From positions 372,001 through 436,000 of the forward strand of contig JANXBN010000001.1 in NCBI GenBank assembly GCA_025060635.1: 64,000 nt of DNA, given 5' to 3'. Every line of letters starts with the position of its first letter. Position 1 is the stretch's first letter. Under the pieces are notes generated by a model. It was not told the DNA's origin and ran no database searches. It saw only the letters and a program-made list of their open reading frames with translations. Position numbers and translations under genes: made by a program. Source of the DNA: Candidatus Kryptonium sp. GTDB taxonomy: Bacteria; Bacteroidota; Ignavibacteria; Kryptoniales; Kryptoniaceae. Positions 1 through 64,000 of the stretch are shown in pieces.

Positions 1-37
1 TTTAGAGTGAACAGAAAATAAATTTTGAGGTTTTATC

Positions 38-1114
38 ATGATGAATAAACTTTTTCTTTTTATCTTTGCTCTCACAACTTTTGCATTTGGGCAGGTTAGA
101 ATACAAGTTTCGGCTCCTGCTTCACTTGATCAAGTTAACATTGCTGACCTTGATATTAGCCGATTAAGTGATCTACCACTTTTATTTACTGTGACAATTA
201 CAAATTCTGGCGCGCCTACAAATTTGAAACTACGCTTTCAAGTTTTTGCGAAAGTCGGCAATGAACCAGAAGATATTTTAGTTGACGCATGGAGTTTGCC
301 GTTTACCGTTGATAGAGGGGTGTTAAGTTTTACGAATCAAGATCTTGCATCAGGGCGAACCAATATAAGAAGTGATCGCGGGAGAACTCAAATTTACGAG
401 GATAAAATAAGAAGGATAAAAGATCTTGCTCAATCAACTGGGAGATTGCCAGCAGGAAAGTATAGATTCTTAATTCAAATTTTGAATGAATCTGAATTAG
501 CAATTTTGGATTCATGGGAAAAAATTTATGAAGTGATGAATCCATCAAGAATTGATCTTGTTTCTCCTGGAGCTCAGTCCGAAGTTAGAACACAATTTCC
601 AATTTTCAAATGGTTCGCACCATATTTGAGAGAGTTTGAAATTTTAGTTTATGAAAAACTGCCAAATCAAACGACGCCCGAAGAGGTTGTTTCCGGAGAT
701 AGAAATTTGAGATGGAGATATACAACAACGGAAACGCAAGTCCAATATCCACGAGAAGCTCTTCCGCTTGAGGATGGTAAGACATATTTCTGGTATGTAA
801 AATCATATGTTCAGGGAAGTCGCGGTAGGGAAGAGGTTAGAAGTGAAATATGGAGTTTTGATGTAAGATTTGGCACAACAACACCGACGAGAATAACATT
901 TAATCTCACCTCTGAACAACAGCGAACGCTTGAGAATCTTATCAGGATTTTAAATCAAAGTGGGGATTCTGAAATTGCATCTTTGCTAAGCAGAATCGTT
1001 TCGGACCTCGTAGTTTTGATTGATGGTAGACCAGCTACACCATCGGAAGTTGAAGAGATTATCAGATTTTTAAGGGACAGAAGCAGATATGAAATAATAA
1101 TTGAAGAACAATAA
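38..1114 (+). CDS. secreted protein with FnIII-like region
   Basis: The 358-residue product starts with a hydrophobic signal peptide that probably ends near residue 19 (FAFGQ), so it should be exported. Residues about 170-275 read like a fibronectin-III-type beta-sandwich: a 'DLVSPG' opening, a 'PIFKW' strand and a 'GKTYFWYVKS' strand. The last 70 residues are probably helical and charged. Two ATG codons lie in tandem (38 and 41), and TTGAGG at 25-30 could serve either. It leads a run of four closely spaced genes ending in a CHASE2 cyclase, so a role in envelope sensing or structure is plausible. I do not recognise the family and see no catalytic motif. Confidence 0.8.
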   Translation: MMNKLFLFIFALTTFAFGQVRIQVSAPASLDQVNIADLDISRLSDLPLLFTVTITNSGAPTNLKLRFQVFAKVGNEPEDILVDAWSLPFTVDRGVLSFTNQDLASGRTNIRSDRGRTQIYEDKIRRIKDLAQSTGRLPAGKYRFLIQILNESELAILDSWEKIYEVMNPSRIDLVSPGAQSEVRTQFPIFKWFAPYLREFEILVYEKLPNQTTPEEVVSGDRNLRWRYTTTETQVQYPREALPLEDGKTYFWYVKSYVQGSRGREEVRSEIWSFDVRFGTTTPTRITFNLTSEQQRTLENLIRILNQSGDSEIASLLSRIVSDLVVLIDGRPATPSEVEEIIRFLRDRSRYEIIIEEQ

Positions 1115-1139
1115 CGAAAAACAAAGGTTGAATGGAAAA

Positions 1140-1823
1140 ATGGGGAAAGATATTTTAAAAATCGGTTTAATTTTGGGTTTTGCTGCTTTATTTTTTGGCT
1201 TTGTAAATTATGTTCCGACTATAGCGGTCGTTCAGCTTGTTAAGAATAAAGCATATCACAAACCACCTCAAATACAGGACTGGAAGGTTGCGCAAAAAGG
1301 AACCAGTCTTATATCTGGAGCGATGGTTAAAACAGAACAGAAATCTTTCCTTCTTGTTAAGTTTCTTGATGGAAGTTTTTTAAGGGTTGGGGAAAATACG
1401 GTGCTTGAAATTATAGCTGAGAATCCAAAGGGAAACTATTCACGAAAGGTCAACATTGAAAACGGTGGGGTTGATTTCAAGGTAACAAAAATTAAGGGTA
1501 AATTTGAATTCACAACTCCTCTGTCGGTTGCGACAATAAGAGGTACTGAAGGTGTTCTTTTCTCAAGCTTTGAAGCTGATACTTTGATGGTAAGAGAGGG
1601 AGCAGTTTATTTGTTTAATAGATTTTCAAATTTAAGTGAAACTGTTGAAGAGGGAGAAATTGGGATATCAACAAGAGCGGGGGAAATTGTAGTGAGAGAG
1701 ATGACCGAAGGCGAAAGAGAAAGGTCTGAAGAAATAAGAAGATCTGTTGAAAAAAGAGAAATTGAGATAAGAGGTAAAACGGGGGAAGGAAGAGAGATCA
1801 GGATTAAAATAAAAGAAAAATAA
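1140..1823 (+). CDS. FecR-domain membrane protein
   Basis: The product has one N-terminal membrane segment (about residues 8-28) followed by an extracytoplasmic FecR domain (about 45-170). That domain shows the usual order: 'GAMVKTEQKS', 'FLDGSFLRVGENT', then 'LSVATIRGTEG'. The tail is very rich in Arg and Glu. I chose ATG 1140. The frame is also open from a TTG at 1101 overlapping the previous gene, but that start puts a polar extension before the membrane segment. FecR domains act in envelope signal perception or polymer contact. No sigma factor is adjacent, so this is not a classical FecI-FecR pair. The gene lies 25 nt after its upstream neighbour and 4 nt before the next. Confidence 0.85.
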   Translation: MGKDILKIGLILGFAALFFGFVNYVPTIAVVQLVKNKAYHKPPQIQDWKVAQKGTSLISGAMVKTEQKSFLLVKFLDGSFLRVGENTVLEIIAENPKGNYSRKVNIENGGVDFKVTKIKGKFEFTTPLSVATIRGTEGVLFSSFEADTLMVREGAVYLFNRFSNLSETVEEGEIGISTRAGEIVVREMTEGERERSEEIRRSVEKREIEIRGKTGEGREIRIKIKEK

Positions 1824-1827
1824 TCCC

Positions 1828-4212
1828 ATGTCAAAAATTCTCGCTTTTTTTTGTTTATCTTTCCTTTTCACATTTATTTCCCCCGCTCAAACTAAATATA
1901 TCTTGAGCGTTGTCCCAACTCAAAGAGGTGTTAGTGGTGAGGAACTAAAGCTAAGAATTGAATTTACAAATGTGGCACAGATAATGGAAGCAAAATTGTT
2001 CTACAGAGCATCTGGAGAAAGTAGATTTAATCAAATTGAAATACCATTGTCTCGGGAAAATATTATTGTCGTGACAATCCCAGGTAAAAATGTTAAATCT
2101 CCATCACTTGAGCTTTTCCTTGAGATTATGGACAAAAATCGGGAAGTTAGTTATTTCCCAGGTAGAAGCCCAGAAGAGTTTATGCAGATACCGATCTCAG
2201 CACCTGAAGAATCTGAAGCAATTATTATCTTGAGTCCAGATAAAGGAACAAGCGTCCGTTTAGAAGAACTAATCATCTCTGCTTCACTTATAGGGGTTGA
2301 GAATTTTGATCCTGAAAAAACTCAGATCTTGTTTAACAATGTTGATGTGACAAACTTATCGGTAATTTCCCCGGAGCTTGTCACTTTCATACCTGATAAT
2401 GTTAATTTTCAGGTGAAACCAGGCGTTCAAAGAGCTACTATAATTTTAAGAGATAGAGCGAATAAGGTTGTCGCGCGGACATCTTGGGAATTTACGGTCA
2501 TCTCACCAGTTGAAGTTGAGCGGAGGGAACGAGCAATTAATTACGGAGCGAATTTAGAAATTGAAGTAAGACAAGAGTCGGTTAAAAATCGTGGATATTT
2601 TTATATAAGGGGAAGGGGAAATTTTAACAGCAGTTATAGGTTTTTAAGTCTTAATACAAATTTATATCTCACAACTGAAGAACGAAGCAACATCCAACCA
2701 CAGCATAGATTTTGGGTTGAGGGCAATTTATCTGATTGGGTTAGATTAGGCTTTGGGGATGTTTATCCAAATTTCTCAACGCTCGTGTTAAGTGGGTATA
2801 GGGTTAGGGGGTTTTATGGTAAACTTGATTTAAGATACTTCCAAATTGAGGTCGTAAGCGGTGAGGTGATGAGAAAAGTTGAAGGTTCGTTGTTGAGAGA
2901 AATACCGATTGACAGTTTAAGAGGAACATTACCACAAAATAGCATTTATGATAGCACAACTAGGAAGGTTCGTATTTATAATTATGGCACATATAGTAGG
3001 AATCTTTTCGCTATAAAGCCAGCTTTAAAATTTGGGCGGAATTTTGAACTTGGTTTTTCATATCTTGTTTCTGAAGATGATAAAACATCAATAAAGTTTG
3101 GAGGAAATCCACAACGAAATATCGTGCTCGGCTCAAACCTATTGCTTTCGCTTGATAATCAAAGAGCAGAAATAAGAGCACAAGGTGCTTTGAGCATAAG
3201 AAATGAGAATTTGAAGGCGAAAAGTTGGACTAATCAAGATATTGATTCACTTTTCAAAGATACGCCCGACTTAAGGGACAATCTTAAAAAATATCGCCCA
3301 TTGATTGAAAAATTTGTTCCCATAAATCAGTATGTGGTTCCCATAAATCCACTTGGGCTTTCTTCCCTTGCTTATGAACTCGGCTTGAATTTAAATTATT
3401 TCGGAAACCTTTTTAAGTTTGATTACATCTTTCACGGAAATGAGTATTTATCTTTTGGTCAACCATATTTAAGGCAAGATATACAAGGGTTTAGAATTTT
3501 TGATAGATTGAGATTGTTAAAGAATCAGGTGTTTCTGACATTGAGATTTGAAAATTTAAGAGACAATACAAGAAACCAGCGCGATTATACTACAAAATTT
3601 GTCACATGGGAAGTTTCCGCAATGTATTCCCCGCTTATGAATTTTCCGAATTTGGCTTTAACATATTCACAATCAACGAGCGATAATGGTTTGCCTTTTA
3701 ATGATACGCTTAGAGCGATGAATGTCAAAATAAACAAGCTGAGTTTTGATGTAAGTTATAACTTTGAATATATCTTCAGAAACAGAGTTAATTTCGCTTT
3801 TTCTGTATCTGGTTCTGATGATAAAACGATCTTGAACTCGGATTTTAGTAATGTAAATTTTGTTCTTTCGCTGTATTCGGACATTCGTGAAAACCTGCGA
3901 GGTAATTTCATTTTTAGTTTCAATAATTCAAAGTTCAAGAAAGCAGTTTTTGGTTCAGGGAATAGATTTATCGGAAATCGTGATGAGAGATTCAATTATG
4001 TTTCGTTTGGCGGTGGAGCTGATTATAGAATCGGAAAGGCGCGTGTTTGGGGTAACCTTGCACCAAGTTTTGGGGATCTGAAGCGACTTTACATTTATTT
4101 TGGTGGATCTTATGAATTTGCTCAAAATCAGAGTTTAAATTTAAACTGCAACCTGTTGTTTTATAACTATCTTGATGTGGTTGCGTATTTAACTTACAAA
4201 ATATCTTTTTGA
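1828..4212 (+). CDS. probable outer-membrane beta-barrel protein
   Basis: This 794-residue protein has a signal peptide (residues 1-20, ending FISPAQ). An N-terminal half of about 220 residues looks like beta-sandwich repeats ('LIISASLIGVENFDPEKTQI', 'IILRDRANKVVARTSWEF'). The C-terminal 550 residues have alternating polar and aromatic residues and end in Phe (LTYKISF), as outer-membrane barrels often do. I do not recognise a named family. It lies 4 nt after the FecR gene and 3 nt before the CHASE2 cyclase, so the three are almost certainly co-transcribed. A role as the outer-membrane partner of the sensory proteins is inference. Confidence 0.8.
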   Translation: MSKILAFFCLSFLFTFISPAQTKYILSVVPTQRGVSGEELKLRIEFTNVAQIMEAKLFYRASGESRFNQIEIPLSRENIIVVTIPGKNVKSPSLELFLEIMDKNREVSYFPGRSPEEFMQIPISAPEESEAIIILSPDKGTSVRLEELIISASLIGVENFDPEKTQILFNNVDVTNLSVISPELVTFIPDNVNFQVKPGVQRATIILRDRANKVVARTSWEFTVISPVEVERRERAINYGANLEIEVRQESVKNRGYFYIRGRGNFNSSYRFLSLNTNLYLTTEERSNIQPQHRFWVEGNLSDWVRLGFGDVYPNFSTLVLSGYRVRGFYGKLDLRYFQIEVVSGEVMRKVEGSLLREIPIDSLRGTLPQNSIYDSTTRKVRIYNYGTYSRNLFAIKPALKFGRNFELGFSYLVSEDDKTSIKFGGNPQRNIVLGSNLLLSLDNQRAEIRAQGALSIRNENLKAKSWTNQDIDSLFKDTPDLRDNLKKYRPLIEKFVPINQYVVPINPLGLSSLAYELGLNLNYFGNLFKFDYIFHGNEYLSFGQPYLRQDIQGFRIFDRLRLLKNQVFLTLRFENLRDNTRNQRDYTTKFVTWEVSAMYSPLMNFPNLALTYSQSTSDNGLPFNDTLRAMNVKINKLSFDVSYNFEYIFRNRVNFAFSVSGSDDKTILNSDFSNVNFVLSLYSDIRENLRGNFIFSFNNSKFKKAVFGSGNRFIGNRDERFNYVSFGGGADYRIGKARVWGNLAPSFGDLKRLYIYFGGSYEFAQNQSLNLNCNLLFYNYLDVVAYLTYKISF

Positions 4213-4215
4213 GAA

Positions 4216-6219
4216 ATGGATAAAAGAGCCCGATATGATATTTTAAAAATTTCTCTGTTAGTTGCTTTTTTAAGCGCTGTAATTTCGTTTTTCACTGCTG
4301 AATACATTCCCGTTTTGAAAGGGGTTGAATTAAAAACTATAGATTTACGATTTAATTACAGGGGTGTTGTTCCAAATTTTGCTGATTTATCTGATGTCGT
4401 TATTGTTTCAATTGATGAATCATCTCTTGATAGAGCTCCGGATAAATGGCCGTGGCCGAGGAATTATTATGCGAGATTATTAAGAAATCTTAAAAGAGCT
4501 GGTGCCAAAATTGTGGCTTTTGATATAAACTTTGACTCTCCCGATAGAGATCCTCAAAGTGATAGGGAATTCAGAAAAGCAATTGAAGAATTTGGAAATG
4601 TTGTTCTCGCGGGGCGCGAAACAAGAGGCGTGGTTATGAAAGGCAAAATTGTAGAAACAAAAAATTTATTAAGAAACATTTTCATCGGAACGCCAGGATC
4701 TCAGCCTGGAATAGTTGAGATTTTGCGCGATCACGATGGTGTCTGTAGAAGATATCTACCTGTTTTTTCGGTTGGGGATACGATTTTTCCGAGCTTTGGA
4801 ACTGCGGTTTTGCTTTTATACTACGGATTAACAATTGATTCAATTTATGATTTACCGCCTAAAAATCCTTTTGAAAATGGAACTTTTAAATTCGGAAGTT
4901 TAGAGATCCCGAAATTTGATGATAAAACTTGGCTTATAAATTTTGCTGGACCTGCGGGAAGTTTCAAATATATAAGTTTTATTGATGTCCTTGACGATAA
5001 GGAATTCAAGACAAAAGATGAACTGGAGTATGGAGATATAAACACATTTGATAATCCTGATTATGGGCTTTTGTATGATAATGTTTTCAAAGATAAAATT
5101 GTAATCGTTGGAAGCGCAGTTCCAGAGTTTAAGGGTGAACTTAGTGATCTTTTACCGAGTCCGTTTGTAAAGGACGAAAGCAATCTAATGTATGGAGTTG
5201 AAATCCACGCAAATGCAATTTCAACCGTTCTTGAGCAAAAGTTTATTGCGAAAACTTCGGGGTTTGTTTCATTTTTGATAATTTTCATCTTTTCTCTTTT
5301 AAGTTTTGTTTTATCTATTGCGGTTAGACATTTGAAAGTTCGTTTTGAAATCATTGCAGAAATTTTTGGAATTTTAAGCTTATTTCTTCTTTTTGCGATA
5401 TGGGCTTATGTCACTGTACTTGCTTTTAAAGTTAACCTAATTCTTCCAGCTATTTCCCCTGTTCTTGGGGCTTCTGTTGCGTATATTGGTTCGGTTGTTT
5501 ATCAGTATTTAACTGAACGGAAACAGAAGAAAATTATAAAAACTATATTCAGCTATTATGTCCATCCATCGGTTGTGAATCAGCTTATTTCAAATCCTGA
5601 GGTTGTTCGTTTGGGTGGTGAAAAGAGAGAGATGACGGTTTTATTCACCGATCTATGGAATTTTACGACGATAAGCGAAGCATATCCACCTGAATTTATT
5701 TTCAACTTTTTGAATGAGTATTTTGAGGTAATGACAAAGGTAATTTTTAGATACGGTGGAACTCTTGATAAATATATTGGGGATGCAATTGTTGCTTTCT
5801 GGGGCGCACCGATCTATTACGAAGATCATGCGTTGAGGGCGTGTCTTTGTGCTTTAAAGATGCAATTTGAGCTTGAAAAATTGAGAGTTAAATGGGAAAA
5901 GGAAGGGAAACCTTTACTCTATATGAGAATTGGAATTAACACAGGAGAAATGATTGTTGGAAATATCGGTGGTTATGGTAGGTTTAATTACACAGTTATA
6001 GGGGATAGTGTAAACCTTGGGGCACGACTTGAGGCGATAAATAAAGAATTTGGGACGAACATAATTATAAGTGAATATACTTACGAGAAAGTTAAGGATT
6101 ACTTTAATGTCAGGGAAATTGGCGAGATAACCTTAAAGGGAAAGACGAAGTCAGTGAAAATTTATGAACTTCTTGATGTTTTAATTTCAGAGAAGAAACT
6201 TATCAAGATTATGGACTGA
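4216..6219 (+). CDS. CHASE2-domain class III adenylate cyclase
   Basis: The order is an N-terminal membrane segment (about 10-30), an extracytoplasmic CHASE2 sensor (about 35-335, with 'VVIVSIDESSLD' and 'KWPWPRNYYARLL'), three membrane helices (about 345-440) and a cytoplasmic class III cyclase (about 465-655). The catalytic set looks complete: metal ligands D479 (FTDLWNF) and D523 (YIGDAI), purine-selecting K519 and D597, and transition-state N600 and R604 (NLGARLEA). Lys plus Asp at the purine positions predicts ATP as substrate, hence cAMP. The gene follows the beta-barrel gene after 3 nt and ends 11 nt inside the convergent coaX. The signal sensed by CHASE2 is unknown. Confidence 0.92.
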   Translation: MDKRARYDILKISLLVAFLSAVISFFTAEYIPVLKGVELKTIDLRFNYRGVVPNFADLSDVVIVSIDESSLDRAPDKWPWPRNYYARLLRNLKRAGAKIVAFDINFDSPDRDPQSDREFRKAIEEFGNVVLAGRETRGVVMKGKIVETKNLLRNIFIGTPGSQPGIVEILRDHDGVCRRYLPVFSVGDTIFPSFGTAVLLLYYGLTIDSIYDLPPKNPFENGTFKFGSLEIPKFDDKTWLINFAGPAGSFKYISFIDVLDDKEFKTKDELEYGDINTFDNPDYGLLYDNVFKDKIVIVGSAVPEFKGELSDLLPSPFVKDESNLMYGVEIHANAISTVLEQKFIAKTSGFVSFLIIFIFSLLSFVLSIAVRHLKVRFEIIAEIFGILSLFLLFAIWAYVTVLAFKVNLILPAISPVLGASVAYIGSVVYQYLTERKQKKIIKTIFSYYVHPSVVNQLISNPEVVRLGGEKREMTVLFTDLWNFTTISEAYPPEFIFNFLNEYFEVMTKVIFRYGGTLDKYIGDAIVAFWGAPIYYEDHALRACLCALKMQFELEKLRVKWEKEGKPLLYMRIGINTGEMIVGNIGGYGRFNYTVIGDSVNLGARLEAINKEFGTNIIISEYTYEKVKDYFNVREIGEITLKGKTKSVKIYELLDVLISEKKLIKIMD

Positions 6220-6991
6220 AAACTTTGTTTTTCACTCTGTTGTAAATTATATAAATTCCGTCAAGGACTAGTGAAGGTTCGTAGAAATCAATTACATTTG
6301 TTTTCTCTATTATCGCTTTTGCAAGTCCACCAGTTGCGATAACTTTTGCGTGCTGACCTATGATGTTTTTAATTCTTTTTATCATCCCTTCCATTGCGTC
6401 AACAGCGCCGTACATTATTCCAGATTGCATGCTTGAAACTGTGTTTGTTCCTATGACGCTTTTGGGGAAGTGAAGTTCAATTTTAGGTAATTTTGCAGCT
6501 CTTCGGTGGAGTTCTGCTGCGCTTGTTTCAATTCCAGGTGCTATTACTCCACCGAGATATTCTCCATTTTCTGAAACAACATCGTAAGTTGTCGCTGTTC
6601 CGAAATCAACGATGATCACAGGACCACCATATTTTGTATATCCTGCCACCGCATTACATAACCTGTCTGCTCCAACTGCACTTGGATCATCATATAAAAT
6701 TTTTATTCCAAGATCTAAATCAGATGAAACGATCACTGGATCTGTCTTGAAATGTTTTTGGCTCATCCAAACGAAGACATCAGTAAGATTTGGGACAACG
6801 GATGAGATCCCAACGCCGGTTATCTCTTCTATGTTCACATTTGCGTCGTTGCAGAAAAACTTAACTAAAAGCCAAGTTTCGTCCTCAGTCCTTGTTATCA
6901 AACTTGAAACTCTCCAATCGTGGAGCAATTCCCCGTCCTTGTAGATTCCAAAAACGGTATGCGTGTTTCCTATGTCAATTGCCAGAAGCAT
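6209..6991 (-). CDS. coaX: type III pantothenate kinase
   Basis: CoaX phosphorylates pantothenate with ATP, the first step of coenzyme A synthesis, in the cytosol. The N-terminal phosphate-binding motif '[11 protein letters not shown]' and the inner motifs '[13 protein letters not shown]', '[12 protein letters not shown]' and '[11 protein letters not shown]' are all present, and the 260-residue length is normal. I chose ATG 6991, because the family begins directly with the IGNT motif. A TTG at 7015 would add only eight residues. The start overlaps the end of arsC by 17 nt, implying translational coupling in the dnaE-trxA-arsC-coaX run. It converges with the cyclase gene, overlapping by 11 nt. 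Confidence 0.95.
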
Positions 6992-7421
6992 TTTCAAGTT
7001 GAGATTTTGTTTCAATTTCTTTTATGAAAGCAATTATATGCTCTTTAATTTCATCTCTAACTTTTCTAAAAACTTTCATTCTTTCTTCCCTTGTTCCCCT
7101 TGCCTCGGCGGGATCTTCAAAACTCCAGTGGATTTTTCTAACTTGCCCGGGAAAATTTGGACATACTTCCTTAGCTCTATCGCAAACAGTTATCACATAA
7201 TCAAAGTTTTGATCAATAAATTCATTTACGCTTTTTGATCTATGGTTTGAGATATCTATTCCAATTTCTTTCATTGCTTCAATTGCAAGTGGATGGACAA
7301 ATGATGGATTAGTTCCAGCGGAGAAAACCTCAAATTTGTTGTCGCCAAAATGTCTCAATAAACCTTCTGCCATTTGGCTTCTGCAGGAGTTTCCAGTGCA
7401 GAGAAATAGAACTTTTATCAT
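6975..7421 (-). CDS. arsC: thioredoxin-coupled arsenate reductase
   Basis: This 148-residue protein has the low-molecular-weight phosphatase fold. The P-loop near the N-terminus is '[14 protein letters not shown]' (CX5R, nucleophile Cys8). The two further cysteines of thioredoxin-type ArsC lie in '[13 protein letters not shown]', and the late 'FEDPAE' loop supplies the general acid. Together these fit arsenate reduction to arsenite through a three-cysteine relay recycled by thioredoxin. No arsR, arsB or acr3 is adjacent, but trxA lies immediately upstream. A protein tyrosine phosphatase is the alternative, made less likely by the second cysteine pair. Confidence 0.9.
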
Positions 7422-7440
7422 TTTTCTCGCTCTTTTTAGT

Positions 7441-7477
7441 TAATTAAAAAATAAAAGGGAGACGCTTCGGTCTCCCT
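7441..7477 (-). terminator. intrinsic terminator after trxA
   Basis: Positions 7457-7463 (gggagac) pair with 7470-7476 (gtctccc) around a 6-nt loop. On the minus strand the stem is followed by a T-rich stretch (7456 back to 7441). It lies just after the trxA stop and before arsC, so it should end or reduce transcription between the two genes. Confidence 0.85.
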
Positions 7478-7483
7478 ATTATT

Positions 7484-7819
7484 TTATACTGGCATAAGAT
7501 ATTTTTCAAGTCGTGCGAGGAGATTTTTCTTTGGCATTGCTCCAACTATTTGCTCAATTACGCGACCGTTTTGGAACAGTAAGAGCGTTGGAATGCTCAT
7601 TATTCCATATTTCATTGCTGTTTTTGGATTATAGTCAACATTTAGTTTCCCGACCTTTAATCTGTCAGCATATTCATTTGCTATTTCCTCAACTATTGGA
7701 GCGATCATTCTGCAAGGGGCACACCATTCAGCCCAGAAATCAACGAGAACGAGTTTGTCAGATTTAAGGACTTCATCTTCAAAGTTTTGATCATTGAGTT
7801 CAATAATTTTTTTCGCCAT
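7484..7819 (-). CDS. trxA: thioredoxin
   Basis: This is a 111-residue cytosolic thioredoxin with the 'WAEWCAPCR' active site and the cis-proline loop '[10 protein letters not shown]'. It reduces disulfides in client proteins, plausibly including the neighbouring thioredoxin-dependent ArsC. An AAAGGTGAT sequence upstream of the ATG gives a reasonable ribosome-binding site. It lies 16 nt after dnaE and is followed by a strong terminator. Confidence 0.96.
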
Positions 7820-7835
7820 TTCATCACCTTTTAGT

Positions 7836-10800
7836 TTATTTTGGAATTAGTTTAACACTTTTTTCCCCGAACAATTCTCTTAAACCATTTATTAAATCAG
7901 CAGATGGATTGATGAAAGCATGGGGTATTTCAAATCTTTGAGTTATTGTTCCTTCATCCATAACATCAATTTCTATCAAGCAATTTCCCTCATCGCAATT
8001 TTTAATAAGTTCCGTGAGTTTTTCAACCTTTTCAGGCGGTTCATTTTTATCTACGAAAGTGATGATTTTGTAAGTGAAGTTTTCCCTTACTTCTTCAAGT
8101 GGATAGACCTCTTTAACTGTGATCCTTAGAGAATTGCCTTGTTTTTTCGCTTCACCAACGATTAGAACGAGACCTTCAATATAAAGATATCTTGAGTAAT
8201 TTTTATAAACTTCGCTGAAAGCAACGCACTCAGCTTTACCAGTGAAATCTTCAAGCTCAAAAATTAACATTTGATTCTTGTTTTTATCAAGTTTGGTTTC
8301 CATATCCGTTATGACTCCGCAGGCGCGAACGATCTGTCCATCTGTGACAGAGTCAACATTGCCAAGTTTTACTGTTGAAAATGTTTCAACTTCATCAAGA
8401 TATCTCATCAATGGATGCCCTGAGACATAAAATCCTAAAACATTTTTTTCATAGGAAAGTTTTTCCATTTCACTCCATGGGTTCACATCTGGAAGTGGAG
8501 GATAATTCTCTACATTTGCTTCACTGCTGAAAAAGCCAAATAAATCGGATTGTCCATTTTTCATACCTACTTTGACTTTTTCCCCGTAATTCATCGCTAT
8601 CTCAATAGATTTTAAAAGTTGCGCCCTATGGCCACAATTAAGCGAGTCAAAAGCTCCTGCTTGAATTAAGCTTTCAATTGCTCTTTTATTAACAACTCTT
8701 AGATCAACTCTTGCGCAGAAGTCAAACAAATTTTTAAATTTTCCACCTTCGTTTCTAACTCGGATTATCTCATTTACGGCGTTTTCACCGACATTTTTAA
8801 TTGCACCAAGCCCAAATCTAATCGTTTTTTGATCTATAACTGTAAAATCAAGGTTGCTTTCGTTGACATCTGGAGGCAACACTTTAATTCCCATTCTTCT
8901 ACAATCATCAATAAATTGAACTATTTTGTCAGTGTTGTTCAACTCGCTTGACATTGTCGCAGCCATGAATTCTGCAGGATAGTGAGCTTTTAGGTATGCT
9001 GTTTGATACGCAAGATAGGCATAGGCAACGGCGTGGCTTTTGTTGAAACCATAAGATGCGAATTTTTCAAGCATATCAAAAATTTCTTCGGCAGTTTTTC
9101 TATCTATTCCATTTTTAACTGCTCCTTCAATGAACTCGTCTCTTTGCTTTGCCATAAGTTCTTTGTCCTTTTTGCCCATCGCTCTTCTCATAAGGTCTGC
9201 CTTTGCAAGCGAAAATCCGGCAATTTGATTTGCAATTTGCATCACTTGCTCCTGATAAACAACGATTCCGAAAGTTTCTTTCAAAATTGGTTCAAGTTTT
9301 GGATGAAGGTATTCAACAGGTTTTCTTCCGTGTTTTCGCTCAATGTAATCGTCAATCATGTCCATTGGACCAGGTCTGTAAAGAGCATTCATCGCAGCTA
9401 GGTCTTGGATGTTTGTAGGTTTTAATCTTCTTAGATATTCCTGCATCCCGAAACTTTCAAATTGGAAAACCCCAACCGTTTTGCCTTCGCCGAGAAGTTG
9501 ATATGTTTTCTTATCGTCAAGTGGTATCTCGTCTATATTAATCTCAATCCCATAGTTTTGCTTTATAAGTTTTAAGGTGTTAACTATAACCGTTAATGTC
9601 CTTAGGCCAAGCATGTCAACTTTCAAAAGTCCAGCTTTTTCAAGGTAATCTTTGTCGTATTGAGTCATTAATTCAGTTTGCGGGGTTTGATAAAGCGGGA
9701 CATAGTCGCTTATATCTCCTGGTGCGATCACAATTCCAGCGGCATGGGTTGATGGATGACGGTTTAAACCTTCAAGAATAAGTGCATATTTGACAAGTTC
9801 TTTTAATTTCGGGTCAGTTGTATTTTTAAGCCATTCAAGCTCTGGTTGCTCAAGTGCTTCACTTAATGGTAAGGGTTTGCCTTGATGAACTGGGATATTT
9901 TTTGTAATTGAGTCAACTGTTTGAAGTGAAATTCCCAAAACTCTTGCTACGTCTCTTATTACAGCACGAGATGAAAGGGTTCCAAATGTGACTATCTGTG
10001 CGACGGATTTTTCCCCGTATTTTTTCTTAACATATTCAATTACAAGTTCCCTTTTGTCATCGGCAAAGTCAACATCAATATCTGGCATTGAAACTCGCTC
10101 TGGGTTTAAGAACCTTTCAAAAAGTAAGCCATATTTCAATGGATCAATGTTTGTAATTCCAAGTGCATAAGAAACTATTGAACCTGCAGCAGAACCGCGA
10201 CCTGGACCAACAGCGACGCCCATTTTTCGCGCCTGACTTATGAAGTCGTGAACTATAAGAAAGTATGTTGAAAAGCCCATTCTCTTTATTACATCAAGTT
10301 CGTATCTAAACCTGTCTTCAATTTCTTTTGTTATCGTTTTATATCTTTTTTGTAGCCCTTCTAAGGCGAGTTTTTCAAGGTATTCGTCGGGGGTTTTAAC
10401 TTCCGCATCTTCGGGGATCGGAAAATGGGGAAGATAATTTTTGCCAAGTTCAATTTCAAGATTACATTTATCTGCTATCTCAAGCGTTGTTTCAATCGCT
10501 TCCGGGAAATCTTTGAAGGCTTGATACATTTCTTCAGCGCTTTTAAAATAAACCTGGTCTGTTCCATATTTAAGTTGGTAAATATCTTTTACCGAGTTCT
10601 TATCTTGAATTGATATAAAGATGTTGTGAGGTAGCGCGTGTTCTTGCTTAATGTAGTGACAATCGTTCGTTGCAACAAGCTTTATTCCGAGCTCTTTTGA
10701 AAGGCGTGGCATTCCTTGTAAAACGGGTTGTTCTTTATCTATAAAATGATTTTGAATTTCAAGATAAAAATCATCGCCGAAAAGTTCTTTAAATTTCATT

Positions 10801-11315
10801 GCCATCTTCTTCGCGCCCTCATAGTCCCCATCAACGAGATGAGCTGAAACAACACCACCTATGCATGCTGATAGAGCTATGAGACCATCTTTATATTTCT
10901 CAAGAACTTCAAGATCAATTCTTGGTTTATAGTAAAATCCCTCTGTATGCCCGATTGTTATAAGTTTGATTAGGTTTTTCCATCCAATTTCATTTTTCGC
11001 AAGTAAAACGAGATGTTTGTAATGTGTTTTCTTATTTCTTACAGCGAGATCGGATTCTTCTTCTTTGCTTCCTTTCGTTTTATCAAATCTTGAACCTTCA
11101 GTAACGATGTAAACTTCGCTTCCAATGATTGGTTTAATTCCAGCTTCTTTTGCTTTGATGTAAAATTCAAGTGCTCCGAATAGAACTCCATGATCAGTTA
11201 ATGCAACTGCTTGCATTTTATTTTGAACCGCTGTTTCAATTATTCCATCAATCGTGCTTATAGCGTCAAGAATACTATAGTGGGAATGATTGTGAAGATG
11301 CACGAAATCAGCCAT
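7836..11315 (-). CDS. dnaE: DNA polymerase III alpha subunit
   Basis: This is the replicative DNA polymerase, 1159 residues from ATG 11315, close to the usual DnaE1 length. It has an N-terminal PHP domain ('HLHNHSHYS', 'ALTDHG', 'IGSEVY'). The C-family polymerase core has catalytic aspartates D412 and D414 (PDIDVDF) and D567 (KVDMLGL), then fingers, helix-hairpin-helix and OB regions. The frame is open back to a GTG at 11360, but a good promoter (11364-11392) would start the RNA at about that point, and the family starts at '[10 protein letters not shown]'. The PHP metal ligands look retained, unlike in E. coli. Confidence 0.97.
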
Positions 11316-11363
11316 CGTCGCTATTAATCCTTTTGTTTGACACCGCTGAAGCAAAGACACAAG

Positions 11364-11392
11364 AATATAAAGAAGCTGAATTTCAAATTCAA
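11364..11392 (-). promoter_or_regulatory. sigma-70-type promoter for dnaE
   Basis: Reading the minus strand, TTGAAT (11392-11387) is followed by exactly 17 nt and TATATT (11369-11364). The predicted RNA start near 11357 leaves a leader of about 42 nt before the chosen dnaE ATG at 11315. Confidence 0.65.
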
Positions 11393-11586
11393 GAACGAGT
11401 GCGGAAGGATTTTTTCATATCTAAATTTATTTTACGAAAGCAAGGAAGCAATTTAAAATTTCGCTTTCATTAAACTGTGTGATCTTTAGGTTCTGCAATG
11501 TCAGATTAAGTTTTTGACAATCGCGTCAAAATTAAAATTTTATTTTGTCAGAGCATGGTATCAAATTTTATCGGATGTTTTTGTTG

Positions 11587-12222
11587 TTAGATCGTTGTTC
11601 CGAAAATATAATCCCAAAGTGGAGATGAAACACCAAACGCTTTATCAGGCGCTTTGTAGTGGTGTTGGAGATGATGTTTCCAAAGGTAGCGGATTTTATT
11701 TTTAGGTGGCTTGAAATGATGAATTGCGTAATGTGTCATATCGTAAATTATATAGCCTACAACAAAACCAGGGAAGAAGGCAAATGCGTAAATTCCAAAC
11801 AAAAATTTAAAAAAGTACCAAAACATAATGGCAAGAATTAAACTTACAACAGGAGGCATGACAAGTCGCTTAGGATCGTTTGGATATTGATGGTGAACAC
11901 CATGAATCATGAACTGAATTTTGAAACCGAGATTTGACTTGGGCTCAAAGTGAAAGACAAATCTATGTAAAAGATATTCGGCAAGTGTCCAAGAAAAGAT
12001 CCCGCTCGTAAAAAGCCCTGCAACGGTGATGGAGTGAAAGTTTAATTTACTTAACGAGTAAAAAATAAAGTATGAAGCCACGGGAAGATATATGATAACC
12101 GGCGTTAGCGGATGAGTTTTGGTCAGTGCTTCCAAAAATTTGTTCCTGAACATTACTGCAGAACCTTTGCGAGGGTAAAGATAATCGGGAATTCTGGTGT
12201 ATGCTCTGACATATTCAGCCAT
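11587..12222 (-). CDS. fatty acid hydroxylase superfamily protein
   Basis: This is a 211-residue integral membrane protein with about four hydrophobic segments and the His-rich clusters of the fatty-acid hydroxylase/sterol desaturase superfamily: 'HRFVFH', 'HGVHHQYP', 'THYAIHH' and 'HHLQHHYK'. These bind a di-metal centre. The spacing and the 'HGVHHQYPND' motif resemble fatty acid 2-hydroxylases that act on sphingolipid acyl chains, a plausible role in this phylum, but the substrate cannot be fixed from sequence. The gene stands alone, with 271 nt to dnaE and a divergent gene upstream. Confidence 0.85.
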   Translation of the reverse strand: MAEYVRAYTRIPDYLYPRKGSAVMFRNKFLEALTKTHPLTPVIIYLPVASYFIFYSLSKLNFHSITVAGLFTSGIFSWTLAEYLLHRFVFHFEPKSNLGFKIQFMIHGVHHQYPNDPKRLVMPPVVSLILAIMFWYFFKFLFGIYAFAFFPGFVVGYIIYDMTHYAIHHFKPPKNKIRYLWKHHLQHHYKAPDKAFGVSSPLWDYIFGTTI

Positions 12223-12301
12223 TTTTTCCCCTTGATTTGTTTTTTAAGAATTTAAACTGAACAATTAACAAAAGCAAGTTTAAGAGGTTCAACTATCAAA
12301 G

Positions 12302-12330
12302 TTGATTTTAACTACGAGTTTTTCTAATTT
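12302..12330 (+). promoter_or_regulatory. sigma-70-type promoter for the TPR protein operon
   Basis: TTGATT (12302-12307), a 17-nt spacer and TAATTT (12325-12330) lie 31 nt before the ATG at 12362. The gene has no clear Shine-Dalgarno sequence. Confidence 0.5.
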
Positions 12331-12361
12331 TCAAAAGGACAAAAACTAAAAGAACATCAAA

Positions 12362-14278
12362 ATGAGGCTTTCAACAATCATAACCATATCTTTACTTATA
12401 CTTGTTTCTGAAATTTTTTCGCAGAGCGTAACATTGAAAGTTCGTGAAAAGACGATCTTTAGAGGCGAGAGATTTTTAACTGTCAAGTTTTCGGTTGAGG
12501 GGGCGAAGGAAAATTTCACAGATATTGATGTCGCAAAGGGAGCATATTATTATTTTGTTTGTCTTCCAGAAGGGGATTGGGCGATTGACGAAGAGTTCGC
12601 GAAGGAATTTACATCAAAGGTTTTAATCCAGCAAGATGGAAATGTTTATTATCCGGAAATTTATGATATTGTGGCGGTCGGTGGGAAGACAGGTTTAATA
12701 ATAGCTTTTGAGAAAAAGTTTAAAATTGAAAAGCCATTTAAAATCAATTATCCAATTTCCGAGAAGGTCGTTAGCACAGGAGAGATGAGCATCCCTGAAA
12801 ATTTATGGGAAGGTTATTCAAGGTTATTTAAATCTTATCAAGACGGAGTTAAGTTTTATAACAGTGGTGAATATCAAAGATCGGCGGATGTTCTATTTGG
12901 GGTCGTTTCTGATGAGATGTCAAAGAAATTTTCTTTTTACAAAGATGCAAGAGAGAAATGTATAAAATCGCTTGACAATATTCTCATTGGACTTGTTGAT
13001 AGGTTCAATTCCGTTGTTTCAGCAACTATGGAGCCAGAGGATAAACTTAGAATGTATGATAGTTTAAAAGTTCAATTCCAAAATTATGTTAACTCTGTTT
13101 TGACTCCAAAGTTAAATGTCCTCGCTGATACATCGGTTTTCGCGATGCTTTCTCGGGCTAATGGATATTTTGAAAAGCTTGAAAACGAGGTTCGCGCTGA
13201 AAAGTATCGTCTTGATGTTAAGAGCGTCTCTTGGCTTAATACCGAAAGCGGGTTGAATTTTAAATATCGCCTTGTCATTGATGCTCTTGCTTACGCATTT
13301 ACATCTGAATCTTTTTGGAACAATCCTGATACTACAAAATTTGAGTTCGTTTTGCCAGATACAGTTGTAGCTAATTTGAGGGTTTTCGGGGTTGAAAGAG
13401 ATTATAGCATATTTCAGCGCGTTTGCATCTCAAATTTGAAAAACAAGGGGACTCTCTTTGATGAGAAATTTCTCGCTAATCTTCTAAACAATTCACCTTA
13501 TCTTCCGCAACCATATTATGAAATTTATCTCGCAATTGATAATTATATCAAGAAGGACTATTCCGCAAGCAGGGATTACATAATTAGAGCGTTAAAAAAG
13601 TTAACGGAATTTGAACTTATACGAAGGCTTGAAATTTTGAAGGGGATGATTTTTGTAAAACAACAAAATTTATCGGTTGAGGCGGTTGAGCTTTACCGTG
13701 AGGGATTGAGAAGATTATCCGTTGGAGATAAAGTTGGAGGGCTTGATGCAATAAGAAGAGCGGTCTTGCTTGAGCCGAGATTTCCGTTAGCAAATTATAC
13801 AATTGGGGAGATTTATTTCAAAGATAACGATTTTTATCCAGCGATAATTTACTTTACAAAAGCAATTTCGCTTGATTCAAGTTTCGTGTTTGCTTATGAG
13901 CGACTTTTTGATATTTATAAAATTCAGGGCAATTGGATTGAGGCAAGATCTATGCTTGAGTCGGCTCTTTCAAGTGGGAATGATTTCTGGATTATAAGAA
14001 TTCTTTTAGGGCAAGTTTATAATGAACTCAAACTTTACGATAAAGCGATTGAATCGTTTACAAAGGCGATAAGTTATAATCCGTTAAATTATGAGCAATA
14101 TGTTTATCTCGGTGTGGTTTATTCAAACGCCAGGAGATTTGAAGATGCTGAGAGGATTTTGAGAAAGGCAGCCGAAATAAATCCAGATAGAAAAGAGGCT
14201 TATGAAGAGTTGAAGAAGGTTGAGGAACTAAAAAAACTTGAAAAACAAACTGAAAAAAACAAAGAAAAGAGAAGATAA
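12362..14278 (+). CDS. exported TPR-repeat protein
   Basis: The 638-residue product has a signal peptide (residues 1-20, ending EIFSQ), a unique N-terminal region of about 420 residues and at least five tetratricopeptide repeats from about residue 440 to 625 (for example 'AIRRAVLLEPRFPLANYTIG' and 'YDKAIESFTKAISYNPLNYE'). It ends in a Lys/Glu-rich tail. TPR arrays act as protein-docking scaffolds, here probably in the periplasm. The gene lies 6 nt before surE. No enzyme motif is visible, and the N-terminal domain is not one I recognise. Confidence 0.85.
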   Translation: MRLSTIITISLLILVSEIFSQSVTLKVREKTIFRGERFLTVKFSVEGAKENFTDIDVAKGAYYYFVCLPEGDWAIDEEFAKEFTSKVLIQQDGNVYYPEIYDIVAVGGKTGLIIAFEKKFKIEKPFKINYPISEKVVSTGEMSIPENLWEGYSRLFKSYQDGVKFYNSGEYQRSADVLFGVVSDEMSKKFSFYKDAREKCIKSLDNILIGLVDRFNSVVSATMEPEDKLRMYDSLKVQFQNYVNSVLTPKLNVLADTSVFAMLSRANGYFEKLENEVRAEKYRLDVKSVSWLNTESGLNFKYRLVIDALAYAFTSESFWNNPDTTKFEFVLPDTVVANLRVFGVERDYSIFQRVCISNLKNKGTLFDEKFLANLLNNSPYLPQPYYEIYLAIDNYIKKDYSASRDYIIRALKKLTEFELIRRLEILKGMIFVKQQNLSVEAVELYREGLRRLSVGDKVGGLDAIRRAVLLEPRFPLANYTIGEIYFKDNDFYPAIIYFTKAISLDSSFVFAYERLFDIYKIQGNWIEARSMLESALSSGNDFWIIRILLGQVYNELKLYDKAIESFTKAISYNPLNYEQYVYLGVVYSNARRFEDAERILRKAAEINPDRKEAYEELKKVEELKKLEKQTEKNKEKRR

Positions 14279-14284
14279 ACAACG

Positions 14285-15076
14285 ATGCACATACTTGTCT
14301 CAAATGATGATGGTATAAATGCAGAGGGAATTTACGCTCTTGTTTTGGAATTAAGGAAAATTGCAGATGTAACTGTCGTCGCCCCCGAAAAGCAAATGAG
14401 CGCTGTCGGGCATGCGATAACAGTTCAATATCCTTTGAGAGTTAATCCGTTTTATAAAAATGGTGAATTCTTTGGCTACGCTGTTGATGGAACGCCTGCG
14501 GATGCAGTTAAAATCGCTGTCAAGGCGTTGCTGAAAGATAAAAAAATTGATCTCTTAATTTCAGGGATAAATCATGGAACTAACACATCAATTAACATAA
14601 TTTATTCAGGCACTGTTTCAGCTGCTACCGAGGGAATGATACTTGGAATTCCATCTATTGCAATTTCACTTGCGACCTATGCTCCGAATCCTGATTTTTC
14701 ATTTGCAGCGAAATTCGCTGTTAAACTTGCTAAGTTTGTTTATAAAAATGGCTTGCCTCGTGGGACGCTTTTAAATGTCAATGTCCCGCCAGTTCCTGAA
14801 AGCGAAATAAAAGGAGTAATTGTCACTCGTCAAGGTAATGCTTTCTGGGATGATTGGTTTGAACTTCGCAAAGATCCAAACGGTAGAGATTATTATTGGC
14901 TCACGGGGAGATTCATAAACAATGAGCAGGACGATTTAAGCGCTGATCATACCGCGGTGCAGAATAATTATATCTCAATCACACCGATTCAATTTGATCT
15001 GACAAACTACAAGATGATTGATGAGTTAAAAAAATTAGGGCTTGAAAATCTTTTGAAAATTCTTGACAAAGATTAA
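14285..15076 (+). CDS. surE: 5'/3'-nucleotidase SurE
   Basis: SurE removes phosphate from nucleoside monophosphates using a divalent metal. The 263-residue product begins 'MHILVSNDDGINAEG', with metal-binding D8 and D9, and contains 'APEKQMSAVGHAIT', 'VDGTPADAVKIA' and 'LISGINHGTNT'. Length and motif order are normal. It lies 6 nt after the TPR gene without a clear ribosome-binding site, so coupling is likely. Confidence 0.96.
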   Translation: MHILVSNDDGINAEGIYALVLELRKIADVTVVAPEKQMSAVGHAITVQYPLRVNPFYKNGEFFGYAVDGTPADAVKIAVKALLKDKKIDLLISGINHGTNTSINIIYSGTVSAATEGMILGIPSIAISLATYAPNPDFSFAAKFAVKLAKFVYKNGLPRGTLLNVNVPPVPESEIKGVIVTRQGNAFWDDWFELRKDPNGRDYYWLTGRFINNEQDDLSADHTAVQNNYISITPIQFDLTNYKMIDELKKLGLENLLKILDKD

Positions 15077-15122
15077 AAAAAGTTTTACCTTTCTTTCAAA
15101 AAAAGCGAAATAAAAATAGAAG

Positions 15123-16316
15123 ATGAAAAAACGACTTTTCACTCCCGGTCCCACACCCGTACCTGAAAGTGTTGCATTGGCGATGGCACAGCCAATAATT
15201 CATCACCGTAATCCTGAGTTTATTGAAATTTTCTCACGCGTGAATGAGAACTTAAAATATCTTTTTCAGACAAAACAAGATGTTTATACCTTGACAAGCA
15301 GTGGCACAGGTGCAATGGAAGCAGCTGTTGCAAATTTATTGTCTTTTGGGGATAAGGCAATTTTTGTAAATGGTGGGAAATTTGGTGAAAGATGGGGCGA
15401 AATATGCCGTGCGTATGGCGTTGATGCAATTGAAGTTAAAATTGAGTGGGGAAGAGCTGTAACTCCAGATGAAATTAAAAATGAATTGAAAAAACATCCA
15501 GATGTGAAAGCTGTCTTTGTAACTCATAGTGAAACTTCAACTGGGGTTTTTACAGATGTAAAAGAGCTTGCGAAAATAATTCATAATAACTCTGATGCTG
15601 TTATCGTGGTTGATGGGATCACATCGGTTGGAGCTCATGAACTTTATATGGATGAATGGGAGCTTGATGTTGTGATAACGGGTTCACAAAAAGGGTTGAT
15701 GATACCGCCAGGTCTTTCGTTTATAGCGTTGAGCGACAGAGCTTGGAATCTGGTTGAAAGATCAAATCTTCCGAAGTATTATTTCAGTTTAAAAAAGGCA
15801 AGAAAAGCTCTTCAGAACGGCGATACACCTTGGACGCCAGCAATTGCTCTTGTAGTTGCGCTTGATGTTGCTTTAAAAATGATAAAGGAGGAAGGGCTTG
15901 AGAACATATGGAGAAGGCATGAAAAGTTGTCAAAAGCTGTAAGGGAAGGGTGCAAAGCAATCGGCTTGAAACTTTTCGGTGAGCCACCATCGCATGCCGT
16001 GACAGCGGTATATTTTCCAGATGGAATTGACAAAAAAGAGTTTCAAAAAATTCTAAAATACAAATATGGTATAACTGTTGCAGGGGGACAGGAACACTTG
16101 AAGGATAAAATTTTCAGAATTTCGCATCTTGGTTATTATGATGAAATTGATATCGTCGGGGTTATTTCTGCGCTTGAGATGTCGCTGATTGAAGCAGGAT
16201 TTGAGGAATTTAATCCTGGTGATGGTGTAAGAGCTGTTCAATCTGTTTTTGCTGATTTTGAAAAAAGCAAGTTGGCACAAGATAATAATAACGAATTCTT
16301 AAGTTGTTGCCATTGA
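15123..16316 (+). CDS. class V aminotransferase, likely phosphoserine or serine-pyruvate type
   Basis: This is a PLP-dependent fold-type I enzyme of 397 residues in the alanine-glyoxylate/serine-pyruvate aminotransferase group. It opens 'LFTPGPTPVPESV', has 'LTSSGTGAMEAAVANL' for the cofactor phosphate, 'VVDGITSVGAHE' with the PLP-stacking Asp, and the PLP lysine K190 in 'ITGSQKGLM'. It lies 25 nt before serA, so the likely job is making phosphoserine from 3-phosphohydroxypyruvate in place of a classical SerC. Glyoxylate or serine transamination is the alternative. The C-terminus ends in an odd Asn-rich stretch and 'SCCH'. Confidence 0.88.
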   Translation: MKKRLFTPGPTPVPESVALAMAQPIIHHRNPEFIEIFSRVNENLKYLFQTKQDVYTLTSSGTGAMEAAVANLLSFGDKAIFVNGGKFGERWGEICRAYGVDAIEVKIEWGRAVTPDEIKNELKKHPDVKAVFVTHSETSTGVFTDVKELAKIIHNNSDAVIVVDGITSVGAHELYMDEWELDVVITGSQKGLMIPPGLSFIALSDRAWNLVERSNLPKYYFSLKKARKALQNGDTPWTPAIALVVALDVALKMIKEEGLENIWRRHEKLSKAVREGCKAIGLKLFGEPPSHAVTAVYFPDGIDKKEFQKILKYKYGITVAGGQEHLKDKIFRISHLGYYDEIDIVGVISALEMSLIEAGFEEFNPGDGVRAVQSVFADFEKSKLAQDNNNEFLSCCH

Positions 16317-16341
16317 AAACAAATTTTCATTTATTTAGAGA

Positions 16342-17925
16342 ATGAAAGTTTTAATCACTGATCCAATTGAGGAGAGTTGTGTTAACATCTTGAGAAACGA
16401 GGGTTTTGAAGTTGATTTGAAGCCGGGAATTTCAAAGGATGAACTTAAAAGTATAATCAATGACTATGTTGCTTTAATAGTTAGGAGCGGAACGAAGGTG
16501 ACGGCAGACATAATAAACGAAGCAAGAAAACTGAAAATAATAGGACGAGCGGGTGCTGGTGTTGACAACATTGATGTTGACGCAGCAACGAGGCGCGGTA
16601 TAATTGTAATGAACACTCCCGGCGGAAATACGATATCAACCGCGGAACATACGATGAGTTTAATCCTTGCACTTGCAAGGAACATACCTCAGGCTTGTAA
16701 TGATTTAAAGGCGGGAAATTGGAACAGGAAGAAGTTCATGGGTGTGGAGCTTTATGGAAAGACGATAGGGATAATCGGGCTTGGCAGGATAGGACGTGAA
16801 GTTGCGATAAGATGTAAAGCTTTTGGCATGAATGTTATTGGTTATGATCCCGTCCTTTCATCTGAAATTGCGATGAAGCTTGGGATTGAACTTGTTTCCG
16901 ATCTTAATGAAATTTACAGAAGAAGTGATTTTATAACTGTTCATGTCCCTTTGAATGATGAAACTCGTGGAATGATTGGAAAGAATGAACTTGCCAAGTG
17001 TAAGCGTGGCGTGAGGATCATAAATTGTGCTCGTGGCGGTATAATTGACGAAATGGCTTTGCTTGAAGCGATTGAATCTGGTCATGTCGCAGGAGCTGCG
17101 CTTGATGTTTTTTCTGAAGAACCTCCACCGAAAGATCATCCGTTGATTAAACATCCGAAGGTCATAGTGACTCCGCATCTCGGCGCAGCTACAGAGGAGG
17201 CGCAAGAGAAAGTCGCAATTCAGATAGCACATCAAATTGCTGATGCTTTGAAGGAACGCGCAATCGTCGGCGCTGTCAATGCTGAAATTTTACAACTTGC
17301 TATGAACGAAGAAATAAAGCCGTATCTATTACTGGCTGAGAAGATTGGTTCGTTTCAAGCTCAAATTTTGAAAGGAAAGCTGCTCGGTGTTTCAGGAATT
17401 TTTGTCGGCGAGATGTTGAAAAATTCTTCACAAATTTTAATATCTGCTTTCTTGAAGGGACTGTTAAATTATCTTATGAGCGAACCTGTTAATTACATAA
17501 ATGCTCCTGTGATCGCAAACGAGATGGGTCTTAGCGTAAGTGAGAGAACAAGTGAGGACAAGGGAAATTACACACATCTTTTAAAATTTGAGGTTAGAAC
17601 CGACAAAGAGAAAAGAACGGTTGCTGGTACTGTCTTTGGGAACAAGGATATAAGAATTGTCGGCGTTGACGATTTTCATTTTGAGTTCAAACCTGAAGGG
17701 ATATTGCTCGTTTATTCAAACATTGACAGACCGGGGATGCTTGCTTCTGTAAGTTCAATTCTCGCGCGTTCAAATATTAACATAGCTGGCCTTTCTCTCG
17801 GTAGATATGGGGTTGGGAAGAACGCTTTAACAGTTATGAGCGTTGATAATGAAATTTCCCAAGATGTGTTGCGGGAGATTTCATCAGTAGATGGGATTTT
17901 TGATGTTAGGGTAGTTAAGCTATAA
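16342..17925 (+). CDS. serA: D-3-phosphoglycerate dehydrogenase
   Basis: SerA oxidises 3-phosphoglycerate with NAD+, the first step of serine synthesis. The 527-residue long form has a catalytic domain, the nucleotide motif 'GIIGLGRIGREVA', active-site Arg in 'NCARGGIID', catalytic His in 'TPHLGAAT', an intervening ASB domain (about 320-440) and a C-terminal ACT domain (about 455-527, 'NIDRPGMLASVSSILARSN'), probably for serine feedback. With the upstream aminotransferase it covers two of three serine steps. No serB is in the window. Confidence 0.96.
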   Translation: MKVLITDPIEESCVNILRNEGFEVDLKPGISKDELKSIINDYVALIVRSGTKVTADIINEARKLKIIGRAGAGVDNIDVDAATRRGIIVMNTPGGNTISTAEHTMSLILALARNIPQACNDLKAGNWNRKKFMGVELYGKTIGIIGLGRIGREVAIRCKAFGMNVIGYDPVLSSEIAMKLGIELVSDLNEIYRRSDFITVHVPLNDETRGMIGKNELAKCKRGVRIINCARGGIIDEMALLEAIESGHVAGAALDVFSEEPPPKDHPLIKHPKVIVTPHLGAATEEAQEKVAIQIAHQIADALKERAIVGAVNAEILQLAMNEEIKPYLLLAEKIGSFQAQILKGKLLGVSGIFVGEMLKNSSQILISAFLKGLLNYLMSEPVNYINAPVIANEMGLSVSERTSEDKGNYTHLLKFEVRTDKEKRTVAGTVFGNKDIRIVGVDDFHFEFKPEGILLVYSNIDRPGMLASVSSILARSNINIAGLSLGRYGVGKNALTVMSVDNEISQDVLREISSVDGIFDVRVVKL

Positions 17926-17974
17926 TTTGGCACAATTTTTGAAAACTGTTAAGTTTAATATGCTTACGAAAATC

Positions 17975-18003
17975 TTGACAAAGTTGATTTTGGGTATTAT
18001 ATT
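17975..18003 (+). promoter_or_regulatory. consensus sigma-70-type promoter of the receptor operon
   Basis: A perfect TTGACA (17975-17980), a 17-nt spacer and TATATT (17998-18003). RNA would start at about 18010, leaving a leader of about 120 nt before the lipoprotein gene. That leader holds a small open frame (18012-18116). Confidence 0.8.
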
Positions 18004-18011
18004 TATTAGTG

Positions 18012-18116
18012 ATGTTGAATTTAAACGAAAACAAAATTTGGAGGTTTGAGAGTTTGAATTGCTACTTCTTATCGTTGTTTGTCCTCGCCAAAAAAGAAAG
18101 CAAACCAAAAAACTAA
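18012..18116 (+). CDS. possible leader peptide ORF
   Basis: An ATG at 18012, almost at the predicted RNA start, opens a 34-codon frame ending TAA at 18114-18116. An internal GGAGG (18040-18044) lies 9 nt before an in-frame TTG at 18054, which would give a 20-residue hydrophobic-then-basic peptide. The stop lies 2 nt before the GGAGG of the next gene, a layout suited to translational coupling or attenuation. It could be chance, since the peptide has no recognised family. Confidence 0.3.
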   Translation: MLNLNENKIWRFESLNCYFLSLFVLAKKESKPKN

Positions 18117-18131
18117 ACGGAGGTTAATGAT

Positions 18132-18842
18132 ATGCACTACAAATTTTTGGCTTTCCTTTTGATTTTTTCCTTCGTGATCGTTGTTTTCAATTCGTGCGTA
18201 GATACGAGTGTTCAGAATATAACTACCATTGATTATAAGAGCCAAGTTCAATTTGTAAATTTAGCAATAGGTGTTGGAGGAATATCTATCAAAGTTGATG
18301 GAGAATCATTTGGTACGGTAGCTTTTAGTGAGCAGATGCCAAGTTATAGAGAAGTTCCTTCAGGTGCAAAAAAAGTAGTGGTTGATTATGAAAACCCGAG
18401 AATTCCAAACGATACCTTTTCAATCGTATTTGATACTGAAAGAAAAATGAGAGTGTTTATTATTGGTGACACAACGACAAGAACATTTGTAAAAGCTGAT
18501 GAGAGGTATATATGGCAAACAAAGGATAGTAAAGAAGGCTCTCATCTTTTCCCAGCCGATACTTTCCAAGTTAGGGTTTTCCATGGGGTAAGAGGCGGTA
18601 GAAGTGTGGACAGTGTAAGGGTCAGAGTTGGTACAAGAGATACGACGATCGCATTTCCTCTCGCCTATAGTAGGGTAAGTTCATATATTAAATTTAGAGT
18701 TGTAGGTGTGCCTTATACATTTATTGCGCGTTCAGGAAGAGATAGTTTAACATCAGTTGTTATAAATCCTGAAGCTAAAAGGAGATATACTGTGATTCTG
18801 TATGATTCGCCAATGAAAAGCAAAGCATTAATTGACGATTAA
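18132..18842 (+). CDS. DUF4397-type envelope protein, likely lipoprotein
   Basis: The 236-residue product has an N-terminal hydrophobic segment ending in Cys22 (FNSC), a weak lipobox. The body looks like two DUF4397-like beta-sandwich units ('VQFVNLAIGVGGISIKVDG', 'FQVRVFHGVRGG'), the second about residues 140-230. DUF4397 proteins are surface or periplasmic and of unknown function. It has a strong GGAGG at 18119-18123 and lies 31 nt before a TonB-dependent receptor. A SusD-like accessory role is inference from position only. Confidence 0.75.
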   Translation: MHYKFLAFLLIFSFVIVVFNSCVDTSVQNITTIDYKSQVQFVNLAIGVGGISIKVDGESFGTVAFSEQMPSYREVPSGAKKVVVDYENPRIPNDTFSIVFDTERKMRVFIIGDTTTRTFVKADERYIWQTKDSKEGSHLFPADTFQVRVFHGVRGGRSVDSVRVRVGTRDTTIAFPLAYSRVSSYIKFRVVGVPYTFIARSGRDSLTSVVINPEAKRRYTVILYDSPMKSKALIDD

Positions 18843-18873
18843 AAAATTAAAAATTTAAGGAGGTATAAAAATT

Positions 18874-21843
18874 ATGTTGCGTAAAATTTTTCTCATTTTT
18901 ATACTAGCAATCCTCTGTTACTCAATTGGTTTTGCTCAATATGGTAAAATTGCTGGTAGAGTTGTTGACAGGGAGACAAAGGAACCGTTGATTGGTGCAA
19001 ATGTTATAATTGTTGGAACAACTCTTGGTGCTGCAACTGATATGGAAGGGCGTTATGTGATTTTAAATGTCCCACCTGGTGTTTACGATGTTCGTGCTTC
19101 GTATGTCGGTTATCAAGATGAAACGAAACGGGGTATCAGAGTTATAGCTGGATTAACAGCGGAGGTTAATTTTGAGTTACCATCAACAGCTATAGTTGCT
19201 GAACCAGTTGTAGTTATTGCTGAAAGACCGTTGATTGAAAAAAGCGCAACGAACGCAATAAGAGTAATTAAATCTGAAGATTTTGAAAAGTTGCCTGTTA
19301 GAGGTCTTGGAGCTTACATAGCACTCCAGCCTGGTGTTGTGTTTCAGGATGGTAGATTCCATATTAGAGGTGGTAGAGCAGATGAAACTGGATTTATACT
19401 TGAAGGTGCAAATGTCAGGAATGTTGTGAGCAGAGATGGTGGGCAGTTAGTTTCGGTGATTCCTGATGCACTTGAGGAAGTTTTGATTCAAGCTGGTGGT
19501 TATAATGCAGAGTTTGGAGGGGCAAATGCAGGTTTGGTTCAGCAAAACTTTAAAACTGGAACTGAGAAGTTTAAGGGATCAGTCAGAATAGAGACCGACA
19601 ATTTTGGCAATTATCCGGGTAAGAAGTTCCTTGGAACCTATTCATATGGGTATTCAGATTATGTACTAAGTGTTAGTGGTCCTGTGTTTACAAATAGAAT
19701 TCGCGCTTTCTTGGTTGGTGAAAACTTCTTTATAAGGGACTACAGACCGGCATTTTGGTATGGTTCGCCAGAGAGATGGTCTGATGGAGCTCCAGTTGAT
19801 ACTGTTTATGATACAGGACGTCGGTTGGGTGATCCTAGGGAATTTCAGATATTAAAGTGGACCCCAGGTAATATAATAGGGCGATTCCAAAATCGTTATA
19901 CCTTCAATGGGACATTATTGTTTGATTTGAAACCACTCTATATTAGAACTGCTGGGTCATTTACATGGCAGAGAACAAGATTAAGAGGACAACATCTCAT
20001 TGGTTTGTTTAATTTAGAGAGATTGCCTTTATTTGATGAGAATAACTTATTCTTGAATGTAAAGGCAACATATTTCTTTACAGCAAAGAGCTTCATAGAA
20101 GTTAATTTAAATTACCTTGAGAGAAGATTCAAGCAATATGATAGGCACTTTAAAGACAACCTTTTTGCATATATGGATAGTGCAAGGGCAGCAGAGTATG
20201 GTTGGAGATTTAGAAGATATACAATTGCACCAGCACAATATGATTTCTATGGTTTCCCATTTGACAGGCCTGGGACGCCAGCTACTGGATATGCCAAGGG
20301 GAAACAAGGTTATTATGGTGGATCTGTTGCTTTGACATCACAGGTTGGAAGGCATGAATTTAAATTGGGTGGATCATTTGAAAGATGGACAGTAAGGAAC
20401 TATAGTATATCGCTTGGTAGAATTGCAGCGGTTTATTCGTTTATTAGGTCTAGCCCAGAATATGCAAGAAATGTTGATTCGCTTATTAAAGTCATACGAA
20501 GAAACTTCGTGAATAACTTTGGTTATGATGAATTGGGAAGAGAAATTAACTCGGGTGTTAACCGACCTAAACATCCATTCTTTGCCTCTGCTTATATCCA
20601 AGATAAGATAGAGTTTGATGATATAATCATAAATGCTGGAATAAGATTTGATCACATTGATATGGATTCATGGAAGTATGTTGATCCAACCCGTCCAGTA
20701 AGAGATGAAAATAACTATGTAATCCCTGATACAAGTATCACGAAAGGTAGGAAATTTACCTATGCTTTACCACGACTTGGCTTCTCATTCCCAGTAACAG
20801 ATAGAACTGTGTTTCATCTCCAGTATGGTAAATTTGTTCAGGCACCAGGGCTTGATGTAGCTTATAGGGGCATGGGTATAGCAGTTCAACAACTTATAGG
20901 TGGATTTTATTTCTCAGATCCGATAGCATTTGATTTGGAACCAACTAGAACAACTCAATATGAAATTGGTTTCACACAGCAATTCACGGATTATGCAGCG
21001 TTTGATATAACTGCTTTCTACAAAGATATCCGTGGTCAGGTACAATATGGATTCGTTAGAACCGCTGCTGGTTGGGATCCATCTTCGTATCCTGTTTATG
21101 TAAATCAGGACTTTGCTACGACAAAAGGAATAGAGTTTAGATTGACGCTTAGAAGAGTTGCTCGTGTTCAAGCTCAAGTGAACTACACATTATCAGATTC
21201 AAGAGGAACCAATGCTTTCCCGAATAGCGCTGGTGGCGCTTTGAATGTCACAGGTGTTGCACCTACGATTATAATTCCGCTTACATATGATCAGAGACAC
21301 AGAGGTTCAGTTATTTTAGATTACAGATTTGGTAAAGGTGATGGTGGTCCTATACTTGAAAGGTTAGGTATCAATGTTCTATTTACATTTAACAGTGGAC
21401 ACAGATTCACCAGAGCTAAAGTTCCAGGATTGGGTCAGCAAGATGCTTGGACTGGTGGAATTTTGAATGACAGTGATTCAAGGCAGAGAGTTCCAGTTGA
21501 GCCTATTAATACTTCAACAACTCCATGGAATTTCAATGTGGATTTGAGAATTGATAAGACTGTAACAATTTTCAATGTTGATTTCAACTTCTATGCTTAT
21601 GTTCAGAACCTGTTTAATACAAGAAATGTGATAAATGTCTATTATGCAACCGGAAATGCTTATGATGATGGATTTTTAACAACTGAGGATGGACAAAGAG
21701 TTGTTAATACGATAGGTCAAAGGTTTGCTGATCTGTATCGTGTGATTAACTTGCAGAATAGACAGCATAACATAATACTTAACGGTTTTGATTTATTTGG
21801 TTCACCACGCCAGATTCGTGTTGGTGTTCTTGTTGAGTTCTAA
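18874..21843 (+). CDS. TonB-dependent outer-membrane receptor with carboxypeptidase-like domain
   Basis: The 989-residue product has a signal peptide (1-21), a carboxypeptidase-regulatory-like domain (about 25-105, 'GRVVDRETKEPLIGANV'), a plug (about 125-235, 'FHIRGGRADETGFILEGANV') and a long 22-strand-type barrel ending in Phe (VLVEF). Such receptors import substrates, or in this phylum assist surface protein assembly, using TonB energy. GGAGG at 18859-18863 lies 10 nt before the ATG. Its neighbours are a DUF4397 protein and a giant T9SS cargo, with no metal or vitamin genes, so the substrate is unknown. Confidence 0.93.
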   Translation: MLRKIFLIFILAILCYSIGFAQYGKIAGRVVDRETKEPLIGANVIIVGTTLGAATDMEGRYVILNVPPGVYDVRASYVGYQDETKRGIRVIAGLTAEVNFELPSTAIVAEPVVVIAERPLIEKSATNAIRVIKSEDFEKLPVRGLGAYIALQPGVVFQDGRFHIRGGRADETGFILEGANVRNVVSRDGGQLVSVIPDALEEVLIQAGGYNAEFGGANAGLVQQNFKTGTEKFKGSVRIETDNFGNYPGKKFLGTYSYGYSDYVLSVSGPVFTNRIRAFLVGENFFIRDYRPAFWYGSPERWSDGAPVDTVYDTGRRLGDPREFQILKWTPGNIIGRFQNRYTFNGTLLFDLKPLYIRTAGSFTWQRTRLRGQHLIGLFNLERLPLFDENNLFLNVKATYFFTAKSFIEVNLNYLERRFKQYDRHFKDNLFAYMDSARAAEYGWRFRRYTIAPAQYDFYGFPFDRPGTPATGYAKGKQGYYGGSVALTSQVGRHEFKLGGSFERWTVRNYSISLGRIAAVYSFIRSSPEYARNVDSLIKVIRRNFVNNFGYDELGREINSGVNRPKHPFFASAYIQDKIEFDDIIINAGIRFDHIDMDSWKYVDPTRPVRDENNYVIPDTSITKGRKFTYALPRLGFSFPVTDRTVFHLQYGKFVQAPGLDVAYRGMGIAVQQLIGGFYFSDPIAFDLEPTRTTQYEIGFTQQFTDYAAFDITAFYKDIRGQVQYGFVRTAAGWDPSSYPVYVNQDFATTKGIEFRLTLRRVARVQAQVNYTLSDSRGTNAFPNSAGGALNVTGVAPTIIIPLTYDQRHRGSVILDYRFGKGDGGPILERLGINVLFTFNSGHRFTRAKVPGLGQQDAWTGGILNDSDSRQRVPVEPINTSTTPWNFNVDLRIDKTVTIFNVDFNFYAYVQNLFNTRNVINVYYATGNAYDDGFLTTEDGQRVVNTIGQRFADLYRVINLQNRQHNIILNGFDLFGSPRQIRVGVLVEF

Positions 21844-21849
21844 AAATTT

Positions 21850-21871
21850 CAGGGGGCTTTCTCGCCCCCTG
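21850..21871 (+). terminator. intercistronic hairpin without U tract
   Basis: CAGGGGGC (21850-21857) pairs perfectly with GCCCCCTG (21864-21871) around a 6-nt loop, directly after the receptor stop. No T run follows, so it is more likely a partial terminator or an RNA-stability element than a full stop. Confidence 0.55.
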
Positions 21872-21913
21872 TCGTTATGAATTTATAAACAAAATTTAAG
21901 GAGGAATGAAACT

Positions 21914-24900
21914 ATGAAATTATTTGGATTACTTGTAGCGTTAATTCTAATCTTAAATCCTATGTTTGCAAGAGATACGGATGGAAAGCGTGATATCAAA
22001 GATTTCATGAAAGTAGGACAGTTAAATCCTGCACAGACGGTTGTTAACATTAACAACATCACGACATGGGTAAGAGGTGATGGGTTCCATGATTGGGTTG
22101 TAGAAGGTTCATTTAACGGTACGTTTCCAAAGGGAACCGCTGGATTTATATTTTCTGAAGCAGTGGTCGTTGGTGGAAAAGTTGATGATGGACAAACACC
22201 TGTGGTAAGAGTAAATGGTTCTGTTTATTCTTCAGGTTTTAGAAGTGGAATTATAAGGCCAGATAGAACGAGAGGACCTGAATTGCGTCCATATAGAGTT
22301 AGACCTGATTGGGCAACAGCTGATTTGACGGAAGACGCTGCCGATTTCTTCCAAAAGCCAGCATCTCAAGTAACACAAGCAGAAATTGATCAGATAAGAG
22401 AACAATATAGAATTGATTGGCAGGAATGGCCTGCAAGTTTGGGAGCGCCATTTGATGACAGAAATAGAAACGGCATTTATGAGCCAAACATTGATATTCC
22501 AGGTGTTCCTGGAGCAAGTATGACCTTGTGGATTGTTTATAATGATCTTGATGCTGGTAGAACCTCATCAACTTATGGTTCACCACCAATTGGTCTTGAG
22601 ATTCAAGAAACATATTGGGCATATGCATTTGCAAATCCACTTGGAAATGTTATTTTCAAGAGAGCAAGAATAATTTATAAAGGAACTCCTACGACAAAAG
22701 CTGGAGCGGTAATTGACTCAATGTATATCGTTCAGTGGTCAGATCCAGACCTTGGTCAGTATACGGATGACTTTGTAGGTTGTGATACCGTGCTAAACTT
22801 AGGTTATGTATATAACTCAAGTTCAGTGGATGCTATTTACTTTAACAGATATGGACTTGCTCCACCAGCGGGTGGATATGACTTCTTGCAAGGTGCTGTT
22901 ATCAGAACCGGAAATCCGAATGACTCAGCAATAGTTGATTTCAAGTGGCGCAGAGGATATAAGTATATATCTCCAAAGCCGATGTCAGTTTTCACATTCT
23001 TTGCCGCAGGAAGCCCGAGAAGTGACCCGACAAGAGGTGGTGCATATACCGGAACATTACAATGGTATAACCTCATGGCTGGATTTGAACCAAGACCTGA
23101 ATATCCAGCAAGAATACCAATAAGAGATCATCTTGGTAATGTGACTAAATATGAACTTGCTGGAGATCCAGTAACTGGGACAGGCGATATAGATGGACGT
23201 CCAACACCTCAAAATCCGAACAGATTCCCACCAGGAGATCGTAGGATGGTGATGTCAACGGGTCCATTTACGATGGCTCTTGGTGATACCCAAGAAATTG
23301 TTATCGCTTTGGTTGGTGGGCTTGGAGCTGATTATAAGTCAAGTATAACTATTTTGAAGTATAACGATATTTTTGCACAATATGCTTATGATAACTTGTT
23401 TGAGTTGCCATCTCCACCACCAGCTCCAAAGGTTACCGCTGTTCCGCTTGATGGGCGCATTATCTTGAACTGGGGTGATGATATTGAAGCTATAAGAAAC
23501 ACTGAAGAAGTCGTAAGAAAGGGCTTCAGATTTGAGGGTTACAATGTTTATCAATTCCCATCCGAAACTGCAAGATTAGAGGATGCTGTAAAGATAGCAA
23601 CTTATGATGTGGTTAACGATATTACTGTTATCGTAGATAGAGCTATAGACGAAAAAACAGGAGTTATAGTAACAAAACCAGTCCAAGCCGGGCGAAATAC
23701 CGGTATAAAGAGATATATTGTAATTGATAGAGATTATGTTAGGAATACGAGGTTAGCAAATGGAACAACATATTACTTTGCAGTTACTGCTTATTCATAT
23801 ACTGATGATCCGAATGCACCATTTAGAGCTTTGGAATCCAAGCCAGTAATCATAGCAGTTACTCCACAATCACCAAAACCTGGTGTTACCTTAGGTGCGT
23901 TTGCTGGAGATACTTTGAAAGTGACATATCGTTCAAGAATTCCGGGGCGAGTGAGCGATGGAAAAGTTTATCCGATCGTTGTAGACCCGATGGCTTTAAC
24001 AGGTAATACTTATAGGGTTACATTTGATACTGTTGGTGGTAAAGTTGTATGGAATTTGATTGATGTAACTGCGAATAGAGTTAAATTAAGTCGTCAGACA
24101 AATCAAAGCGGTGATGATTCATATTACATTGTTGATGGAATAATGGTCAAAGTTCTTGACGCGCCACCGAGGATGAAAACTGACGATGAAGGTGGTTGGA
24201 GAGTCGTAAGTGGAACGCGAAAGATCACTTGGGAACGAGGTGATGGTTTACATTTTGAAAACTTCGGTGGAGCTATAGGTTATGCTAATCCTGGAACAAT
24301 ATTTGGAACATATCGTAATCCAATTACTCCTGATCGTTTAAAAAACATTAGAATTGTTTTTGCTCCAACTGATGTAAATGGAAACTTTGATCCAAATCAT
24401 CCAAATGCTTCTTTCGCATATAGATATTTGAGAAGAGCAACTGCTGCGATACCACCTGCTGCTAATGTTCCACCACCATTTGTAGTAGATGGCACAAAGT
24501 TTATTAATAGAACTGCAGGTTATCCATATCAGGATTTCGTAAAGGTACCCTTAACTGTGTATGATATTGAATCTACTCCGCCTAGGAAGCTTGCGATTGG
24601 CTTTTTAGAGAATAATGCAAATCCAGCTCCAGATGGAAAAGTTTATGGACTTGTAGATGGTAGATATTGGCCTGCTCCACATGATGTTCTTGCAAGCGTA
24701 GGGCGAGATAATGTTGAAATATATGGACCTCGTGAATGGTTATTCATATTTGATACTACATATACTGAAACTCCAGTTGCTGCTCTTATGCGGGATATTT
24801 TGAACGTACCGCTACCGACTATGTATACAGCAACTTGGAATCGCAGAGGAAATGTTGCATTTTCAGCGGACGATGTAATTGAATTCTACACTAATCATAT

Positions 24901-25291
24901 AAACTTTGTGACTGATGAATTTACATTTACTGCACCTAAACCACAAGAAAGCGTTGAGCAAGCAAAGCTTGATGTTGAAAAGATAAATGCATTCCCGAAC
25001 CCATACTATGGATTTAATAGTCGTGAGAGAGTCAGAGAAGAAAAGTTCATAACATTTAGCCACTTGCCGAGGAAAGCAACAATAAGAATATTTACGCTCT
25101 CAGGTGTGCTTGTGAGGACGATAGTCAAAGATGATGATACCCAGTTTGCAAGATGGAACCTCAGGAACGATAACAATCTCCCTGTTGCAAGTGGTGTCTA
25201 TGTCGTGCATATTGATATGCCAGATCTTGGAAAATCTAAAGTATTGAAGGTTGCTATAATACAAGAGCAACAAATCTTGAGAGTATACTAA
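21914..25291 (+). CDS. large secreted T9SS-type cargo protein
   Basis: This 1125-residue exported protein has a signal peptide (1-19). A beta-rich body includes a Pro-rich linker near residue 495 ('FELPSPPPAPKV') and two fibronectin-III-like units, one of them around 500-650 ('RIILNWGDDIEAI', 'GTTYYFAVTAYSY'). The C-terminal sorting-type domain covers about 1020-1115: 'INAFPNPYYG', then 'ATIRIFTLSGVLVRTI' and 'LPVASGVYVVHI'. The 'FPNPYYG' signature is a variant of NPFNP. AAGGAGG (21898-21904) is a strong ribosome-binding site. I recognise no enzymatic domain. It lies between a TonB-dependent receptor and a PorV-like protein, which points to surface display. Confidence 0.85.
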   Translation: MKLFGLLVALILILNPMFARDTDGKRDIKDFMKVGQLNPAQTVVNINNITTWVRGDGFHDWVVEGSFNGTFPKGTAGFIFSEAVVVGGKVDDGQTPVVRVNGSVYSSGFRSGIIRPDRTRGPELRPYRVRPDWATADLTEDAADFFQKPASQVTQAEIDQIREQYRIDWQEWPASLGAPFDDRNRNGIYEPNIDIPGVPGASMTLWIVYNDLDAGRTSSTYGSPPIGLEIQETYWAYAFANPLGNVIFKRARIIYKGTPTTKAGAVIDSMYIVQWSDPDLGQYTDDFVGCDTVLNLGYVYNSSSVDAIYFNRYGLAPPAGGYDFLQGAVIRTGNPNDSAIVDFKWRRGYKYISPKPMSVFTFFAAGSPRSDPTRGGAYTGTLQWYNLMAGFEPRPEYPARIPIRDHLGNVTKYELAGDPVTGTGDIDGRPTPQNPNRFPPGDRRMVMSTGPFTMALGDTQEIVIALVGGLGADYKSSITILKYNDIFAQYAYDNLFELPSPPPAPKVTAVPLDGRIILNWGDDIEAIRNTEEVVRKGFRFEGYNVYQFPSETARLEDAVKIATYDVVNDITVIVDRAIDEKTGVIVTKPVQAGRNTGIKRYIVIDRDYVRNTRLANGTTYYFAVTAYSYTDDPNAPFRALESKPVIIAVTPQSPKPGVTLGAFAGDTLKVTYRSRIPGRVSDGKVYPIVVDPMALTGNTYRVTFDTVGGKVVWNLIDVTANRVKLSRQTNQSGDDSYYIVDGIMVKVLDAPPRMKTDDEGGWRVVSGTRKITWERGDGLHFENFGGAIGYANPGTIFGTYRNPITPDRLKNIRIVFAPTDVNGNFDPNHPNASFAYRYLRRATAAIPPAANVPPPFVVDGTKFINRTAGYPYQDFVKVPLTVYDIESTPPRKLAIGFLENNANPAPDGKVYGLVDGRYWPAPHDVLASVGRDNVEIYGPREWLFIFDTTYTETPVAALMRDILNVPLPTMYTATWNRRGNVAFSADDVIEFYTNHINFVTDEFTFTAPKPQESVEQAKLDVEKINAFPNPYYGFNSRERVREEKFITFSHLPRKATIRIFTLSGVLVRTIVKDDDTQFARWNLRNDNNLPVASGVYVVHIDMPDLGKSKVLKVAIIQEQQILRVY

Positions 25292-25302
25292 AAATTAATT
25301 AT

Positions 25303-25325
25303 CCCCCCAGCTTTTTGCTGGGGGG
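25303..25325 (+). terminator. intercistronic hairpin without U tract
   Basis: CCCCCCAGC (25303-25311) pairs perfectly with GCTGGGGGG (25317-25325) around a TTTTT loop. No T run follows on the plus strand, and the next gene begins 40 nt later with its own strong ribosome-binding site. It probably tunes or stabilises the message rather than ending it. Confidence 0.55.
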
Positions 25326-25364
25326 AGTAAAATTAAAAATAAAAATTATTTGGAGGTCAAAGAC

Positions 25365-26423
25365 ATGAGAACTGTGAAAAGAGTTTTTTACGGATTATTT
25401 CTAATAATGTTAGTTTTTGGGTTAGCTTATAGTGGAAATCAGAATAAAGCAGGGACAACGGCAGCGCCTCATCTGCTCATTCCTATCGGTGCGAAATATC
25501 TTGGGTATGGAGGTTCTGCGGTAGCAATCGCTTCAGGGCTTGAATCTATATATTGGAACCCTGCTGGTGTTGATCTTGTGAAAAATTCTGCCAACGCTAT
25601 ATTTTCATACAGAAGCTGGCTTGCTGATATGAGTGTTAGCTATTTTGCGGTGAGTGGTAAGTTCGGTTTTGGTAGCGTCGGACTTGCATTAAAAGTTCTT
25701 GATGTTGGCGATATACCAGTTACCACAGAATTGGATCCAGATGGAACTGGCGCTGTCTTTAGCCCGACATATTTTGTTGGGACATTGACATATTCAAAAA
25801 GGTTAACGGATAGAATTTCCGTCGGAGCTAACCTCAACATTGCTCACGAAAGCTGGGCTCAAGTTAGTGCTACTGGATTTGCTTTTGACGCGGGAGTACA
25901 ATATCATGGATTGTTCAAAATACCAGGATTATCTTTGGGAGTTGTAATTAAAAATATCGGATTCCCGGTAAGATACGACGGATCAGCATTGTGGGTTGAA
26001 GCAGAAGTCCCTGGAACTGAGCGCGGTGTTACTTGGTATAAAGTTCAAGCTGCTGAATTTGAGATGCCATCTGTAATAGAGCTTGGAGTTGCTTATCAGT
26101 TCAATGTTGGTGAAAATAATAACTTCCGAGTTGTAGGTGCATTTCAAAACAATAACTTTGCATATGATGAATATAGAGTAGGTCTTGAGTATTCCTTCAG
26201 AGATGTTTTATCTTTAAGAGCAGGTTACTTGTTATCACCTGAATCTGGAAAGTGGATTCCATCGCCTGATGTAGCTACACCGAATATATTCCAGAATTTC
26301 TCTTTTGGTGCTGGTGTTAACTTAGGAAATGTTGCTGGGCTTGCGTTAGAAGCTGATTATGCTTTTGTTCCTGTGAAATTCTTCGGCAATAATCATGTGA
26401 TTTCAGTAAGCATTGGATTTTAA
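25365..26423 (+). CDS. PorV/PorQ-like outer-membrane protein
   Basis: The 352-residue product has a signal peptide and then the family's opening 'GAKYLGYGGSAVAIASGLES' and 'YWNPAGVD'. A FadL-like barrel of about 14 strands ends in Phe (ISVSIGF). PorV carries T9SS cargo from the translocon to the attachment complex, so its place right after a T9SS cargo gene makes sense. ATG 25365 is preceded by GGAGG (25352-25356). The upstream in-frame TTG at 25350 overlaps that site and is rejected as a start. Whether this is the main PorV or a dedicated paralogue cannot be told here. Confidence 0.88.
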   Translation: MRTVKRVFYGLFLIMLVFGLAYSGNQNKAGTTAAPHLLIPIGAKYLGYGGSAVAIASGLESIYWNPAGVDLVKNSANAIFSYRSWLADMSVSYFAVSGKFGFGSVGLALKVLDVGDIPVTTELDPDGTGAVFSPTYFVGTLTYSKRLTDRISVGANLNIAHESWAQVSATGFAFDAGVQYHGLFKIPGLSLGVVIKNIGFPVRYDGSALWVEAEVPGTERGVTWYKVQAAEFEMPSVIELGVAYQFNVGENNNFRVVGAFQNNNFAYDEYRVGLEYSFRDVLSLRAGYLLSPESGKWIPSPDVATPNIFQNFSFGAGVNLGNVAGLALEADYAFVPVKFFGNNHVISVSIGF

Positions 26424-26446
26424 TTTGAATTTGATGCTTAAACCAT

Positions 26447-26480
26447 AAAAGCGGCGGAGAAATTCCCGCCGCTTTTTTCT
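26447..26480 (+). terminator. intrinsic terminator after the PorV-like gene
   Basis: GCGGCGG (26451-26457) pairs with CCGCCGC (26466-26472), extended by flanking A and T, and is followed by six Ts. It is a canonical terminator and closes the 18132-26423 operon. Confidence 0.9.
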
Positions 26481-26579
26481 TTTTAATTTCATCCTGCAGA
26501 AAGATTAAGGGGTAATTTTAAGATTTTTTGATGATAAATTAGGAATTTTTAGCATCTTGTAATTCAGTTTGCTTTTTTC

Positions 26580-26608
26580 TTGACTTTGGGAAATTTGTTT
26601 GCTAATTT
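26580..26608 (+). promoter_or_regulatory. sigma-70-type promoter of the first FG-GAP gene
   Basis: TTGACT (26580-26585), a 17-nt spacer and TAATTT (26603-26608), downstream of the preceding terminator. Confidence 0.5.
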
Positions 26609-26768
26609 TACTAAGACTATATCCCACACTCTTTAAAACGATCTAAATTAAGCACCTTTAATTCCGAAAAACATTAAACTTCTTTTTTGCCCTATTGAGA
26701 TGAGAGCACATAGTATAAATGTTCCTATTTCAACATCCAAAAATAAAATAAAATGGAGGTTAAAGGTT

Positions 26769-28436
26769 ATGAGAAAAATTTATCTTTTTCTCACGCTTAT
26801 GATTGTCTTATATTTTGTTTCGTTTTCTCAAGCGCAGTATCCGCTTTTTTACTTGAAAGATGGTTTTCGTGTTTCTTATGTAGCTAACTATTCAACTATT
26901 CCAAAGATTGATGGTTGTGATGATGTAATTGCTGGTCTTGATTTGAATAAGAATGGAAAATTAGAAATCCTTGCTATTAATGATCCAACTGTTTCAAGCC
27001 CAGCATCAGGAGATACGACGAAATGGGTTTTTTTATTTGAGAACGATGGAAATGATAATTACAAACTTCTGTGGAGCACCGCCCTACCTTTAACTTCAAG
27101 AACGACAGGATACAGCTTTCCTGGTGTAAATGTCACTGATGTTGATGGAGATGGAAATTTTGAAATAACAATAGTTAATCCATCTAATGCTGATGTATCT
27201 GCTGGAATTTTAAATCCTGATAAAATATTTTTCTACGAATATGACCCACGAACGAGGACATTTCCGACGGAACCAACATTCGCTTGGAATCTTGATTATC
27301 CAGCCGATGGAAATGCTGGATTTAGGTTAACATATCTTTTCCCTGGAGATTTTGATCGTGATGGAAGACAAGAAATAGCTTTAATTGATAGAACCTCACG
27401 AATTCATATGTGGATAATCTCACTTGAGACACCTGAACTTGATCCATTTTCAACTTTTAAGGTTGAGTTCCGAGATAGCTCTCTTACCGCAACCTGGGCA
27501 TTTGACATTACCACAACTGATTTTGACAGAGATGGTAAACAAGAAATCTGGTTTGGAACATGGACTAACTTTACTTGGGTTATAGTTGAAGCCGAAGGGC
27601 CAGATAATTATGTGATAAAGAAGGTAATCTCTAATTCGCACATTGGCTCTGGAACAGTTGTTGGAACTCTGAGAAATCTTAAGTTTATGGATATGGACGG
27701 AGATCGTTATCCTGAAGGTTTTGCGTTTGCTACTAATGGACAGCTTGTTTATATTGAAAACAGAAAACCAGCGGATGTAAGTGAGATTGACTCAACATAT
27801 TTTCACAAGGTAGGTGGTTGGGATTATACTCGTGGGGCTGATTGGGGTGATCTTGATGGAGATGGAAATCTTGATGTCGTGGTTGCTGGCAATTATAGAA
27901 ATGTTTACCATGTTGAATATAAAGGTTCAGGTGCATTCAAGGATTCAACGAGCTGGGAATGGAGCGAACTTCTCAGAGACACGCTTGGGACACCGAGGTA
28001 TTATTATGTAAGTTTCCCACCGCGCGATATGGATGGAGATGGTAGAAGAGAGTTTGTAATTGGTTCTTTGCAAAGACCTGATTCAACACGAGCATTTTTC
28101 ATTGTTTTTGAGCGTGATGTTATAGTAAAAGCTCAATCTCAGGATGAGATTTTAACAGGTTATTATTTAGCTCAAAATTATCCAAATCCGTTTAATCCAG
28201 TAACATGGATTGAATTTGCTTTGCCGAAAGATGAGTTCGTGACTTTAAAGATATACACAATTGACGGACGGTTGGTTAGAACTTTAGTTGAAAATAAATA
28301 TTATCCAGCAGGAAAGCATTTGTTAAGTTGGGATGGAAGGGATGATAATAATCTTGAAGTCGCAAGTGGAGTTTACATTTATAAAATTAGTGCTGGAAAA
28401 TTTGAAACCTCAAGGAAGATGATACTTTTGAGGTAA
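26769..28436 (+). CDS. secreted FG-GAP/VCBS-type T9SS cargo protein
   Basis: The 555-residue product has a signal peptide (about 1-22). A beta-propeller-like body carries many calcium-binding loops of the FG-GAP type: 'DVDGDGNFE', 'DFDRDGRQE', 'DFDRDGKQE', 'DLDGDGNLD' and 'DMDGDGRRE'. The T9SS type A sorting domain starts with 'NYPNPFNPVTWIEF' and continues 'LKIYTIDGRLVRTLVE' to the end. It should be displayed on or released from the surface, probably binding calcium. ATG 26769 was chosen for the GGAGG at 26755-26759 and because the signal peptide starts there. A paralogue follows. Confidence 0.9.
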   Translation: MRKIYLFLTLMIVLYFVSFSQAQYPLFYLKDGFRVSYVANYSTIPKIDGCDDVIAGLDLNKNGKLEILAINDPTVSSPASGDTTKWVFLFENDGNDNYKLLWSTALPLTSRTTGYSFPGVNVTDVDGDGNFEITIVNPSNADVSAGILNPDKIFFYEYDPRTRTFPTEPTFAWNLDYPADGNAGFRLTYLFPGDFDRDGRQEIALIDRTSRIHMWIISLETPELDPFSTFKVEFRDSSLTATWAFDITTTDFDRDGKQEIWFGTWTNFTWVIVEAEGPDNYVIKKVISNSHIGSGTVVGTLRNLKFMDMDGDRYPEGFAFATNGQLVYIENRKPADVSEIDSTYFHKVGGWDYTRGADWGDLDGDGNLDVVVAGNYRNVYHVEYKGSGAFKDSTSWEWSELLRDTLGTPRYYYVSFPPRDMDGDGRREFVIGSLQRPDSTRAFFIVFERDVIVKAQSQDEILTGYYLAQNYPNPFNPVTWIEFALPKDEFVTLKIYTIDGRLVRTLVENKYYPAGKHLLSWDGRDDNNLEVASGVYIYKISAGKFETSRKMILLR

Positions 28437-28449
28437 ACTTAGAAGTTGA

Positions 28450-28475
28450 GGGTGGGTTTTATGCCCACCCTTTTT
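28450..28475 (+). terminator. intrinsic terminator
   Basis: GGGTGGG (28450-28456) pairs with CCCACCC (28464-28470), followed by TTTTT, just after the first FG-GAP gene. Confidence 0.9.
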
Positions 28476-28512
28476 AATTTTTGTTCACGCTTTTAGAAAT
28501 CCAACCTTTTTA

Positions 28513-28541
28513 TTGACATTGAATTCTTAAATTTTTATTTT
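28513..28541 (+). promoter_or_regulatory. sigma-70-type promoter of the second FG-GAP gene
   Basis: Perfect TTGACA (28513-28518), 17-nt spacer, TATTTT (28536-28541). The predicted RNA start near 28548 supports translation from ATG 28585 rather than GTG 28549. Confidence 0.65.
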
Positions 28542-28584
28542 TTAATGTGTGAAAATTCAAACAAAACAAAGGAATATATTTAAA

Positions 28585-30468
28585 ATGAAAAGAGCAACTG
28601 CTTTAATCGTTTTATTATTACTTTCTTTTTCTGTTGAGTTTCTCTTAACACAGACGAGATTTAATTTAAAAGCTACATATTCTCCTCCTGTTGGTGATAC
28701 GACAAAGTGGTATGCTGCGGGAGGTCCTATGCATGTTCGCTCAGTAAAGGCTGGATTTGATACTGATAGAGATGGGAAAATTGAGGTAGTAGCAACAGAT
28801 TATTATTATTCAAGGGTTCACTTATTTGAGCATGTTGGCAGAGATACTCTTGAACTTGTGTGGTCATCTCCAGCAATAGGGCCAGCGAGAGTTGGTCGCA
28901 ATTCAACCCCAAGAGATGTGGTTATTACTGATTTGGATGGCGATGGGCTTTTAGAAATTACTTTTGCAGTTGGTAATGTTGATGCTACTGATAGACCCGT
29001 AAGAGGTATATATGTATATGAGTGGAGAGGAACCGTTGGTGTTAATAGTTATGGTGATCCGGCGAAGACAGAATTTTTCGGCGCGTCTCTTTATTATGCT
29101 CCGCCAGATTCATTCGTTAGGTTCACAGTGCAATCGCTCGGAGTTGACGATGTTGATGGAGATAATAAACAAGAGTTGATAGTTGTAAAAGATGATGCAA
29201 ACAACACAAGAGAAGATGTATATATAATTTACTCGCTTGAAGGTACGGCAGTAGAAGATCCATTTTCCACACTGAAAACGGAGTTTTTCATTAGCCCAAG
29301 AGCTGGATATGGAAGCGGTAGCCCATGGGCATTTGCTATCGCTGATCTTGATGGGGACAGGAAAAAGGAGATTGTGTTTAATCCATATAACTTTCAAAAT
29401 GTTTTCATAGTGAAAGCAGTTGGACCAGATAGGTATGTTATAGCGGACACAACTTCACCGAAAAGGTTCTATCATGCTTCACCTGGTGCAGATGGGGTAA
29501 GCCTTCTTGGCGCTGCTGTTATTGATATTGATAGAGATGGTAATGACGAAGTTTTTCTTGTTAGATTTCCTGGAGATCAACTACATATAGTCAATTACAA
29601 TCCTGGAGATAATGTTCTTGAAGTTGATTCAACGAAGGTTGTAAAGTTATTCCAACATGTATCTGCTGGGAGAACGGTGTTCTCTGTCTTCGCAGGCAAT
29701 CAAGATGGGGACAACAGACCGAACTTATATATTGCTGGAATATCTGGATACGATGTAATTGAGGTTACATATAATGGTGGTAATATATTGGATTCAAGTA
29801 GTTATTCAATTAGAGTTTTGTATTCCGGAGATTCTCTTGATGTCATAACTCCGACGGCGAATATCAGAGATACATTATTTGTGATTGATTCACTTGGATT
29901 TAGATATAGGCGTGCCTTCAGGAATGAAGATTTCTTCGTTGCTCGTTTAGCAGTTGGAGCAAATGTTGACCTTGATAGAAATATGAAGCGTGAAATTGTC
30001 CTCGGCTATCAAAGCATTCCTGATAGCGTAACTATGAAACATATTCGCTACGATGCAACTTCTGGTAGATTTTTAACTGATACAACCTACAGGGCTCCAA
30101 ATACATTTAATAGAAGGATAATAAGAGTTCTTGAATCTGATGTGCCAACTGGCATCAGGGTTAGAGATGTGGTTGTTGTAACTCCAGATGATTACGAACT
30201 TTATCAGAATTATCCAAATCCATTTAATCCATACACAAATATATCGTTTTATTTGCCCATTGATAAAAAGATAAGCTTGATAATATATGATGTCACAGGT
30301 CGCGAGGTAATTAGGTTAATTGACGAGCAGGAGTTTCCGAAAGGGAAACATAATGTTGTTTGGGATGGAAAGGACCAAAATGGTAAACCAGTTGCAAGTG
30401 GAACTTATTTCTACAAACTTAAATTTGGAAACTTTGAAAAGACAAGGAAAATGATGCTTGTTAAATAG
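28585..30468 (+). CDS. secreted FG-GAP-type T9SS cargo protein, paralogue
   Basis: The 627-residue product has a signal peptide, repeated Asp-rich loops ('DTDRDGKIE', 'DLDGDGLLE', 'DVDGDNKQE', 'DLDGDRKKE', 'DIDRDGNDE') in a propeller-like body, and a C-terminal T9SS sorting domain ('NYPNPFNPYTNISF', 'LIIYDVTGREVIRLID', 'KPVASGTYFYKLKFG'). Domain order matches the gene upstream, so the pair probably arose by duplication, yet each has its own promoter and terminator. It should sit on the cell surface. The ligand is unknown. Confidence 0.9.
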   Translation: MKRATALIVLLLLSFSVEFLLTQTRFNLKATYSPPVGDTTKWYAAGGPMHVRSVKAGFDTDRDGKIEVVATDYYYSRVHLFEHVGRDTLELVWSSPAIGPARVGRNSTPRDVVITDLDGDGLLEITFAVGNVDATDRPVRGIYVYEWRGTVGVNSYGDPAKTEFFGASLYYAPPDSFVRFTVQSLGVDDVDGDNKQELIVVKDDANNTREDVYIIYSLEGTAVEDPFSTLKTEFFISPRAGYGSGSPWAFAIADLDGDRKKEIVFNPYNFQNVFIVKAVGPDRYVIADTTSPKRFYHASPGADGVSLLGAAVIDIDRDGNDEVFLVRFPGDQLHIVNYNPGDNVLEVDSTKVVKLFQHVSAGRTVFSVFAGNQDGDNRPNLYIAGISGYDVIEVTYNGGNILDSSSYSIRVLYSGDSLDVITPTANIRDTLFVIDSLGFRYRRAFRNEDFFVARLAVGANVDLDRNMKREIVLGYQSIPDSVTMKHIRYDATSGRFLTDTTYRAPNTFNRRIIRVLESDVPTGIRVRDVVVVTPDDYELYQNYPNPFNPYTNISFYLPIDKKISLIIYDVTGREVIRLIDEQEFPKGKHNVVWDGKDQNGKPVASGTYFYKLKFGNFEKTRKMMLVK

Positions 30469-30496
30469 CTATTTAGAAAGTTGATCTTAACAATTC

Positions 30497-30527
30497 AAGG
30501 GGCGTGAGAATATCACGCCCCTTTTTT
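30497..30527 (+). terminator. intrinsic terminator between convergent genes
   Basis: AAGGGGCGTGA (30497-30507) pairs with TCACGCCCCTT (30513-30523) around a 5-nt loop, and Ts run to 30527. The T run serves the plus-strand cargo gene. The minus-strand mannosidase ends 3 nt further on. Confidence 0.9.
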
Positions 30528-30529
30528 GT

Positions 30530-33500
30530 TTATCTGTAAATTTTTAATGTTACGATGGAATGAGGCTTAACTTTTAAAGTAATTTTTTCTTTTGAAAATT
30601 TTAGTTCGGATTTGTCTTCCTCAATGAAATTTGAAATGAAAACCTTTGAAGGGACAAATGGAAGAACAATTTCTCCTTCTGTGTCCTTCCCTTGAGATTC
30701 ATAGAACTGAAGCGTCCAAGCGTTTGCATCCTCAGATTTTTTTAAAACTGTCAAAATCAAATTTTCAGGCGCTAACTTAACAAATGAATAGTTTAAAACA
30801 GGCAAACTGCCGGAATGTTTGTCTGTGAGAATCGGAATTAGTGGATTATTGAAGTCATATGCAATGTTTGTTGTTTTTGCTTCTTTCCATGTCCCTTTGT
30901 GTGGATATAGAGCATATTCAATTGTATGAAAACCTCTATCGGCGGTTGGATCTGGCCAGTTAGGTGAACGTAAAAGTGAGAGTCGCATAACTGAACCTTT
31001 ACAGTCATAGCCATATTTTGAACCGTTGATCAAACTAACACCGTAATTTTTTTCTGATATATCAGCCCATCTCAAGGCAGGAACCTCAACTTTTGCACTA
31101 TCCCAAGAGTTTCTCATTTGTGTTGACCTTTGAATGTATCCATATGGGATTTCATATGTGGCGACTGTATCTTTCACCGAAAGCGGAAAAGCAACTTTAA
31201 ACATTATATTTTTCTCCCACCAATCAACATCTACTCTAAAATCAATTCGTTCAATCTTATCATAGAGAATTACATATTGTGTAAAGAAGCTTGTGGGGAA
31301 TGTTTCAGTTGGTGGATATGATCTTGTATCGGGTTTTCGGAAATCTCTATTAATTTTTAAAACAGAACGAACAGGTCCAGATTCAACAACCTCACAACCT
31401 CTAAAAGCTGAATGAAATTCAATGCCTGTCAATCCCACATTCCAAGCATCCCAAGCCGACGGTTTATCCTCAAGAAGTTGAAGTTTATTGCCAGGAGCAG
31501 TCAAAATTTGTTTGTCATATCTTTTATCAAAAATCCCACTTATCCAGCCGTTCGTTGTGTCAATTTCAACTTTGAAAAACCTGTTTTCAATCGTTGATTT
31601 TGTAATTTTAAGTTCGGTTTCAAATTTTGTAGGCTTTTGCTTTTTGAGTATATAGGTTTTGTAACCTATCGGTGGCACATTTTCAGCGATGAAGATAATT
31701 TTTCGTCTGCCTTCTTCAATTATGTTTTGAGATGCGATCTCTTTGCCAGACATATCAAAGATTGTGTATTCATTTTCATCAAAAGGTTTCATCTCAAGTT
31801 TAACGATATCAGTTCTCTCCCACGAGCTTGGGTTGAAGATTATTATCGGTTCTCCATCTTTGATTTCATTTGTGTTTATATTTTGAGCAACTTTTTCAAG
31901 CGAGCTTCTAATCTGGAAGTTAGTAAAGTTTTCAACCTCTTCGTAATCTTTTTTCGCATCAAAATAAACTTCCCTTATGCTTGAACCTGGAAGTATATCA
32001 TGGAATTGGTTGAAGATAAACTTAAGCCAGTATTTTTCAAATAATTGGTTGTCATAGTTGAAATCAAAAAGCGTCGCAATGGCTGAAAATTTCTCAGCGT
32101 TTGAAAGAGCAGTTTCAAGTTTTCGGTTGTATTTTTTTACATCTGAATGTGTTGTGTATGTTCCTTGATGATATTCAAGATAAAGCTCATCTCTCCATAC
32201 AGGTAAGTTTTTGAGGTCTTTTATTTGCAGTGTTTTAAAGTAATCAGAGACAGTGGAAAATTTTATCTCAGGGAAAATGTAAAGTTTTTTAAGTTCTTCA
32301 ATTCTCTTTAACATCTCCTCCGTTGGACCACCTCCGTGGTCTCCAACGCCGAAAAGAATCAACAGTTCTCTAAATCCAGTGTTTGCTTCAAATTGCCTAA
32401 GCCAGTCAATAAGACGAAACGGATTTTCAATTGTGTTGACATAGCTAAATGGAAAATATGTTAGGACTCTTGAACCATCTGGGCTTTCCCACCAGAATAA
32501 TCTATATGGGAAGACATTTCTCTCGTTCCAGTTAAGTTTCTGTGTTACGAATGCGGTTATATCAGCTTTTGCAAAGAAAGTTGGAAGCGTCCAAGTATAG
32601 CCAAAAGAATCGGGAATCCAACCAATCTCTGGTTTTACGCCAAGAACTTTTTGAAAATATCGTTGTGAATATAATAAATTGTGCATCCAGGATTCGCCCC
32701 CAGGAAGGTTGCAATCTGGCTCAATCCAGGTTCCACCGACAACTTCCCACTTACCAAGCTTTATTTGATTTTTTATTTCAGAAAAAAGATCAGGGTAAAG
32801 AGTTCGCATCCATTCATAATAAACAGCGGAACTTTGGGTATAAGTCAGGTGAGGATATTTCCGCATAAGATTTATAACAGAGTTGAAGGTATTTTTGCAA
32901 ACTTCAATTGTTTCTTTCACTCTCCAAAGCCATGCAGCATCAATGTGAGCGTTTGAGACGAAAATAAGCGTGAACCTTTTTGAAAACTCGCGGATAGGTG
33001 TGAGTTTCTTTTTTATTTTTTCAACCGAAAAAGCAAATTTCTCAAAATCTCCTTTTGAAAGCGAAGATAGATCAATTTCGGCAGAACTACTTTGTAATAA
33101 GTTATTTAGTTTAATTCTTTCCTCCCTTTTAATAGTTGATTTGTCAATTTTGGGATCGTGTCTTGTCATATCGTTTGTTTGATATGTGTCAAAGCTTAGG
33201 AGTTTTTGGGCAACTTTCAAACTTAAAGATAAATTTTTAATTTCGTTTACAATCTCTTTAACGCTTTCAATTTCAAATTCAGCTCTTAAAAGTCGTAGTG
33301 GTCCGCCCGTGTTAACTGCTTTAATTGCGAATGTGATCTCTTGCCCGGGTTTAATTTCACTTGTTAAGTCAAATTCACCATCCCATGGTATATATCCAAC
33401 ATATTTCTCATTAACCCAGAGATAGCCATAATCATCAACTGAAACCTTGAAAACTATTTTTCCACTTATTGCTTTACCGAGAAATTTTTCGGGGATCTTG

Positions 33501-33766
33501 AACTTTGACCTTATCCAACATGAATCAATATAAACCCTCTGCCCAAGTTTTAAGGTGTCCCATTTTGAGTCATCGTATTCTACCTTCGTTGGTTCATTTG
33601 TTTTCAAAGTAGAAAGACATTTTATGTCTGGACTTACCTTCCAAGTACGTATTGAGATCGTGCTCAAGGAATCAAGAATTGAAGTTACGCTGTCAACCTT
33701 TGATTTCGTTTGAGAAATTATTGAGGTGGAAAGGATGATGAAAAGGATGGTTAATTTTTTGAGCAT
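30530..33766 (-). CDS. glycoside hydrolase family 38 alpha-mannosidase
   Basis: The 1078-residue exported enzyme has a signal peptide (1-18). Its GH38 catalytic domain (about 265-560) has zinc ligands H274 and D276 in 'NAHIDAAWLW' and nucleophile D386 in 'GWIPDSFGY'. Later motifs are 'GVGDHGGGPTEEML' and 'FNQFHDILPGSSIREVY', followed by the middle three-helix and C-terminal beta-sandwich domains. The first 150 residues form a beta-rich domain ('VSVDDYGYLWVNEKYVGYI') like those of related mannosidases. It should remove alpha-mannose residues from glycans outside the cytoplasm. It stands alone, so the glycan source is unclear. Confidence 0.94.
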   Translation of the reverse strand: MLKKLTILFIILSTSIISQTKSKVDSVTSILDSLSTISIRTWKVSPDIKCLSTLKTNEPTKVEYDDSKWDTLKLGQRVYIDSCWIRSKFKIPEKFLGKAISGKIVFKVSVDDYGYLWVNEKYVGYIPWDGEFDLTSEIKPGQEITFAIKAVNTGGPLRLLRAEFEIESVKEIVNEIKNLSLSLKVAQKLLSFDTYQTNDMTRHDPKIDKSTIKREERIKLNNLLQSSSAEIDLSSLSKGDFEKFAFSVEKIKKKLTPIREFSKRFTLIFVSNAHIDAAWLWRVKETIEVCKNTFNSVINLMRKYPHLTYTQSSAVYYEWMRTLYPDLFSEIKNQIKLGKWEVVGGTWIEPDCNLPGGESWMHNLLYSQRYFQKVLGVKPEIGWIPDSFGYTWTLPTFFAKADITAFVTQKLNWNERNVFPYRLFWWESPDGSRVLTYFPFSYVNTIENPFRLIDWLRQFEANTGFRELLILFGVGDHGGGPTEEMLKRIEELKKLYIFPEIKFSTVSDYFKTLQIKDLKNLPVWRDELYLEYHQGTYTTHSDVKKYNRKLETALSNAEKFSAIATLFDFNYDNQLFEKYWLKFIFNQFHDILPGSSIREVYFDAKKDYEEVENFTNFQIRSSLEKVAQNINTNEIKDGEPIIIFNPSSWERTDIVKLEMKPFDENEYTIFDMSGKEIASQNIIEEGRRKIIFIAENVPPIGYKTYILKKQKPTKFETELKITKSTIENRFFKVEIDTTNGWISGIFDKRYDKQILTAPGNKLQLLEDKPSAWDAWNVGLTGIEFHSAFRGCEVVESGPVRSVLKINRDFRKPDTRSYPPTETFPTSFFTQYVILYDKIERIDFRVDVDWWEKNIMFKVAFPLSVKDTVATYEIPYGYIQRSTQMRNSWDSAKVEVPALRWADISEKNYGVSLINGSKYGYDCKGSVMRLSLLRSPNWPDPTADRGFHTIEYALYPHKGTWKEAKTTNIAYDFNNPLIPILTDKHSGSLPVLNYSFVKLAPENLILTVLKKSEDANAWTLQFYESQGKDTEGEIVLPFVPSKVFISNFIEEDKSELKFSKEKITLKVKPHSIVTLKIYR

Positions 33767-33883
33767 TTTTAACCGTGCCCTTTGTTGTTTTAGATTTTGC
33801 TTCTTTTAAAGATCAAAGCAAATTTTTTATTGTTTTCATCGGTATAAAAAGCAAGGCGACAGAGCAATCTCTTCCGAAGCAAT

Positions 33884-36800
33884 TTATTTTCTATCAAGGA
33901 CTTCTCTTACTTTTAAAGCTATAATTTCGTAAGAATATGGTTTCTGGATGATGTCAAAACCCTCAAGGCTTAAGTTTAAGCCGTTTATGCTATATCCAGT
34001 TGTGAATATCACCTTTATGTTTGATTTTATCTTAACCATTTCCCTCATTGCATCATAACCGTTCAAAATTGGCATAACTATGTCAAGGATGACAAGTTCA
34101 ATTTCATTTGATTTCTCTTTAAATATCTCAACCGCTTCAAGACCGTTGCTTGCCGAATAAACTTTATAGCCGAGATTTTGAAGTATATCTGTTATTGTTA
34201 TTCTCAATCTTTCTTCGTCTTCAGCAACAAGTATCGTTTCAGTACCACCTTTGATTTCAATCTTTTGCTCTTCTTTTTCAACTTCTTTTTCTTCTTCATA
34301 AACTGCTGGGAGATACACCTTGAATGTCGTTCCTTGTCCGACTTCACTGTAAACATTTACGAATCCACCATGTTGTTTTACGATGCCATAAACTATTGAA
34401 AGACCGAGCCCCGTGCCGTGTGGCTTGGTTGTGAAAAATGGTTCAAAAATTTTAGGTAATATATCCTTCTCTATACCAACTCCGTCATCTGTGACAGAAA
34501 GAACAACATAATCGCCTGGTTTTGCCTCAAGATGAAAATCGGAGTGTTCTTGATCTATATATCTTGTGTAGGTTTCAATTATTATTTTTCCTGCCCCCAG
34601 AATTGCTTCCTGTGCATTAATTATTAAATTTAAAAGAACTTGATTGATCAGAGTGGGATCTGCTTTTATGTTAGGAAGTTTTGGTGCAAGTATTAGCTCG
34701 ATCTTTACATTTTCACGAAGAGCTTTTAACATCACTTTAGTGAAATCGTTTATTAAGCTATTTAAATCAATTATTTTCATAACAGCGGGTTGCTCACGGC
34801 TGAAAATGAGAAGTTTTCTTGTGAATTCGCCAGTTTTCCTTATTGTTTGTTCAATTTCATTAAGTTTTTCTTTTGCTTTTTCTATATCTTGCGTTAAAAG
34901 TCGTCGGGCAAGTTGTGCGTTTCCAAGTATAACCGTCAAAGCGTTGTTGATATCATGTGCAACTCCGGCTGTTAATCGTCCAAGAGACTCCATCTTTTGT
35001 GATTGAAGAAGTTGCTGTTCAAGTGCTTTAACTTTTGTCACATCTCTCAATATACCTTGATAAGCAATTACATTTCCTTTTTCATCATATATTGGGATTG
35101 AAGTATCGTAAACAATTAGCTTTCTACCATCTTTTGTCTTTAGATGTAGTTCATAATCTTTTATGAAACCTTGGCTTTCTACAGCTTCAAGAGTTTTCTT
35201 TCTATCTTCGGGATTTTCATAAAGTTCCGTTGCTATGTCAACTTTTAGAATTTCTTCTTTTGAGGAATATCCGAAGAGTTCAACAAAAGCAGGATTTACA
35301 TCTACAAGCTTTCCTTCGGGGGTACTTATATAAATTGGATCTTTTGAGTCCTCAAAGAGTTTCCTGTATCTTTGTTCGGATTCACGAAGTGCTTTTTCAT
35401 TTTCGCTTCTTTGAATTGCAAGTCCGAGTATGTCTGTGAATGTTTTTATTGCATCTACTTCCGCTCCTTCCCATTCTCTCTCGTTTTGGCAATCGTTCAA
35501 GCTTATAAATCCCCACCATTTATCACCAACGAAAATCGGCGAAACGAGTATTGATCTAACCCCAAGAAAACTTAAAAACAATTGTTCTCTAAATGGGAAA
35601 TTCCTAATTAAACCACATATTGTGTCTTTTCTCCCGAGGATATCAATCCATCTGTCAAAACCAGTTAGTCTGTAAGAGATATTTTGTAGCTGTTCACTCT
35701 CTACATGTTTCTCCGTGGGCTTAGCGTACCAACTTGAAATTAAATTTGTCAAAAGTTCACCGTTTTTATCTTGGTTCTGAAAAATGTAAACGGAGCTTAC
35801 CCCCATTGCTTTCCCAATCTCTTCAATAAGTGAAGATATTTCGGTTCTCCAATCAATTGCTTTGAGCAATATTCCGGCAGAATAATTTATTGTTTTCAAA
35901 ACTTTCTCTCTTTGCAGAAGTTTTTTCTCAATTTCTTTTAGTGAAGTTATGTCAATTATTATTCCTAAAGTTTTGTGTGCTTCTCCAGTATCATCACGAA
36001 TTATGTATGCGTAATCAAGACAATGGATTATGCTTCCATCTTTTTTTCTAATTCTGTATTCGGTTTCAAATGTTGAAAGGTTAGTTTCTAATGCTTTGCT
36101 AACCTTTGATATTACAATATCAATGTCATCAGGGTGAATAAAAGCCTTCCAGCTAAATTTTTCTTTTTCAAAATCCTCTTTCTTTAGTCCGAAGATTGCC
36201 TCAACATCACCTTCCCAAGTTGTTATATCGTTTTTAAGATCCCATTCATAGACAACTTCTTTCATCGCAAGGATTATTTTTTCAAATTTGTCGTGCCATT
36301 TAGTTAGCTCAATTTCAATTAATTTTTTGCCGATCGCAAAGGAAAGCTGATAAGAGGTTGCAAGGATTATATTTATTTCTTCCTGGGTAAATTCGTGAGG
36401 CTCCTCATAATAAATCATGAACTTACCGATAAGTTTTCCTCTGAAAACAAGGGGTATAAAACCAAGTGCTTTAATTCCTTCATTTAAAATTGTCTTCTTC
36501 AAATCGTCAGGGATAGTTTTATCTTTTTCAACATCATTTATCAAAATCGGTTGTGGATTTGGGTCACTAGGTTTCCAAGGCGAATGCCCTTCAACAGCCT
36601 TTCTATAATTTTCTGAAAGCCCAGCCCATGCTTTAAATCTCATCACTCCATCTGGATCAATAAGCAAGATTGATGCTTTATTTATATTCAAGATTTTTAG
36701 AATCCCGTTCAATGCTTGTTGATAAACTTCTTCTATTGATTCAGAGCGGATGGCTATATTTGCGAGATTGTAAAGTGTTTCTGTGGCGCTAAGCTGTTTC

Positions 36801-37402
36801 GCAAGCTTTTGCTCTGTTTTCGTTCGCTTTCGGACTTCCTCCATTAACCTTGCTGATGGTATATTTGTCAATATTGCAAAAATAAAAAAGATAACTATAT
36901 AGGAAGCCATCAAGGTAAATCTTTCAACATCAGAGATTTGGAGAGTGAAAATTGTGGGATGATAAATGCCGTATTTTTCAAGTAATGTAAGAACTATAAC
37001 AGATATTGAACTTAATGCCGAAAGAACAACTGTTCTTGTTGGACCTCCGAAAAGCCCATTAAAAACTATTACAATAAGATAAAGAAAACCTATGTAGATA
37101 AACGAAGTCCCACCTACATAGTAAACAACGATGCTTATAACGATTATATCAACTATGTTGGTTACAAACAAAACCCTATCGGCGCTTTTTAAGATTCTTT
37201 GCCAAAAACGATACGGTTGATTTATAAGCGATTCAAATAACGCAGAAGCTATGAAGACATGAATTGGTAGTGAAAGATTAAAAATGAAATTTAAAGTTAT
37301 AAAAGTGATAGCGAGAGCAATTGATGCAATTAATCTTGCCTTAATTGAGTAACTGCGGACAAAATCAATAAAATTCTGATTTGATTGGTTAGATTGTTGC
37401 AT
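33884..37402 (-). CDS. membrane hybrid histidine kinase with GAF and PAS domains
   Basis: The 1172-residue sensor kinase has an N-terminal membrane region of about five or six helices (20-190), GAF (about 210-365), PAS (about 375-495, 'FIHPDDIDIVISKV'), a second GAF (about 505-670) and a second PAS (about 680-800). HisKA follows with phospho-acceptor H816 in 'GVAHDINN', then the ATPase (N box 'NLIINAQEA', 'DDGVGI', 'GTGLGLSIVYG') and a C-terminal receiver with D1107 in 'VILDIVMP'. The receiver has no output domain, so phosphate probably passes to a separate regulator or tunes the kinase. No partner gene is adjacent. Confidence 0.93.
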   Translation of the reverse strand: MQQSNQSNQNFIDFVRSYSIKARLIASIALAITFITLNFIFNLSLPIHVFIASALFESLINQPYRFWQRILKSADRVLFVTNIVDIIVISIVVYYVGGTSFIYIGFLYLIVIVFNGLFGGPTRTVVLSALSSISVIVLTLLEKYGIYHPTIFTLQISDVERFTLMASYIVIFFIFAILTNIPSARLMEEVRKRTKTEQKLAKQLSATETLYNLANIAIRSESIEEVYQQALNGILKILNINKASILLIDPDGVMRFKAWAGLSENYRKAVEGHSPWKPSDPNPQPILINDVEKDKTIPDDLKKTILNEGIKALGFIPLVFRGKLIGKFMIYYEEPHEFTQEEINIILATSYQLSFAIGKKLIEIELTKWHDKFEKIILAMKEVVYEWDLKNDITTWEGDVEAIFGLKKEDFEKEKFSWKAFIHPDDIDIVISKVSKALETNLSTFETEYRIRKKDGSIIHCLDYAYIIRDDTGEAHKTLGIIIDITSLKEIEKKLLQREKVLKTINYSAGILLKAIDWRTEISSLIEEIGKAMGVSSVYIFQNQDKNGELLTNLISSWYAKPTEKHVESEQLQNISYRLTGFDRWIDILGRKDTICGLIRNFPFREQLFLSFLGVRSILVSPIFVGDKWWGFISLNDCQNEREWEGAEVDAIKTFTDILGLAIQRSENEKALRESEQRYRKLFEDSKDPIYISTPEGKLVDVNPAFVELFGYSSKEEILKVDIATELYENPEDRKKTLEAVESQGFIKDYELHLKTKDGRKLIVYDTSIPIYDEKGNVIAYQGILRDVTKVKALEQQLLQSQKMESLGRLTAGVAHDINNALTVILGNAQLARRLLTQDIEKAKEKLNEIEQTIRKTGEFTRKLLIFSREQPAVMKIIDLNSLINDFTKVMLKALRENVKIELILAPKLPNIKADPTLINQVLLNLIINAQEAILGAGKIIIETYTRYIDQEHSDFHLEAKPGDYVVLSVTDDGVGIEKDILPKIFEPFFTTKPHGTGLGLSIVYGIVKQHGGFVNVYSEVGQGTTFKVYLPAVYEEEKEVEKEEQKIEIKGGTETILVAEDEERLRITITDILQNLGYKVYSASNGLEAVEIFKEKSNEIELVILDIVMPILNGYDAMREMVKIKSNIKVIFTTGYSINGLNLSLEGFDIIQKPYSYEIIALKVREVLDRK

Positions 37403-37482
37403 TTTAAGTTTGATTTTAATTTTAAAATTTTATCGCCCTTGAGCCTAATTTGGCTTATATCTACAATTAAAGACAATTGACA

Positions 37483-38400
37483 TCATTTGCAATTCCCTTT
37501 TGTAAAGTAGTCAAAAATAATTCTTGAAATTTCCGCGATAGCGAGGTGACCTTTGCTATCAACAGCATACGAGACCTCAGAAAGCTCATCACAGAAAATA
37601 GCAACCGCATAGGTTACACATTTTGCATACACAAGACCGATATCAGCTCTCATCTTGTCAATTGCGCCAGTTTTATGTGCAACCACAACATTTTCGGGCA
37701 GGTATCTTTTCATCATCTCGTCGTCCTGAGTGTTTTTCATAATGTTAATTATTTCTGCTGAAACTTCCGGATTTATAACTTTTCCATTAGCGAGAAGTTC
37801 TAAAAGTTTAATCATATCGTTTGGTGTCGTATAACCCACGCCGAACCTGATTGCTTCCGGGGTTCTCTTTTTTGTTTTGAAGGACATCAGCTTGTTTAAA
37901 ATTTTTGTATTGTTGAGTCCAAGTTCTCTCATTCTATTATTTACTGCGTCAAGTTTTGCATCGTGTTCATCGGCAAAGCTGTCAAGCACAAGATTCGTTG
38001 CAGTATTGTCGCTTAAAATGATCATCAGGACGGCAGCATCAATTAATTTAAGTTTTGCTTCATTGTAAAAATATTGAAGAACACCGGAACCACCATATTT
38101 GAGAGAATCTGTAAGTAAGACGAGAGTATCTTTTTTAAGTTTTCCTTCCTCAAACTTGTAAAAAAGTTCAACAAGCACCGGAACTTTTATTACGCTCGCT
38201 GTGGGGAAAAGTGAATCTGCATTGATTTGTATTGTTTCGCCAGTTATAAAATTTTTTGCAGAAACTCCAAGTCGCCCTACGCCATATTTCTTCGCTGTTT
38301 GATTGATTTTTGAAACCAATTCGTCAGTCGTGATGGTTAACCGTGAGGAGGTGCAAGATACGAAGATAAAGGCAAGTAGAAATGTAAAAATTCTATTCAT
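37483..38400 (-). CDS. beta-lactamase-fold serine hydrolase (class A-like)
   Basis: The 305-residue exported protein, possibly a lipoprotein (Cys16 in FVSC), has the class A serine motifs: S69-x-x-K72 (ASVIK), S130-D131-N132 and K243-T244-G245 in 'AHKTG'. The omega-loop Glu expected near residue 166 in the E-x-x-L-N motif is not visible. Instead there is 'RTPEAIRFGVGYTTPNDM', seen in beta-lactamase-related proteins. It may therefore bind or slowly hydrolyse peptidoglycan-like substrates rather than act as an efficient penicillinase. It is divergent from the peroxiredoxin gene. Confidence 0.85.
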   Translation of the reverse strand: MNRIFTFLLAFIFVSCTSSRLTITTDELVSKINQTAKKYGVGRLGVSAKNFITGETIQINADSLFPTASVIKVPVLVELFYKFEEGKLKKDTLVLLTDSLKYGGSGVLQYFYNEAKLKLIDAAVLMIILSDNTATNLVLDSFADEHDAKLDAVNNRMRELGLNNTKILNKLMSFKTKKRTPEAIRFGVGYTTPNDMIKLLELLANGKVINPEVSAEIINIMKNTQDDEMMKRYLPENVVVAHKTGAIDKMRADIGLVYAKCVTYAVAIFCDELSEVSYAVDSKGHLAIAEISRIIFDYFTKGNCK

Positions 38401-38504
38401 TTTCAGAGAAAGTGTTTTTTTGAAAAATTAATTTTTTTGCCAAAATTAATCAAGTAGACCTTGAATTAGCGGTTCTAAAACTAAAACAAATAACGGAGTA
38501 AATC

Positions 38505-39038
38505 ATGCGCAGTCTTGTTTATACCTTTGCGATCTCAATTTTTATTTTGATAAATGCCTATTCTCAATCTCTGAAGGTTGGGGATAAAGCCCCAGATTTT
38601 AAACTGCCTTATGCGACAAAAGATACGATCGTTTTCAGTGGGATCAGCTTATCAGAATTGATAGGTAAGCGAAATATCGTTTTGGCATTTTATCCAGCAG
38701 ATTGGAGCGGTGGATGCACAACCGAGATGTGCACATTTAGAGATAACTTCGTTGAACTTTCAAAACTTGATGCGGAAATTTTAGGGATAAGCGGTGATTA
38801 TGTGTTTTCTCATCATGAGTGGGCAAAGCATTTGAACTTGCAGTTTAAGCTTTTAAGTGATCATAAGCATGAAGTCGCAAGGCTTTATGATTCTTACGAT
38901 GAAAATTCAGGTTACAACAAGCGAACGATTTTCGTTATTGACAAAAAGGGTAGAATAGCGTACATAAATTGGCGGTATAATGTGAGGGATCCAAAACATT
39001 TTGAAGAATTGCGTAAAGTGCTCGCAAACCTGCCTTAA
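38505..39038 (+). CDS. exported PrxQ/AhpC-TSA-type peroxiredoxin
   Basis: The 177-residue product has a signal peptide (1-20, ending NAYSQ) and then a peroxiredoxin domain. Motif P-x-x-x-S-x-x-C ends at C71 ('[13 protein letters not shown]'), the likely peroxidatic Cys, with a second Cys five residues later (C76) as in PrxQ/BCP enzymes that form an intramolecular disulfide. It should reduce peroxides in the periplasm, needing an exported reductant. Most PrxQ proteins are cytosolic, so the signal peptide is unusual. Confidence 0.88.
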
Positions 39039-39063
39039 TGTATGTGGGATTAAATTGATACTT

Positions 39064-39092
39064 TTGACAAAAGAATTGAAATTGTTTAAATT
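39064..39092 (+). promoter_or_regulatory. sigma-70-type promoter of the mutase operon
   Basis: Perfect TTGACA (39064-39069), 17-nt spacer, TAAATT (39087-39092), with the predicted RNA start near 39099, 31 nt before the chosen ATG. A GGGAGG at 39116-39121 follows. Confidence 0.65.
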
Positions 39093-39129
39093 TAAAAAAG
39101 TTGCATTCAAACTAAGGGAGGAAATAACT

Positions 39130-40812
39130 ATGAACAACACGGACAAAATCCGTGAAGCGAAAAATAAATGGCTTGAAAAAGCAGAGAATTCTGAATTGAA
39201 AAGAACCGGGATAAAGTTTACAACTTTGAGCGATATGGAAGTTAAAATGCTTTATACTCCTGATGATCTTGAAGGATTTGACTATATGGAGAAGCTTGGT
39301 TTCCCTGGTGAGTATCCCTATACTCGTGGGATCCATTACAACATGTATCGTGGGAGATTGTGGACGATGAGACAATTTGCGGGATTCGGGACGCCCGAAG
39401 ATACAAATCAAAGATTTAAATTTTTGTTAAAGCATGGTCAAACTGGTTTAAGCGTTGCTTTTGATCTTCCAACTCTTATGGGAATAGATGCGGATGATCC
39501 AATGTCCGAAGGTGAGGTTGGTGTTTGTGGTGTATCTGTTAGTTCGCTTGCCGATATGGAGATCGTTTTCAAAGATATTCCGCTTGATCAAGTTTCTACT
39601 TCAATGACTATAAACGCTCCAGCTGCGATGATATGGGGAATGTATCTTGTTGTTGCTGAAAAGCAAGGTGTTAAGTTTAATCAACTTCGTGGAACAATTC
39701 AAAACGACATTCTCAAGGAATATATCGCACAAAAAGAATGGATATATCCTCCAGAGCCATCAATTAGATTAATCGTTGATACTATAAAATTTGCCAAAGA
39801 TTATGTCCCGCAGTGGAATCCAATTTCAATAAGTGGTTATCATATTCGCGAGGCTGGGGCAACAGCTGTTCAGGAGCTCGCTTTCACACTTGCAGATGGC
39901 ATGGCCTATGTAGAGGCGTGTATAAACGCAGGAATGGATGTTGATGAGTTTGCACCGCGATTGTCGTTTTTCTTTAATTCACATCTTGATTTCTTTGAGG
40001 AGATTGCTAAATTCAGGGCAGCTCGTAGGATCTGGGCAAGATATATGCGTGAAAAATATGGGGCGAAAAATCCAAGATCGTGGATGTTGAGATTTCATAC
40101 TCAAACAGCGGGTTGTTCTTTGACCGCTCAACAACCTGAAAACAACATCGTAAGAACCGCATTTGAAGCTCTCGCTGCCGTCCTTGGTGGAACACAAAGC
40201 TTACATACAAATTCAATGGATGAAACATATGCTCTGCCGACGGAAAAAGCAGCGAAAATTGCTCTGAGGACACAACAAATAATCGCTTACGAAATCGGCG
40301 TTACAAATGTGATTGATCCATTGGGCGGAAGTTATTACATTGAGTCATTGACAGATAAAATTGAAGAAGAAGCTGAAAAGTATTTCAGAAAAATTGAAGC
40401 ATATTCTTCAAGTGGTTCAATGCTTGAAGGTGTGATAAAGGCAATTGAAGATGGTTTCTTCCAGCGTGAAATTGCACAATCAGCTTATAGATATCAACAA
40501 GAACTTGATAAGAAAGAGCGAATAATCGTTGGAGTAAATGAATTTATAGATGACGAACCAGTTGAAATTCCACTTTTGAAAATTCCGCCAGAGGTCGCAG
40601 AAATACAGAAGAAGCGATTGGCTGAGATCAAAGCAAGTAGAAATCAAAGGGAAGTTGAAAAAGCTCTCGCTGAACTTAAAAAAGCAGCAGAGGAAAATCA
40701 ACCACTTATGCCTAAAATTCTTGATTGCGTAAGAGCTTATTGCACGCTTGGAGAGATGACATCAACTTTGAAAGAGGTTTGGGGAGTTTACCAAGAGCCA
40801 CTTGTATTTTGA
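39130..40812 (+). CDS. B12-dependent acyl-CoA mutase, catalytic subunit
   Basis: The 560-residue product is the TIM-barrel catalytic subunit of the methylmalonyl-CoA mutase family, without the C-terminal B12-binding domain, which must be a separate protein. Family motifs: '[18 protein letters not shown]', '[14 protein letters not shown]', '[11 protein letters not shown]', '[11 protein letters not shown]' (H238) and '[14 protein letters not shown]'. Where methylmalonyl-CoA mutase has the carboxylate-binding Arg ('VRNTY'), this protein has Q201 ('AQKEW'), as in isobutyryl- and 2-hydroxyisobutyryl-CoA mutases. The substrate is thus open. ATG 39130 has a good GGGAGG; the frame runs open further upstream through the promoter. 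Confidence 0.9.
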
Positions 40813-40830
40813 AAAATCTAAATTTTATCT

Positions 40831-40959
40831 ATGGCAACTGTTGAGGACAATGTTTACGGATTAGAAAAGCATTTGATGAATTTCGGTGAAGAAATAGTGG
40901 TAGGGATGAGAAATGACAAGAAAGAGTGGAACTATTACGGAAAGAATGGAGGTCATTAA
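40831..40959 (+). CDS. possible 42-residue small protein
   Basis: An ATG at 40831 opens 42 codons to TAA at 40957-40959, filling most of the gap between the mutase and the prenyltransferase genes. The peptide begins 'MATVEDNVYGLEKHLMNFG' and ends 'EWNYYGKNGGH', acidic then aromatic/Gly-rich, with ordinary codon use and no membrane segment. I do not recognise it. It could be a real small gene or a remnant of a longer one. Confidence 0.45.
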   Translation: MATVEDNVYGLEKHLMNFGEEIVVGMRNDKKEWNYYGKNGGH

Positions 40960-40989
40960 TTCCGAAGGTTTTAAACTAAAAGAGTGAGA

Positions 40990-41910
40990 ATGGGCTTGTT
41001 TTTTGATTACATTAAACTTGCGAGACCGAAACAGTGGATAAAAAACTTTTTCGTTTTTGCTCCGCTCATTTTTTCACATCATCTGTTGAATTTTGAGAAG
41101 GTTAAAATTTCAATCTTTGCTTTTTTAGCTTTCTCTTTCATTGCGTCTTCTGTTTATGTTATAAATGACATTGTTGATCGCGAGTCGGACAAACTACATC
41201 CAGTTAAAAAGAATAGGCCTATTGCATCCGGGCGAGTTGGAATTTTGCAGGGATTCTTATTTTCAATTTTTCTTTTCTTTGTAGGTCTTGCTCTTCTTTT
41301 TGAACTTCCTTTTAAAGCTGGGTTTTTGATCATTTTGTATTTCGTGATGATGCTTCTTTACTCATTAAAGCTTAAGCAAGTTGTCCTCGTTGATGTTTTT
41401 GTTATAGCGATTGGATTTATGTTGAGAGTTCTCGTTGGGGCTTATGCAATTGAGGTTGTAGTTTCAAAGTGGCTTTTCATAACTACGCTTTTTCTTTCCC
41501 TTTTTCTTGCGATTTCAAAAAGGAGAATGGAAATTTATTTTTCAATTCAAAATCCAAATTCTGGCTTGAGCGAGCAAAGGAAAGTTCTTGATGAATATAA
41601 CATCAAGTTTGCTGATCAAATGCTTGTGATAACTGCAGGTGGTGCTGTTATTTCTTATGCACTTTACACAATTTCGGAAAGAACGGTTTTGCTCTTCGGA
41701 ACAGAAGCTTTGATATATACGACTATTTTCGTCCTTTATGGAATTTTCCGATATATGTATCTTATCTACCAGAAGAAAAGCGGTGAAAATCCCACAGATG
41801 TGATTCTCGGTGATTGGGGAATAATTGCAAATATTTTCCTTTGGTTTATCGTTTGTGTCGTTATAATTTATCGCAAGCAAATTTTTAAATTCATCGGGCT
41901 AACATTTTAA
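40990..41910 (+). CDS. UbiA-family prenyltransferase, DPPR-synthase-like
   Basis: This is a 306-residue membrane protein from ATG 40990 (a GTG two codons earlier is also possible) with about eight helices. The opening 'LARPKQWIKNFFVFAPL' and first aspartate motif 'NDIVDRESDKLHP' with 'KKNRPIASG' match the 5-phosphoribosyl-1-pyrophosphate:decaprenyl-phosphate transferase branch of UbiA rather than the quinone enzymes. That branch makes polyprenyl-phosphoryl ribose for cell-surface pentose glycans. The partner epimerase genes are not in the window, so the final glycan is unknown. Confidence 0.83.
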   Translation: MGLFFDYIKLARPKQWIKNFFVFAPLIFSHHLLNFEKVKISIFAFLAFSFIASSVYVINDIVDRESDKLHPVKKNRPIASGRVGILQGFLFSIFLFFVGLALLFELPFKAGFLIILYFVMMLLYSLKLKQVVLVDVFVIAIGFMLRVLVGAYAIEVVVSKWLFITTLFLSLFLAISKRRMEIYFSIQNPNSGLSEQRKVLDEYNIKFADQMLVITAGGAVISYALYTISERTVLLFGTEALIYTTIFVLYGIFRYMYLIYQKKSGENPTDVILGDWGIIANIFLWFIVCVVIIYRKQIFKFIGLTF

Positions 41911-41931
41911 AAAATTAACATCTGATCCGAG

Positions 41932-43293
41932 ATGAAGGAAAAAATAAGAATTGCTTCAGGTCAAGGTTTTTGGGGCGATTGGCTTGAAGCTCCAATTCAT
42001 CAAGTCACAAAGGGACCAATTGATTATCTTGTAATGGATTACCTTGCGGAGGTTACAATGTCAATTTTACAAAAACAAAAGAAAAAGGATCCGAATCTCG
42101 GTTATGCCCGAGATCTTGTAAATTTAGTAGAAAGAATTTTGCCGATAATAATTGAGAAAAATATCAAAATTGTAACAAACGGCGGTGGTGTTAATCCGAT
42201 CGCATGTAGGGATGCGATTTTCAAAGTCGCACAAAAGCTCGGGATAAAGGGCTTAAAAATAGGTGTTGTCATTGGAGATGATATACTTGATAAAATTGAC
42301 GAATTCATAAAAATGGGCATTGATTTTAAAAACATAGACACAGGTGAGCCAATTGAGAAGATCCGCGACAGGATAACAAGTGCAAATGTCTATTTTGGCG
42401 CTTTTCCAGTTGCAGAAGCATTAAGACAAGGAGCACAGATCGTTGTAACAGGTAGAGTTACGGACACAGGGATTACACTTGCACCGATGATTTATGAATT
42501 TGGATGGAGCGAAACTGATTATGACAAGCTTGCTGCTGGAATTGTTGCAGGGCATATTCTTGAATGTGGTGCTCAAGCAACTGGGGGAAATTTCTCTTAT
42601 GATTGGCGTTCCGTCCCAGATATGGCTCATATCGGTTTTCCTATAGCTGAAGCTTATCCAAACGGCGAAATTATCATAACAAAGCATGAAAACACGGGTG
42701 GACTTGTAACTATTCAAACGGTGACAGAGCAACTTGTATATGAAATAGGAGATCCAACAAATTACATAACTCCGGAAGTGATTGCAGATTTTACGACAAT
42801 AAAACTTGAACAAGTTGGAAAGGATAGGGTCAGAGTTTATGATGTTAAAGGCAAACCACCAACGCAGTTTTATAAAGTTTCAATGTCTTATTTTGATGGA
42901 TATATGGCTGTGGGAACTTTAACATATTCTTGGCCAGATGCGCTTGAAAAAGCAAAGAAGGCAGATGAAATAATAAGGACAAGATTGAGGGATCTTGGGC
43001 TTGAATTTGACGAAATACATACTGAATTTTTAGGATATAACTCATGTCATGGTCCCCTTGCTCATAAAATTGATGAACCAAACGAAGTTGTTTTAAGGAT
43101 TGCGGTACGCGGTAAAAGTTTTGAAGCGGTTGATAGATTTGGCCGTGAAGTTCCTGCCTTAATTTTAACTGGTCCCCCGGGTGTGACTGGATTCGGTGGG
43201 GGTCGTCCACATCCGAGCGAGGTTATAGCATATTGGCCAACTTTAATTCCCAAGGAGCTCGTAAAACCAGAAGTGATAGTTGAAGAAATTTGA
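41932..43293 (+). CDS. AtuA/DUF1446 family protein
   Basis: The 453-residue cytosolic protein opens 'RIASGQGFWGDWLEAP' and continues 'IVTNGGGVNPIACRDAI', 'VTGRVTDTGITLAPMIYEFG' and 'GHILECGAQATGGNF', the pattern of the acyclic-terpene-utilisation AtuA/DUF1446 family. AtuA is needed for growth on citronellol and related isoprenoids in Pseudomonas, but its reaction is not established. Here its neighbours are an acyl-CoA mutase and bshC, so a role in branched acyl-CoA metabolism is possible. Confidence 0.85.
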   Translation: MKEKIRIASGQGFWGDWLEAPIHQVTKGPIDYLVMDYLAEVTMSILQKQKKKDPNLGYARDLVNLVERILPIIIEKNIKIVTNGGGVNPIACRDAIFKVAQKLGIKGLKIGVVIGDDILDKIDEFIKMGIDFKNIDTGEPIEKIRDRITSANVYFGAFPVAEALRQGAQIVVTGRVTDTGITLAPMIYEFGWSETDYDKLAAGIVAGHILECGAQATGGNFSYDWRSVPDMAHIGFPIAEAYPNGEIIITKHENTGGLVTIQTVTEQLVYEIGDPTNYITPEVIADFTTIKLEQVGKDRVRVYDVKGKPPTQFYKVSMSYFDGYMAVGTLTYSWPDALEKAKKADEIIRTRLRDLGLEFDEIHTEFLGYNSCHGPLAHKIDEPNEVVLRIAVRGKSFEAVDRFGREVPALILTGPPGVTGFGGGRPHPSEVIAYWPTLIPKELVKPEVIVEEI

Positions 43294-43311
43294 AACAAAA
43301 AATAAAACATA

Positions 43312-44952
43312 ATGCGCTCAATAAGTTTCCGCCACCTTTTTCCAAATTACGGCGGTGTAACCAATCTTTTCATTGACTATGTTTACAACTTCAAGAAAGT
43401 TCAAAAGTTTTACAATCACGATTTCACCGACCTTAATGGTTTGAATCTATTATTTGAGTTGGTTTTAAAGAATTACCGAAATCGCAAATCTGTTTTTGAA
43501 ATTTTAAAAAGACAAAATCTATCTTACGAAAATCATCAGGCGCAGGATAAACTTGAGCTTTTCTCCAAAGATAACACGCTTGCGGTAGTTACAGGTCAAC
43601 AAGTTGGCTTCTTATCCGGTCCGCTTTATACGATCTATAAAATCATAACGACGATAAAACTTGCCGATTTTTTATCTGACAAATTTCCAGATTTTAATTT
43701 TGTCCCGATTTTTTATCTTGAAAGCGAGGATCACGATTTTTTTGAAGCAAACCATGCAAAAATTTTTAACACAAATAACCAACTTGTTAGAATTGAGTTT
43801 GAGCCAGAGGATACAAAAAAAGAAAATTATGGTCCTGTTGGTGAAATTAAATTTAACGAGAGACTTGATATCGCTTTGAAAAGGCTTGAGGATGAACTTC
43901 AAGATACCGAATTTAAAAGCGATGTAATGAAATTTGTTCGTTCTACATATAAAAATGGTTTTAATTTTGCTGAGTCATTTGTGAGGTTTGTTGCTGGGCT
44001 TTTAAAGGATCGCGGGTTGATTTTTTTAAATCCAAACGACGCAGAGATTAAAAAACTTCTCGCACCAATTTTTGAAGCTGAAATTGATGAATATCCCAAA
44101 CTTTCAAATTTGATTATTGATGTAAGCGCAGAACTTGAAAAAAGATATCACGCTCAGATAAAACCTCGCCCAGTGAACCTATTCTTGTTTTATAGAGGTG
44201 GTAGATATCCGATTGAACCGGCAGATGAAGAAGGAATGTTTAGGTTAAAAGGAGTTAGATTTAAATTTAGCAAAGGCGAGTTGAAACATATACTTGATGT
44301 AAATCCACAGGCGTTGAGCCCTAATGTCGTATTAAGGCCTATATGTCAAGACACACTTCTACCGACGGTTTTTTATGTTGCTGGTCCATCTGAAATTGCG
44401 TATTTTGCACAGCTTAAACCTGCTTATGCTTATTTTGGGATTCCAATGCCTGTTATTTTTCCAAGGGTCAGTGCAACTATAATTGAGCCGAAGGTAAGTA
44501 GAATTATTGAAAAATATAACATTGATTTAAGGGAAGTTTTCACTGATTTTGCAAGTGTTGCAAAAAAAATCTTGATAGCGAGTTCTGAATTTGATATTGA
44601 GGGATTTTTCAGCAAGGCGCGCTCAAAGATTCAAACAGTTATCGGTGAGATAAGAGATTTCGTTTCAAATATAGATTCATCACTTGCAGGAGCGGTTGAT
44701 AACTCCGCAGAAAAAATTTTGTATCACATAAACAACATTTATGAAAAAACCTTGATCGCAAATCAAAAGCGCAATGAGATTATCGCAAGGCAAATTGAAA
44801 AGTTAAAAGTTAATCTTCTTCCGGAGGACGAATTGCAGGAAAGGGTTTTAAATATAACTTATTTCCTCAACAAGTATAGTTTTGAGTTGATGGACAGATT
44901 ATTTGACGAGTTTGAGCTATTTGATTTCAATCATCAGTTGATCTTCGTGTGA
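43312..44952 (+). CDS. bshC: bacillithiol synthase BshC
   Basis: BshC adds cysteine to glucosaminyl-malate to make the thiol bacillithiol. The 546-residue product shows 'LAVVTGQQVGFLSGPLYTIY', 'FVPIFYLESEDHDFFEAN', 'GPVGEI' and 'LLPTVFYVAGPSEIAYFAQL', with the coiled-coil C-terminal region (about 420-520) typical of the family. BshA and BshB are not in the window. It is the last gene of the mutase operon and converges with the next gene after 3 nt. Confidence 0.93.
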   Translation: MRSISFRHLFPNYGGVTNLFIDYVYNFKKVQKFYNHDFTDLNGLNLLFELVLKNYRNRKSVFEILKRQNLSYENHQAQDKLELFSKDNTLAVVTGQQVGFLSGPLYTIYKIITTIKLADFLSDKFPDFNFVPIFYLESEDHDFFEANHAKIFNTNNQLVRIEFEPEDTKKENYGPVGEIKFNERLDIALKRLEDELQDTEFKSDVMKFVRSTYKNGFNFAESFVRFVAGLLKDRGLIFLNPNDAEIKKLLAPIFEAEIDEYPKLSNLIIDVSAELEKRYHAQIKPRPVNLFLFYRGGRYPIEPADEEGMFRLKGVRFKFSKGELKHILDVNPQALSPNVVLRPICQDTLLPTVFYVAGPSEIAYFAQLKPAYAYFGIPMPVIFPRVSATIIEPKVSRIIEKYNIDLREVFTDFASVAKKILIASSEFDIEGFFSKARSKIQTVIGEIRDFVSNIDSSLAGAVDNSAEKILYHINNIYEKTLIANQKRNEIIARQIEKLKVNLLPEDELQERVLNITYFLNKYSFELMDRLFDEFELFDFNHQLIFV

Positions 44953-44955
44953 AGT

Positions 44956-45420
44956 TTATTTTGCTATGATGTTTTCGGGTTCTTTGCCGAGATTTTCAAG
45001 TTCAAATTTTGCTGATGTAGAAAGTTCGGAGTTTGGATATTTTTCAAGGAATGTTTGATAGTATTCTTTGGCTTTGGTGTAATCTTTAATCTCGTTTGCA
45101 TAGATGAAACCAAGCAAGAAGAGAGCGTTCATAGCTTCTTTAGAATCGGGATAGTTCTGAATTATCTGCTCAAGAAATTTTACTGCTTCTTTTGGCAATT
45201 GAAGCTCGCTGTAATGAATTTGGGCAAGTTTAAAGAGAATCTCTGGCGCTTTTGCACTTTTTGGATAGGTTTGAACAAAATGATTGTAAATTTCAATTGC
45301 GGTCTTCAGATTTCTACTTTGATATTCTTGTTCAGCTTTTTGAAGCAAAGTTAGGTCTTCTTTCTTAGCGCAACCGCTCAAAAACAACAGAGAAATTAAA
45401 ATCAAGTTCTTATACCGCAT
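44956..45420 (-). CDS. TPR lipoprotein, BamD/YbgF-like
   Basis: The 154-residue product has a clear lipobox (LFLSGC, Cys17) and three or four TPR-like repeats ('AIEIYNHFVQTYPKSAKAPE', 'AVKFLEQIIQNYPDSKEAMN', 'AKEYYQTFLEKYPNSELSTS'). The repeat type resembles BamD and YbgF/CpoB, which act in outer-membrane assembly or cell-wall coordination. It is shorter than BamD (about 240 residues), so the exact role is unclear. Confidence 0.83.
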   Translation of the reverse strand: MRYKNLILISLLFLSGCAKKEDLTLLQKAEQEYQSRNLKTAIEIYNHFVQTYPKSAKAPEILFKLAQIHYSELQLPKEAVKFLEQIIQNYPDSKEAMNALFLLGFIYANEIKDYTKAKEYYQTFLEKYPNSELSTSAKFELENLGKEPENIIAK

Positions 45421-45512
45421 CTTCGGATTTTTCTTTTTTGAAAAAATTTAAACCAGGCCAAGGTAAAAATCAAGTTCAAAGTTGATTTCAAAAACAAAAT
45501 TTAGATGTTCAA

Positions 45513-46262
45513 ATGAAGTTTAGCGAGATGAAATTAAGCAAGTTTTCACTATTTGTTTTTTTGATCCTTTGCTCCATGAACATTTCTTTATCGCAGGATT
45601 TGTTGGGCATATTAAGTTCAGATATTAAAACCTTTGCGAAAAATTCCGTCGGTTATTTCGCTTCTCCATTAAATTTCAAAAACAGGGATATGCTACGCTT
45701 GTCGTTTGTTGGTGCAGGAACGATAATGCTTTTCGGTTTTGATCACTTAAATAAAGATTTTCAAAAAATTGATAACGAAATTTTTAAAAAAGCAATGAAG
45801 ATTGACAGTTACTATGGAACATTGTGGATGTGGGGCTTGATAAGCGGGTCGCTTTATTCTTCGGGACTTTTATTTAAAAACGAAGATGTCAGGGAGACTG
45901 GACTTATGGTTTTTGAGGCTGGTGCTTTATCTGGGACTGTGACGACATTTTTGAAAGTTGCTTTTGGCAGGGAAAGGCCTTATGTAAGTGGAGAGAAATT
46001 TAGGTTTCATCCATTTAGTTTTGGAGGAAATAAATTTTATTCCTTGCCTTCGGGACATGCGACATTAAGCTTTGCTATTTCAACTGTTTTGGCGTCAAGA
46101 TTTGAGGATAGATTTGTAAAGTTTTTAATTTATACTCCTGCGGTTTTAACTGCGTTGGCCAGAGTTTACAACAATCAGCATTGGTTTTCGGATATTTTTC
46201 TGGGCTCTGCTATTGGATATTTTAGCGGGGTTTACATCATAAATTCACATAGGAAAAACTAA
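45513..46262 (+). CDS. PAP2-family phosphatase, exported
   Basis: The 249-residue protein has an N-terminal signal or anchor segment and the three acid-phosphatase motifs: 'KVAFGRERPY', 'SLPSGHATLS' and 'ARVYNNQHWFSDIFLG' with the catalytic His. PAP2 enzymes dephosphorylate lipid phosphates such as undecaprenyl pyrophosphate or phosphatidic acid at the membrane. It is divergent from the TPR lipoprotein, and its stop overlaps that of ribD by 4 nt. Confidence 0.9.
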   Translation: MKFSEMKLSKFSLFVFLILCSMNISLSQDLLGILSSDIKTFAKNSVGYFASPLNFKNRDMLRLSFVGAGTIMLFGFDHLNKDFQKIDNEIFKKAMKIDSYYGTLWMWGLISGSLYSSGLLFKNEDVRETGLMVFEAGALSGTVTTFLKVAFGRERPYVSGEKFRFHPFSFGGNKFYSLPSGHATLSFAISTVLASRFEDRFVKFLIYTPAVLTALARVYNNQHWFSDIFLGSAIGYFSGVYIINSHRKN

Positions 46263-47371
46263 AGATAACCTGTTATCACAACATCATCACCAAAGCTTTG
46301 AATTGAAATTTCTCGTAATGTGATGATATCGCGAATTGATTTTATTCCCACATCACCTATACTTGCGATCCCTTTGCCGAGAATTTTAGGAGCGATGAAG
46401 ATATAAACTTTGTCCGCAAGTTTTTGTTTTATAAATTCTGTGAAGACTTTTCCACCACCTTCAACTAAAACCGAAATGATTCCTTTTTCAGCGAGCTTTT
46501 CAAGGACATCTTTAAGTTCAAGTTTCTTTCTTCTTGATTTCGTCGGGATGACCTCTATCCCAAGCGAATTAAGTTTTTCAATTTTTTCTTTTTTTGACTT
46601 GAATGAGTCAGTTGATGTAAAAACTATTGTTTTGTTTGTGAATTTATCCGAAAAGACATTTAGCTCAAGTGGTAAGCTCAGAGCGGAGTCAAGTATAACT
46701 CTATATGGATTTCTGCCTTCAACGAGACGAACGGTGAGGTTCGGATTGTCAAGTTTTGCGGTGCGACTTCCAATCAAAACGGCATCATATTCACTACGCA
46801 ATTGATGGACAAAGTGGAGCGATTGTTCACATGTTATCCATTTTGAATTTCCTTCTGCGTCAGCGATTTTTGCATCAATTGTTTGGGCAATTTTAAGCGC
46901 AACGAATGGAATTTTTTGGGTTATATATTTGAAAAAAGCCTCATTCAATTTTCTTGATTCATTCTCAAGCACGCCAACTTTTACTTCAATTCCAGCTTGC
47001 TTAAGTTTCTCAACTCCTTTGCCATTTACAAGTGGATTGGGGTCAAGTGTTCCAATTACGACTTTTTTAATTTTGGATTCAATGATCAAATCCACGCAAG
47101 GCGGTGTTTTACCATAATGAACGCATGGTTCAAGATTGACATACATAGTTGCTCCTTCAACGCTTTCAGTAGCGTTTTTTATCGCATTTACCTCTGCATG
47201 TTCTTCTCCGTATTTTGCGTGAAAACCTTCACCAATTATTTTATTATCTTTCACGATAACACAGCCGACCATAGGATTAGGACTTACATAACCTTTACCT
47301 TTAAGTGCAAGTTGAATACACCTTGCGAGGTAAAATTCATCCTTTTTTTCAATTTCAAGATTGGCAGGCAT
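46259..47371 (-). CDS. ribD: bifunctional riboflavin deaminase/reductase RibD
   Basis: RibD carries out the deamination and the following reduction in riboflavin synthesis. The 370-residue product has an N-terminal zinc deaminase ('GEEHAEVNAI', 'EPCVHYGKTPPC') and a C-terminal reductase (about 155-365; 'RSEYDAVLIGSRTAKLDNP', 'ISVLVEGGGKVFTEFI'). It starts with ATG 47371, 3 nt after the lipoprotein gene, and no other rib genes are near. Confidence 0.95.
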   Translation of the reverse strand: MPANLEIEKKDEFYLARCIQLALKGKGYVSPNPMVGCVIVKDNKIIGEGFHAKYGEEHAEVNAIKNATESVEGATMYVNLEPCVHYGKTPPCVDLIIESKIKKVVIGTLDPNPLVNGKGVEKLKQAGIEVKVGVLENESRKLNEAFFKYITQKIPFVALKIAQTIDAKIADAEGNSKWITCEQSLHFVHQLRSEYDAVLIGSRTAKLDNPNLTVRLVEGRNPYRVILDSALSLPLELNVFSDKFTNKTIVFTSTDSFKSKKEKIEKLNSLGIEVIPTKSRRKKLELKDVLEKLAEKGIISVLVEGGGKVFTEFIKQKLADKVYIFIAPKILGKGIASIGDVGIKSIRDIITLREISIQSFGDDVVITGYL

Positions 47372-47374
47372 TTT

Positions 47375-47791
47375 TTATTTGACAACCTTAATTGTTTTAG
47401 AGATCGTTCTCTCTTTTCCGACAACAGAAATTTTAAGTGTATCGGTGGTGGTTTTACACAGGAGAGCAACAGATGTGGAACATGGAGCGATAACGGCTAC
47501 ACAGAGAAGATCTTTTTTTCTTCTTGCTATCGGAGTTATTCTATATTCGTTCTTTAGTTCTTCAACTTCAATTTTATAAAACTGCCAACACGGATCTGGA
47601 AAATATCCGTAGATTTCGGTCGTAAAAGTATCATTGATTTTGACCGTATCCGTGATTTTTCCTGTTTTATCTTTGATTATGATTTCTGAGATGAACACTT
47701 TATCGTAGATATACTCATCATTTAGGTTTATGGTGATGCCACATCCAATTGCCATGATTAATGTCACCGCGAGTATGTTTGGGAGTTTCAT
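47375..47791 (-). CDS. small probable lipoprotein of unknown function
   Basis: The 138-residue product has an N-terminal hydrophobic segment with a weak lipobox (MAIGC, Cys17) and a beta-rich body with several cysteines ('FPDPCWQFYKIEVEE', 'LLCVAVIAPCSTSVALLC') that may form disulfides in the periplasm. It ends in a basic tail. I recognise no family. It lies directly upstream of ribD but probably shares only a transcript. Confidence 0.7.
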   Translation of the reverse strand: MKLPNILAVTLIMAIGCGITINLNDEYIYDKVFISEIIIKDKTGKITDTVKINDTFTTEIYGYFPDPCWQFYKIEVEELKNEYRITPIARRKKDLLCVAVIAPCSTSVALLCKTTTDTLKISVVGKERTISKTIKVVK

Positions 47792-47893
47792 ATTTTAAGT
47801 TTAACTTCTTTTGTTGATGCCTAAAATAAATTTGGAAATAAAATTTAAAAATCAAAATAGGCGTGCTCAAAAATGTCGTTCGTATTGGGGAAC

Positions 47894-47923
47894 TTGACAA
47901 TTAGATTGAAGTTTTACTATATT
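47894..47923 (+). promoter_or_regulatory. sigma-70-type promoter
   Basis: Perfect TTGACA (47894-47899), 18-nt spacer, TATATT (47918-47923), 32 nt before the ATG of the small secreted protein gene. Confidence 0.7.
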
Positions 47924-47955
47924 AGGAATAGAAAAACAAAAACTTGGAGAGAGAA

Positions 47956-48408
47956 ATGAGGCGTATAATTATTTTAGTTCTGATTGCAAGCGTTTTGGCA
48001 ATTGGCTTCGCATCTGCGCAATTCAAAGAGCAAATTGAATCAAAGCCCGATGTTTATCAGTCAATCGTTCAAGGTGGGCAAAGAAGTTATCTGGGGTTTT
48101 TCAATCCATCAAATTTATTTATGAGGCATACTTTCTCAGTTTCCTATTTTAGTATCGGTGGAAAAGGCGTAATGGTAAATTCGTATACGAATTCAATTTT
48201 TTATAGATTTTCTGACAATTTGAATTTGCAAGCCGATATAAGCTTTGTTAATTCGCCATTTGGTTCGTTTGGGAGAGGGTTTAGAAATAACATCAGTGGA
48301 ATTTACATAAATCGGATTGAATTGAACTATCGCCCGCTCAACAATATGTTTATAAATATCCAATATCGGCGGGTTCCTTTCTTTTATGATCCATACTATC
48401 ACTGGTGA
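47956..48408 (+). CDS. small exported beta-rich protein
   Basis: The product is 150 residues from ATG 47956, preceded by GGAGAG. It has a signal peptide (1-20, ending FASAQ) and an aromatic, beta-rich body ('FMRHTFSVSYFSIGGKG', 'NRIELNYRPLNNMFINIQYR'), ending 'PFFYDPYYHW'. The alternating pattern suggests an eight-strand or partial outer-membrane barrel. I do not recognise a family. It has its own promoter and is followed by a large inverted repeat. Confidence 0.75.
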   Translation: MRRIIILVLIASVLAIGFASAQFKEQIESKPDVYQSIVQGGQRSYLGFFNPSNLFMRHTFSVSYFSIGGKGVMVNSYTNSIFYRFSDNLNLQADISFVNSPFGSFGRGFRNNISGIYINRIELNYRPLNNMFINIQYRRVPFFYDPYYHW

Positions 48409-48411
48409 TCA

Positions 48412-48455
48412 AAATGTGAAAAGTTTAGACAATGATGTCGTTGCTTTTCACATTT
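48412..48455 (+). promoter_or_regulatory. 12-bp inverted repeat before the hydrogenase operon
   Basis: AAATGTGAAAAG (48412-48423) is perfectly complementary to CTTTTCACATTT (48444-48455) across a 20-nt centre, which itself contains a gaca/tgtc pair. It lies 3 nt after the preceding stop and 101 nt before hydB. No clean T run follows, so besides a weak terminator it could be an operator. Confidence 0.55.
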
Positions 48456-48474
48456 GTTAAGTTTTGTTTATATA
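48447..48474 (+). promoter_or_regulatory. weak candidate promoter of the hydrogenase operon
   Basis: TTCACA (48447-48452), 16-nt spacer, TATATA (48469-48474). The -35 part lies inside the right arm of the inverted repeat. The match is modest. Another poor candidate (TTGATG then TTTATA, 17-nt spacing) lies nearer the gene. Confidence 0.3.
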
Positions 48475-48556
48475 GTTGAATTGATTTTCAATTAGTGTTG
48501 ATGTGGCATAATTTTTGCCTTTTATACTCCCGAAGTTCAATAAAAATAGATTGAAA

Positions 48557-49681
48557 ATGAACAAGATAAAATTCTACCGTTTAGCACCTGAGGATCTAAA
48601 CAAGATCTTTGACTACTTTAAAGTCAGGGGTTATAATGTCATTGGTCCTACCGTCAGGGATAATGCGATTATTTACGATGAAATTCAAAGTGTTAATGAT
48701 TTACCGGTTGGCTTAACAGATGAACAGAAACCAGGATATTATAGGTTGAAAAAACGAAATGACCGTGCTTTATTTGGTTATGTTGTTGGCCCTCAATCGT
48801 GGAAGAAATTCCTCTTTCCACCGATTTTAACATTGTGGGAAGCAAAAAAGAGCAATGGAAAATTTGAAATCTTTGAGCCAGACCTTGCTGAGCGAAAGTT
48901 TGTGTTCGTTGGGGTAAGGGCATGTGAGATTTCCGCTATTTTAATTCACGATAAAGTTTTTGGTGGTGGTCAATATACCGATCCAAATTATTTAAAGATT
49001 CGTAAGAATATTTTCACGATCGCTGTAAATTGTAGTGAACCTGGCGAAAATTGTTTTTGCTCCTCGGTAGGGACAGGACCAAGAGCTTTGACGGGATATG
49101 ATCTTGTTTTGACTGAGGTTATTTCAAATGGTAAGCATTATCTTATCGCAAAGGCTGGTACTGAATCAGGTGAAGAATTATTGGAATCTCTAAAGTTTAA
49201 CGAAGCAACAGATGAAGAAGTGAAAGAGTCAGAAAAGCTAATGAGCGATGCGCTTGGTAAATTCAAGAAGGAGGTTGAGCTTGATGGCATTGTTGAATTA
49301 TTGCAATTAAATTATGAAAATCCAATTTGGGAGAAGATCTCTGAAAAATGTTTATCATGTGCAAACTGCACAATGGTTTGTCCAACTTGTTTCTGCAATA
49401 CGATTGAAGATGTTACGGATTTATCTGGAGAAAACGCCAAAAGAATCAGGCGCTGGGACTCGTGTTTCACTCTTGAGTTTTCGTATATACATGGTGGAAG
49501 CATAAGGTATTCAACAATGTCAAGATATAGACAATGGATGACACATAAACTTTCCACTTGGAAAAATCAATTTGGTATGATCGGATGCGTTGGTTGCGGA
49601 AGGTGTATAACATGGTGTCCGGTTGGAATTGATATAGTTGAGAATGTTAAAATTTTTAAAAAGGACGCAATTAAACTTTAA
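48557..49681 (+). CDS. hydB: group 3b [NiFe] hydrogenase beta subunit (4Fe-4S)
   Basis: This 374-residue protein is the iron-sulfur electron-transfer subunit of cytosolic sulfhydrogenase, related to anaerobic sulfite reductase subunit A. Cys clusters: 'CSEPGENCFC' in the middle, then two ferredoxin-type sets near the C-terminus, 'CLSCANCTMVCPTCFC' and 'CVGCGRCITWCPVG'. It passes electrons between the NADP-binding gamma subunit and the catalytic pair. ATG 48557 fits the family start. The frame is open to a TTG at 48515 but with an unrelated leader. It is the first gene of the operon. Confidence 0.93.
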   Translation: MNKIKFYRLAPEDLNKIFDYFKVRGYNVIGPTVRDNAIIYDEIQSVNDLPVGLTDEQKPGYYRLKKRNDRALFGYVVGPQSWKKFLFPPILTLWEAKKSNGKFEIFEPDLAERKFVFVGVRACEISAILIHDKVFGGGQYTDPNYLKIRKNIFTIAVNCSEPGENCFCSSVGTGPRALTGYDLVLTEVISNGKHYLIAKAGTESGEELLESLKFNEATDEEVKESEKLMSDALGKFKKEVELDGIVELLQLNYENPIWEKISEKCLSCANCTMVCPTCFCNTIEDVTDLSGENAKRIRRWDSCFTLEFSYIHGGSIRYSTMSRYRQWMTHKLSTWKNQFGMIGCVGCGRCITWCPVGIDIVENVKIFKKDAIKL

Positions 49682-49702
49682 AATTTAAAAACTGGTATAG
49701 CT

Positions 49703-50167
49703 ATGTCCGTTGAAACATTAGAAAGAATACTCAGCGAGCATCCATTTCTTAAAGATCTCAAAGAGGAATATCTTGATCTAATAGTTGGGTGTGCAAGAAA
49801 TGTTTTCTATAAACCTGGTGAATTTATATTTCGTGAAGGCGAGGAGGCACACGAGTTTTATATTATACGAGATGGGCGAGTATCCCTTGAGATCTCGGTG
49901 CCGGGTAAAAATCCCGTCGTGATTCAAACTCTTGAAGATGGCGAAGTTCTCGGTTGGTCTTGGATCGTTCCACCTTATTATTGGCATTTTGATGCAAGAG
50001 TTGTAGAACCTACAAGAGTAATAGCTCTTGATGGTAGATGTCTTAGAAATAAATGCGAGGAAGATCATAATTTAGGTTATGAACTTTTAAAAAGATTTCT
50101 TACAATAGTTGAACAACGACTTCAAGCAACAAGAATACAATTATTAGATCTATATGGTGCAAGTTGA
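49703..50167 (+). CDS. stand-alone cyclic-nucleotide-binding protein
   Basis: This 154-residue protein is a single cNMP-binding (CRP-type) domain without a helix-turn-helix: 'NVFYKPGEFIFREGEEAHEF' opens the barrel, and the phosphate-binding cassette region reads 'DGEVLGWSWIVPP' with Arg in 'FDARV'. A C-helix follows ('LLKRFLTIVEQRLQ'). It lies between hydB and hydG and overlaps hydG by 14 nt, so it is co-translated with the enzyme. It probably acts on the hydrogenase itself or its assembly rather than on DNA. Whether it still binds cAMP is not certain. Confidence 0.88.
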   Translation: MSVETLERILSEHPFLKDLKEEYLDLIVGCARNVFYKPGEFIFREGEEAHEFYIIRDGRVSLEISVPGKNPVVIQTLEDGEVLGWSWIVPPYYWHFDARVVEPTRVIALDGRCLRNKCEEDHNLGYELLKRFLTIVEQRLQATRIQLLDLYGAS

Positions 50168-51014
50168 AAGCGAAATAATTACCAGGGATGTAAACCCGAT
50201 GCTTCCTCATCTATTTGTGATACGCTCGAGGAAGCTTGAAACAAGCGATACTTTTACTCTTGAGCTTGAACCTATTGAATCTGGTCTTGAGTTTAGTTTT
50301 TTGCCCGGTCAATATAATATGATTTATGTGTTTGGTGTTGGTGAGGTTCCAATATCTATAAGTAGTGATCCAAGAAGGAAAAATCGCATAAGCCACACTA
50401 CGAGAATGGTTGGAACGGTGACGAAAGCGATGGGGATGTTGAAAAAAGGTGATGTTTTAGGTATACGGGGTCCTTTCGGAACAAGCTGGCCAGTTGATAG
50501 GTGTGAAAATTGTGATATCGTTATAGTTGCTGGTGGAATCGGATTAGCACCGTTAAGACCTGCGATTTATTACATCTTGGCGAACAGGGAAAGATATAAC
50601 CGTGTCATATTGCTTTATGGGGCAAGGACCCCTGAAGATATTCTTTACAAACAAGAAATTGAAAAGTGGAAATCGCGCTTTGATTTTGAAGTTTATGTCA
50701 CAGTTGACAGAGGAACGAGCGGTTGGAAAGGGAATGTTGGAGTTGTTACAACGCTTATCCCGCGAGCTCCGTTTGAATCAAGAAATTCCGTTGCTTTTGT
50801 ATGCGGACCAGAAGTAATGATGCGTTTTACAGCGATTGAACTCGTCAAGAGAGGAGTTAAAGAAGATAATATCTTCATTTCAATGGAGAGAAATATGAAG
50901 TGTGGAATCGGACTATGTGGACATTGTCAGTTTGGTCCTGTGTTTGTATGCAAAGATGGACCTGTGTTTAGTTATAATCAGGTTAAAGATTTGCTATTTA
51001 AACGGGAGATTTAA
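50154..51014 (+). CDS. hydG: group 3b hydrogenase gamma subunit (FAD, NAD(P), 2Fe-2S)
   Basis: The 286-residue flavoprotein of the ferredoxin-reductase type has an FAD-binding barrel ('[12 protein letters not shown]'), a nucleotide-binding half ('[16 protein letters not shown]', '[13 protein letters not shown]') and a C-terminal 2Fe-2S set ('[17 protein letters not shown]'). It reduces NADP+ or oxidises NADPH for the hydrogenase. Its ATG overlaps the previous gene by 14 nt, and the next gene follows after 2 nt. Confidence 0.94.
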
Positions 51015-51016
51015 CA

Positions 51017-51793
51017 ATGAGAACGAAAAAACCGAAACTCGCCGTTTGGAAATTCGCTTCCTGTGATGGTTGTCAGCTAAGTTTGCTTGATTGCGAAGAT
51101 GAACTTCTTGAAGTTGTTGGAGCAGTTGAGATAGCATATTTCCTTGAAGCATCAAAAGCTACAATTGCAGGTCCATACGATATATCTCTTGTTGAAGGTT
51201 CAATCACAACACCACATGATGCTGAAAGAATTCATAAGATAAGAAAGGTTTCAAAATATCTTATCACGATTGGTGCTTGCGCAACAGCTGGCGGAATTCA
51301 AGCATTGAGAAATTTTAAAGATGTCAAGGAATTTATATCGGTTGTCTATGCTAATCCTTCGTATATTGAGACCTTGAACAAATCAACACCGATCGCTGAC
51401 CATGTCTTCGTTGATTTTGAATTGAGAGGTTGTCCTATAAACAAGTACCAATTGATAGAAGTAATAAGTGCTTTTCTTAACAATCGTAAGCCCAACATTC
51501 CTACATACAGTGTTTGCATGGAATGCAAGAGAAAGGGTAATGTCTGTGTCATGGTTTCGTCTGGAATACCTTGCCTTGGCCCTGTTGTGCAAGCTGGATG
51601 TGGTGCAATTTGTCCTTCTTATAACAGAGGTTGTTATGGGTGTTTTGGACCGAAGGAAACTCCGAATGTCTTTGCATTGACTGAGCATTTTATCGGGCTT
51701 GGTTTAAAATCTACAGATATTGTTAGAATTTTAAGAAACTTTAACTCTTACGCAGAACCATTCAGAAAAGGGAGTGAGGCATATGAAAGATAA
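51017..51793 (+). CDS. hydD: group 3b hydrogenase delta (small) subunit
   Basis: The 258-residue small subunit carries the proximal iron-sulfur cluster: '[17 protein letters not shown]', '[13 protein letters not shown]' and '[13 protein letters not shown]', plus a Cys-rich C-terminal part ('[11 protein letters not shown]', '[19 protein letters not shown]') for two further clusters. It is related to the 20-kDa subunit of complex I. A GGGAG precedes the ATG, and it overlaps hydA by 11 nt. Confidence 0.95.
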
Positions 51794-53072
51794 ATTAATA
51801 AAAGTTGATTATTTAGCACGGGTTGAGGGAGAAGGAGCACTTTATATAAAAGTTAAAAGTGGATATGTCGTTGATGTAAAGCTTAAAATTTTTGAGCCAC
51901 CGAGGTTTTTTGAGGCGTTTTTGAGAGGTAGAAATTTTATGGAGGTTCCGGATATAACCGCAAGGATTTGCGGTATTTGTCCTATCGCTTATCAAATGAG
52001 CTCTGTTCATGCAATTGAAAATGCTTTTGATGTTAAGGTTGATGGGATTCTTCGCGAATTGAGAAGGTTAATTTATTGTGGCGAGTGGATAGAAAGCCAT
52101 GCTTTGCACATTTTTATGCTTCACCTACCTGATTTTCTTGGATACGATGATGTAATTCAAATGGCAAAAGATTATCCAGAGATCGTTCAAAAAGCATTAC
52201 GCTTAAAGAAAATAGGAAATGAAATAGTAAGAATCATTGGTGGGAGAGAAGTTCATCCTGTTAATGTTAGAGTTGGTGGATTTTATAGAGCACCCTCTAA
52301 GAAAGAAATTAAACAGATTGAAGATGATCTGAAGTGGGCGAGGGATTTCTCAATTGAAGCTGTTAAGTTTTTGGCGGGTCTTGAATTTCCAGAATTTGAA
52401 CAAGATTATGAATTTGTCGCTCTCCGCCATCCGAATGAATATCCTTTCAATGAGGGAAGGATAGTATCAAATAAGGGAATTGATATCGCAGTCAGTGAAT
52501 ATGATAATCATTTCGTTGAAGAGCATGTGCCACATTCAAATGCTTTGCATTCAAGGATCGTAAATAGAGGTGCTTATTTTGTTGGACCACTTGCAAGGTT
52601 TAATTTGAATTTTGATAAATTATCCGACATAGCAAAGAAAGTTTCACTTGAGGTTGGATTTAAACCTTTCTGCAGAAATCCATTTAAGAGTATACTTGCA
52701 CGGGCGGTTGAAACTGTTTACGCTTGCGATGAGGCACTTAGGATAATTTCAATTTATGAAGAACCCTCCAAACCTTATGTTGATTTTACCATCAAGCCTG
52801 GCGTCGGTTATGGTTGCACCGAGGCACCAAGAGGAATTCTTTATCATAGATATAAGATTGATGAGAAAGGACTGATACTTGATGCTAAAATTGTCCCGCC
52901 AACTTCTCAAAATCTTAAAATGATAGAAAGCGATCTGTGGAAGTTTAGCGCAACTTATTTGAATCTCCCCGAAGATGAATTAACTTGGAAATGCGAGCAA
53001 GCAATTAGAAACTATGATCCATGTATTTCTTGCGCAACTCATTTTTTGAAAGTTCATATTGAACGAGAATAG
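51783..53072 (+). CDS. hydA: group 3b [NiFe] hydrogenase alpha (catalytic) subunit
   Basis: This is the 429-residue nickel-iron subunit. The N-terminal metal motif is '[16 protein letters not shown]' and the C-terminal motif is 'DPCISCATH', giving the four Cys ligands. A nine-residue tail after the last His (FLKVHIERE) should be removed by the protease encoded next. It performs reversible H2 oxidation and, in characterised relatives, sulfur reduction in the cytosol. ATG 51783 has GGGAG 8 nt upstream. A GTG nine bases earlier overlaps that site and is less likely. Confidence 0.95.
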
Positions 53073-53073
53073 A

Positions 53074-53529
53074 TTGAAATTTTTGATAGTTGGAGTTGGA
53101 AATGTTTTTCGCGGTGATGATTCAGTTGGAATTTTGATAGCAAGATTTTTGAGAAGATATTGTTTTGCTGATAATGTTAAGATCATTGGTTTGGATTTGT
53201 CTTTTGATGAGCTGATTGAAATCTGGGGTAACTTTGAAGTTGTAATTTTGATAGATGCGATTGACTTAGATGAAAAACCTGGGACAATATATCGTTTTGA
53301 GCCAACGAGTGAAGCGCTTCCTGCCGAAGTGAGATTTTTTTCAACTCATACACTTGGTCTTGCTGAATACATTGAGATTGGTAAAGCGATAAAAGCCCTG
53401 CCTATGAAACTTATCATATATGGAATCGTGGGGGAAAATTTTGGAATAGGTGCGCCAATTTCGGACGAAGTTAAATCTTCGTGTAGGAAAGTAATACAGA
53501 AAATTGTGGAGGAATTGGGAACAAGGTGA
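53074..53529 (+). CDS. hydrogenase maturation protease
   Basis: This is a protein of about 151 residues in the HyaD/HycI family, which clips the C-terminal tail of the nickel-loaded large subunit. Motifs: 'VGVGNVFRGDDSVG' with the first metal-ligand Asp, 'ILIDAIDLDEKPG' and 'STHTLGLAEYI' with the His. The start is a TTG at 53074, just after the hydA stop; another TTG at 53059 overlaps hydA. The use of TTG is unusual. It is almost certainly the specific partner of HydA. Confidence 0.9.
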   Translation: MKFLIVGVGNVFRGDDSVGILIARFLRRYCFADNVKIIGLDLSFDELIEIWGNFEVVILIDAIDLDEKPGTIYRFEPTSEALPAEVRFFSTHTLGLAEYIEIGKAIKALPMKLIIYGIVGENFGIGAPISDEVKSSCRKVIQKIVEELGTR

Positions 53530-53599
53530 ATTTTTATTTTATGGGGTGAATTCTTAAATTTCTCAAAAATTTTTAAAACAAATCCGGCATATCTTTGGT

Positions 53600-54670
53600 A
53601 TGGACAAAAATTTATTGGACATATATAAAAAGGTTGAAAATGGGGAAAGATTAACATTTGAGGATGGGGTGAAACTTTTCAAATCGGATGATCTTATTAC
53701 AATTGGAATTATGGCTGATATGGTGCGGTGGCGTTTGCATCCGGAGCCTGTGGTGACATATATAATTGATAGGAACATAAACTACACAAACATTTGTACA
53801 ACTGAGTGCACATTTTGTGCTTTCTACGCAAAGGTGGGAGATACTGTTAAGGGTTACACGCTTGATTATGAAGCCATTGCTAAAAAAATTGAAGAAACGA
53901 TCCAGCTTGGCGGGACAAGAATTTTGTTGCAAGGTGGCTTAAATCCGGAACTTGGTATTGAATTTTATGAGGATCTTTTCAGGTGGATAAAGCAAAATTA
54001 TCCGCAAATATGGCTTCACGCTCTTTCACCAGAGGAGATTTTACATATTGCTGAGGTTTCAAAGTTAAAAGTTCGCGATGTTTTAAAAAGATTAATTGAT
54101 TCAGGTTTACAGTCAATTCCTGGTGGTGGTGCAGAGATTCTCGTTGATAGAGTAAGGGAAAAAATTTCTCCCAAAAAATGTACCGCCGATGAATGGCTTG
54201 GGGTGATGTATGAGGCGCATCAATTTGGATTAAAAACAACTGCTACAATGATGTTTGGCCATATTGAAACATATGAAGATAGGGTTCAACATATGTTGTT
54301 AATCCGTGAACTTCAAGATATAACAGGCGGATTTACCTCATTTATACCATGGACATTTCAGCCTAAGAATACGAAGCTTGCCGAAAATATGGATAATTTG
54401 AAGGAAAGGTCCACTGGTTTTGATTACCTTAAAACACTTGCTATTTCAAGATTAATGCTTGACAATATTCCAACGATTCAAGTTTCTTGGGTTACACAAG
54501 GTTTAAAGATGGCGCAAATTGGTTTAAAGTTTGGAGCTGATGATTTTGGAAGTTTACTTATTGAAGAAAATGTTGTAAGTGCAGCTGGAACGAGACATTT
54601 CGTTACGCTTGAGCAAATGTTAAAAGCAATAAGGGATGCTGGTTTTGAACCAAGGAAGAGGTTAAATTGA
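53600..54670 (+). CDS. mqnC: cyclic dehypoxanthinyl futalosine synthase
   Basis: MqnC is a radical SAM enzyme of the futalosine menaquinone pathway. The 356-residue product has the cluster motif 'NICTTECTFCAFYA' (CX3CX2C), 'GGTRILLQGGLNPELG', 'LHALSPEEI', 'SIPGGGAEIL' and 'TTATMMFGHIE', as expected for MqnC rather than MqnE or CofH. It shares one base with the tadA start. Other mqn genes are not in the window, but complex I nearby fits a menaquinone-based chain. Confidence 0.94.
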   Translation: MDKNLLDIYKKVENGERLTFEDGVKLFKSDDLITIGIMADMVRWRLHPEPVVTYIIDRNINYTNICTTECTFCAFYAKVGDTVKGYTLDYEAIAKKIEETIQLGGTRILLQGGLNPELGIEFYEDLFRWIKQNYPQIWLHALSPEEILHIAEVSKLKVRDVLKRLIDSGLQSIPGGGAEILVDRVREKISPKKCTADEWLGVMYEAHQFGLKTTATMMFGHIETYEDRVQHMLLIRELQDITGGFTSFIPWTFQPKNTKLAENMDNLKERSTGFDYLKTLAISRLMLDNIPTIQVSWVTQGLKMAQIGLKFGADDFGSLLIEENVVSAAGTRHFVTLEQMLKAIRDAGFEPRKRLN

Positions 54671-55140
54671 TGCGTGAGCATGAGTATTGGATGGAATATG
54701 CTTTGAAGGAAGCTCAAAAAGCATTTGAACTCGGTGAAGTCCCAGTTGGAGCTGTTGTCGTTTATAAAGGGCAAATAATTGCTAAAGGTTATAATCAAGT
54801 TGAATCATTAAGGGATGCGACTGCACATGCTGAAATGATAGCTTTGTCAGCTGCATATAATTATTTTCAGTCGTGGCGACTCAATGGATGCACGCTTTAT
54901 GTGACACTTGAGCCATGCCCTATGTGTGCAGGAGCGATCGTTCTTTCGCGAATTGACAAGGTTGTATTTGGAGCATATGATTTTAAAGCTGGCGCTTGTG
55001 GTAGTGTTTATAATATAACTGGTGATGGGAATTTAAATCACAAAGTTGAAGTAATTGGTGGGATAATGGCTGATGAATCTCAAAGCTTACTGAGAGTATT
55101 TTTCCAGGAATTAAGAAAAAACGAATTGGGGCGGTTTTAA
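54670..55140 (+). CDS. tadA: tRNA-specific adenosine deaminase
   Basis: TadA converts adenosine 34 of tRNA-Arg to inosine. The 156-residue zinc deaminase has 'TAHAEMIAL' (ligand His and catalytic Glu) and 'EPCPMCAGAIVLSRI'. ATG 54670 overlaps the mqnC TGA by one base, so translation is coupled. The end of its coding sequence, 'GRF' and stop, forms part of a hairpin terminator for the opposite gene. Confidence 0.95.
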   Translation: MREHEYWMEYALKEAQKAFELGEVPVGAVVVYKGQIIAKGYNQVESLRDATAHAEMIALSAAYNYFQSWRLNGCTLYVTLEPCPMCAGAIVLSRIDKVVFGAYDFKAGACGSVYNITGDGNLNHKVEVIGGIMADESQSLLRVFFQELRKNELGRF

Positions 55141-55148
55141 ACCGCCCC
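55116..55148 (-). terminator. terminator embedded in the end of tadA
   Basis: The near-perfect palindrome GGGGCGGTTT/AAACCGCCCC (55128-55148) covers the tadA stop codon. On the minus strand it is followed, after a short gap, by six Ts (55121-55116), so it ends the convergent T9SS gene. Confidence 0.8.
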
Positions 55149-55155
55149 GTAAATT

Positions 55156-56628
55156 TCATTTGACGAACATTAGCTTCTTGCTCTCCACATAATTGCCAGC
55201 TCTCAGGGTATAAATATATGACCCAGTGGCAAATTCCCTTGCATCAAAAACTACTTTATAAGTTCCAGCGTCAAGTGTTTCATTAACAAGCGTTGCGATC
55301 TCTTGACCGAGGATCGTGTAAATTTTGAGAGTTACATGTTCTCTTGATGGAATTGAAAATTCAATTATTGTGGTTGGATTGAATGGGTTCGGATAGTTTT
55401 GTTTTAATTCGTATCCGCTTGGTGTTTGATCATTTAATTTTTCAACTTTTACTGGTATAACTGGCAATGTTCCTTGGTAAACCCATTTATCAACTGTCCA
55501 TCCATAGTAAGATTGTGTGTAAAGATTTTTCTTTTCATCAAATTTGACATCATAAACGGAAGTATAGCCTGAAGCATTTCCTGGAGTTGTCCCGTTTGTT
55601 CTGAGATTATATCCACCTGTCATAATAAAGTTCCATTTTGCGATATCAATTGTGTCAATTGGTTCGCCAGTTGTTCCGTTAAGTATGTAAATTCTTCCAT
55701 ATGAATAACCCATTGAAAATGGTGAAGGTCTCCAAACAGCACAGGCGACGAATAGTAAATTGTTTTCATCAAGATATTCAAGCCCGATTGGACTCGCTTT
55801 CCATCGTGAAACTGCCCCTGTGTCTCCTTCACCGAGTTGAAAATTAAATCTCGGATCAATTTGATATCCTGTACGAATTGAACCGGTATATTTAACGACC
55901 CTTCTTTTCGTTGTATCTGAATATGAAACGAAAAGCCAGGTTCCATCCCGATTTACTTCAATTCCTTTGTAAACACCATCTGGCAAATTTACTGTCTGAA
56001 GCGGTGTTGCAGTGTGTGTTTCCCAAGCGCTTTTGTTGCTTTGAATTGATGGGAAAATTTTTATATCATCAGTTTTTCCATAACTACTATCATTGATCAC
56101 AAAAACATTTCCATACCTATCAAGATCAAGAGCAAAAATTGTGTTATCTCCAGTTTCAAGGCGATATGGGGTTGAGACGATAGTATCACCAGTGAATTTG
56201 AAAACAAGGATATTTCGGTTTGGATCGTTGTTTGCAACATAAATTAGGCTATCGTGTGGTGTTGCGATAATAAACCAAGCATTTCGCATTAAAACTTCAT
56301 CAAACACATCATCCGGATTTCTCCACGGCAGGAAAAAGTTGCCTATACCAGCTGTGCCAAAACCATAATAATACAATCTCCCTCTAGCTGAGTCGGCATT
56401 TACATAAGGGACGAGGAAACTTCGTGCATTGTAAGTTGTAACACAAGCTATGAAGGTGTTTTCTTTAATAATTCCAACGCTTGGCGTATTATGCCCTGTT
56501 CCATTGGTTTCGTCGTCATAGGTTGCATAAACGCAATACCATCTTGAAGTCCATTGCGGAGGTTGTTGAGAAAGTAGCGAAGATAGTGACAAGATTACCC
56601 CCAAAATTAAAGTTATAGCCCTGTACAT
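55156..56628 (-). CDS. secreted beta-propeller-like T9SS cargo protein
   Basis: The 490-residue product has a signal peptide (1-20, ending LLSQQP) and a body with NHL/YVTN-like propeller strands ('NDPNRNILVFKF', 'DLDRYGNVFVINDSS', 'EVNRDGTWLFVSYSD'). The T9SS type A sorting domain comprises the last 80 residues: 'NYPNPFNPTTIIEFSI', 'LKIYTILGQEIATLVNE' and 'SYIYTLRAGNYVESKKLMFV'. TTTGGAGG lies 8 nt before the ATG. It should be attached to or released from the surface. The ligand is unknown. Confidence 0.9.
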   Translation of the reverse strand: MYRAITLILGVILSLSSLLSQQPPQWTSRWYCVYATYDDETNGTGHNTPSVGIIKENTFIACVTTYNARSFLVPYVNADSARGRLYYYGFGTAGIGNFFLPWRNPDDVFDEVLMRNAWFIIATPHDSLIYVANNDPNRNILVFKFTGDTIVSTPYRLETGDNTIFALDLDRYGNVFVINDSSYGKTDDIKIFPSIQSNKSAWETHTATPLQTVNLPDGVYKGIEVNRDGTWLFVSYSDTTKRRVVKYTGSIRTGYQIDPRFNFQLGEGDTGAVSRWKASPIGLEYLDENNLLFVACAVWRPSPFSMGYSYGRIYILNGTTGEPIDTIDIAKWNFIMTGGYNLRTNGTTPGNASGYTSVYDVKFDEKKNLYTQSYYGWTVDKWVYQGTLPVIPVKVEKLNDQTPSGYELKQNYPNPFNPTTIIEFSIPSREHVTLKIYTILGQEIATLVNETLDAGTYKVVFDAREFATGSYIYTLRAGNYVESKKLMFVK

Positions 56629-56662
56629 GTTATGCCTCCAAATATGTTTTAATGCCGTCAGA

Positions 56663-56691
56663 ATAATATGAAAGTTAATCTAAAATATCAA
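56663..56691 (-). promoter_or_regulatory. sigma-70-type promoter of the T9SS propeller gene
   Basis: On the minus strand TTGATA (56691-56686), 17-nt spacer, TATTAT (56668-56663), 35 nt before the ATG. It is back to back with the promoter at 56744-56772. Confidence 0.65.
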
Positions 56692-56743
56692 GAGAAATCC
56701 TGCGAATTTAATAGCCTTTTTAAAATTGCTTTTTTCACGGGGC

Positions 56744-56772
56744 TTGAAAATTTATTGGCTTGTTTTTATATT
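56744..56772 (+). promoter_or_regulatory. sigma-70-type promoter of the MuiA-family gene
   Basis: TTGAAA (56744-56749), 17-nt spacer, TATATT (56767-56772), predicted RNA start about 27 nt before the ATG at 56806. Confidence 0.65.
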
Positions 56773-56805
56773 TTGATAGTTATATAACCAAGAATAAGCG
56801 AAAGA

Positions 56806-58383
56806 ATGACAAATTTAATCGTTTTGCTTTTCTTTGTTTTTAAAGCCCTTGGTTCTAACGAGCCCATCGTAAAATCAGAAATCACCTCTGTTGTTGTTTA
56901 CCAAGGTAATGCTCTAATCACAAGAAGTGCCGTTGTTAGTGTCAATCGTGGGGAAAATCAGATAAAAATTGGTGTTTTTACTCCAAATCTCATAAATCAG
57001 TCCGTTCAACTTGAAATTTTGAAGGGTGATGGAGTAAGAGTTGGGGATGTTAAGGTCGTTGAGACATATCTTAAAAAACCAGAAGCTCAAAGAGAAAGTG
57101 AATTGAAAGCGAAGATAGATAGTTTAAATAATTTAATAAGTTTGAAGCAAGGAGAACTTGAAGTTGTTCTTGGGAAAATTGAGTTTTTGAAAAAGTTAAC
57201 TCCAAACTTGCAAGCTCAAAAGATCACGATGAGTGAAATTGAAAGTTATTTTAAGTTTTACGGCAGGGCATTAAATGAAAATGTAAAAGACAAGTTAAAA
57301 GTTGAACAAGAAATTGACAAACTAAAAGCGGAAAAGAAGAAGTATGAAGATGAGTTAAACAAAGTTTTGTCAGTTAAAGAAAAAGGCAAAATTGTTGAAG
57401 TAAGTTTGATATCAGATTTAAATAAAGAGATTGAAATTGGGATTTCGTATCTTGTATCTGGAGTGAATTGGTTTCCCGGATATGAAGTGAGGGCAAATTC
57501 AAAAACAAGAAAAGTTGAATTTAACTTCTTCGCATTTGTAAAGCAGTTAACTGGTGAGGATTGGATGGAAGTGCCAGCTGAGATTTCAACGGCTCAAGTT
57601 CAAATATGGGGAACACCACCTGAAATTTCACCATGGTTCGTTGATATCTATAAACCTACTCCAGTGCCTTTTATGAAACAGAGAGTTCCTATGATTCAGA
57701 AAGAAGAAAATATCGCAGGAGCTCAGGAAATTGAACCGGAATTTATAACACCTGAGGTTGAAACTGGTATAACATCTGTTAATTTTAAGCTGCAAAAAAT
57801 CAGCATTCCATCTGATGATCAACAACATAAAATTTTTCTTGCGTCGTTTTTGCAGGCATCACCTTTTGCTTATTATGCTGTTCCGAAATTATCACGATAT
57901 GCATATCTTAAAACAAGTTTAAAAAATGATTTTAGCTTTCCAATTTTACCTGGCGAAGCTAGAATTTTTGTTGATGGTAAGTATGTTTCAAGTTCTTCAA
58001 TCAAGAGAATTTTATCCGGCGAGACATTTGATTTGTCTCTTGGTGTTGATGAAAGTGTAAAATTGAACAGAAACTTGAAAAAGAAGTTTACGGAGTATAC
58101 TGGGGTTCTTGGCAGGAGCAAGAAGATTTCTTATGAATACGAGATTGAAATTGAAAACGGGAAAACAAGTGATATAGATATTGAGGTCAAGGATAATTTC
58201 CCTGTTTCAAGAAATGAGAAAATCAAGGTCGTGCTTGAATCGCCGACGGATAGAGAAGCGGAAATAAGTAGCGATGGAATTATAAAGTGGAAAATTAAAT
58301 TGAAACCACAGGAGAAGAAATCTTTAAATGTTAAGTTCTATGTTGAGCATCCAATGGATATTGAGGTAATCGGGCTGGAATAA
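56806..58383 (+). CDS. MuiA-family exported protein (DUF4140/DUF4139)
   Basis: The 525-residue product has a signal peptide, a DUF4140-like N-terminal domain (about 20-110, 'SVVVYQGNALITRSAVV'), a long coiled coil (about 95-195, Lys/Glu-rich) and a DUF4139 C-terminal domain (about 205-520, 'YLVSGVNWFPGYEVRA', 'YEIEIENGKTSDIDIEVKD'). These are the features of mucoidy-inhibitor MuiA homologues, whose molecular role is unknown. It lies 29 nt before the OPT transporter gene. Confidence 0.87.
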   Translation: MTNLIVLLFFVFKALGSNEPIVKSEITSVVVYQGNALITRSAVVSVNRGENQIKIGVFTPNLINQSVQLEILKGDGVRVGDVKVVETYLKKPEAQRESELKAKIDSLNNLISLKQGELEVVLGKIEFLKKLTPNLQAQKITMSEIESYFKFYGRALNENVKDKLKVEQEIDKLKAEKKKYEDELNKVLSVKEKGKIVEVSLISDLNKEIEIGISYLVSGVNWFPGYEVRANSKTRKVEFNFFAFVKQLTGEDWMEVPAEISTAQVQIWGTPPEISPWFVDIYKPTPVPFMKQRVPMIQKEENIAGAQEIEPEFITPEVETGITSVNFKLQKISIPSDDQQHKIFLASFLQASPFAYYAVPKLSRYAYLKTSLKNDFSFPILPGEARIFVDGKYVSSSSIKRILSGETFDLSLGVDESVKLNRNLKKKFTEYTGVLGRSKKISYEYEIEIENGKTSDIDIEVKDNFPVSRNEKIKVVLESPTDREAEISSDGIIKWKIKLKPQEKKSLNVKFYVEHPMDIEVIGLE

Positions 58384-58412
58384 ATTAAATCACAAACAAA
58401 AAAGAGGGAACA

Positions 58413-60434
58413 ATGGCAGAAGTCAAAAGTGGATTAAAGTACAAACCACTTGTCCCGCCTGAACAAACGATGAAGGAATTTACGGTTCGTGCGCTTATTC
58501 TTGGTTTGATTATGTCAGTTGTCCTTGGAGCTGCGAACGCATATCTTGGTTTAAAGGCAGGTATGACGATTGCTGCTACATATCCTGCTGCGGTTATTAG
58601 TATGGCATTTTTGAGGTTGTTTAGGGGGACGATTTTAGAAGAAAATTTTGCTAGAACGGTTGGTTCAATCGGTGAAGCAGTTGCTGCAGGTGCGATTTTC
58701 ACAATACCTGCTTTTTTGATTGCAGGTGTGTGGACAAACTTTGACGAGCCTCAAAGATATTGGGAATCTGCTTTTATCATGTTTATTGGAGGTGTTATCG
58801 GAATATTGTTTGTAGCTTTGTTGAGGAGGGTTTTAGTTGAAGATCCTGAATTACCGTTTCCTGAATCGGTTGCTGCATCTGAAATCCATAAGGCAGGACA
58901 AGCAGGTGGAGGTGAAGCTAGATATCTTTTTGGTGCGATGGTAATCGGTGCAGTTATTCAAACACTTGGCAAGTTTAATTTCTTTGCGACAAGTTGGGAG
59001 AAATTCACAATGTTTGTAAAGACGGGAGTTAAATTATTAAGCGGAAGAGGGCAAGAAATAACAAGTATTTCAGCTGGTGGAGGTACTCTTTTAACAGCTC
59101 CTGCTGTGAGCCCGGCTTACATTGGTGTTGGATTTATCATTGGACCACGGCTTGCTTCATTAAACTTTAGCGGTGGCTTGCTCGCTTGGGGACTTTTCGT
59201 TCCTCTGCTTATGTATTTCTTAGGGCCACAGCTTGAACCACTTGTGATGCAAGAAACACAGCCAACTTCTTGGACAGAGCTTGCTTATGCCATATGGAAA
59301 TTTATAGTTCGTCCGATTGCTATTGGTGGAATGCTTTTGAGCGCAATTTATACGCTTTATAGAATGAGAACAAGTCTTGCTGCTGGATTGAGGCGTTCAA
59401 TTTCAGATTTAAGGAAAGCAACCGCCGGCGAAGCGACATCGGTTAGTAGGGTTGATCAAGATCTGAGTTTGAAATGGGTTCTTGGACTTTTGTTGGTTTT
59501 CTCAGTGTTAACATTTGCACTTTATTATTACTTTAGTGGGTTGTTTAATGCTTCTATTACAGCAACTATTGTCATGATAATTGCAGGGTTTTTCTTTGCA
59601 GCGGTTTCGGGATATCTTGTTGGAATAATTGGCGCAAGCAATAATCCTGTAAGTGGTCTTACGCTTTCAACTTTAATAGTCGCTGCGCTTTTGATGGTTG
59701 TCCTTGGTGTTAAGGGATTGCCTGGAGTTGCAGCGGTTTTAGGTGTTGCAGCTGTTATATGTGTTGCAGCTGCTGTTGCTGGTGAAATGTTCCAAGATTT
59801 GAAAGTCGGGCATATTCTCGGTGGAACACCTTGGAAAATGCAAGTTGGAGATATAATAGGTGTTTTTGTTGCTGCGTTTGTTTTATATTTCCCATTGCTT
59901 ATACTTCATCAAGGTGATATAAAAGCTGGTGGAACCGGATTTGGAGGAAAGGCGCTTCCAGCTCCACAGGCAAGTTTAATGGCGATGCTCTCAAAGGGAA
60001 TCGTTGGTGGTGAAATGGCTTGGCCTTTGATAATTGTCGGAATCCTTATGGCATTTGGACTCATACTTTTGCAGGTTAGAAGTCCAATGCTTGTTTTCGT
60101 TGGAATGTATTTACCATTTGAAACGACATCGGCAATTTTTGTCGGTGGATTGATAAGAGGAATAGCAGATTTAATTGCTAAAAAGCGTGGTTTTACAGAA
60201 GAGCAAATGTTGAAACTTGAAAACAATGGAACACTTCTTGCTTCAGGTTTGATTGCAGGTGAAGCTCTTATGGGCTTGGTATTTGCAGGACTTGCTTTCT
60301 ATGAAATAAAGATAACACCCATTACACCGACACCTTCCTATCTTGTTAGTTTGATCGTGATCGCTTTGATAGCTTTGCTTTTGATTACTACACCAATAAG
60401 ATATGCATTGCGAACGCAGGAGAAGAAATCTTAA
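58413..60434 (+). CDS. OPT-family oligopeptide transporter
   Basis: This 673-residue membrane protein has about 14-16 helices and an OPT start, 'EFTVRALILGLIMSVVLGAA' followed by 'NAYLGLKAGMTIAATYPAA', plus 'PFPESVAASEIHKAGQAGG' and 'ISAGGGTLLTAPAVSPAYIG'. The family imports peptides or metal chelates with protons; bacterial members are poorly characterised. GAGGG precedes the ATG. It follows the MuiA-family gene and ends the unit before a strong terminator. Confidence 0.92.
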   Translation: MAEVKSGLKYKPLVPPEQTMKEFTVRALILGLIMSVVLGAANAYLGLKAGMTIAATYPAAVISMAFLRLFRGTILEENFARTVGSIGEAVAAGAIFTIPAFLIAGVWTNFDEPQRYWESAFIMFIGGVIGILFVALLRRVLVEDPELPFPESVAASEIHKAGQAGGGEARYLFGAMVIGAVIQTLGKFNFFATSWEKFTMFVKTGVKLLSGRGQEITSISAGGGTLLTAPAVSPAYIGVGFIIGPRLASLNFSGGLLAWGLFVPLLMYFLGPQLEPLVMQETQPTSWTELAYAIWKFIVRPIAIGGMLLSAIYTLYRMRTSLAAGLRRSISDLRKATAGEATSVSRVDQDLSLKWVLGLLLVFSVLTFALYYYFSGLFNASITATIVMIIAGFFFAAVSGYLVGIIGASNNPVSGLTLSTLIVAALLMVVLGVKGLPGVAAVLGVAAVICVAAAVAGEMFQDLKVGHILGGTPWKMQVGDIIGVFVAAFVLYFPLLILHQGDIKAGGTGFGGKALPAPQASLMAMLSKGIVGGEMAWPLIIVGILMAFGLILLQVRSPMLVFVGMYLPFETTSAIFVGGLIRGIADLIAKKRGFTEEQMLKLENNGTLLASGLIAGEALMGLVFAGLAFYEIKITPITPTPSYLVSLIVIALIALLLITTPIRYALRTQEKKS

Positions 60435-60460
60435 ATAGTGAAACCTAAAAATTGAGTTAG

Positions 60461-60488
60461 AGGCGCGTCTCTAAGGACGCGCCTTTTT
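60461..60488 (+). terminator. intrinsic terminator after the OPT gene
   Basis: AGGCGCGTC (60461-60469) pairs perfectly with GACGCGCCT (60476-60484) around a 6-nt loop, followed by Ts to 60488. Confidence 0.92.
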
Positions 60489-60514
60489 GATTTTTAGTGG
60501 GGCTTTTTTAAATT
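60487..60514 (+). promoter_or_regulatory. candidate nuo promoter
   Basis: TTGATT (60487-60492), 16-nt spacer, TAAATT (60509-60514), starting within the T tail of the preceding terminator and ending 38 nt before the nuoA ATG. The spacing and -35 match are moderate. Confidence 0.4.
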
Positions 60515-60552
60515 TATAGCAAATTTTTGTTAAACAAAACGCACATAAAATT

Positions 60553-60909
60553 ATGTTAAGTGAATACTTACCGATCTTCATACTGATGCTCTTCGCATTA
60601 GCATTTGCCTCCTTTATGGTTTTATCAAATCGCCTTCTCGGTCCCAAAAGACCCAACCCTGAAAAGCTTTCAACCTACGAAAGCGGTATGGAACCAATAC
60701 GAAGCGCAAGGGACAGATTTTCTGTTAAGTTTTATCTTATTGCGATGCTTTTTATAATTTTTGATATTGAAATCGTTTTCCTCTATCCATGGGCTGTAAC
60801 TTTTAACAAGCTTGGTGTGTTAGGTTATATAGAGATGTTCCTTTTCATCCTCGTTCTTTTAATTGGATACATTTACATAATAAAGAAAGGAGCATTACGA
60901 TGGGAATAA
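60553..60909 (+). CDS. nuoA: NADH-quinone oxidoreductase subunit A
   Basis: The 118-residue membrane subunit has three helices and the conserved loop '[20 protein letters not shown]' followed by '[14 protein letters not shown]'. It forms part of the quinone-site region of complex I. It is the first gene of the operon and overlaps nuoB by 10 nt. No clear ribosome-binding site precedes it. Confidence 0.96.
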
Positions 60910-61397
60910 ATACTTTTAAATTGGAAGAGCAGGGATTTTTCACGACGAAGTTAAGCGAATTCATCAGGTGGGCTCAAAGGAACTCACTTTGGCCAATGCC
61001 TCTTGGGATTTCCTGCTGTGCCATTGAAATGATGGCTTTCGCTGCACCAAAATTTGATGTCGCAAGATTCGGCTCTGAATTTTTAAGATTTTCACCGCGT
61101 CAATCCGATCTTCTTATTGTTGCTGGAACAGTAACATACAAGATGGCTCGCGTTGTGAGAAAAATTTATGATCAAATGCCTGATCCGAAATGGGTTATAG
61201 CAATGGGTGTCTGCACCTCAACTGGCGGAATGTATAGATCATATGCGGTCGTTCAAGGGATTGATCAATTTTTGCCAGTTGATGTTTATGTTTCTGGTTG
61301 CCCACCAAGACCAGAGAATTTGATCAATGGGTTGCTCAAAATCCAAGAACTTATAAAAAATGGAATCCCACCTAAAAGAGACCCAATATACATCTAA
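60900..61397 (+). CDS. nuoB: NADH-quinone oxidoreductase subunit B
   Basis: The 165-residue subunit carries cluster N2, next to quinone: '[10 protein letters not shown]' (tandem Cys), '[10 protein letters not shown]' and '[12 protein letters not shown]'. AAAGGAG within the end of nuoA serves its ATG. Confidence 0.97.
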
Positions 61398-61414
61398 ACA
61401 AAAATCCGAAGCAC

Positions 61415-61924
61415 ATGATGAAAGATAAAATACTTGAAAAGTTAAGCAACCTTTTTAAGGAAGACATAGTTGAATTCTTGGAATTTCGTGGTGAACTTAC
61501 CATTGTTGTCAAAAGGGAAAAAATTGTTGAAGTTTGCAAGTTTTTAAAGGAAGATCCCGACCTTTCTTTTGATTATCTTGTGGATATTTGCGGTGTTGAT
61601 TATTATCGTGAAAAAAACAGATTCGCTGTGGTTTACAATTTGTGGTCGCTAAAAAATAAGTTCAGACTGAGATTAAAAGTTTATGTTGATGAGCCGGATC
61701 TTGTTGTCCCGTCGGTTACTTCTGTATGGTCAGCTGCGAATTGGCATGAGCGCGAGACATTTGATATGTTTGGTATTAAGTTTTCGGGGCATCCAGATTT
61801 GAGAAGAATTTATATGCCTGAAGATTTTGAGTATTATCCATTGAGAAAAGATTTTCCATTGCAGGGAATTCCAGGATCAATCCCCTTGCCTGGGCGAGAA
61901 AAAGTAAAAATTCAACAAGGTTGA
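61415..61924 (+). CDS. nuoC: NADH-quinone oxidoreductase subunit C
   Basis: The 169-residue peripheral subunit has the 30-kDa signature 'ANWHERETFDMFGIKFSGHP' and 'YYPLRKDFPLQG'. Two ATGs lie in tandem (61415, 61418). It is separate from nuoD here, 3 nt away, not fused as in E. coli. Confidence 0.95.
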   Translation: MMKDKILEKLSNLFKEDIVEFLEFRGELTIVVKREKIVEVCKFLKEDPDLSFDYLVDICGVDYYREKNRFAVVYNLWSLKNKFRLRLKVYVDEPDLVVPSVTSVWSAANWHERETFDMFGIKFSGHPDLRRIYMPEDFEYYPLRKDFPLQGIPGSIPLPGREKVKIQQG

Positions 61925-61927
61925 AAA

Positions 61928-63169
61928 ATGGAAGAGAAAATAGAAAAAATAGTAGAATCACTTGGAAAAAAGAACATACAAGCAGAGTATAGGGAAGATC
62001 CGCTTGGGACGGAAATGATTTTAAATGTAGGTCCACAACATCCAGCTACACACGGGGTTTTGCGTCTCGTCCTTAAACTTGATGGTGAATATATAGTTGA
62101 TGCTGTGCCTGAACTTGGTTATCTTCATCGTGGCAAGGAAAAAATAGCTGAAAACATGACTTTTCTTGAGTTTTTGCCTCATACCGATAGGATGGATTAT
62201 CTTGCCCCTCTTTCAAACAACACTGCTTACATGCTCGCTGTTGAAAAGTTGTTTGGAGTTGAAGCGCCGAAAAGAGCTCAGTATATCAGGGTAATTGTAA
62301 GTGAGCTTTCAAGGATCGCTTCGCATCTCGTGTGGCTCGGGACTTTCGCAATGGATGTTGGGGCATTGACTGTGTTTATGTGGTGTTTTAGAGAAAGAGA
62401 AAAAATTTTAAGCATATTTGATCTTGTGACAGGAGTAAGATTTACGACAAGTTATACAAGAATAGGTGGCGTTGCTCAAGACATAACGGATGAAGCAATC
62501 CACGCAATAAAAGAATTCATTGATAATTTCCCGAAAGAGCTCGCTCAGATGGAGAAACTTCTGAATAAAAATAGAATTTTTATTGAAAGAACCGACGGAA
62601 TTGGAGTGATAACGAAGGAGCAAGCGATTGACATAGGTTTAACTGGACCTAATTTAAGAGCAGTTGGTGTCCCAAGAGATTTGAGAAAAGACGAACCTTA
62701 TCTTGTTTATAACGAGCTTGATTTTGATATACCTGTTTATGAAGAAGGTGATTGTCTTGCTCGCTATTATGTTCGCCTTGATGAGATGAAGGAAAGCGTT
62801 AAAATTGTAAGACAATGTATTGAAAAATTACCTTCTGGACCTGTGAAAGCGGATGAGCCAAAGGCAACTCATCCGAAGAAGGAGAAAATATATACAAAGA
62901 TGGAAGAATTAATCCATGATTTCATATTAACCAACTTTGGTGGAACTCCACCTGTTGGCGAAGTTTATCACGCTGTTGAAAATCCTAAGGGAGAACTTGG
63001 GTTTTATATTGTAAGCGATGGAACAGGTTATCCGTGGAGATTAAAAGTAAGATCCCCATCTTTCGCAAATATACAAGCTTTGCCTTTGATGTTAAAAGGA
63101 TATATGATTGCAGATCTCGTTGCGATAATTGGTAGTATTGATCCTGTAATGGGCGAGGCAGATAAATAA
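61928..63169 (+). CDS. nuoD: NADH-quinone oxidoreductase subunit D
   Basis: The 413-residue 49-kDa subunit shows 'LNVGPQHPATHGVLRLVLKL', 'ELGYLHRGKEKIAENM' and 'DRMDYLAPLSNN', and ends 'IVAIIGSIDPVMGEADK'. It forms the quinone pocket with NuoB and is distantly related to NiFe hydrogenase large subunits, but lacks their Cys ligands. The N-terminal 20 residues are charged and variable. Confidence 0.97.
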   Translation: MEEKIEKIVESLGKKNIQAEYREDPLGTEMILNVGPQHPATHGVLRLVLKLDGEYIVDAVPELGYLHRGKEKIAENMTFLEFLPHTDRMDYLAPLSNNTAYMLAVEKLFGVEAPKRAQYIRVIVSELSRIASHLVWLGTFAMDVGALTVFMWCFREREKILSIFDLVTGVRFTTSYTRIGGVAQDITDEAIHAIKEFIDNFPKELAQMEKLLNKNRIFIERTDGIGVITKEQAIDIGLTGPNLRAVGVPRDLRKDEPYLVYNELDFDIPVYEEGDCLARYYVRLDEMKESVKIVRQCIEKLPSGPVKADEPKATHPKKEKIYTKMEELIHDFILTNFGGTPPVGEVYHAVENPKGELGFYIVSDGTGYPWRLKVRSPSFANIQALPLMLKGYMIADLVAIIGSIDPVMGEADK

Positions 63170-63194
63170 AACAAAAATAAATTTTTTTCTGCAA

Positions 63195-63671
63195 ATGTTC
63201 ACTGAAGAAAACTTGAAAAAAGTTGAAGAGATTAAAAAAAGATATCCAACACCACAAGCAGCACTTTTACCTGTTTTGTGGATCGCACAAGAACAATATG
63301 GCTGGATTTCCGAAGATGTAATGCGATATGTTGCTGAACTACTTGGCATTCCATATAGTCATGTCTATGGGGTTGTCACATTTTATACAATGTATAACAA
63401 AAAACCAGTTGGAAAATATCATATTCAGGTTTGCACTAATGTGAGCTGTATGTTGAATGGTGCTTATGAAAACCTTGAGTATCTTCAAAAGAAACTTAAA
63501 ATTAAAGTTGGGCAAACCACACCTGATATGAAGTTTACACTTTCGGAAGTTGAATGTCTTGGTTCGTGTGGAACTGCGCCAGTTGTGCAAATAAATGATG
63601 ATTATTACGAGAACATTGACAGGGAAAAACTTGAGAATTTAATTGAAGAACTAAGTAGGGATGAAAAATGA
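63195..63671 (+). CDS. nuoE: NADH-quinone oxidoreductase subunit E
   Basis: The 158-residue 24-kDa subunit has 2Fe-2S ligands in '[12 protein letters not shown]' and '[11 protein letters not shown]'. The upstream helical part ('[19 protein letters not shown]') is typical. Its TGA overlaps the nuoF ATG (ATGA). Confidence 0.96.
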
Positions 63672-64000
63672 CGGAACAAATAAAATTGATTTTAAAAGAC
63701 ATACCTGAACTTCACAAGATAAAAGTTTATGAAGCAAATGGCGGATATTTAGCGCTGAAAAAGGCTCTTGGGATGAAACCTGATGAAGTCATTGAAGAAG
63801 TTAAAAAATCTGGATTAAGAGGCAGAGGCGGCGCTGCTTTCCCAACGGGATTGAAATGGAGCTTTATGCCAAAGGATTCAAGACCAAAGTACTTAATTGT
63901 TAATGCTGATGAAGGTGAACCCGGAACATTCAAGGATAGAGCAATAATTGAAAGAAATCCACATCAGTTAATTGAAGGTGCTTTAATAGCTGCATATGCA
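63668..64000 (+). CDS. nuoF: NADH-quinone oxidoreductase subunit F, cut by window end
   Basis: The first 111 codons of the NADH- and FMN-binding subunit are present: '[15 protein letters not shown]' (FMN loop) and '[15 protein letters not shown]'. The 4Fe-4S part lies beyond the edge. A GGGA precedes the ATG, which overlaps the nuoE stop. Confidence 0.96.

Follow-up and report, generated by a model that had tools for sequence, protein, structure and literature searches.

The window analyzed here (i.e., the whole 64,000-nucleotide stretch of a Candidatus Kryptonium genome) contains four co-directional open reading frames that encode a predicted lipoprotein, a TonB-dependent receptor, a large protein predicted to be exported by the T9SS (referred to here as the cargo), and a PorV/PorQ-family barrel (Table 1). 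A GGAGG-type Shine-Dalgarno sequence lies upstream of all four, in agreement with the gene order and the GGAGG sites given in a preliminary description of this DNA. We corrected the start of the barrel gene from TTG 25350, the mechanical start of the open reading frame, to the ATG listed in Table 1, which has its GGAGG at 25352. The preliminary description also bounded the unit by a promoter and a terminator. The terminator was confirmed, but the candidate promoter (17975-18003), which matches 11 of 12 consensus positions, lies in a region with 41 promoter-like matches versus 36 expected; consensus matches are not above background, and we therefore rejected it as an argument for a single transcript. 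Two hairpins internal to the unit, absent from that description, are included in Table 1.

Table 1. Features of the window locus and positions of the sister triads (receptor, cargo and barrel genes) in the same genome
Feature	Position	Strand	Remarks
Lipoprotein gene	18132..18842	+	236 aa; marginal DUF4397; directly 5' of receptor in the window's subfamily
TonB-dependent receptor gene	18874..21843	+	989 aa; CarbopepD_reg_2 and Plug; below the curated SusC/RagA cut-off
GC-rich hairpin, receptor-cargo gap	21850..21871	+	not kept in relatives
Cargo gene, predicted T9SS-exported	21914..25291	+	1125 aa; probable tandem beta-sandwich; C-terminal sorting domain at about residues 1016-1125
Intercistronic RNA hairpin, cargo-barrel gap	25302..25326	+	structure conserved; no U tract
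PorV/PorQ-family outer-membrane barrel gene	25365..26423	+	352 aa after start correction; NF033709
Intrinsic terminator	26447..26480	+	dG -19.5, z -3.7
Triad L068	C1:474-482 kb
Triad L069	C3:27-35 kb
Triad L070	C4:104-110 kb
Triad L071	C7:34-41 kb
Triad L074	C10:15-22 kb

The receptor matched CarbopepD_reg_2 (69.7 bits) and Plug (29 bits, cut-off 23.9) above the Pfam cut-offs and, together with its barrel length and signal-like N-terminus, this bears out its assignment as a TonB-dependent receptor. Its score against the SusC/RagA model TIGR04056 was 70.5 bits, below the cut-off of 368, with the best-matching stretch confined to the N-terminal 120 residues. No SusD-family lipoprotein is encoded beside the window receptor, as had been noted before; the only two SusD_RagB matches of the genome are both on contig C8, and the window is on C1. 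The first gene had been named a DUF4397 protein, and while the gene stands, the family name is marginal (PF14344, 30.1 bits, just under the gathering cut-off of 30.6, and 18.4 bits in the genome search). Its product is a predicted lipoprotein (lipobox ..FNSC followed by VDT), and a lipobox-like cysteine is found in 18 of 19 homologues. Such homologues occur in 18 loci, each time directly before a receptor, and their location at position -2 relative to the cargo is the mark of the window's subfamily. The lipoprotein is probably an accessory.

The barrel scored 164.8 bits against the PorV/PorQ-family model NF033709 (cut-off 90) and 71.6 bits against the PorV equivalog NF033710 (cut-off 250, not reached). 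The earlier label of PorV-like thus holds for the family and not for the equivalog. A relative in the PDB is PorV (6h3i_F, E 1.6e-6). Core T9SS parts of the genome include SprA, PorU, PorV, and PorZ; the PorU-linked PorV is encoded elsewhere (C2:228535), and 11 PorV-family genes score above the cut-off.

The cargo had no family matches in Pfam. We obtained two AlphaFold models, built from 12 sequences, and both were weak (pLDDT 58.5 for the full length and 54.7 for residues 40-502). The C-terminal half was modeled as a beta-rich domain chain, probably of beta-sandwich type, and the low-confidence N-terminal half gave no reliable fold match. PorZ was the top structural match of the full-length model at a TM score below 0.15, which would be consistent only with a shared C-terminal domain. 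We considered a SusD homologue hidden in the cargo and rejected it, as none was found by sequence in Pfam or PDB profile searches or in the low-confidence models. A weak resemblance of the N-terminal region to GH65/GH94 supersandwich domains was likewise set aside (E 0.02, pLDDT 54.7) and serves only as a sugar-binding lead.

Conservation and inheritance of the cassette

We used the cargo as a query against 60 relatives and 247 genomes of the phylum, examined the regions around the matches, and derived adjacency statistics from the extracted regions and the search coordinates. Within the class, 51 cargo homologues scored above 200 bits, a set chosen by the cargo alone. A receptor gene lies directly upstream of 44 of these and a PorV-family gene directly downstream of 43, with both partners present in 42. 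Outside the class, the complete receptor-cargo-barrel order was found in 12 of 18 regions, several of the others stopping at a contig edge. Since the adjacency is conserved in dozens of genomes, a chance neighbourhood is untenable: receptor, cargo, and barrel form a conserved, recurrent cassette. The co-occurrence that the preliminary description proposed to look for is therefore clear, and in most relatives receptor, cargo, and barrel genes are adjacent rather than scattered; in the window's subfamily even the lipoprotein holds a fixed place. Conserved gene order can also be caused by regulation or by shared assembly. We found no earlier account of such a unit in the open literature, subscription papers and preprints being outside the scope of the search, and the cassette is apparently undescribed. 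It is negatively associated with SusD-rich genomes (five or more SusD genes in 3 of 69 genomes versus 65 of 178), an association that is confounded by phylogeny and that we rejected as proof of replacement.

The window locus is not a special case, as its own genome contains six triads among 16 plug-bearing receptors and only two SusD genes. At a seventh receptor (L073), a PorV-family gene follows directly. Receptor and barrel trees of the five own paralogues outside the window have an identical topology, ((L071,(L068,L069)),(L070,L074)). The correlation of receptor and barrel distances is 0.95 among the six own paralogues, the best of 720 possible pairings, and 0.92 over 44 triads, part of which merely reflects the shared ancestry of loci. 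Receptor and barrel trees thus match even for deep paralogues, which indicates that copies of the cassette arise and move as whole units.

We compared the window quartet (18132-26423) with L081-L086, L099, and L100. In both receptor and cargo trees, the window copy groups with L059 and with Ignavibacterium and Melioribacteraceae loci, apart from its genus mates (supports of approximately 0.98-1.0), and the corresponding SerA site of two genus mates is occupied by a different triad (L099 and L100). The window quartet is likely an in-place replacement by horizontal transfer. Two further arrangements were observed in these genomes. In L193 (G004:C8:9000-28900), the triad's receptor gene is directly preceded by another cargo gene of the L068 type (1167 aa), so that only the cargo appears to have been duplicated. 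At L078 (C3:87 kb), L077 (C8:97-99 kb), and L079 (C1:443 kb), cargoes with weak tails, including a 1607-residue protein, are directly followed by a PorV-family gene with no TonB receptor directly before them; these may be versions of the cargo-barrel pair that lack a receptor.

A distinct class of C-terminal sorting domains

The third gene, identified earlier as a T9SS cargo, encodes a weak or atypical type A tail: the C-terminus of its product scored 19.5 bits against TIGR04183 as a single protein and 23.4 bits in the whole-genome search, on either side of the cut-off of 23. Ordinary T9SS tails in this genome carry a YPNPFNP motif and end in KKMxLxK, whereas triad tails have V or F (R in L074) ahead of PNP[YF], approximately 10 inserted residues, and a different hydrophobic end (e.g., GKFAIIK). 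Tails of the window subfamily are approximately eight residues longer still and have Y or F as the last residue. In held-out tests, the ordinary model gave scores of 96-136 for ordinary tails and 13-22 for the six own triad tails; a model of the relatives' triad tails gave 7-42 and 48-176, respectively, and the classes did not overlap. Cargo tails are therefore a subclass of C-terminal sorting domains (CTDs) distinct from the ordinary T9SS type A. Two FG-GAP repeat proteins encoded past the terminator (26700-28436 and 28549-30468) have ordinary type A tails and no barrel of their own, and they provide a contrast to the cargo tail within the window.

We found that tail class and barrel adjacency coincide across the genome. 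Among its 45 TIGR04183 matches, seven of the nine scoring 30 bits or less directly precede a PorV-family gene, compared to none of the 36 with higher scores (Fisher 8e-7). The weak-tail group includes PorU, PorZ, and PorV-adjacent cargoes; the triad cargoes of L068, L069, and L071 score under even the reporting limit. Among families, the window tail matches PorZ best (NF052228, 40 bits); this match covers the CTD only and falls short of the whole-protein cut-off of 260; the genome's real PorZ (C3:54432-56591) scores 349 bits. Because the PorU and PorZ tails in turn score just 32-43 bits with the triad models, their resemblance to the triad class is only partial, and it is therefore by inference that we describe the cargo as docked like PorZ.

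In Porphyromonas gingivalis, PorV anchors PorU and PorQ anchors PorZ (PMC5562754). Both PorU and PorZ retain their tails (PMC10202324), the PorZ tail being uncleaved (PMC8545088), and a review has raised the idea that cognate PorV-like barrels may shield tails from cleavage (PMC10202324). In cryo-EM structures, a lysine near the C-terminal end contacts PorV through a hydrogen bond (PMC10994853). A near-terminal lysine aligns in nearly all triad tails (46 of 47) and ordinary tails (28 of 29), as well as in PorU and PorZ, and by our own alignment it is probably the same residue.

Functional readings of the cassette

Several sister triads of the genome are found in catabolic settings. Downstream of L068 come a BadF/BadG-family (GlcNAc-kinase-like) gene, a gene for a GH3 protein whose C-terminal domain belongs to the beta-lactamase family, and a sodium:solute symporter (SSF) gene, and this series is repeated in G002 and G004, two genomes of the same genus. 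A LacI-type regulator is encoded before L069 and a CBM20 T9SS protein after it; the complete order recurs in G001, G003, and G006, and also in G020, which belongs to another family, and in G036 it is retained from the receptor onward. A GH38 gene is located near L074, an M14 peptidase gene near L071, and FAA hydrolase and aminotransferase genes near L070. Sister triads occupy α-glucan and GlcNAc/GH3 loci that are conserved in relatives. Such settings are typical of SusCD pairs, and they are the main reason for reading the cassette as an uptake unit. Of the two functions proposed earlier, an undescribed uptake system is thus the better one and has gained partial support.

We give an even chance to the reading that the cassette is a SusD-independent TonB uptake unit whose T9SS-exported surface partner has its own PorV-family barrel to hold or deliver it. 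We infer not only the uptake and its substrate but also docking, cognate recognition, and contact between receptor and cargo at the surface. The cargo would cross the outer membrane via the genome's T9SS, and the barrel encoded next to it, rather than the general PorV, would take over its special CTD. It would then remain at the surface beside the receptor, most likely with the CTD uncleaved and docked in the manner of PorZ on PorQ, where it may capture a ligand and pass it to the TonB-powered receptor, a role played in SusCD by the SusD lipoprotein lid. Docking is tentatively favoured over shuttling. We hold somewhat more tentatively that cassettes across the phylum are SusD-independent TonB uptake machines of this kind, each with its T9SS-exported partner on its own PorV-family barrel via an uncleaved specialised CTD, and each copy tuned to a different nutrient.

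For the window copy, we found no catabolic neighbour that is conserved in relatives. In relatives, the genes that flank window-type copies are of the housekeeping kind and vary between lineages: SerA, GWxTD, lipid A acyltransferase, heptosyltransferase, and a gene whose dihydrolipoamide-dehydrogenase-like name is based on sequence only. Within the class, homologous triads often precede the GWxTD, acyltransferase, and heptosyltransferase genes or come after SerA, which could indicate that the window subfamily serves outer-membrane or LPS assembly as a housekeeping module, or acts as a sensor of the receptor type, with no part in nutrient uptake. We consider this quite unlikely, since it is the neighbours that differ by lineage and the triad that is constant, no ECF sigma/FecR pair was recognised beside the triad, and sister copies are in catabolic loci.

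PorV is a homologue of FadL (PMC12578637), and the window barrel has a weak FadL/Toluene_X match (E 0.0027). Accordingly, the barrel might be a FadL-like channel, with receptor, cargo, and barrel serving as steps in the uptake of one lipid-like nutrient and T9SS docking being incidental. The family score of the barrel, however, points to PorV/PorQ and not to FadL, the sister triads lie beside sugar and peptide catabolism, and the weak-tail class coincides genome-wide with PorV-family adjacency, all of which make such a hydrophobic route very improbable.

The two internal hairpins differ in their conservation. The one in the receptor-cargo gap recurs as a stem of at least 8 bp in just 4 of 12 testable homologous gaps. 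The cargo-barrel hairpin (dG -23.2, z -3.6) has a counterpart of at least 8 bp in most quartets: such stems are present in 15 of 18 cargo-barrel gaps (window, L060, L061, L063, L065-L067, L081-L084, L086, L087, L093, and L097) versus 18 of 72 control gaps of the same contigs (Fisher 8.5e-6), gaps and controls that are not fully independent as several come from close relatives. Their sequences are largely unrelated across lineages, and a U-rich tail is found in none of the 15. The hairpin likely acts through mRNA stabilisation or processing that leaves more cargo than barrel. Unequal amounts suggest a recycled shuttle rather than a 1:1 anchor, and to this extent the hairpin counts somewhat against strict 1:1 anchoring and is the best argument for a shuttle. 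A strong conserved hairpin without a U tract is what one would expect where more mRNA is needed for the cargo than for the barrel, and PorV of P. gingivalis is itself a recycled shuttle (PMC5562754). These points keep alive the other earlier proposal, a dedicated export and display unit in which one very abundant surface protein has the barrel as an additional shuttle and, once cleaved, is anchored or released in the way of a type A substrate, with a receptor that is co-regulated and not a physical partner. Yet linkage of the receptor is as tight as that of the barrel, with which it co-evolves, the genome has 36 ordinary type A cargoes that do without their own barrel, and triad tails are a separate class; we therefore regard display as rather unlikely and favour the uptake reading.

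The cassette resembles SusCD/RagAB in that a TonB-dependent receptor with an N-terminal carboxypeptidase-like domain is encoded next to a probable extracellular partner, in multiple copies, some of them beside sugar catabolism genes and LacI-type regulators. It differs in its partner, a large protein with a T9SS CTD that is neither SusD nor a lipoprotein, in its fixed third gene for a PorV/PorQ-family barrel, and in a receptor that falls under the SusC/RagA cut-off. With PorZ-PorQ and PorU-PorV it shares a T9SS-exported surface protein that has a weak or atypical type A CTD and a matched PorV-family barrel (PMC5562754, PMC10202324), the closest family match of the window tail being PorZ itself, but outside its tail the cargo has no relation to PorZ or PorU, the unit also includes a TonB receptor, and many copies exist per genome. 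In Flavobacterium johnsoniae, type B cargo genes are likewise followed directly by their own PorV-like barrel, a PorP/SprF shuttle (PMC12618676), whereas the cassette has a type A-like tail and a PorV/PorQ-family barrel. BtuB-BtuG also pairs a TonB transporter with a non-SusD surface accessory (PMC10404256); BtuG, however, is a lipoprotein, and that system has neither a T9SS cargo nor a PorV-family barrel.

If the uptake reading is true, nutrient capture in much of the phylum outside SusD-rich lineages would rest on the T9SS and not on surface lipoproteins, and searches for sugar-uptake loci by SusC/SusD pairs would overlook such cassettes. The published account in which a single PorV serves all type A substrates (PMC12618676) would then also need qualification. 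The cassette would furthermore offer a large natural sample for the question posed in PMC10202324, namely whether a cognate PorV-like barrel protects the CTD from cleavage.

GH38 alpha-mannosidase genes occur near two triads of this genome (window 30533-33766, on the minus strand, and L074:4174-6858). We rejected the window GH38 as catabolic partner of the quartet, because it is encoded on the other strand and the neighbour clusters do not show it again next to quartets. Its product has an N-terminal extension with a weak GH2-like sugar-binding match.
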